From: Pseudomonadales bacterium
Lineage (GTDB): Bacteria; Pseudomonadota; Gammaproteobacteria; Pseudomonadales; Azotimanducaceae
Direction: 5' to 3'
Length of the DNA: 33,872 nucleotides
NCBI GenBank assembly: GCA_029249645.1
Contig: JAQWWC010000221.1
Location: 1-33,872, forward strand
The stretch's first letter is position 1; each line of letters begins with the position of its first letter. Shown here in pieces: positions 1 to 33,872 of this stretch. The position numbers were made by a program, and so were the translations under genes. The notes beneath the pieces were generated by a model. It had not been told where the DNA came from. It saw only the letters and a list, made by a program, of their open reading frames with translations, and did no database searches.

Positions 1-63
1 GTTATCAAAGCAGCATTTTCATCGAGTCACAAGTTAAAACAAAGCTAGACGCAGTGATTCCAA

Positions 64-3000
64 TCAAAGGTTCCAGATGAAACCGGTGTTCTCAGGGTTC
101 GATAAGTTCCAGATGAAGCCGGCGTTCTTAGGGTTCGATAAGTTCCAGATAAAGCCGGCATTCTCAGGGTTCGATAAGTTCCAGATAAAACCGGCGTTCT
201 CAGGGTTCGATAGATTCCAGATAAAACCGGTGTTCTCAGGGTTCGATAAGTTCCAGATGAAACCGGCGTTCTCAGGGTTCGATAAGTTCCAGATAAAGCC
301 GGCGTTCTCAGGGTTCGATAGGTTCCAGATAAAACCGGCATTCTCAGGGTTCGATAGGTTCCAGATAAAACCGGCCTGACTGAAACTTGAACCGGTGTCA
401 GAGAGCGCCCCGTGATGGGCCTTCAAGCCGATCAAATAACTACTCAGTAATTGCGCGTCCACGCCAAATCGCCCGTCAAACGCAAGCCCCTCCAAGCCCT
501 GAAAGGACCGATTAAGCAAATACCCTTGGGACTCCAAATCGGACTGCGCCCAATTCAGATTATTGGCCGCCAGGCTCTCGAGCGTGACGTACTGGCCCTC
601 GCGCTTGAGCGCTGTCTCATCGAACATCGAGACTGTATTAAACGCCTGTAACACGGCTGCCGTCTCACTTGCAGTCTGATGAAACACTGCCGTCGTCGAG
701 GTCAAAGCCACTTGACCCGAATCCTGCAAAGGCAGACCCTGTTCGATCTGAGCGCGGCTGTTGTAAGGCCCCTTGAAGTGTGTCCGTCCGGCAATATCCG
801 CGTTCAAATCCAAGCCTTGATTGGCGCACCCAGTTTCTTTCGACGCGACTGCGGCAACCGCATCGATCAAACCAGCACCTTGCTGAAGCACGCTAAAAGT
901 GTGCTGACCATCCTTTGTCGCCATTCTCGCAGAAGCCATCAACCGACATTTCACATCATTCGGTGACAGAGAAGGATCATCTTGCAACATTAAAGCTGCA
1001 ACACCGCTGGCTGCGGCGGCGGCTTGTGACGTCCCAGACATCAAATAATAATGATAGCCATCATGAAACTCTGGGTGTTCGAACGTGACGGTTGAATCAT
1101 CTGGAATCAGGCCCATCATATGTCCGCCTGGCGCGGTCATTTCCGGCTTTGCGAAGCCCTCGAGCGTCGGGCCAACGGATGAAAAACTGGCAACATAATC
1201 ATCGCTCTCATCATCCATCGTGTAGTGATCGGTTACAGCACCTACAGTAATCACATAGGGCACGTTGCCAGGCGCTCCGATCGTCATCGCATCTGGTCCA
1301 GAATTACCCGCCGAAACGACAACCGTGATCCCAGCATCCCACGCCGCCATAACGGCTTGATTAATCGGGTCCTGCCAATAATGCGAGACCGCATCTCCTT
1401 GAAATGCCAATGTCAAAACTTTGATATTAAAACGATCGCGATTCTTAACCACGTAGGCGATCGCGCTCACGACATCCAGGTAGGTACTTTTACTTTCATC
1501 GTTAAAGGCCTTTACCACAACGAGATCGACGTCTGGCGCGATACCGTGGTAACTACCGGTACGCCTGCCTGCTCGATCATAGCTTGCTTCTGAAGAGGCC
1601 AGTACGCTCGTGATATGAGAGCCATGGCCGTTTTCGTCGACCATGACAGAACGTTCCTCATTCTTAATGGCATCAAAAAATGACGACACTCTGGATTGTC
1701 CTTCAGTATTAAGCGCCAGCGCGGGATGCGCCCAAGCACCGGTATCAATCACCGCAACCCCAACCCCTCGACCCGTTAAACCCGCTCGGTGCAACTCGTC
1801 CGCTCTGATCAATGTTGGGAAAAAAGAATCTCTGTTTTCGCCTTGAATCGGTAGATTGCGGCGGGATAAGAATTCAATTTTCTGGCCGTTTTTAAAGGAT
1901 AGATTGAAGGCATACTGACTTTCATCTCGGCTCGGTGCTTCGACAAACGTAACCTCAACCATTGCCGAGCCACCTGGATGCAACGCGCCCTCAAGGCTCA
2001 ATCTCGAACTTTCGACGCCAAGATCGATAGGCGCCAGCCCCGTTTGCTTGACAACGACACTTGTCAGCGCAGCACCGTCCGGGACAGTCAAATCTAAGGT
2101 TGAAAATTCCAACGGTTTAAGGCCTTGATTGACTAACGACCAACGAACGAGCTGCCCCTCAAACTCAAGTGTTGCGGCGCTCTTAGCGGAAAAATTCAAA
2201 CCAGTTAACGCTACCTGTTGCTTTTGGTGCAGTGGACTAGGCATCGCGTTAAGGCTTGCAACCTGCAGTCGAGAGTCCAGTAAAAAAGCTGGGGGATTCT
2301 GTCCCATCAACTCATCGAGCAATCCCGATTTTGTCTGAGTGTCGGGTAAAGCCGTGTCAAATTCACGCCAAAGAAAGCGCGCAAAGCCTGCACCGTACTC
2401 GCCCCGCGCTGCAGCAATGGGCATTGCGACTAGAGCGCTGGGAGCTGGTTTCGTTTCTGATGCTTTTTCGTCAGTCCAAAGATACCGTGATAGGTTAATC
2501 TCAGGTGTCTTCGCACCGTCCCAGAGGTAACGTGATAATTTCGGTTCAGAAGTCTTTGAACCTTCCCAAAGATAACGCGACAATTTCAATTCGGAGGTCT
2601 TTGCGCCTTCCCAGAGGTAACGCGATAATTTCGGTTCAGCAGCCTTTGAGCCTTCCCAGAGGTAACGTGATAATTTCGGTTCGGAGGTCTTTGAACCTTC
2701 CCAAAGATAACGCGACAATTTCAGTTCGGAGGTCTTTGCGCCTTCCCAGAGGTAACGCGACGATTTCGGTTCAGCGGCCTTTGAACCTTCCCAAAGATAA
2801 CGCGACAATTTCGATTCAGGAGTCTTTGAACCTTCCCAAAGATAGCGACTCATCGTATCAGACGGGTTGAGGCCTGATTTAAATAGATCCACCTGATCAG
2901 ATGCCATGGCGTCAGTCTTCACCGTGCCAACGACTTGTCGCTGAGCGCTTGACTGCGCTGACATTGTGTTGCGCGCAGCTTGTAGATTATCACCACGTAA

Positions 3001-3105
3001 ATTCAGCGCGGGCGCATTAGCACTTATAACCAACGCAAGCAGCGGTAGCCAACCTTTTTGACACAGTTTTAAGACATTCCTAATTAATGTTCGTCGCCGA
3101 CTCAT
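64..3105 (-). CDS. Secreted S8 (subtilisin-like) serine peptidase with N-terminal 15-aa and C-terminal 12-aa tandem repeat arrays
   Basis: 1013-aa ORF. Basic N-terminus plus hydrophobic stretch (MSRRRTLIRNVLKLCQKGWLPLLALVISANA) fits a signal peptide. Subtilase triad motifs: GVAVIDTGAWAHPAL (Asp), DENGHGSHITSVLAS (His), LMSGTSQAAAAASGVAALML (Ser). SD AAAGGAG lies upstream of the ATG. Confidence 0.93.
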   Translation of the reverse strand: MSRRRTLIRNVLKLCQKGWLPLLALVISANAPALNLRGDNLQAARNTMSAQSSAQRQVVGTVKTDAMASDQVDLFKSGLNPSDTMSRYLWEGSKTPESKLSRYLWEGSKAAEPKSSRYLWEGAKTSELKLSRYLWEGSKTSEPKLSRYLWEGSKAAEPKLSRYLWEGAKTSELKLSRYLWEGSKTSEPKLSRYLWDGAKTPEINLSRYLWTDEKASETKPAPSALVAMPIAAARGEYGAGFARFLWREFDTALPDTQTKSGLLDELMGQNPPAFLLDSRLQVASLNAMPSPLHQKQQVALTGLNFSAKSAATLEFEGQLVRWSLVNQGLKPLEFSTLDLTVPDGAALTSVVVKQTGLAPIDLGVESSRLSLEGALHPGGSAMVEVTFVEAPSRDESQYAFNLSFKNGQKIEFLSRRNLPIQGENRDSFFPTLIRADELHRAGLTGRGVGVAVIDTGAWAHPALALNTEGQSRVSSFFDAIKNEERSVMVDENGHGSHITSVLASSEASYDRAGRRTGSYHGIAPDVDLVVVKAFNDESKSTYLDVVSAIAYVVKNRDRFNIKVLTLAFQGDAVSHYWQDPINQAVMAAWDAGITVVVSAGNSGPDAMTIGAPGNVPYVITVGAVTDHYTMDDESDDYVASFSSVGPTLEGFAKPEMTAPGGHMMGLIPDDSTVTFEHPEFHDGYHYYLMSGTSQAAAAASGVAALMLQDDPSLSPNDVKCRLMASARMATKDGQHTFSVLQQGAGLIDAVAAVASKETGCANQGLDLNADIAGRTHFKGPYNSRAQIEQGLPLQDSGQVALTSTTAVFHQTASETAAVLQAFNTVSMFDETALKREGQYVTLESLAANNLNWAQSDLESQGYLLNRSFQGLEGLAFDGRFGVDAQLLSSYLIGLKAHHGALSDTGSSFSQAGFIWNLSNPENAGFIWNLSNPENAGFIWNLSNPENAGFIWNLSNPENTGFIWNLSNPENAGFIWNLSNPENAGFIWNLSNPKNAGFIWNLSNPENTGFIWNL
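67..375 (-). repeat. 36-bp tandem repeat array encoding (A/T)GFIWNLSNPEN, 8 full copies plus a partial ninth (TGFIWNL)
   Basis: Read directly from DNA and translation. The last 103 residues of the subtilase are only this repeat, followed immediately by the stop. Confidence 0.97.
2446..2850 (-). repeat. 45-bp tandem repeat array encoding SRYLWEGSKxxExKL, 9 copies
   Basis: Residues 86-220 of the subtilase: nine consecutive 15-aa units each starting SRYLW, with the last units diverging (SRYLWDGAKTPEINL, SRYLWTDEKASETKP). Confidence 0.96.
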
Positions 3106-3115
3106 TGCACCGCTC

Positions 3116-3175
3116 CTTTAAAAGGTTTTTTCGACGAATCCCGTCATAAACAACGGGACTCGGAGCCTTTTAAAG
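3116..3175 (-). promoter_or_regulatory. Candidate structured 5' leader of the subtilase gene (nested inverted repeats ending at the SD)
   Basis: Perfect 10-bp inverted repeat ctttaaaagg (3116-3125) / ccttttaaag (3166-3175) enclosing tcccgt (3139-3144) / acggga (3153-3158). The 3' arm overlaps the SD AAAGGAG. Confidence 0.45.
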
Positions 3176-3454
3176 TGCACAAGCCGTGCCAAAACCATAA
3201 ATTCTTATAGGTTATTGAATTAATTCATTTTTATTTATCAGCAGGCGTCGGTGCGAGCGACGTTTGACGGTTTCTTGACGGTTTTTGACGCCCATGGCAA
3301 AAATTGCCGACGCGCTCAGCAGCAATTCGCGACGATAGGCGTCAGAGACGATAGCCTTCAGCAGGGAAGCACTTGGGATACAGCAAGCCTTCAAGACTAT
3401 TACGGATCAGGCGCCGTCCAGTATTTTACCGGTGATGCTGCTATTCCGTGACGC

Positions 3455-3512
3455 AGGCAATCAAGGCAATCAAGACGGTCAGGCAATCAGGCAATCAGGC
3501 AATCAGGCAATC
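3455..3512. repeat. 8-bp short tandem repeat (aggcaatc), 4 perfect contiguous copies at 3481-3512 plus two looser copies at 3455-3471
   Basis: Direct reading: aggcaatcaggcaatcaggcaatcaggcaatc, a few bases downstream of the malate synthase stop codon. Confidence 0.95.
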
Positions 3513-3516
3513 AACG

Positions 3517-5694
3517 TTACGCACCGTACTTCCGCTTAGCCTCGCGACGCCGAGCATGCAGCACGGGTTCGGTATAACCATTTGGCTGCTCTACGCCTTT
3601 AAAGATCAAATCCGAGGCGGCCTGAAAAGCAACCGAGTCAGCAAAGTTGGGCGCCATCGGTCTGTATGCCTCATCCGAGGCGTTCTGAGCATCAACGATC
3701 ACCGCCATTTTTTCCAGGACGGCTGTCACTTGCGCGACGCTGCACAACCCATGCCGCAGCCAGTTGGCAATGTGTTGCGATGAAATCCTTAGAGTGGCTC
3801 GATCTTCCATCAGCCCAACATCATGGACATCCGGTACTTTCGAGCAGCCAATCCCTTGATCGATCCACCGGACAACATACCCAAGAATCCCTTGAACATT
3901 ATTTTCAAGTTCTTCATTAAGCTCATCAACAGACAAGTTTTCCCCATGCAAAAGCGGCAGGGTCATAAGGTCTGTGAGCGAGGCCCGCGCAGCGCTGATC
4001 AGTTCGCGTTGTCGGCCTGGCACGTTTATGTCGTGGTAGTGCATCGCGTGCAAGGTTGCAGCCGTTGGCGAGGGCACCCAAGCGCAGTTCGCACCGGCGG
4101 TCGGATGACTAATTTTAGCCGTCATCATCTGGGCCATTTCATCTGGCATGGCCCACATGCCCTTTCCAATCTGAGCCCGGCCCAAAAAGCCGGCCGCCAA
4201 ACCCGTATCAACGTTCCAATCCTCGTAAGCGAGAATCCAAGGTTGCTGCTTCATCAGGGTTTTTCGTACCACGGGACCAGCTTCCATACTGGTATGAATT
4301 TCGTCCCCCGTGCGATCTAAAAACCCTGTATTTATAAAAATAACACGGTCTCTGGCTTCATAAATGCACGCCTTAAGATTCAGTGTCGTCCGACGCTCCT
4401 CATCCATGATCCCGATCTTTAAAGTATTCAGCGGCAGTCCCAGCTGGGCTTCGATCGCTGCAAACAAATCCACCGTAAATCGGACTTCATCCGGGCCATG
4501 CATTTTTGGCTTGACGATATAAACAGAACCACACCGACTGTTTTGAACTCGGCTCTTGCCTAACACGTCAAACAACGCGATCGTGCTGGTCATATAGCCA
4601 TCGAGAATTCCTTCTGGAACCTCGTGACCAGCCGAATCCAAGACCGCGTCCGTCGTCATTAAGTGACCAACGTTTCGAATCAGCAGCATACTGCGACCCG
4701 GCAGCGTCAGAGCCTCGCCCTGCGGGCCCTGGTACGTACGATCTGGGCTCAAGGATCGCGTTAAGGTCTGACCGCCCTTTTCAAAAGACTCTTCCAAATC
4801 GCCCCGCATCAAACCCAACCAATTTTGATAGACCAACGTTTTATCCGCCGCATCAACTGCTGCGACAGAATCCTCACAGTCCTGAATCGTTGAAATCGCT
4901 GATTCCAGAACAACATCTTTCACGCCGGCCTTATGGGTCGCGCCGACGCTATCCATGCGATCAATTTGAATTTCCAGATGCAGATTATGATTCGCTAATA
5001 AGATTGCGGACGGCTGAATCGCAGCACCTTGGAAGCCGCGGAACTGCGAGGGCTTTGTCAGGTGAGCAACCACCTCACCCTCGCAATCTGCAACCAGCTG
5101 ACTGGCCTCAATACGATAGCCCAACACGCTACTATGGCGCATTCCATCAAGTGGCGCATATCGATCTAAAACGTCAGAGGCATAAGCAATCACACGCTCA
5201 CCGCGTTTTTCGTTGTAGCTTCGGCCTTTCTCATAGCCCGGAGATTCCTCGATCACATCCGTGCCGTAGAGCGCATCGAACAGACTGCCCCACCGCGCAT
5301 TGGCAGCGTTTAAGGCAAATCGCGCATTCATGATCGGAACCACAAGTTGTGGACCGGCGATGGTCGCAATCTCAGGATCAACGTTTTGCGTTGTAATTTC
5401 AAAGTCTTCAACTTCGGGTAATAAGTACCCAATGCTTTTTAGAAACGCCTCATATTCTGCGGCATCGATCGGCTGGCTCGCATAATCCTGATGCCATTGA
5501 TCAATCTGCCTCTGCAGGTCATCTCTGACGGCAAGCAGCGCTTTATTTCTAGGTGAAAAGACTTCTAATAAACTGGCAAAACCCCGCCAAAAATCCGTAG
5601 GCGCAATGGCAAGACCTGGCAACACATCATCTTCAACGAATGCATGCAATTCTTTCGCAACGCTTAATCCCGCAACGTCAATTCGCTCACTCAT
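3517..5694 (-). CDS. glcB: Malate synthase G
   Basis: 725-aa ORF, the expected size for malate synthase G. Contains family-like segments such as [18 protein letters not shown]-type ([22 protein letters not shown]), [36 protein letters not shown] and [15 protein letters not shown]. Confidence 0.96.
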
Positions 5695-5850
5695 GCCTGA
5701 CCCTACCCTTTATGTCTGAAGTGAAATTGTACTATGACTGCCAGCGCACTTAAACGATCAGGCGCGGTTACACAGCGTTGACCACTGCTCAAGCGCATCT
5801 TCTGTCCCTGAATGGGGTATATTGCACATTGGACTTTAAGGATCTCCGCC

Positions 5851-6762
5851 ATGACCCATCGACTCCGCCGCTGTCACATCAGTGTTCCCGGTAGCAACGA
5901 AAAAATGTTGCTCAAAAGCACAAAGCTCGATGTCGACGTGGTCATTATCGATCTAGAGGATGCTGTCGCGCCTACAGAGAAGGAAAATGCCCGTAACCTC
6001 GTTACGGAACTGCTTCAACGCGAGACTTGGCGCGCGCCAACGGTTTCGGTTCGAATCAACGCGCTATCCAGCGAACACTGCTACCAAGATATTCTGCATC
6101 TGATGGATCATAATGGCGCAGCTGGATCAAGGCCCCAAACCTTGATCCTTCCGAAAACCCAACGCAGCTCGGATCTGCTTTTTGTGGATCAATTGTTGCT
6201 TCAAATCGAGGCCCGTCGAGGCCTTAACCAAGCCACGGGTCTTGAGGCGCTGGTCGAAGATGCAACCGGCATGCTCAATGTTGCCGACATTGCAACCGCC
6301 TGCGAGCGGCTTGAAACCTTAATTTTTGGCATGGGTGATTTCGCTGCGAGCCAGCGAATTAACACTCTAAATATTGGCGACCAGGGCGGATACATCGGAG
6401 ATCTCTGGCATTACCCTCGGTATCGTCTGATTATGGCTGCGCGCGCACACGGTCTCGAACCGGTTGATGGGCCCTATGCGAATTTTAAAGACGCCACCGG
6501 ACATGCCGCCGACTGCACGGCAGCCAAGTGTCTTGGAATGACCGGAAAATGGGCAATCCATCCAGATCAAATTGCGCCCATTACGACTTGTTTTAGTCCC
6601 AGCTTGGAAGCCGTGGCAGAAGCGCGGGCGCAACACGCGGCATATCAGGCCGCGTTAGCTCAAGGCCTGGGTGCGGTGAGTGTTGATGGCGTCATGGTGG
6701 ATCAGGCGTCGATCAAGCTCGCAGCCCCTTTGTTGGCGCAAGCCGCCCTTCTGGGCTTGTAA
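5851..6762 (+). CDS. HpcH/HpaI aldolase / citrate lyase beta-like family protein (malyl-CoA lyase-like)
   Basis: MTHRLRRCHISVPGSNEKMLLKSTKLDVDVVIIDLEDAVAPTEKENAR... has the CitE-family N-terminus (S-x-P-G-S... DLEDAV) and GKWAIHPDQI. ORF is open from 5812, but ATG 5851 fits the family start better. Confidence 0.88.
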   Translation: MTHRLRRCHISVPGSNEKMLLKSTKLDVDVVIIDLEDAVAPTEKENARNLVTELLQRETWRAPTVSVRINALSSEHCYQDILHLMDHNGAAGSRPQTLILPKTQRSSDLLFVDQLLLQIEARRGLNQATGLEALVEDATGMLNVADIATACERLETLIFGMGDFAASQRINTLNIGDQGGYIGDLWHYPRYRLIMAARAHGLEPVDGPYANFKDATGHAADCTAAKCLGMTGKWAIHPDQIAPITTCFSPSLEAVAEARAQHAAYQAALAQGLGAVSVDGVMVDQASIKLAAPLLAQAALLGL

Positions 6763-6812
6763 TCGAAAATTCGCAATCTACGTAACACGGTCAAACCCTG
6801 TGGAGTGCATTT

Positions 6813-7637
6813 GTGCCAGAAGGCCCCGAAATACGACGTGCAGCGGACGCACTTAGCAACGCCATGGCAGGCCTTCCTATCGATCAAATTCGCCTGCCCT
6901 ACCATCGCCTGAGACCCTTTGGGAAACGCTTGCGCGGTCGGCGCATCACAGCCTTTCGAACCCATGGCAAAGCGCTTTTAACCGAGTTCGACAACGACTG
7001 GACGATGTACTCACACAATCAGCTCTACGGACTCTGGCAAGTGGCGCGCGCGCATGACCCCCTCCTGCCTGGGCGAGCCCTACGTCTCGAGCTAGGCCAT
7101 AAAGACCAATGCATTCGACTCTACAGCGCGACGGATATCAGCCTTTGGCGGACCAATGACGTCGCGCAACATCCCTTCCTTAGCCGCCTAGGGCCGGACA
7201 TCCTCGACCCTGCCCTTACGCCAAAAACCATCGTTGAGCGCCTGACATCCGCAAGGTTCCAGAATCAAAGCCTGGGTAAGCTCTATTTGGATCAGCGATT
7301 CCTAGCCGGCGTCGGTAATTATCTGCGCAGTGAGATCTTGTTTCGGGCAGGGGTTAATGGCCAGTGCAGACCCAACCAGCTGAGCTTAAAACGCCTCGCT
7401 CGACTGGCTCGGGAAACCCTCGCGACAAGCCAACAAAGTTATGAGACTGGCGGTATTACCCTGAATACGCGGCGTGCTGCAGGGCTTCAAAAGGCGGGCG
7501 CAGATTTCGAGCAATCACGATTTTGGGTCTTCGACCGCGCCGGCTTACCTTGCTATCAATGCGAACAACCGATCCAGCATTCCACAATGGTCTCTCGCCG
7601 CCTTTACACGTGCCTATTGTGTCAAGAAACTTCGTGA
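6813..7637 (+). CDS. nei: Endonuclease VIII (Nei), DNA glycosylase/AP lyase
   Basis: GTG start. MPEGPEIRRAADALSNA, SHNQLYGLW, HPFLSRLGPDILDP, FLAGVGNYLRSEILF and a C-terminal zinc-finger-like CYQCEQPI...CLLCQ match Nei. Confidence 0.95.
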   Translation: MPEGPEIRRAADALSNAMAGLPIDQIRLPYHRLRPFGKRLRGRRITAFRTHGKALLTEFDNDWTMYSHNQLYGLWQVARAHDPLLPGRALRLELGHKDQCIRLYSATDISLWRTNDVAQHPFLSRLGPDILDPALTPKTIVERLTSARFQNQSLGKLYLDQRFLAGVGNYLRSEILFRAGVNGQCRPNQLSLKRLARLARETLATSQQSYETGGITLNTRRAAGLQKAGADFEQSRFWVFDRAGLPCYQCEQPIQHSTMVSRRLYTCLLCQETS

Positions 7638-8998
7638 AATTTCGGCAGCCCACAGATCAGGAATTGTGGTTTCTACCCCTTGGCGGGTCCGGTGAAATCG
7701 GCATGAACCTAAACCTCTTCGGTCACGATGATTGCTGGCTGATGGTTGACTGCGGAATCACATTTGAGCGCCAAGCAAGCGGCGAGAACCAGGTCGAAAT
7801 GCCGGACCCGGACGGGGCCCAGGAGGCGCTGCGGCGCCTTGTCGGCATCGTCGCAACCCATGCCCATGAAGACCACATCGGCGCCCTTCCACACTTATAC
7901 AAACGATTTCCAAAACCAATTTATACCACCGCCTTCACCGCAGGCGTGATTCGACAAAAATTTCAAGGCGATGCACTCGCCCCAGAATTGCAGGTCGTTG
8001 ACAGTTACAGTAGTCGTCAAATCGGCCCTTTTAAAGTGACTTGGCTGCCCATCACCCATTCAACGCCCGAGACTCATGCGCTGCTGATTGAGACCAAGGC
8101 CGGCAGCATTCTGCACACCGCTGACTGGAAAATAGATCCTGCCCCCGTCGTTGGTCCCCCCTTCGAATCAAACCGCTTTAGTGCCCAGAACCTCCCGCCG
8201 ATCAGTGCACTCGTAGTTGATTCCACCAATGCACTCAAAACGGGTCATTCTAAATCAGAACATTCGATCAGGGCCGGTCTTAAAAAGGCCATTGCCGCCG
8301 CCACAGGCCGGGTCATTATTGGCTGCTTTGCCAGCAATATCGCGCGGCTACAGTCCATCGGACAAGCCTGCGTTGAAACGGATCGTCATTTAGCGCTGGC
8401 GGGACGCTCGCTCGTTAAAATGTCGGGCATTGCTAAAAGCGTGGGCTACCTCAAAACCGACTTTCCTGAGATACCGCTGTCGCACCTCGGTTACTTACCC
8501 GGTGAAAACGCGCTACTCATCGCCACCGGCAGCCAAGGCGAGCGCGGTTCAGCGCTGTGGCGACTGGCGAGAGATCAACATCCAGACCTGGCTTTAAATA
8601 GCACGGATTTAGTAATTCTGAGCGCCAAAACCATACCGGGAAACGATGCGGAGGTCGCGGCGCTCGTTAGAGGGTTTCAAGCACAAGGCGCCGTCGTCCT
8701 ATCGGCTGAGACCGATGATGCGCTAGATCTTCATGCATCCGGCCATCCAAATAAGGACGAGCTCTCAGCTTTGTACGATATTGTGCAACCAAACCTTGTG
8801 ATCCCCGTGCATGGCGAGCCGCAACATCTCGCGGAAAATGCAAAGATTGCGAAAGCGGCTGGGGTTACCTCGACCCTGACCGGCCGCAATGGCGATCTAT
8901 TTGTTTGCTCAAACCCTGCTCTTATCAAGCGGCAATGGGTCAAAACTGGTCGACTCGTCTATTCACAACCTGATCGATCCTTGATCAAACAACCCTGA
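7634..8998 (+). CDS. RNase J-like metallo-beta-lactamase/beta-CASP hydrolase
   Basis: LPLGGSGEIGMNLNLFGHDDCWLMVDCG, THAHEDHIGALPHL, HTADWKIDP and VIPVHGEPQHL are RNase J-type MBL/beta-CASP motifs. ORF is open from 7523, but GTG 7634 overlaps the nei stop (GTGA) and is the likely start. Confidence 0.87.
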   Translation: MKFRQPTDQELWFLPLGGSGEIGMNLNLFGHDDCWLMVDCGITFERQASGENQVEMPDPDGAQEALRRLVGIVATHAHEDHIGALPHLYKRFPKPIYTTAFTAGVIRQKFQGDALAPELQVVDSYSSRQIGPFKVTWLPITHSTPETHALLIETKAGSILHTADWKIDPAPVVGPPFESNRFSAQNLPPISALVVDSTNALKTGHSKSEHSIRAGLKKAIAAATGRVIIGCFASNIARLQSIGQACVETDRHLALAGRSLVKMSGIAKSVGYLKTDFPEIPLSHLGYLPGENALLIATGSQGERGSALWRLARDQHPDLALNSTDLVILSAKTIPGNDAEVAALVRGFQAQGAVVLSAETDDALDLHASGHPNKDELSALYDIVQPNLVIPVHGEPQHLAENAKIAKAAGVTSTLTGRNGDLFVCSNPALIKRQWVKTGRLVYSQPDRSLIKQP

Positions 8999-9056
8999 CT
9001 TGATCCGATTTCCGACTGAGGCTAGACTCCGCCGCGAATCAAGGTAAGGAAGGGAC

Positions 9057-10058
9057 ATGTTGAAGGTTTTGATCTTGCCAGGCGATGGCATCGGCCCTGA
9101 AATCATGGCGTCTGCCAAAACCTTACTCAGCGCTCTGGAGGTGCCCATTGAGATGAGTGAGGCACTCGCTGGCGGCGCCGCCCTTGCAGAGGGTCTTGAC
9201 CTGATCCCACCGGAAACCCTCGCGCGCATAACAAATGCCGATGCAACCCTCAAAGGCCCGATCACAACCCCGATCGGCAGAGGATTTAGTTCAGTCAATG
9301 TTTCCTTAAGACAACATTTTGAGCTCTATGCCAATGTACGACCTATATTGTCGTTACCGGGAACCAAATCACGTTATCAGGACCTTGACCTCATCGTCAT
9401 GCGGGAGAACCTAGAAGGCCTGTACTCTGGTCAGGGACATAGTATTTCAGAAGATGGGACGCGCGCAGAGCTTAAAAGCATTATCACTAAAGCCGGCTCG
9501 GCCAATATCATTCGTCATGCTTTTGAAACCGCCCGCAAACTCTCTCGAAAGCGCGTCACGCTGGTTCATAAAGCCAATATTATGAAATCCACTTCCGGAT
9601 TGTTTCTCAACACCGGTCGCGATATTTCAGCAGCATATCCAGACATTGCTTTCGATGAGATGATTGTCGACAACTGCGCCATGCAACTGGTGATGAACCC
9701 TGAACGCTTCGACATCATTGTTACTACCAATCTTTTTGGCGATATTCTGTCAGATCTGTGCGCCGGCCTGATCGGCGGCTTAGGCCTTGCGCCAGGGGCC
9801 AACCTCGGTCATGACCACGCTATTTTCGAAGCTGTGCACGGCAGCGCTCCGGATATTGCCGGCCTCGGCATTGCCAATCCAACCGCTCTATTACTCGCCA
9901 CAGCGATGATGCTGGATCATCTAGAGCTGGGAGATGCGGCGATGCGACTGCGCAGAGCGATCAAGCAGACCCTTACCCAAGGCGAGTACAAAACATCAGA
10001 CTTGGGCGGAGAAGCCTCGACCGAGCAGTACACCCAAGCCTTAGTCAGGGCTCTGTAA
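9057..10058 (+). CDS. Isocitrate/isopropylmalate dehydrogenase family protein (likely NAD-dependent isocitrate dehydrogenase)
   Basis: [77 protein letters not shown]. Confidence 0.92.
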
Positions 10059-10161
10059 GGTAACTGTTGTAATCGGCTTGACGAAAAAAGCCTCAAGCGA
10101 CTGCTTGGAGAGCCCCTCCTGCCGGCCTTTGCAGTTTGGCTCATTTAGCACTCGCCTAAAC

Positions 10162-11349
10162 TTAATCGTCCGTTTTCGCCGCCGGCTTCGCGTCCAGCGC
10201 CTCCAGCATGCCTAACTCGCGGAGTATGGCCTCAGTGTGCTCCCCAATGCTGGGCGCCGCGCTAGCAGGCACGAGCGCCGCATTCAGAAATCTTGCGGCG
10301 GGCCGCGCCTCTCTCAACTTTCCAGCGACGGGATGATCCCGTTCTCGAAACACTTCATTGGCAATCAATTGCGGATCGTTGTGTAAATCTTCTAACCGCT
10401 TAACACTTGCCGCCGGGACTTGCTCGGCGTCAAGCTTTGCAAGAAAAGCGTCAACGGTCATTGATTTGGTCTTCAACAATGCCTCTTTAAGGCTATCGCT
10501 ATATGCCTGACGATTGCGTTGCCGGCTCGTTAAAGTTTGAAACATAGGGTCCGCCCGCAATGCATCCAAGTCGAGCGCGCGACAAAGGCCCGTAAATTCC
10601 CCATCCGACAAGGTCATAAACGCAGCCCAACCATCCGCCAACTCTACCAATTGCCCAGCGGCAGAAATCGGCGGGCGGTGCTCAATATCCTCGCCCTGCA
10701 AAGTGACATCAGCGCCCGCATCGGGCCACATAAAGGCAACTGCAGTATCCAACATCGAAAGTTCAATATGCTCGCCCAATCCTGTCCGCTCGCGGGCATA
10801 CAAGGCCGCCGCAATGGCCTGCGCACCAGTATGCGCCGTGAGCTTATCCATAATCAGTTGGTTAACCTGCTCAGGACCCTCTCCGCGCTTGAGGCCTTGA
10901 ACTGAAACCATCGCAGAATAGGCCTGTATAATTGGATCATAAGCGCGTTTTCCAGCCTCCGGCCCCTCGGATCCAAAACCACTGATGGAGAGATAAATGA
11001 GCCTCGAATTCAAACGTTGCATTGCCTCGAATCCAAGCCCCAAGCGCTGAACGACTCCGGGCCGAAAGTTTTGAATCAACACGTCAGCGCGCGCAACCAA
11101 GCTCTTTAAGACCGGCATGACCGCGGGATCCTTTAAATCTAATGCAATGCTCCGCTTGCCTCGGTTTAACACATGAAACGAGCCCGAAAACTCATTTCGA
11201 CGACTGCCAACATTGCGCTGTATATCGCCCTCCAACTTTTCAACCTTGATCACATCCGCGCCAAGGTCTGCCAGCACCGCGCCGGTCAGAGGCCCAGAGA
11301 CAACCGCTGATAAATCAACGACGGTTACCCCAGTTAATGGTCCAGCCAT
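10162..11349 (-). CDS. CaiB/BaiF class III CoA-transferase
   Basis: GPLTGVTVVDLSAVVSGPLTGAVLADLGADVIKVEKLEGD, NRGKRSIALDLK, ADVLIQNFRPGVVQRLGLGFEA, YLSISGFGSEGPEAGKRAYDPIIQA. Confidence 0.94.
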   Translation of the reverse strand: MAGPLTGVTVVDLSAVVSGPLTGAVLADLGADVIKVEKLEGDIQRNVGSRRNEFSGSFHVLNRGKRSIALDLKDPAVMPVLKSLVARADVLIQNFRPGVVQRLGLGFEAMQRLNSRLIYLSISGFGSEGPEAGKRAYDPIIQAYSAMVSVQGLKRGEGPEQVNQLIMDKLTAHTGAQAIAAALYARERTGLGEHIELSMLDTAVAFMWPDAGADVTLQGEDIEHRPPISAAGQLVELADGWAAFMTLSDGEFTGLCRALDLDALRADPMFQTLTSRQRNRQAYSDSLKEALLKTKSMTVDAFLAKLDAEQVPAASVKRLEDLHNDPQLIANEVFRERDHPVAGKLREARPAARFLNAALVPASAAPSIGEHTEAILRELGMLEALDAKPAAKTDD

Positions 11350-11472
11350 TTCAATCTCCCTTTCAGTTATGACCTGTTTTCAAAGCTGCGGTGCAGTCCG
11401 TTACAATCCTTCTAGCCCAATATGTGTCGGACTGACCGACTATAGTAACTAACCGTCACCAGGAACCCCAAC

Positions 11473-12885
11473 ATGAATCGACAAGCACTGTGGTCCTGGT
11501 CTGCCCTCGACATCCGAGATGCTGTTCGATCCAAAGCGGTCTCAGCAACAGAAGTCGTCACGGCGCACTTAGATCGGATCACTGCCATCAATCCCCAGAT
11601 CAATGCGATCGTCACCTTGGTACCGGAACTTGCGCTCGCTCAAGCCCAAGAGATTGATGCGGCAATCGCACGGGGTGAAACGCTTGGACCACTCGCGGGC
11701 GTACCAGTTGCTCACAAAGACCTCACCTTGACCCAAGGCATTCGAACCACCTTTGGCTCTAAGCTTTTTGCCAATTTTGTCCCGACCCGAGATGCAGAAA
11801 TTGTGGCTCGAATGAAAGCTGCTGGCGCCGTGACGCTCGGCAAAACCAACACGCCTGAATGGGGCGCGGGCTCACAAACCTTTAACGACATTTTTGGCGT
11901 CACCCGCAACCCATATGATCGATCAAAAACTGCGGGCGGTAGCTCAGGGGGTGCGGCGGCGGCCCTCGCTGCACGCTTAGTGCCGCTTTGCGATGGGAGT
12001 GACTTAGGCGGATCGCTGAGAAACCCAGCCAGTTTTTGCAATGTCGTAGGCTTTAGAACAACCCCCGGCCGAGTACCAATTATTCCCTCGGAAAACCCCC
12101 ACGATCCCCTACCGATTGCGGGCCCTATGGCGAGAACGATCGATGATTGTGCCCTCCTGCTCAGTGTGATCAGTGGCGAACATGAACAAGCACCGCTATC
12201 AAGGTTGATTGCGCAGTCCTTTGAGCCGCCGATCGAAGCAGGCGCTAGTCCCTCAAAAATAGCGTTCAGCGCAGATTTTTCAGGCCAAATCCCGGTTGAC
12301 CCGGAGGTCATCGATTGCGTCCATGACACCCGCGCTTTTTTCAACGACCTCGGTTGCGAGGTAATCGATTATTGCCCGGACCTATCCGGCGCCAACGACA
12401 CCTTTCATATTCTGAGGGCCAACTCATTTGCCCGTCGCCATGCTGAGGGCGTTCGACGCAACCCGCACGATTATAAGCAGACCATCGTTTGGAATGTTGA
12501 GGCCGGCCTCGCCCTCAGCCAATCGGATGTCCAACGCGCCTTGCAACAACAAGCGGAGCTGATCAAGCGGTTTAGAGTGTTTTTTGAGCACTATGATTTT
12601 CTCGTGACGCCAGTCGTCCAAGTGCCACCGTTCGATGCAGCGCTTGAATACGTTACCGAAATTATCGGTCAGCCTATGCAAACCTACATCGAGTGGATGC
12701 AGTCGTGTTCTATCTTTTCTGTGACTGGCCTACCCGCCCTATCGTTGCCCGCCGGGTTTACATCACTTGGTTTACCTGTCGGTCTTCAAATCATTGGCAG
12801 GCCGCGTGCTGACCTCGCCGTCTTACAATTGGCGAAAGCGTTCGAGACGATCAATCCCATTTGGCAGCGCGCACCCGTTTTTTGA
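11473..12885 (+). CDS. Amidase (amidase signature family)
   Basis: AGVPVAHKDLTLTQGIRTTFGS and TAGGSSGGAAAALAARLVPLCDGSDLGGSLRNPASFCNVVGFRTTPGRVP retain the Ser-cisSer-Lys signature context. Confidence 0.94.
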   Translation: MNRQALWSWSALDIRDAVRSKAVSATEVVTAHLDRITAINPQINAIVTLVPELALAQAQEIDAAIARGETLGPLAGVPVAHKDLTLTQGIRTTFGSKLFANFVPTRDAEIVARMKAAGAVTLGKTNTPEWGAGSQTFNDIFGVTRNPYDRSKTAGGSSGGAAAALAARLVPLCDGSDLGGSLRNPASFCNVVGFRTTPGRVPIIPSENPHDPLPIAGPMARTIDDCALLLSVISGEHEQAPLSRLIAQSFEPPIEAGASPSKIAFSADFSGQIPVDPEVIDCVHDTRAFFNDLGCEVIDYCPDLSGANDTFHILRANSFARRHAEGVRRNPHDYKQTIVWNVEAGLALSQSDVQRALQQQAELIKRFRVFFEHYDFLVTPVVQVPPFDAALEYVTEIIGQPMQTYIEWMQSCSIFSVTGLPALSLPAGFTSLGLPVGLQIIGRPRADLAVLQLAKAFETINPIWQRAPVF

Positions 12886-13597
12886 ACCGGCACATCCATT
12901 GAACACCACTCAGAGCCAGCCCTTTTGTACCGACACCATGCCCATAAAAAATTTTTGTCACACACATCGAGTGTAGTCAGACCGGCAAGCACTATCCTAG
13001 CAATACTCGGCTCACCCTATCAGACGTTGGCTAACCGCTCTTAGTTTGGTATCACCTGTGGGCCATCAAAAGCGGCGCTGTCCCCAGCCATTATCAGCCA
13101 GCGACCCAAGATCTCTGCCGCTAATATGCGTTATGACGACTTACCTAAACACCCGTCTCGCTGGGCAAATCCGTTACGTCAATGCTTCCTTGCCAATACC
13201 TGGCTCACGCTCTCGATCTGTACGAGGTCTTGTCGAAGACTAGGGCCGATTACCGACAGGTAGTTTTTAAACCCAAGGGATCGTAATGGCTGTTTACTTC
13301 TCCAAAAGTTGGGGCGCACAGCGGATGGCCACCCGGATCAAGGGCAACGCCGGTTCAGCCCTCGCAGCCTATTGTGCGGTGTGCATCGAGGCCATTTTTT
13401 CCCGAAGACATGCCTCAAGTTAATCTGCAGGAAATAGTCTATTACAGCGAGAAATAATCTTTCAGGTCAAAGAGCCCGATCAATGATTGTGGGAAGTTGG
13501 TCAAGCAGGGCGCCGACCTGCGCCTTCTTAACCCAACACACCAATCAAGTTCATGGCAACTTTCAGTTGCAACCCGATCGGCCCAGTGTAAGATGAT

Positions 13598-13684
13598 CAC
13601 CACCTTAGGGGTGGTCCTCGGACCTGAGATGCGCCTAGCGCGAACCCTAGAACCTGATCCGGATCATACCGGCGTAGGAAAAGG
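13598..13684 (+). ncRNA. TPP (THI-box) riboswitch
   Basis: Conserved segments ctgagatgcgc ... cgaaccctagaacctgatccggatcataccggcgtaggaaaagg match the THI element (CUGAGA ... ACCUGAUCYGG ... AUACYRGCGUAGGRAA). Stem caccac/gtggt lies at the 5' side. Confidence 0.95.
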
Positions 13685-13746
13685 ACGCATCACCGGTCTC
13701 CCTTCGTCGCCTCTGGATTGTCTTGCTGTTTAACTGGAGACTTAAC

Positions 13747-15789
13747 ATGCGTCGCATACTTTACCTACTCGCATTCCTGGGCGGATTACCCATTGCCGCC
13801 CTGGCTGAAGAAATGCCTGAGATCACAGTAACCGCCGAATTTAGACCGAGCAACGATATCGAAACGTTGACCAGTGTTACGGTACTAAATGATAGCGAAC
13901 AAGCGACGCGCGGCGCGTCCCACCTAGAAGACCTACTTGGCCTCGTCCCTAATCTTAACTTCGCAAGCGGCGCATCTCGGGCGCGTTTTTTTCAAATCAG
14001 AGGTATCGGCGAGCGCAGTCAGTTTAGCGATCCAATCAATCCATCGGTGGGGATCATGATCGACGGTATGGATTTCAGCAATATGGGCACCATTGCCCAT
14101 TTGACTGATCTAGATCAGGTCGAAGTCTTACGAGGCCCTCAAGGCACGCGTTTTGGTGCCAACGGATTGGCTGGATTGATCGCCATCAAATCACGAGACC
14201 CAGAAGCGATCGCATCAGCTCACGTCAAAGCCAGTCTCACGAGCTTTTCCGGACGCAATCTCACCGCAACGCTCAATCAGCCTCTCAGTGACGAAACCCA
14301 AATTCGACTTAGCCTCAGCAAGGAAACTGCCAACGGACTGTATCGAAACCAACACCTGAACAAAGACGACACCAACGGCATCAATGAAACGCATGCACGA
14401 TTAAAAATACTGAACACAGGCGCCAACTATGAGGCGCTCGTCACCTTGCTTCATGCAAATGTCAATAATGGTTTTGATGCCTTTAGCCTTGATAACACCT
14501 TAAACACCCTGTCAGATGAACCCGGGTTCGATCGGCAAAAAACCAATGCTCTGGCGGCGCGAATAACCCTTAGCCTTAATGAACATCGACTCGAAGTTTT
14601 AGGGACGCTGAGCCGTTCGGAGCTGGGTTATGGCTATGATGAGGACTGGAGCTTTGTCGGCATCCACCCCTTTGGCTACCAATCTACGGACCACTACCTA
14701 CGCAACAGACGCCATCAAACATTGGAAATGAGGCTTATGCCGAAAGCGGCGGGCGAGGCTTTTAACGAGCGCGGTGACTGGGTCATCGGCCTTTATCGAA
14801 CCCACCAAAGCACCGAACTAACCCGGCTCTATACCTTTTCGGCGGGCCCTTACACCAGTGACTATCGCAATGATGCGACCGCCATCTACGCAGAACTCGA
14901 TTTCGACTTGAGCGACAAGCTCCGCTGGAACAGCGGCGCGCGGATTGAGCGTCGTACCCGCACATTTAGCGATTCGCTTGCCGTCGCGTTCAACCCAACG
15001 GAAACCCTTTGGGGGGGCCGGATCGGTCTTCAATACCACCTCCAGCCAACGGCAAACGTTTATTTTCGCATCAGCAAAGGATTCAAAGCCGGGGGCTTTA
15101 ATACCGACGGCACCCTCAGCCCCGAGCTTTTAGAGTACGATGCCGAATCCCTCATCGAAACTGAGGTTGGCTTCAAAACCACCTTCGCCGCAACCCGACT
15201 AAAACTCGCCCTCTTTCGAGCCGATCGCCGAGACCAGCAGGTTAAAAGCTCATTCGTTCGTCCTAGATCCGATGGCAGTACGGAATTCGTCGACTTCGTC
15301 GGCAATGCCGCAGAGGGGGTTAATCAGGGTGTCGAAGTAGAGCTAGAACACCAACTTTCTAATGCCTTTAGCCTCAGAGTTGCTGGTGGCGTACTCGATA
15401 CGGTTTTTTCCCAGTTCATTAATGAGTTTGGTGAGGACCTAGGCGGTCGAGACCAAGCTCAAGCCCCTCGCTACACGGGGAGTATTGCACTGGCCTATCA
15501 GGCGACATCAACCTTTTTTAACTTAAGTTTCGATGCGAAAGATGATTATTATTTCTCTGATCGACATGCCGTAAAAAGCCGAGCCTACACCACCGTCAAC
15601 ACAGCCTTTGGTCTGAAAAAACAAACCTGGGAACTCACATTTTGGGGACGCAACCTAGCGAATGAAACAATCCTGACACGAGGCTTTGGTAGCTTCGGTA
15701 ATGATCCTCGAAAAGACTACGTAACCGAACCCTATTATCAATTCGGGTCACCCAGGACTCTCGGGGTCACCCTCGCTTTTGAGCCGTAA
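13747..15789 (+). CDS. TonB-dependent outer membrane receptor, probably for thiamine or a precursor
   Basis: Signal peptide MRRILYLLAFLGGLPIAALA, TonB-box-like EITVTAEF, plug motifs (IRGIGERSQF, VEVLRGPQGTRFGANGLAG) and a C-terminal beta-barrel ending in an aromatic-rich strand. Downstream of a TPP riboswitch. Confidence 0.92.
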   Translation: MRRILYLLAFLGGLPIAALAEEMPEITVTAEFRPSNDIETLTSVTVLNDSEQATRGASHLEDLLGLVPNLNFASGASRARFFQIRGIGERSQFSDPINPSVGIMIDGMDFSNMGTIAHLTDLDQVEVLRGPQGTRFGANGLAGLIAIKSRDPEAIASAHVKASLTSFSGRNLTATLNQPLSDETQIRLSLSKETANGLYRNQHLNKDDTNGINETHARLKILNTGANYEALVTLLHANVNNGFDAFSLDNTLNTLSDEPGFDRQKTNALAARITLSLNEHRLEVLGTLSRSELGYGYDEDWSFVGIHPFGYQSTDHYLRNRRHQTLEMRLMPKAAGEAFNERGDWVIGLYRTHQSTELTRLYTFSAGPYTSDYRNDATAIYAELDFDLSDKLRWNSGARIERRTRTFSDSLAVAFNPTETLWGGRIGLQYHLQPTANVYFRISKGFKAGGFNTDGTLSPELLEYDAESLIETEVGFKTTFAATRLKLALFRADRRDQQVKSSFVRPRSDGSTEFVDFVGNAAEGVNQGVEVELEHQLSNAFSLRVAGGVLDTVFSQFINEFGEDLGGRDQAQAPRYTGSIALAYQATSTFFNLSFDAKDDYYFSDRHAVKSRAYTTVNTAFGLKKQTWELTFWGRNLANETILTRGFGSFGNDPRKDYVTEPYYQFGSPRTLGVTLAFEP

Positions 15790-15840
15790 TGTCCAAACCG
15801 AATGAAGACTAAACAGACTCGCTAAAAAAGGCGCCAACCC

Positions 15841-16101
15841 ATGAAGGCCAGTATCGACATCAGTTTATATCCCTTGAACAAGGATTATCTTCCCGCCATT
15901 GATGCCTTCATCAAAGCGCTAAAGCAGTATCCGGACATCGACGTTGTTGAAAATGATTTAACCACTCAAATTTTCGGAGATTTCGACGTATTGATGGCGC
16001 GCTTACAAACGGAAATTCGAAGCAGCTTTCTTGAATTTGGACAAGGCGTTTTCACCCTAAAAGTACTCAAAGATGATTTGAGACGACCCAACCATGCCTA
16101 A
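15841..16101 (+). CDS. Small thiamine-binding/YkoF-like domain protein (Thiamine_BP, MTH1187-like)
   Basis: 86 aa: ASIDISLYPLNKDYLPAIDAFIKALKQYPDIDVVENDLTTQIFGDFDVLMARLQTEI resembles the PF01910-type fold. Lies between the TPP-regulated receptor and pnuT. Confidence 0.75.
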   Translation: MKASIDISLYPLNKDYLPAIDAFIKALKQYPDIDVVENDLTTQIFGDFDVLMARLQTEIRSSFLEFGQGVFTLKVLKDDLRRPNHA

Positions 16102-16693
16102 TGTGATCGAGCAGTTCCTGAATGAACTTTTAGCCAGCTCAGCGCTAGAAATGTTCGCCGTCGGCCTCGCTTTGGCCTATCTCATACTCGCTGTTAGAGA
16201 AAATATTTGGTGTTGGGCTGCGGCAGCAGCCTCGACCGTGATCTACCTCTATCTCTTTTTTGATGTCGCGCTCTACGCTGAGAGTGCCTTGCAGGTGTAC
16301 TACTTAGCAATGGCCGGATATGGTTACTATCAATGGCGGCTTAGACCGATGCAGGCCTTTAAACCCATTCGGAAATGGTCGCTAAAACACCACAGTGCCG
16401 CCCTCCTCGCTATCCTCATCAGCACCGGATTGGTGGGGGTCCTACTGACTGCAACCGACAGCCAAGCCCCTTTCCTTGATGCGTTCACAACCTGTGGCAG
16501 TTTGATCGCAACGTATATGGTGACCCAGAAAATATTGGAGAACTGGGGTTATTGGTTCGTTGTCGACAGCGCATCAATTGTGCTCTACCTTGACCGAGGC
16601 TTGTACTTCACCGCCCTACTTTTTACGGTGTACTTGGTCATTATCATTTTTGGCTACCTCAGATGGTCTCGCGCCTTAGCCGCCCAACCCTAA
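16094..16693 (+). CDS. pnuT: PnuC-family transporter, thiamine-type (PnuT)
   Basis: Multi-TM ORF with PnuC-like AVRENIWCW...YAESALQVYYLAMAGYGYYQWR and NWGYWFVVDSASIVLYLDRGLY. Overlaps the preceding gene by 8 bp, downstream of a TPP riboswitch. Confidence 0.9.
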   Translation: MPNVIEQFLNELLASSALEMFAVGLALAYLILAVRENIWCWAAAAASTVIYLYLFFDVALYAESALQVYYLAMAGYGYYQWRLRPMQAFKPIRKWSLKHHSAALLAILISTGLVGVLLTATDSQAPFLDAFTTCGSLIATYMVTQKILENWGYWFVVDSASIVLYLDRGLYFTALLFTVYLVIIIFGYLRWSRALAAQP

Positions 16694-16717
16694 TGACGCC
16701 CATTTAAGGCGCGCGTT

Positions 16718-17255
16718 ATGACGGTAAATAAACACCCGACGCCCTCATCATTTAAGCGCCTAGCTTATACTCACCTGCCAGTTATTAGTCTGGTATTCAC
16801 TCACACAGTTCAAGCAGCGCCAGCAAGCTCTTTAATGTCAGGATTCAAACCCGTGATCGGGAGCCAATGGGTCCTTGGCAGCACCTATTAAACCTACGTC
16901 TGCAGGCCCAAACAACAAAGCGTCTTCGCAGAGCCTTTTGCCATCCAAAATGGCGAGAAATCCCTCAGCGCCAAACGTGTTTCGTACGTTGACCCATCGA
17001 GCAACGCCGCCAAAGGCGTGTTCGTTGCAGCGAACAGGCCTGATACGGTTTTTACATTACCGATCACACTTCGAGGCAGGCAGGCTGATGAGCGAGGTCA
17101 TGAGTCTCGATATTCTCGGCAATAAAAGTCACTACCAAGAAACGATAACGCTTGCTCAACCTGATGCCGATCTCTGGGAACTGACCGAACCTGACCAACC
17201 TAGCAGCACCAGGAAAACCGAATTTCACCTAGTACACGGATGTTGCTCAACTTAG
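16718..17255 (+). pseudogene. Possible eroded secreted-protein gene (frameshifts/stops)
   Basis: ATG at 16718 gives MTVNKHPTPSSFKRLAYTHLPVISLVFTHTVQAAPASS..., resembling a signal peptide, then a stop. Protein-like text continues past it (QSVFAEPFAIQNGEKSLSAKRVSYVDPSSNAAKGVFVAANRPDTVFTLPITLRGRQADE) and then in another frame (MSLDILGNKSHYQETITLAQPDADLWELTEPDQPS). Confidence 0.4.
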
Positions 17256-17324
17256 AGGTTCAACACGGTTTGCTCGCCTTACACTTATAGACTCAACAAC
17301 CTTTTGGTCTTGTCCGCGCGCAAT

Positions 17325-17352
17325 CTGAAGGCCTAACGCCTCAGACTTTTTT
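17325..17352 (+). terminator. Rho-independent terminator-like hairpin
   Basis: CTGAAGGC-CTAAC-GCCTCAG (one bulged A) followed by acttttttaag. Confidence 0.6.
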
Positions 17353-17415
17353 AAGTGCATGCGGTCTTTCATCGCGGGGCGCGGGGCCTTTTACGTGCTT
17401 CGCAATTTGCAAGCA

Positions 17416-17443
17416 AAAACAGGGCGCCTAAGCGCCCTGTTTT
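17416..17443. terminator. Rho-independent, potentially bidirectional terminator downstream of the TorF-like porin gene
   Basis: Perfect inverted repeat aaaacagggcgc-ctaa-gcgccctgtttt, with U-tracts in both orientations. Confidence 0.85.
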
Positions 17444-17467
17444 GTCGACAACCTGAGTGATGAACCC

Positions 17468-18103
17468 TTAGAAGGATTTACCCACGGAAAAGACCAGCGC
17501 TTGGCTCTCTCCATCGGCTTGGTCGCCCAAATCATCGGAGAAGATAAACGCAACGCCTAAATCGATATCCGAGACGGTTGTGCCGTAACCCAGTTCAACG
17601 TAATCGCCATCGAAGTCCTTTCCGAATGATCCGTACGTGCCGTAAAGGCCACCTTCGGTCTCAAATCCTAACTCTAAGAAATCATAATCCGCAGGCGCAC
17701 CATTCCCATCCCACTCGCCGGACGAATAGCCTAAACTGAAGGCACCGAAACCCAGCCCAAGATTGATTTCCTCGTAGGTGTCATCAAAATCTCCGGTGTA
17801 GTAGTACCCGGTAAAACCGATGCTGCCGGTTAATCCCGTCTCAGTCTCAAAGCCATAACCTCCGTACAAATCGACTTCTAGGCCGTCCCCGACATCCGCA
17901 GTCCAAGCACCCGCGTAAAAGCCGTTGGTTTCAAGATCAACGCCTGCGCTAGCGCTCGATTCCTTTTGAAGGATTCCCCGATAGTAATATTCACTGGCAA
18001 AACCAATATTATAAGAAACGTCTGCCGCAACGGCTTGCGTACCAGCAAAAGCACTGACAGCGATCAGGCCACCCAACACGTTACGTGTAAAATTTTTCAT
18101 CAA
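17468..18103 (-). CDS. TorF-family putative porin (TIGR02001-like outer membrane protein)
   Basis: Signal peptide MMKNFTRNVLGGLIAVSAFAGTQAVAA, then SYNIGFASEYYYRGILQKESSASAGVDLETNGFYAGAWTADVG, and a C-terminal F. Confidence 0.85.
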   Translation of the reverse strand: MMKNFTRNVLGGLIAVSAFAGTQAVAADVSYNIGFASEYYYRGILQKESSASAGVDLETNGFYAGAWTADVGDGLEVDLYGGYGFETETGLTGSIGFTGYYYTGDFDDTYEEINLGLGFGAFSLGYSSGEWDGNGAPADYDFLELGFETEGGLYGTYGSFGKDFDGDYVELGYGTTVSDIDLGVAFIFSDDLGDQADGESQALVFSVGKSF

Positions 18104-18572
18104 TTCTCTCCATTTTATTGATTAACGGTTTAGTCTCACCATCTCTGAGGTGAACGAATCAGATCGGCATGAACGCCTCACGGTTCCACATTGGGTAATG
18201 CAATCGTCAGGCCAACTTTCAACTCAAAGCAATCATGCGGCATATCCGTCCTTACAGGCCATAGGCTTTTTTGAGGCGCGAGAAGAATGCACAACGATGA
18301 AACATTTTAGGCTATTTGCCCCAGAATGGCGCACAGGGGGTTAATCAACCCGCTTGCAACCGCTAGGTCACTCGCGCTACCTTTTGATCGACCGGTTTGA
18401 GGAATAACGGCCATGGCGGTTTCTAGCGGGGGGCCGCTATCGCGTCCTGACATCCCACAGACTTCGCACTCGAGCGTTCCCCATCCCGGCCAGCGCGGTA
18501 GATCAGCATGCTGATTTAACGCGTTTTAGGGCGGCCGATTGATCCTCGCCTTCATCTCCGGAGCCATGCGTT

Positions 18573-20096
18573 ATGATCCCTAGCCACTACCCATCTGAAA
18601 AACCAGCCATTGTTATGGCTGGTTCCGGGCAAACCATCACGTTCGGAGAAGTTGAAGACATCTCGAATCAATTCGCACACTTAATGCGCAGCCAAGGCCT
18701 CAAGCGCGGTGACACGATCGCGCTGTGTCTTGAAAATCACGCCTACTTCCTACCCATCTGCTGGGGTGCGCTTCGAGCTGGCTTGTATTTTACGGCTATC
18801 AGTTATCGGTTAACCGCCGCCGAAGTGCTATATATCGTTAACGATTGTCAGGCGCAGGTGCTGATCACCTCAAAGTTGTTGACGGACACCTTTGAGCGCT
18901 TTTATCCCGATTTGGTTAGGGATCCCGCCTGTTTCATGCTCGATGGCGAGCACCCAAATGCCCCGAGGCTGCTGGATGCGCTGGCGGACCTACCTAAAAC
19001 ACCCATCATCGATGAATTCTACGGGCAAAGTTTACTTTACAGCAGCGGCACCACTGGGCGGCCTAAAGGCGTTAAGAAACCGCTCTTCGAAGCACCGTTT
19101 GGCGCCGAAACCAGCCTCTTTCAGGCTGCGCAAAGTCGGTATGACTTTGGCGAAGATACCGTGTATCTCTCACCGGCTCCGCTTTACCATGCAGCCCCCT
19201 TAGGCTTTACCATGAACGTCCTGCGCTATGGCGGTTGTGTGATCGTTATGCCGCAGTTTGATCCTGAAACCGCATTACAACTACTCCAAGATCATAACGT
19301 CACCCATGCCCAGTTTGTGCCGACTATGTTCGTTCGCATGCTCAAACTCCCGGATGACAGAAAAAGCCTGTACACCTTTCCAGACCTGCGCTGCGCGATT
19401 CACGCCGCCGCACCCTGTCCTGTTAGTATCAAGCATCAAATGATCGATTGGTGGGGACCGATTATCTGCGAATATTATGCTGGCACGGAAGGCAATGGCT
19501 CGACGTTTATCAGCGCTGAAGAATGGCTCGCGCACCCTGGCTCGGTTGGCCAAGCTGCAAATGATTGCCAGATCCATATCCTCGATGATTTGGGTCAAGA
19601 ACTGCCGAGGGGCTCGCAAGGCGGCGTGTATTTTGAAGGTGGCGGCCAGTTCGAGTATCTAAACGATCCTGAAAAAACAGCAAGCTCACACCATGCCAAC
19701 GGTTGGTCGACCTTGGGCGATATTGGTTATCTTGATAACGACGGCTACTTGTACCTCACCGATCGAAAGTCTTTCATGATCATTTCTGGCGGCGTTAACA
19801 TCTACCCGCAGGAAGCTGAAAACGTCCTGATTACGCATCCCTTGGTCGCGGATGTCGCCGTTTTTGGGGTGCCGAATGAGGAGTTTGGCGAGGAAGTCAA
19901 AGCGGTAGTCCAGCCCATGAACCTAGCCGATGCAGGCCCTAAGCTTGCAGCAGAGCTCATCGCCTACGCCCGATCACAAATCGCACATTTAAAGTGCCCT
20001 AAAACAGTCGATTTTCTTGAAGTTCTGCCGCGGCACCCTACCGGCAAGCTCTATAAAAGACTCTTGAAAGATACTTATTGGCAGAAAACCCCATGA
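18573..20096 (+). CDS. Acyl-CoA synthetase (AMP-forming ligase)
   Basis: LLYSSGTTGRPKGVKKPL, YYAGTEGNG, GWSTLGDIGYLDNDGYLYLTDRKSFMIISGGVNIYPQEAENVL and PRHPTGKLYKRLLKD are the adenylate-forming motifs. Confidence 0.95.
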   Translation: MIPSHYPSEKPAIVMAGSGQTITFGEVEDISNQFAHLMRSQGLKRGDTIALCLENHAYFLPICWGALRAGLYFTAISYRLTAAEVLYIVNDCQAQVLITSKLLTDTFERFYPDLVRDPACFMLDGEHPNAPRLLDALADLPKTPIIDEFYGQSLLYSSGTTGRPKGVKKPLFEAPFGAETSLFQAAQSRYDFGEDTVYLSPAPLYHAAPLGFTMNVLRYGGCVIVMPQFDPETALQLLQDHNVTHAQFVPTMFVRMLKLPDDRKSLYTFPDLRCAIHAAAPCPVSIKHQMIDWWGPIICEYYAGTEGNGSTFISAEEWLAHPGSVGQAANDCQIHILDDLGQELPRGSQGGVYFEGGGQFEYLNDPEKTASSHHANGWSTLGDIGYLDNDGYLYLTDRKSFMIISGGVNIYPQEAENVLITHPLVADVAVFGVPNEEFGEEVKAVVQPMNLADAGPKLAAELIAYARSQIAHLKCPKTVDFLEVLPRHPTGKLYKRLLKDTYWQKTP

Positions 20097-21292
20097 CCCA
20101 AGCATTCAGCGGCATTCAGATCCTAGATTTCACACAAGTTTTTGCGGGCCCCTTTGCTGTGATGCAATTGGCGCTACTTGGGGCAGACGTCATAAAAATA
20201 GAGCAACCCGGCACCGGTGACCAGACTCGTGGACTCATGAATGCGAGTAACGACCAAAGTCAATCGCCTTCATTCCTCACTATGAACGCCAATAAACGCA
20301 GTCTGACGCTTAATTTAAAGTCGCCTGAGGCGGTCAACTTAATCAAACGACTCATTGAGACGACTGATGTTGTGGTTGAAAACTTTAAAGCCGGGACCAT
20401 GACCAAACTTGGACTAGATTATGAGTGCTTAAAAGCCTTAAAACCCGATCTAATTTACTGCTCAATTACCGGCTACGGCCAGTCAGGCCCGAAAGCTGGC
20501 GAAGCTGCTTATGATGGCGCGATTCAAGCCGCCTCCGGCATGATGTCGCAGAACGGGCATCTAAGCAGTGGCCCCACTCGAACTGGCTTTATGCCGGTTG
20601 ATATGGCAACTGCGCTTAGCACGGCCTTTGCAATTTCGGCATCGCTACATCGCAAGGCCACAACCGGGCTTGGGCAATATATCGATAGCGCAATGCTTGA
20701 TACGGCAATCGTGATGCAGGCATCGCAATTTAGTAACTATTTAAATCAGGGCCAACTATTGGGGCTTCAAGGTAATGCCTCACCAACCGGGCAACCCACT
20801 GCTAATGTATTCCCCACCCAAGACGGGTTTATACAAATTACAGCGCTCAAACAAAACCAGATTGAGCAACTCTTCGATGCGCTCGAATGTTCCGAACGCC
20901 TGAAGGAGTCGGCCTTTAATGATCCTTTGCAACGAAAACAAAACCCGGCAGTGGTCAACGCCCTGCTCTGTGAAAAGCTAAAAGGCAGGACAACGCATGC
21001 TTGGATGAATATTCTGCCGAAGAAAGGCATCCCTACAGCCGAGGTTAAAACGATTCCCGAGGTACTCGAAGATCCGCAACTGCTCGTGCGGGAAGTGATT
21101 GAACAGGTGGCGCCAACAGACGCTAACGCCGAATCCATTCACATCATAAAAGCGGGCTATGCTGCCGATCAGGATGGACCCTCCATTACTCGGCCACCAC
21201 CCAAGCTCGGCGAGCATACACAAGAGATCTTGCTCTCGCTGAATCTGACGTCAAGCGAGATCGATACGCTCCGATCGCGAGGAGTCATCTGA
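20093..21292 (+). CDS. CaiB/BaiF class III CoA-transferase
   Basis: FSGIQILDFTQVFAGPFAVMQLALLGADVIKIEQPGTGDQTRG, NANKRSLTLNLK, YCSITGYGQSGPKAGEAAYDGAIQAASG. ATG 20093 overlaps the preceding stop (ATGA). Confidence 0.94.
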   Translation: MTQAFSGIQILDFTQVFAGPFAVMQLALLGADVIKIEQPGTGDQTRGLMNASNDQSQSPSFLTMNANKRSLTLNLKSPEAVNLIKRLIETTDVVVENFKAGTMTKLGLDYECLKALKPDLIYCSITGYGQSGPKAGEAAYDGAIQAASGMMSQNGHLSSGPTRTGFMPVDMATALSTAFAISASLHRKATTGLGQYIDSAMLDTAIVMQASQFSNYLNQGQLLGLQGNASPTGQPTANVFPTQDGFIQITALKQNQIEQLFDALECSERLKESAFNDPLQRKQNPAVVNALLCEKLKGRTTHAWMNILPKKGIPTAEVKTIPEVLEDPQLLVREVIEQVAPTDANAESIHIIKAGYAADQDGPSITRPPPKLGEHTQEILLSLNLTSSEIDTLRSRGVI

Positions 21293-21327
21293 CCCCCACA
21301 GGCATAACGTCTTAAATTTTTAGCGCG

Positions 21328-21717
21328 CTAACCATCGCCAAACAGATCCTTTAATTGCTGCTCCAGTTCATCATGGCCCCCTAAGACTTGAGGGTCTTCC
21401 TCGAAGGCGCTGACTGCCAATTCATCCTCAAACAGAGCGGACAATGCCGCACTCGCATCTGATTTGTCTGGCTGCGGCGACACTCGCCGAACCGGCTCGC
21501 CAGGCCTAAAGAAATCACAAAAATTGGCATTAGTTTTCTCGAGCGGCGGATCCGCCCGATCTTCTTGGCACCTCGAGCGATGGCTTATGTCAAAGGCTCG
21601 ACACATATAACAGCACCGGATCGGCTCGAAGCACCCCTGGCATACCGCCTGTCGAGAGATCGGCCTTGGCTCATCGCTTAAGTCTCTCCGGCACTGCCAA
21701 CACGTTAATTTGGTCAT
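21328..21717 (-). CDS. Small Cys-rich, probably zinc-binding protein of unknown function
   Basis: MTKLTCWQCRRDLSDEPRPISRQAVCQGCFEPIRCCYMCRAFDISHRSRCQEDRADPPLEKTNANFCDFFRPGEP has multiple CxxC motifs. ORF is open from 21771, but ATG 21717 fits the domain start. Confidence 0.72.
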   Translation of the reverse strand: MTKLTCWQCRRDLSDEPRPISRQAVCQGCFEPIRCCYMCRAFDISHRSRCQEDRADPPLEKTNANFCDFFRPGEPVRRVSPQPDKSDASAALSALFEDELAVSAFEEDPQVLGGHDELEQQLKDLFGDG

Positions 21718-21727
21718 CACACAGCCC

Positions 21728-22519
21728 TCAGGTCTCTGAGTAACTAATGCCCATTCCAGCCCGGACATCATTGTTTACACCATATTGTGGAATCGGATAG
21801 CGCAGACCGTTTTTAGATAAGGCTTCCAGCCCGGCAATGACTTTTGGCAGAAAGCTCGGCGGAATTGCCATCAGTAACTCATCCTCCATCACGCCACCGT
21901 AGCGTCTTTCAGCAAAACACGGGATCGAAAGACTTGGCTCACCCGTTTTTAAAGCGCGACCCCAAGAGTCCGCACAAGCAGACTCACCCACACAGCCCCA
22001 ATCCAATTTTTTATAGCCCGTCCACTGCAGGCCATTAATAAACAGAATCATTTGGGCGGGCGTTGCATAAATGAGACAAATGTCCGGCGGGTTCAACCTG
22101 CCCGAAGCCAGAGGTGAGACTGCCATGGCTTCAAACTGCCCAAAAGCAACGACATCCATGCTGGCTTGGTGTTTTGCAGCCTCGGCTTGATCCTTGAACC
22201 AAACCCCTGCCATTTTATCGCCCGATAACCAGCGCTCATCGCGTGGATGTAATCCGATCACCGTGCCGCATTGCGCGCCCACCAAGTCTTCCATCGTAAT
22301 GCCAACGGTCCAACCATTACGGCTGGCTTGTCCAACAATTTGGTCGGTAGTGTGAACGTTGCTGGGTCGTCTAATTTTAGGAATCGCTTCCATTTCCGCT
22401 CGGCTTGGAAACAGTTTCATCCCGATGGGCGTGGTTCGGAGTCTGAGTAAACGATTGAGGCCTTCAACGACAGCTGCGCCGTCAAAAACAGTGTCGGTTG
22501 AAATAATTTGATCTGTCAT
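21728..22519 (-). CDS. DUF169 family protein
   Basis: LRLRTTPIGMKLFPSRAEMEAIPKIRRPSNVHTTDQIVGQASRNGWTVGITMEDLVGAQCGTVIGL...DWGCVGESACADSWG matches the DUF169 (ArCR-like) pattern as I know it. ATG 22519 within ORF 21728-22549. Confidence 0.78.
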   Translation of the reverse strand: MTDQIISTDTVFDGAAVVEGLNRLLRLRTTPIGMKLFPSRAEMEAIPKIRRPSNVHTTDQIVGQASRNGWTVGITMEDLVGAQCGTVIGLHPRDERWLSGDKMAGVWFKDQAEAAKHQASMDVVAFGQFEAMAVSPLASGRLNPPDICLIYATPAQMILFINGLQWTGYKKLDWGCVGESACADSWGRALKTGEPSLSIPCFAERRYGGVMEDELLMAIPPSFLPKVIAGLEALSKNGLRYPIPQYGVNNDVRAGMGISYSET

Positions 22520-22581
22520 CGCGCACGGTTCCTTGGTTTGAAACCACACCTTACCGCGACTTTGCCAAGCCCGAAAAGCGT

Positions 22582-23427
22582 TTAGCTTGCCATATTTTGC
22601 TTAAGCTTTTTTAAAGCTTGCGATTCTAATTGCCGAACCCGTTCAATGGAGATACCGAAGCGTTCTGCAAACACTTTAAGCGCTAACTTTTCATCACTCA
22701 ACCAGCGGCCCTGAACAATTTGGCGCGAGCGCTCGTCCAGCTGTTTTAAGGCCAGCCTGAGTCCACTCGCATCAGTTGCCTCGGACTCCGAGTCAGCCAC
22801 AATGTCTAGAGGATCCAGGCTATCGCTTTGCAAATACAATTCTGGCGCAGAGAAGTCATTGTCATCGCGTTTTTCAAAGGATTGGTCCTGTCGACTCAAG
22901 CGCTGATCCATCTCGATGACATCGGCCTCAGAAACATCGAGCAAGGTTGCAATTCTTTTTGCCTCTGGGCTGTCAATCAGACCCGATGCCCGCTTATTTT
23001 TGCGCAGGTTAAAGAACAACTTTCGCTGCGCCTTGGTCGTTGCGACCTTCACCAGTTTCCAGTTCTTTAATATATAGTCATGTATTTCAGCTTTGATCCA
23101 ATGTACTGCAAAGGTCAACAATCGTAGCTTGCGTTCAGGGTCAAATTTCTTAACCGATTGCATAAGCCCGACGTTACCTTGCTGAATAAGATCTTCAAGC
23201 GGCAAGCCATACCCCGAATATTGCTTGGCGATATACACAACATAACGAAGATGGGCCATGACCAATGCTCGGGCGGCACTAATATTGTCACCGCCTTTAA
23301 ATGTCTCGAACAAGGTGACTTCTTCTTCACGGGTCAATTTAGGAATACGGTGTACCGCGTCCAGATAGGCATATAGTGATTGCCCACTCAAGACCGGGAT
23401 CATTGGCGTCTGCCGTGTCAATTCCAT
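22582..23427 (-). CDS. rpoH: RNA polymerase sigma-32 factor
   Basis: AHLRYVVYIAKQYSGYGLPLEDLIQQGNVGLMQSVKKFDPERKLRLLTFAVHWIKAEIHDYILKNWKLVKVATTKAQRKLFFNLRKNK (includes an RpoH box) and a region 4 HTH (FAERFGISIERVRQLESQALKKLK). SD GGAGGTG upstream of ATG 23427. Confidence 0.96.
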   Translation of the reverse strand: MELTRQTPMIPVLSGQSLYAYLDAVHRIPKLTREEEVTLFETFKGGDNISAARALVMAHLRYVVYIAKQYSGYGLPLEDLIQQGNVGLMQSVKKFDPERKLRLLTFAVHWIKAEIHDYILKNWKLVKVATTKAQRKLFFNLRKNKRASGLIDSPEAKRIATLLDVSEADVIEMDQRLSRQDQSFEKRDDNDFSAPELYLQSDSLDPLDIVADSESEATDASGLRLALKQLDERSRQIVQGRWLSDEKLALKVFAERFGISIERVRQLESQALKKLKQNMAS

Positions 23428-23611
23428 CAAACACCTCCAGGGGTGTGCATTTTAACGTTACAGAACCTATCTAAGGCTAAGTTGGTAATATTCAAGTCCC
23501 AACAGCAGTTTTTTTCAATCATCGGGCACAATAAATCGAGATGAAACTCGCTCTGAGGAGAATAACAACACCCATCATAAACTTAGGGGTTCTAAAACCA
23601 TTAGGCATTTC

Positions 23612-24124
23612 ATGAAGAAGCAGCGTGTTACTATCTCGAGCATTGATTGGGCGCATTGGCAGCCGGATCTGTTGACGACACTCGTTTTTATCCGGCGACA
23701 CCAACAAGTCCTTTTGATCCACAAAAAAACGGGCCTGGGTGCTGGCAAGATACTAGGCCCTGGGGGCAAGCTTGAGCCTTACGAGACGCCGCTCGCCTGC
23801 GCCATCCGAGAAACCGAGGAAGAGTTAAAGATCACCCCGCACGGCCTTCAACCCATGGCCGAATTGTTCTTTCACGATTTGGCTTACCCAAAAATAAAAA
23901 TTTACGTTTATGTCTCGGATCAGTTTTCGGGCACCCCGACAGAAACCCTCGAAGCAGCGCCGCTTTGGTGCCCAATGACAGACCTACCACTGGACAAAAT
24001 GTGGGCCGATGATCAATTTTGGCTGCCCCAAGTTCTCCAGAGTGAACCCATCCGCGGCTGGTTTTACTTCGATGGGGAGCGCCTAATTGACCATCGCATC
24101 GAATCGATTACCGTTGCGTTTTAG
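23612..24124 (+). CDS. NUDIX hydrolase (8-oxo-dGTPase-like)
   Basis: Nudix box GGKLEPYETPLACAIRETEEELKI, preceded by KTGLGAGKILGPGGK as in MTH1-like enzymes. Confidence 0.9.
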   Translation: MKKQRVTISSIDWAHWQPDLLTTLVFIRRHQQVLLIHKKTGLGAGKILGPGGKLEPYETPLACAIRETEEELKITPHGLQPMAELFFHDLAYPKIKIYVYVSDQFSGTPTETLEAAPLWCPMTDLPLDKMWADDQFWLPQVLQSEPIRGWFYFDGERLIDHRIESITVAF

Positions 24125-24147
24125 CGCGCGATTGTTACGGGTACTGA

Positions 24148-24873
24148 TTATATCTCAGGTCGAATCAACACCTCTGCCAAAAATGCCTGAACCGAATGAC
24201 TGGCGCGCAAATTCGCAGTTGAAGAATAGACCGTTCCAAAATCCGGATTGTCAGCACCTGGATTGGTGAAAGCATGCGTTGTGCCACCGTAAACATGCAT
24301 TTGCCAATCCACTTGCGCCGCGGTCATTTCTTGCTCAAACGCGAGCACTTGCTCAGGGGGCACCATCGGATCATCGTGACCATGCAAGCAGAGGACTTTA
24401 GCGGTAATGGCCGCATTAGCCGCCTCGCCATGCGCTAAAATCCCATGCACACTGACAACGCCTTGGACCGGGGCACCCATCCTTGCTAACTCGAGCACAC
24501 ACATGCCCCCAAAGCAGTAGCCCACCGCCACTACAGCTGTGGCATCGATCTCGGGCCGCACACTCGCGGCCTCCAGTGCCGCGTTGATACGTTGACGCAA
24601 TAAGCCTCGATCGGACGCGAACGGCCCCATGAGCGCGGTGTTTAAGGCTACATCACCATCGGCGCCAAAGATGCCTTTCCCGTACATATCAATGGCAAAT
24701 GCGGCATACCCTAAGCCGGCGATCTCGTGCGCTTTATCAATTGCGTATTGTCGACGACCTGTCCAATCATGGGCGACCAAAACTAGGGGTTTCGGTCCAA
24801 AACCCTCACCCTGAACCAAGCAGCCTTCTAATAAAATGTCACCATCGTAATATTCAATCAACTCCGATTGCAT
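24148..24873 (-). CDS. Dienelactone hydrolase family protein
   Basis: AVGYCFGGMCVLELAR (nucleophile Cys), GHDDPMVPPEQ (Asp) and YGGTTHAFTNPGAD (His). Confidence 0.92.
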   Translation of the reverse strand: MQSELIEYYDGDILLEGCLVQGEGFGPKPLVLVAHDWTGRRQYAIDKAHEIAGLGYAAFAIDMYGKGIFGADGDVALNTALMGPFASDRGLLRQRINAALEAASVRPEIDATAVVAVGYCFGGMCVLELARMGAPVQGVVSVHGILAHGEAANAAITAKVLCLHGHDDPMVPPEQVLAFEQEMTAAQVDWQMHVYGGTTHAFTNPGADNPDFGTVYSSTANLRASHSVQAFLAEVLIRPEI

Positions 24874-25089
24874 TGCGTGATCCTCCTCTTCTTTGAAACA
24901 GTTGTTGTTAAAATACCGTTTTTATCTCACTTGTTACCGCGGCCAGACGCCCCACCGTTGTTCAGCCACTGCCGCCCGCTCAAAACCCAAGATTTTCCTG
25001 AAGTCTAAACCGGATAGCCCGTCGCCTGCGATAGTGCGAGACCAGCAATTAATTGGCAGCAACGATTTCTGAATATCATGGCTGTGCGT

Positions 25090-25818
25090 TTAGACCCGTA
25101 GCAGGCGCAAACCCAAACTTGCCGCTCGCTCGCCAAGCGCTTTTTGAACCTGGGCCGTTAAATGATAACCGTCATCGGTGAGGGTGCCTGCTGGCGCACC
25201 GGCCTCAAAATCCAGATGCGCCGCAAAGCTCAGCCCACTGACCGACCTCTTTAGAACCGCATCTAACAGTCTCGCTCGGATACCGCACACAGCGCGCAAG
25301 GGCTGTGGCAAGGGTTCAAAGCGTGCCATCGGAGGGAGACCCAAAAAAACAATCTTGGCCCTGCCTTTTTGTCGAATCAAAGAGATTAGATCAAAGATGC
25401 TAGCCTGCCACCGCATCAGCGAGGTCAGTGCTGAGACATCGTTGACGCCGATTGAAATCAGAACCAAGTCGACATTTAAATCATCAATGCCACGGCAGGT
25501 CGCAAGCGCATCGCTGGCAGTGGCACCCGGTTGTTTCGCCACTTGCCAATTTACATCATCACTCTGGCGCATCAAAGATTCTCCGCAGTACACCATTATG
25601 CCTTGGCCTGAGTCCGCCCCGTCTTTCGGCACAATTACCTGATCCCCAAGGCCAAGTACGCGACGCCCAGCACCCAATGCTGACGCATTATCCCCCCACG
25701 CAACCGGTACCATTGGGGCTTTGATCTTCGGAAGTCGTCGTTGTGTCAGCTTCAGCTGAAGCCAACAGACAGGTAACAAAGGCAAGCAGAAAGCCCAAAC
25801 AACAGCATGCATCAGCAC
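25090..25818 (-). CDS. SGNH/GDSL-hydrolase-like protein (possible pseudoenzyme)
   Basis: DLVLISIGVNDVSALTS (GxND block), GLPPMARFEPLPQPLR and TDDGYHLT (DxxH block) match bacterial SGNH hydrolases. The block I position reads LGLGDQV rather than GDS. Confidence 0.75.
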   Translation of the reverse strand: MLMHAVVWAFCLPLLPVCWLQLKLTQRRLPKIKAPMVPVAWGDNASALGAGRRVLGLGDQVIVPKDGADSGQGIMVYCGESLMRQSDDVNWQVAKQPGATASDALATCRGIDDLNVDLVLISIGVNDVSALTSLMRWQASIFDLISLIRQKGRAKIVFLGLPPMARFEPLPQPLRAVCGIRARLLDAVLKRSVSGLSFAAHLDFEAGAPAGTLTDDGYHLTAQVQKALGERAASLGLRLLRV

Positions 25819-25949
25819 AAGAACACCCTTTCGATATCATTTTTCAGGCGACTCGCTTTGATCCCGCCGCCCACTTCGAACACAATTATTGAACAATTCT
25901 TGACTCCATAACAAGCAACCGGATAACCTTATCGCACTTCATTTAGTCA

Positions 25950-26135
25950 GGTGTTTTAGCTTAAAACCCTAAAATGAAACGGGAAACCGGTGAGAATTTT
26001 TTTCAATTCCGGTGCTGCCCCCGCAACGGTAAGCGAGGTGCGCTGCTTTTTACCACTGTGCTCAAATGCATGGGAAGGTAGCCGCGCAAACGTGTTCGCA
26101 CGACGCTCGCAAGCCCGGAGACCGGCCTGACAACA
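25950..26135 (+). ncRNA. Cobalamin riboswitch
   Basis: gaaacgggaaaccggtgagaatttttttcaattccggtgctgcccccgcaacggtaagcg ... agcccggagaccggcctgac (B12 box), directly upstream of btuB. Confidence 0.95.
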
Positions 26136-26234
26136 ATGCGGCAATGAACTGCGGCGGGCAGGTCATGACCATCGTCTACTCCTGCGCGCTATACCTTAAT
26201 CCAATTGCTCGGCGGGAGCAGGAGATGTTTCAAT

Positions 26235-28166
26235 ATGCCCTTCTTTTATCAGACGACCTTAATCCAGACTCGGGCCAGGCCCACTTTTTTGCCGAACGTA
26301 ATTCTAACGTTCCTGCTTTTATTCAGCTGCGGATCCCTTTGGGCGCAACCCAATGACGAAACCATCACGGTGACCGCCTCTCGGCTGCCAATGGACAGTC
26401 TTCGATCCGGTAGCCAGATCAGCATCATTACCAAGGCAGACATTGATCTTCGAAATCCTAATTCACTGCCCGATTTGCTGCGCGGCCAGCCAGGCCTCAG
26501 CGTCAGTCAGCAAAGCGGACTTGGCGGCCTAACCCAAGTTCGAATGCGGGGCCGAGAGGCCAATCACGTGCTCGTGCTGGTTGATGGCGTCGAGGCCAAC
26601 GATATTGGCCAGGGCAGTGAGTTCAATTTCAGCCAATTTCCCGTGCAACAAATCGAACGCATTGAGATTGTGCACGGTGCAGAAAGCGCCATTTGGGGGA
26701 GCGATGCTATTGCGGGCGTGATTCACATCATGACCCGCTCGCCTGAGAGCGAGCCCGGTACGAATTTTTTAATCAGCGGGGGCAGTAATCGGACCCAAAA
26801 TCTTGCAATCGACAGCGCAACAAGACTTGGAGAGACTCAGCTAGCACTCGGCATCAGCGATTTCAAAACGCGGGGTTTTAACGTTTCACGTCAAGGTAAT
26901 GAACGCGATGGGTCCAAGCAAAGAGCCGCCTACCTGAGAACCTCTTCCCCGCTATTAAAGCATTGGCGTCTTGGTAGCGTATTTCGGCTGCAACAGAGCC
27001 AGAACGACTTCGATGATGTGGACTACGCATTGACTGGCCTGCCGACGGATGCTGACTTTACATCAGCCCATCAAAATTGGATTGCGGGCGTGCGCCTCGC
27101 ATCGGATCATGAAGATTTCCAACAAACCCTATCCTTCAACTTTAGTCGGGATAAAAATACCAACCAAACGACGCCCAATGCGGAGACCCAAACCGACAGC
27201 GAAAAGCAGCAGTTCAACTATCAGATCAGCAAGACGCTCAACACAGCAACATGGATCGGACTCATGGAATATGAGTCCTTGCACTTCAAGCAGCGCGGCC
27301 CGAGCAGTTTTTTCGGCGACCCCAACCAAGATCACACGTTGACACAAATGGCGCTCGGTGGAGAGTACCTGCTCGAGCAGGACAATTGGACCGGATCCTT
27401 AAGTGCAAGGCTCGAACAAAATTCAGACTTTGGTGCCGGCCATAGCGTGCGCGGCAATGCCGCGTATTTCTTAACCGAGGCGACTAAAATTTTCGGCGCA
27501 ATCGGGCGATCCACCAAAAACCCGACCTTTACCGAGCGTTTCGGCTATTACACTAACTTTAAAGGTAACGATGCACTCGAGCCCGAGCACAGCCTCGCTT
27601 TGGACTTCGGAGTCTCCCATCGTTTTTCAAATCTGCCCATCACGATGGCGCTGCAAGGCTATTCCGCGCACCTTAAAAATGAAATCAACGGCTTTGTCTT
27701 TGATCCGGTTGATTTCGTTTACACCGCAAGCAATGATCCACGCCGCAGTAAACAACGCGGCTATGACGCCAAAATCAATTGGCAACCAACCGACGCCTTA
27801 ACCGTTGAGGCCTTCTACGGAAGACTCAAAGCAACCGATGGCAGCAGCCTCACCGAAATTAGGCGACCGCGGGCCACAGGGCTTCTCTCTATTGGCTATC
27901 GCGCGGAAAACTGGCACTACCAAGTTTCCGCCGCCTATACTGGCACAAGCGAGGATATCTTTTACCCCCCCGTCGCGCCCTACCAAGAACGCGTTGAAAT
28001 GAAGCCCTTTACATTGGTTGCCTTCACGTCCAGCGTTTTGATCAGCAAACAAGCTGAGGCATTCGTTGCGATCGATAACCTCTTTGACACCCAGTTTGAA
28101 GAGGTCTTTGGTTATCAGCGATCCGGCAGAACCGTCCGGCTTGGTGTTAAGCTGCGGTTAGACTAA
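26235..28166 (+). CDS. btuB: TonB-dependent vitamin B12 receptor
   Basis: ETITVTASRLPMDSLRSGSQISIITKADIDLRNPNSLPDLLRGQPGLSVSQQSGLGGLTQVRMRGREANHVLVLVDGVEANDIGQGSEFNFSQFPVQQIERIEIVHGAESAIWGSDAIAGVIHI is BtuB-like. Preceded by a cobalamin riboswitch. ATG 26235 within an ORF open from TTG 26205. Confidence 0.93.
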   Translation: MPFFYQTTLIQTRARPTFLPNVILTFLLLFSCGSLWAQPNDETITVTASRLPMDSLRSGSQISIITKADIDLRNPNSLPDLLRGQPGLSVSQQSGLGGLTQVRMRGREANHVLVLVDGVEANDIGQGSEFNFSQFPVQQIERIEIVHGAESAIWGSDAIAGVIHIMTRSPESEPGTNFLISGGSNRTQNLAIDSATRLGETQLALGISDFKTRGFNVSRQGNERDGSKQRAAYLRTSSPLLKHWRLGSVFRLQQSQNDFDDVDYALTGLPTDADFTSAHQNWIAGVRLASDHEDFQQTLSFNFSRDKNTNQTTPNAETQTDSEKQQFNYQISKTLNTATWIGLMEYESLHFKQRGPSSFFGDPNQDHTLTQMALGGEYLLEQDNWTGSLSARLEQNSDFGAGHSVRGNAAYFLTEATKIFGAIGRSTKNPTFTERFGYYTNFKGNDALEPEHSLALDFGVSHRFSNLPITMALQGYSAHLKNEINGFVFDPVDFVYTASNDPRRSKQRGYDAKINWQPTDALTVEAFYGRLKATDGSSLTEIRRPRATGLLSIGYRAENWHYQVSAAYTGTSEDIFYPPVAPYQERVEMKPFTLVAFTSSVLISKQAEAFVAIDNLFDTQFEEVFGYQRSGRTVRLGVKLRLD

Positions 28167-28301
28167 CGCGCAGCGCCATCGCAGTCATGCTCTGCCGCTC
28201 TAACGGTTTTGCCATCATCGACGCGGCTAAACGACGAGGCGATGGTGGTCTCAGCGCCCTGAGTCAGGCAATGTCACAGACTTTATTCGCTGTTTGACGC
28301 T

Positions 28302-28341
28302 GCCCTGCTTCTAAAAGATCATCTGAAAATCAGGGCTTTTA
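28302..28341 (+). terminator. Possible terminator after btuB
   Basis: gccctg (28302-28307) / cagggc (28331-28336) followed by ttttatc. The long loop weakens the call. Confidence 0.3.
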
Positions 28342-28379
28342 TCAACCATCGATTTGGTTCAAAACAAGGAGACAACACT

Positions 28380-29222
28380 ATGACCCATGAATGCTTTGAT
28401 GTGACCATCGACAACAACATCGCCCATATTCAATTAAGTCGCCCAGAGAAACGGAACAGCATGGTGCCGCAATTTTGGGTTGAACTGCCGGCCATTATTC
28501 AAGAGATCGACGCAGAGACTAAGGCCCGGGTAATTGTTATATCCTCGACCGGCCCCCACTTTACGTCCGGTTTAGATGTCTCTTCCTTTGCAGGGGTTGG
28601 TCAAGTACCTGATGAAGATCAAAAGCAGCGTAAGCTCACCGCAGGCACCGCTTTTTATGACAACGTCTTGGTGATGCAAAGCGCCTTCAACGCCATAGAG
28701 GCCTGCCGGATTCCAGTGCTTGCAGCAATTCAAGGTGGCTGCATTGGCGGTGGCGTCGATCTCGTCACTGCCTGCGATATTCGCTACGCTACAAGCGATG
28801 CCTTTTTAACCATTTTTGAAACCAACATTGGTATGACTGCAGACGTGGGCACCTTCCCCCGACTCGTAAAGCTCATCCCAGAAGGGTTTGTTCGAGAAAT
28901 GGCTTATACTGGGCGTCGCGTGCCTGCTCAAGAGGCCGCGGCAATGGGCCTCATCAACCGCGTTTTTGAGGATCAAGCGCAAATGCTAGAAGCAGTTATG
29001 GCGATCGCTGCAGAAATTGCAACCAAAGCCCCGCTCGCGGTCTATGGCTGCAAAAAAATGATTACCTATGCGCGAGACCATAACACCGCCGACGGTTTAG
29101 ACTATATCGCAATCTGGAATGCCTCACATTTTAAGCTGGAGGAAATTCAAGAGGCGATGACGGCCAATGCTGAAAAGCGTCTCGGTCAGTTCGTCGACCT
29201 ACCAAAATTGCGCAAAGCCTAG
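28380..29222 (+). CDS. Enoyl-CoA hydratase/isomerase family protein
   Basis: IQLSRPEKRNSMVPQFW, FTSGLDVSSF, PVLAAIQGGCIGGGVDLVTACDIRYATSDAFLTIFETNIGMTADVGTFPRL. Confidence 0.95.
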   Translation: MTHECFDVTIDNNIAHIQLSRPEKRNSMVPQFWVELPAIIQEIDAETKARVIVISSTGPHFTSGLDVSSFAGVGQVPDEDQKQRKLTAGTAFYDNVLVMQSAFNAIEACRIPVLAAIQGGCIGGGVDLVTACDIRYATSDAFLTIFETNIGMTADVGTFPRLVKLIPEGFVREMAYTGRRVPAQEAAAMGLINRVFEDQAQMLEAVMAIAAEIATKAPLAVYGCKKMITYARDHNTADGLDYIAIWNASHFKLEEIQEAMTANAEKRLGQFVDLPKLRKA

Positions 29223-30538
29223 CCTTTCAAGCGGCCGGAGACCCAATAGAATCCAAATCCAACAGCCACCACGAGGAGCCCCGCGAGGGCCTCCTCTGGC
29301 CTCTGAATCAAAATATAGACCATGGTCCACAGCGTTAATCCGAGAAAGATCAGTGGCGTTATAGGGTACCCTAAGGTCTGATAAATATCCTTTTTAAGCA
29401 GCCCTTTCGCTCGCAGTCTAAAAACGCCGCCGACCGTAAATAGGGTGTTCAGGCTGAGAACAAAACCGCTAAAAACGAGGACCGACTCAAAACTAGACGT
29501 CAAGACAAACGCAACTGACAGTGCTACCACGGTGAGGATCGCAATCTGCGGCAAGCCATCATCATTGGTTTTCGCCAACCGGTTAAACATTGGAAAATCC
29601 TGCCCAATTACCTGCAGTACTCTGGGGCCCGCCATCAGCATCGCGCTCACGGTTGAGATCAGCAATAGCGACAACATTAGGCCCATCAGCTGGCCGCCCA
29701 AACTGCCAAAGGCAAATTCTGCGGCAATCACGCCAACCTCAACTTTCCCTTGTAAGGCTTCGATCGGCGCAACGGCCAAAAAGACGTAGTTCAACAGCAC
29801 GTAAAAGCCCATCACCATCACAGTGCCAATCATTAGGATCGCTGGAAGGCGTTTTGCAGGCTGATCGATTTCATCAATTAAATAGGTTGCCGCGTTCCAA
29901 CCCGTATAGGCATAGTTAACGTAAATCAGAGCCACCGCAAACGCGCCGGATGACAAGCTTCCAAGATCACTAGCCACTGGCAGTTTTGGCATATTCATTT
30001 CGTGATCAGAGAAAGTAAGTGCAGCAACACTAAAGATCAGAATGAGGACCACCTTGAGCAACGTGAAGATCAACTGGGTTTTACCACTGACCGTTCGGGA
30101 ATAGCAGTGCATCAGCCCCAGCAAAATCACCAAGAGCGAAGCCGCAAACGTCTGGTTAATGTCCGGCAGCACAGCGCCCAGGTAGGCCCCGAAGGTCATC
30201 GCGGCCAGAGCGATAGGGGCAGCGAACCCGACGGTAATTGAAACCCAACCGGAGACAAAACCAAACGACGGATGATATAGGCGTCCAAGAAAATTGTATT
30301 CGCCACCAGAGCGCGGCAATTGGGCGCCGAGCTCTGCATAGGTTAACGCCCCGCAAAGTGCCGCAATGCCGCCAATGACCCACAGCAACAAGATCATACT
30401 GACGGATTGAATGTCCAGCAATTGGAACCCTAAACTGGTGAAAACGCCCGTGCCCACCATATTGGCGACCACGATCGCAATTGCAGTTTTTTGATCAAAC
30501 TTTTGAGTTGATTCAGTCACGGCCAAAAACTCGCTCAC
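29219..30538 (-). CDS. APC-superfamily amino acid permease
   Basis: GTG start. KTAIAIVVANMVGTGVFTSLGFQLL, GALTYAELGAQLPRSGGEYNFLGRLYHPSFGFVSGWVS. About 12 hydrophobic segments. Confidence 0.93.
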   Translation of the reverse strand: MSEFLAVTESTQKFDQKTAIAIVVANMVGTGVFTSLGFQLLDIQSVSMILLLWVIGGIAALCGALTYAELGAQLPRSGGEYNFLGRLYHPSFGFVSGWVSITVGFAAPIALAAMTFGAYLGAVLPDINQTFAASLLVILLGLMHCYSRTVSGKTQLIFTLLKVVLILIFSVAALTFSDHEMNMPKLPVASDLGSLSSGAFAVALIYVNYAYTGWNAATYLIDEIDQPAKRLPAILMIGTVMVMGFYVLLNYVFLAVAPIEALQGKVEVGVIAAEFAFGSLGGQLMGLMLSLLLISTVSAMLMAGPRVLQVIGQDFPMFNRLAKTNDDGLPQIAILTVVALSVAFVLTSSFESVLVFSGFVLSLNTLFTVGGVFRLRAKGLLKKDIYQTLGYPITPLIFLGLTLWTMVYILIQRPEEALAGLLVVAVGFGFYWVSGRLKG

Positions 30539-31495
30539 CTAACCTGAAAACAGGACCCATATATAGCCCCCGTATCCGCACAAAAGCCCAACTCCAACCA
30601 GGCGTCCAATTTTTGCGCCAAACATAGCAAAAAGCCAAAGCACCATCGCCGCGCTCAGCATGATCCAAATATCAAACATTAAGAAAGCTGGATCGATGGG
30701 GATGTCCGCAAACATTAACGTAACGCCGAGTACCGCAAGAATATTAAACAGGTTGCTGCCTACTACATTGCCCAACGCAACATCACTGTTTCTGTAATAG
30801 GCCGCGACCAAAGTCGCGCTCAGCTCGGGAAGCGATGTACCCAGAGCCACTAAGCTTGCGCCAACCACACTCTCCGACACGCCGAGATTAACGGCGAGGC
30901 TCGTTCCTGCGGTCACCACAAAGTTAGCCCCTACCGGTAAAGCGACCATTCCAAGCCCAATCAAGCCAGATATCCGCCAATAGGAGACTTTATGCGCCGC
31001 ACTTGCATCCTGATTTTGGGTTAACTCATCTAGGGCCGCCAGCGGCACACTGCCCTTAACACTCAAGAACAGAAAGAGTGCGAGAATGAGTAGCATAATA
31101 ATACCCGCGGGGAGACTCAGAACGCCCAAAAAGCATAACAAAATAAAACCGACGGTAACCGCAAGCATCCAATGAACTTGGATCTTCAACCCATCTTGTC
31201 GAGTTACAATAGGATGTAATAACACTGGCAAGCCGAGCACCAAAAACACATTGGCAATATTGCTACCAATGACGTTGCCGAGCGCTATCTGGGGATGCCC
31301 CGACAGCGTCGACCAAATCGAAATAACGAGTTCGGGCGCTGAGGTGCCCATTGCTACGACGGTTACCCCAACGATCAAAGGCGAGATGCCGCGCTTGGTA
31401 CCAAAATCCAAGGCCCCCCGAACGAGAAAATCCCCGCCAAACATCAGCAAAATAAAACCGAACATCAGCTCCAAATAAACTATAGATTCATACAC
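30539..31495 (-). CDS. Calcium/sodium antiporter (CaCA family, YrbG-like)
   Basis: Two alpha-repeat motifs: VAMGTSAPELVISIWSTLSGHPQIALGNVIGSNIANVFLVLG and VALGTSLPELSATLVAAYYRNSDVALGNVVGSNLFNILAVLG. Confidence 0.95.
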   Translation of the reverse strand: MYESIVYLELMFGFILLMFGGDFLVRGALDFGTKRGISPLIVGVTVVAMGTSAPELVISIWSTLSGHPQIALGNVIGSNIANVFLVLGLPVLLHPIVTRQDGLKIQVHWMLAVTVGFILLCFLGVLSLPAGIIMLLILALFLFLSVKGSVPLAALDELTQNQDASAAHKVSYWRISGLIGLGMVALPVGANFVVTAGTSLAVNLGVSESVVGASLVALGTSLPELSATLVAAYYRNSDVALGNVVGSNLFNILAVLGVTLMFADIPIDPAFLMFDIWIMLSAAMVLWLFAMFGAKIGRLVGVGLLCGYGGYIWVLFSG

Positions 31496-31684
31496 GTGTA
31501 ACGAACTCGCAGCAGCTATTTATTGGAAGGTAATTCAAGGGAGCGACCGCCTTTTCAGCGACCTCATGGTTTCAATATTGAGAAGACCCGTCGAATCAAC
31601 AGTGGCCGTCATTCACCGATCCTCCCCGCTTTCTGAGCCAAGTCTAACGACTGCGTTGTTGGAACGCCAGAACCAAAAAAAGCC

Positions 31685-33796
31685 CTAGGACAGTTGAACC
31701 GTTGGAATAAGCTGGCTGGGGACTGCCTTGCGGCCAACCCGTTTCAGAGCGAATATCGCCAACGCCAGGACAACGACGAGGCCACTAATCCAAGCTGTTG
31801 AGAACTGCGGATGAGCTGAAAAACTTCCGACCTGATAAACCATGGTTGCAGTAATGTATCCCACCAAAGTGGTCCAGCCAAAGACCAATCCCGCCCATTT
31901 CAGCCCAGACTCCTTATGCATTGCGGCGATCACTGCAACACAGGGGGCATACAACAAAATAAAGACTAGGTAACTGAACGCAGCAAGATCGCTTCCGAAA
32001 TAAGCCGCCATATTCGCAAGCGCAGCACTTTGTGAGCTGTCGTTGACAGTATCATCATTCAAGCTCAAACCAAGTGGGTCCAATAAAGCCCCTCCCAGCG
32101 CGCTCGCATTATCATAAACGCTTATGGCGGCGGCTTCGCCAGCCTGCAACAAGGTCATCGGCTCGCCCTCGACCTGACCGCTATATAACGCGTTCAAGGT
32201 ACCGACAACGGCTTCTTTCGCGAACAACCCCGTAAAGAGCCCAACCGTTGCAGGCCAATTATCATCCGTCAATCCCATCGGATAAAACGCTGGGGTAATC
32301 GATTTCCCAATCACAGATAAGACCGACGACTCGGTATCTTCATTGCCGAAGCTACCGTCCGTTCCAATTGAGTTTAGAAAACTTAACGCAACAACCACCA
32401 GAACAATCGTTCTACCCGCGCGCAGCACGAAGCTTCGAAGACGAAACCAAGTTGTCAGCAACAGGTTTTTAATGACCGGCACATGATAAACCGGCATCTC
32501 AGCATAAGACGCTGACATTTGGCCTTGAAAAATCTGCTTCCTGAAAACCCAGCCGGTAAAGATGGCCATTAGAATCCCCGTTAAATATAACAAGAACACA
32601 ATATTTTGACCTTGACCCTTAAAAAAGGCCGCAGCAAACAGCGCGTAGACAGTTAAACGTGCACCACAGGACATAAAAGGCGCCATGGCAATAGTCATAA
32701 GCCGATCATCTTCTTTCGATAAGGCCCGGGTGGCCATCACTGCAGGCACATTACAACCGAATCCCACGATAAGCGGGACAAAGGCGCTGCCCGGCAAGCC
32801 GATACCAATCATCAGTCGGTCAATAACAAACGCGGCCCTGGCCATGTAACCAGAGTCTTCCATCACCGAAAGACATAAAAATAAAAATCCGATCACCGGG
32901 ATAAACGTGGCAACCAATTGAATGCCGCCGCCTAAACCTTGGCTTAACAACACAATCAACCAAGCCGGGAGGCCAAGCGACGACAGCAGCTGTTCGCTGG
33001 CCGTAACAAAGATCGCGCCAAATAAGATATCGAAAAAATCAATAAACACGGCGCCTAAATTAATCGCGACTGTGAACATTAAATACATCGCGGCAAGGAA
33101 GATCGGAATGCCCAACCACCGATTCAGAACAATTCGATCAATGACTTCGCTGGGCGGATGCCGGACGCTTGAGACCCGAGTGACCGTCGCACCGATTGCC
33201 ACTGCCTTATGGTAACGACGCTCCGCAGCAGCAAGGGTTTCGGTCGATGAGGCACCAGTTGCGCTCGATCGCTTTGATTGAATGACCGCCGGATCATTGT
33301 TTTGGGACGAACCGATCACCGCCAAAAGGTCCTGAACCCCAACATTACGCGACGCAATCATCGGCACAACGGGCACCTTGAGTGCATCCGATAAAGCAGC
33401 TGGGTCTAACGACAAGCCCGCGCGCTCTGCGACATCCAGCATGTTTAAGGCGATCACAACCGGCAGGCCAGAATCGAGGAGTTGCTGGGTCAGAATTAAA
33501 TGGCGTTGCAAGTTACTCGCATCAACAATATTGATCACAAGATCGCAATCGCCAGCGGCGATATAGTCTCGGGCAACGGCTTCATCCATACCGCCTGCAG
33601 ACTGGTCTAACGAATAGATCCCCGGCAAATCGATAATCTCGAAACGCTCACCCGCATGGGTTAACGACCCGCTCTTACGCTCAACGGTTACCCCCGGCCA
33701 ATTTCCAACCCGCTGATTCGCCCCTGTCAGACGATTGAATAAGGTGCTCTTACCGCAATTAGGATTGCCGAGTAAACCAATGGTTTTTAGGATCAC
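31685..33796 (-). CDS. feoB: Ferrous iron transport protein B
   Basis: GTG start. GLLGNPNCGKSTLFNRLTGANQRVGNWPGVTVERK, IDLPGIYSLD, ALNMLDVA, GCNVPAVMATR, PFMSCGARLTVYALFAAAFF. Confidence 0.97.
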   Translation of the reverse strand: MILKTIGLLGNPNCGKSTLFNRLTGANQRVGNWPGVTVERKSGSLTHAGERFEIIDLPGIYSLDQSAGGMDEAVARDYIAAGDCDLVINIVDASNLQRHLILTQQLLDSGLPVVIALNMLDVAERAGLSLDPAALSDALKVPVVPMIASRNVGVQDLLAVIGSSQNNDPAVIQSKRSSATGASSTETLAAAERRYHKAVAIGATVTRVSSVRHPPSEVIDRIVLNRWLGIPIFLAAMYLMFTVAINLGAVFIDFFDILFGAIFVTASEQLLSSLGLPAWLIVLLSQGLGGGIQLVATFIPVIGFLFLCLSVMEDSGYMARAAFVIDRLMIGIGLPGSAFVPLIVGFGCNVPAVMATRALSKEDDRLMTIAMAPFMSCGARLTVYALFAAAFFKGQGQNIVFLLYLTGILMAIFTGWVFRKQIFQGQMSASYAEMPVYHVPVIKNLLLTTWFRLRSFVLRAGRTIVLVVVALSFLNSIGTDGSFGNEDTESSVLSVIGKSITPAFYPMGLTDDNWPATVGLFTGLFAKEAVVGTLNALYSGQVEGEPMTLLQAGEAAAISVYDNASALGGALLDPLGLSLNDDTVNDSSQSAALANMAAYFGSDLAAFSYLVFILLYAPCVAVIAAMHKESGLKWAGLVFGWTTLVGYITATMVYQVGSFSAHPQFSTAWISGLVVVLALAIFALKRVGRKAVPSQLIPTVQLS

Positions 33797-33813
33797 GATT
33801 ACCGCCTCTTCCC

Positions 33814-33872
33814 CTAAGACACCATATCGACATCAATAAAAGCGGCGTCTCGCTTTCGGATACTCAGAAGGG
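33814..33872 (-). CDS. feoA: FeoA, C-terminal end only (truncated by window edge)
   Basis: Minus-strand frame before feoB reads ...LSIRKRDAAFIDVDMVS-stop, resembling the FeoA C-terminus (LRKKDLALLEVEAV-type). Positioned 17 bp before feoB. Confidence 0.7.
   Translation of the reverse strand, partial: LLSIRKRDAAFIDVDMVS

Follow-up and report, generated by a model that had tools for sequence, protein, structure and literature searches.

Why should a secreted protease carry tandem arrays of tryptophan motifs at both of its ends, and what might recognise them? The question is raised by a subtilase gene at one edge of the window, by which we mean the whole analysed stretch of 33,872 nucleotides, contig C221 of a 364-contig MAG from the Pseudomonadales (Table 1). 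The evidence assembled here points to a signalling unit to which the protease and its repeat tail would both belong, and not to an enzyme acting alone.

The open reading frame starts with ATG and had been read in the preliminary description as an S8 catalytic domain between two Trp arrays. This architecture is borne out by a Pfam match to PF00082 (E 1.3e-44) and by the count of nine N-terminal and 8.5 C-terminal units, the last of which does run to the final residue, with the stop codon directly after it. The S8 triad lies in the motifs VIDTG (D454), GHGSH (H494) and GTSQA (S693); these residues and N601 are invariant among relatives (alignments A1 and A3), and the protein is a predicted protease. 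In a Foldseek search against the PDB, subtilisins alone were among the matches listed. Type VII mycosin and cyanobactin PatA, considered as NCBIfam assignments, scored far under their cut-offs and share S8 homology alone. Ahead of the protease, the beta-sandwich region is drawn by AF2 as strands at pLDDT mostly 76-84 and is conserved among relatives, and the linker behind the protease aligns to the relatives' irregular Trp motifs (alignment A3).

Table 1. Features of the Trp-array subtilase gene in the window and of the genes that follow it on the adjoining contig C123 (coordinates of locus L034).
Feature	Position	Strand	Basis
Trp-array subtilase gene, 1013 aa	64..3105	minus	ORF and Pfam
Probable Sec signal peptide, residues 1 to ~33, RRR n-region, hydrophobic core WLPLLALVISANAPA	3007..3105	minus	inspection only
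N-terminal array, nine 15-aa SRYLWEGSKxxExKL units, residues 86-220	2446..2850	minus	repeat and codon analysis
Isolated tenth aromatic-L-W motif ARFLW, residues 242-246	2368..2382	minus	sequence, alignment A3
Beta-sandwich (Ig-like) domain between pro-region and protease, residues ~307-413	1867..2187	minus	AF2; named by inspection
Peptidase S8 catalytic domain, residues 445-737	895..1773	minus	Pfam, invariant columns, PDB relatives
Linker with degenerate motifs (NLNWAQSDLESQGYLL), residues 786-910	376..750	minus	alignment A3
C-terminal array, 8.5 units of AGFIWNLSNPEN, residues 911-1013, to last residue	67..375	minus	repeat and codon analysis
Start of intergenic region ahead of Reg_prop kinase	1..63	minus	identity to contig C123
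Reg_prop kinase, 1226 aa	L034 7995-11675	minus	read on C123; PF07494, PF07495
GGDEF-EAL response regulator, 697 aa, after kinase	L034 5909-8002	minus	receiver, GGDEF and EAL by inspection

Both arrays are recognised at the DNA level by TRF (36 bp x 8.5 at the C-terminal end and 45 bp x 7.4 at the N-terminal end); the C array consists of eight full 12-residue units and a half unit, and the ninth N-terminal unit is degenerate. Differences between units are mostly synonymous in the N array (pN 0.12, pS 0.50) as well as in the C array (pN 0.017, pS 0.30), which indicates that the array peptides are kept by selection and not by chance while the DNA drifts. As had been supposed, the arrays fall outside the named subtilase add-ons: no Pfam or NCBIfam model covers either of them, and the sub-cut-off matches to DUF7486, LED_rpt, Phage_XkdX and Strep_his_triad are taken as chance.

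The C-terminal array turns out to be the mark of a large family. A catalytic-domain scan of 84,980 species genomes returned 267 relatives, and the best 78 loci were taken, leaving 77 after removal of one duplicate. These best 77 of the 267 are found in Pseudomonadales, Alteromonadales, Chromatiales, Steroidobacteraceae, Woeseiaceae, Acidobacteriota, Chloroflexota and one deltaproteobacterial MAG, and a Trp array closes nearly all of their readable tails. Thiocystis violacea DSM 208 and Alteromonas salexigens, both culturable, are among the carriers of the family. Across all but two of the family loci, 469 of 772 Trp-Trp spacings are six residues and 185 are twelve. The usual unit is [GSA][FYM][LIVMA]W[STNDA][DNGK], repeated about ten times and mostly closed by [VI]NxWVxQE. 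With its spacing of 12 residues the window tail fits this pattern, and its 12-mer looks like the hexapeptide GFIWNL extended by a six-residue filler; in one relative (L040) both spacings are mixed in a single tail. Most relatives finish in WVxQE, whereas the window protein stops at TGFIWNL. The GFIWNL end is common to the window, its contig mates and congeners; the WVxQE end is lost in the window's genus.

The tail also keeps to its enzyme. Searched in 12 genomes of several phyla, a tail profile matches almost solely S8 ORFs, the exceptions being a 55-aa fragment in Thiocystis, a 550-aa ORF in which the Ser motif alone is recognised, and weak matches. This tie to S8 proteases makes the tail unlike a general signal for sorting or anchoring, which would be expected on many unrelated proteins. 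The profile was used in place of a TGG-every-18-bases pattern that was swamped by low-complexity DNA over 274 genomes. A 77-aa Trp-array frame in genome G222, considered as an orphan tail, proved to be a contig end.

The distribution of the N-terminal array is much narrower. At least two YLW[DE]-type motifs occur in a single Pseudomonadales clade only, and the majority of the family carries a C array but no N array. In relatives the N array precedes an I9-like prodomain (weak I9 matches in L136, L040 and L133), which places it in the pro-region. Such I9-type prodomains are common, though not universal, in front of S8 catalytic domains, and in the window protein none was detected with the relatives' prodomain profile (-1.7 bits). 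A propeptide-masking role, one of several proposed in the preliminary description, agrees with the position of the N array in relatives. Its picture of two interacting arrays, with nine RYLW motifs facing nine GFIWNL motifs, is not: most members have no N array, and in the eight relatives complete at both ends the copy numbers are unrelated (N/C of, for example, 2/17, 6/34, 8/33 and 11/9; Spearman -0.10), so that the equal numbers in the window are a coincidence and pairing through copy number can be discarded. Of the two arrays, the C array is common among homologues and the N array is not, and the preliminary description was right that short Trp-containing repeats exist in other bacterial subtilases, as the relatives' tails show.

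What lies beyond the tail had to be read on another contig. The C array recurs at the very end of contig C123 of the same genome, where the 68 bp downstream of the array are identical to window positions 1-68. C123 is the continuation of the window contig, and the recurring array lies across an assembly break from the window and is not a second, stand-alone C-type array. Over 232 bases the two copies of the array show 13 differences, which means that the true C array may be longer, or strains mixed; the eight and a half units reported earlier are what the window contains, with the actual copy number uncertain. Arrays break assemblies more generally: array and kinase are on separate contigs here and in several congeners. 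Such splits may explain why the pairing of subtilase and sensor escaped notice on single contigs.

The next gene on C123, about 0.2 kb downstream of the subtilase, encodes a Reg_prop/Y_Y_Y beta-propeller histidine kinase. Its domains were assigned on the near-identical kinase of genome G003, likewise of 1226 aa (L032, within 8 contigs), in which Pfam finds Reg_prop repeats, Y_Y_Y, PAS, HisKA_2 and HATPase_c. The kinase has no receiver and therefore falls outside hybrid-type sensors (HTCS) in the strict sense, in which all two-component domains are on one polypeptide. Homologues of the 697-aa protein that follows carry Response_reg, GGDEF and EAL in Pfam at other loci (L101).

Clustering of neighbouring ORFs across the family brought up the same kind of partner repeatedly. 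A search with the G003 kinase places a Reg_prop sensor within 2.1 kb at 31 of the 61 loci with enough readable flank. In 24 of these 31 the two genes share a strand and are at most 150 bp apart, often overlapping (-37 to +4 bp), and the sensor-adjacent loci are scattered across the protease tree. By comparison, Trp tails were absent from 14 ordinary S8 loci, as was any Reg_prop gene within 1.5 kb of them. Gene content tells a similar story: among 98 related genomes a Y_Y_Y sensor is present in 17/17 with a Trp-tail subtilase or its tail and in 5/81 others (Fisher 6e-15, shared ancestry ignored). Within the genus, Reg_prop is confined to genomes with the subtilase or the tail, except for G011, where it sits at a contig edge. 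In a tally over the 98 genomes, 18 of 27 assessable Y_Y_Y genes adjoin a Trp-tail subtilase, its contig-end array or an orphan tail, the remaining ones being other Reg_prop sensors. A class-wide sample yielded strong Trp tails in 3/274 genomes, two of the three with the sensor beside the tail on the same contig. The output domains of the adjacent sensors vary, from HisKA_2 in the window's genus to hybrid HisKA and GGDEF, while the propeller stays constant, which places the link in the sensing part. A functional link between the subtilase and sensor genes is thus very probable, and it is favoured much more than either direction that the link could take.

What could the sensor have to do with the tail? 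The reading that we favour, tentatively and as no more than quite possible, is that the sensor has the Trp tail as its ligand and reports the presence or processing of the protease to a c-di-GMP or phosphorelay output. The arrays, the selection on them, the protease family with its Trp tail, the conserved neighbourhood and the co-occurrence are observed; contact between tail and propeller, the direction of the signal and the role of the N array are what we infer here. The secreted or periplasmic S8 protease would form one unit with the neighbouring transmembrane sensor, which is built from several Reg_prop repeats and Y_Y_Y. The repeated aromatic-[ILM]-W-[NST] strands of the C array could act as a multivalent ligand docking on the extracytoplasmic propeller. 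The sensor would then read whether the tail is present, processed or released, and pass the signal to the adjacent GGDEF and EAL response regulator, and hence to c-di-GMP turnover. The N-terminal RYLW array, with its similar aromatic-L-W core, may be a later, clade-specific addition to the pro-region; it would leave with the propeptide at maturation and might compete for the same propeller site. Two observations count against the tail as ligand: about half of the 61 evaluable loci have no nearby Reg_prop, and the Chloroflexota neighbours are other propellers (PQQ_2, SBBP) or further subtilases.

A conserved neighbourhood would also be expected of a sensor that regulates the expression of its neighbour. 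The sensor might detect an environmental ligand, glycan or peptide, and control the adjacent protease, with the tail serving in substrate binding or cell-surface retention. There is precedent in HTCS, which sit beside the locus they serve: their Reg_prop/Y_Y_Y modules are extracytoplasmic double propellers that sense ligands, the known ones bind oligosaccharides, and adjacent degradative loci are under their control (PMC3243724). Trp-tail subtilases often occur in tandem, five in a row in some genomes or two to three before one Reg_prop sensor, an arrangement that resembles a catabolic cluster, and in Pseudomonadales relatives sigma54-activator response regulators lie upstream. On the other hand, sensors with a GGDEF output, which have no direct control of transcription, adjoin the subtilases equally, and no feature of the family is as uniform as the tail, whose units nevertheless diverge. 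Weighing these points, we regard regulation of the protease by an external ligand, the main rival reading, as possible, if doubtful.

A congener, genome G001, speaks against it as well, since a tail is retained there without a protease. No protease of the Trp-tail family was found in this genome and the N array is also missing. Instead, an ORF of 145-161 aa (the start codon is ambiguous) joins a signal peptide straight to the C-terminal tail and shares bases with the start of the Reg_prop kinase gene. Compared with its G013 homologue, the tail is 56% identical over 123 codons with pN/pS 0.37, a value that includes the time before the deletion, and the orphan array is degenerate. G001 thus suggests, though a single case is no proof, that the tail is of use to the sensor even when the protease is gone.

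An orphan tail would also suit a multi-copy peptide precursor, for which multi-copy pheromone precursors are the comparison: single units would be cut out, by the protein's own S8 domain or another protease, and act as diffusible signals sensed by the propeller kinase. Tail units are indeed near-identical within a protein and differ between species (GFIWNLSNPENA, GYIWNMSDADNA, GLLWTYGDVENQ, GYLWTD, SMLWSD). Against this, the units are not separated by any recognised conserved cleavage site, and many tails consist of about ten uninterrupted hexapeptides with the conserved WVxQE end and so resemble one module, which makes a peptide precursor very unlikely.

Finally, the tail might be structural. 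A beta-solenoid or amyloid-like stack could anchor or multimerise the protease in the extracellular matrix, and adjacency to the sensor would then reflect a shared biofilm (c-di-GMP) programme, as the GGDEF/EAL partners suggest. The protein was modelled with AF2, as had been proposed at the outset; the N array was not predicted with confidence (pLDDT ~25) and so yields no array-array contacts that could be relied on, and the C array appeared as a regular solenoid (pLDDT 62-77) in which every 12 residues contribute one 7-residue strand and one bridge. For near-perfect repeats AF2 is known to draw unrealistic beta-solenoids (PMC11795689), and for this reason we do not count the model as evidence. 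In a hexapeptide relative (L136) the protease is predicted confidently and the array is given no fold (pLDDT 21-35). Given also that the tails are limited to one enzyme family and do not occur on many surface proteins, a structural tail appears improbable; the adhesive or amyloid roles once suggested have no specific support, and the conserved Reg_prop neighbour points to signalling.

Returning to the tail as ligand, the idea can be widened. Tandem Trp repeats on secreted subtilases would be self-encoded cognate ligands of Reg_prop sensors with c-di-GMP or phosphorelay outputs in several phyla, with the propeptide array of one clade as competitor or maturation read-out. In this general form we judge it rather unlikely, and offer it as a speculation.

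How does the system compare with those already known? Among subtilases (MEROPS S8, PF00082) the nearest solved structure is Tk-SP of Thermococcus kodakaraensis (3afg, 9ues), with a similar catalytic domain, triad and oxyanion Asn. Relatives of the window protein share with known subtilases the I9-type prodomain before the protease, whereas the window protein itself has no recognisable I9; what it adds is the C-terminal Trp array, the Trp array in the pro-region and the conserved partner sensor. The catalytic domain is ordinary, the N array a new variant particular to one lineage. The Trp-tail subtilases are apparently a large, undescribed family: a search of the open-access literature found no paper on subtilases with Trp repeats or Reg_prop neighbours, so that the C array, common among homologues as it is, did not turn up there as a described feature. 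Short-period beta-solenoids such as the insect antifreeze proteins have one coil per repeat, as in the AF2 drawing of the 12-residue array, but the solenoid here is a low-to-moderate-confidence model of an artefact-prone kind.

Another propeller at work with a protease is PorZ, whose double seven-bladed structure has been likened to sensors of the BT4663-type HTCS and which is needed for cargo maturation and removal of the CTD (PMC5121618). In both cases a propeller is paired with a protease and C-terminal domains would be involved, but the likeness goes no further than an analogy: PorZ has no kinase function, PorU is a protease of a kind other than S8, and a beta-sandwich forms the T9SS CTD, in contrast to the Trp array described here.

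The closest parallel to the partner is found in the HTCS of Bacteroides, which likewise combine Reg_prop repeats, Y_Y_Y and a histidine kinase. The neighbour here is a protease instead of glycan enzymes, the receiver is on a separate GGDEF-EAL protein in this genus, the kinase chain has no DNA-binding domain, and in some partner sensors GGDEF takes the place of the kinase. Glycan sensing is the role for which Reg_prop sensors are chiefly known; their conserved pairing with Trp-tailed proteases would suggest proteins or proteolysis as the input of this widespread sensor class, for which the Trp tail is a directly testable ligand candidate.

Upstream of the subtilase, N-array relatives (L066, L069, L071-L075, L077), whose pro-regions carry tandem Trp motifs, encode a response regulator of ~1000 aa at a distance of 200-520 bp, which in L072 combines a receiver with a sigma54-activator. 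In the window's genus malate synthase takes this position. In the window itself, an eight-base tandem repeat, CAGGCAAT x 7.2, separates the malate synthase gene from the subtilase.

With respect to the origin of the N array, two distant relatives (L015, L016) carry one [AG]Y[LH]W motif directly after the signal or membrane segment, together with a C array built of SYLWAN. This combination possibly represents the ancestral state of the N array.

In the assembly of genome G003, the DNA array continues past the subtilase stop in other frames, reflecting one or more frameshifts, either real or due to sequencing error. In the congener G001, an orphan secreted Trp-tail ORF without protease overlaps the Reg_prop kinase gene, ~780 residues having apparently gone by in-frame loss. 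A 55-aa frame in Thiocystis violacea, close to two complete Trp-tail subtilases, lacks an S8 domain and ends in Trp hexapeptides and WVNQE; it is either a fragment or a small tail protein.

Trp-tail subtilases can also stand in tandem. The Acidobacteriota run is immediately followed by a single Reg_prop sensor, and in Thalassomonas sp. one gene intervenes before the sensor. In Chloroflexota, the gene 4-43 bp downstream of the Trp-tail subtilase encodes a different type of β-propeller, either SBBP repeats or a PQQ_2 propeller that shares its chain with another S8 domain.

Coordinates of the features discussed (L, loci of relatives or congeners)
Locus	Position	Strand	Feature
Window	3454-3513		Tandem repeat
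L015	673-2667		Single-motif relative
L016	850-2790		Single-motif relative
L032 (G003)	7325-8144		Array past stop
L039 (G001)	5305-5790	-	Orphan tail ORF
L213 (T. violacea)	1441-1605	+	55-aa frame
L221 (Thalassomonas sp.)	1079-14426	+	Five tandem subtilases
L224 (Acidobacteriota MAG)	3652-16704	+	Three tandem subtilases
L107 (Chloroflexota)	3410-5818	+	Different propeller type downstream
L097 (Chloroflexota)	6366-8651	+	Different propeller type downstream
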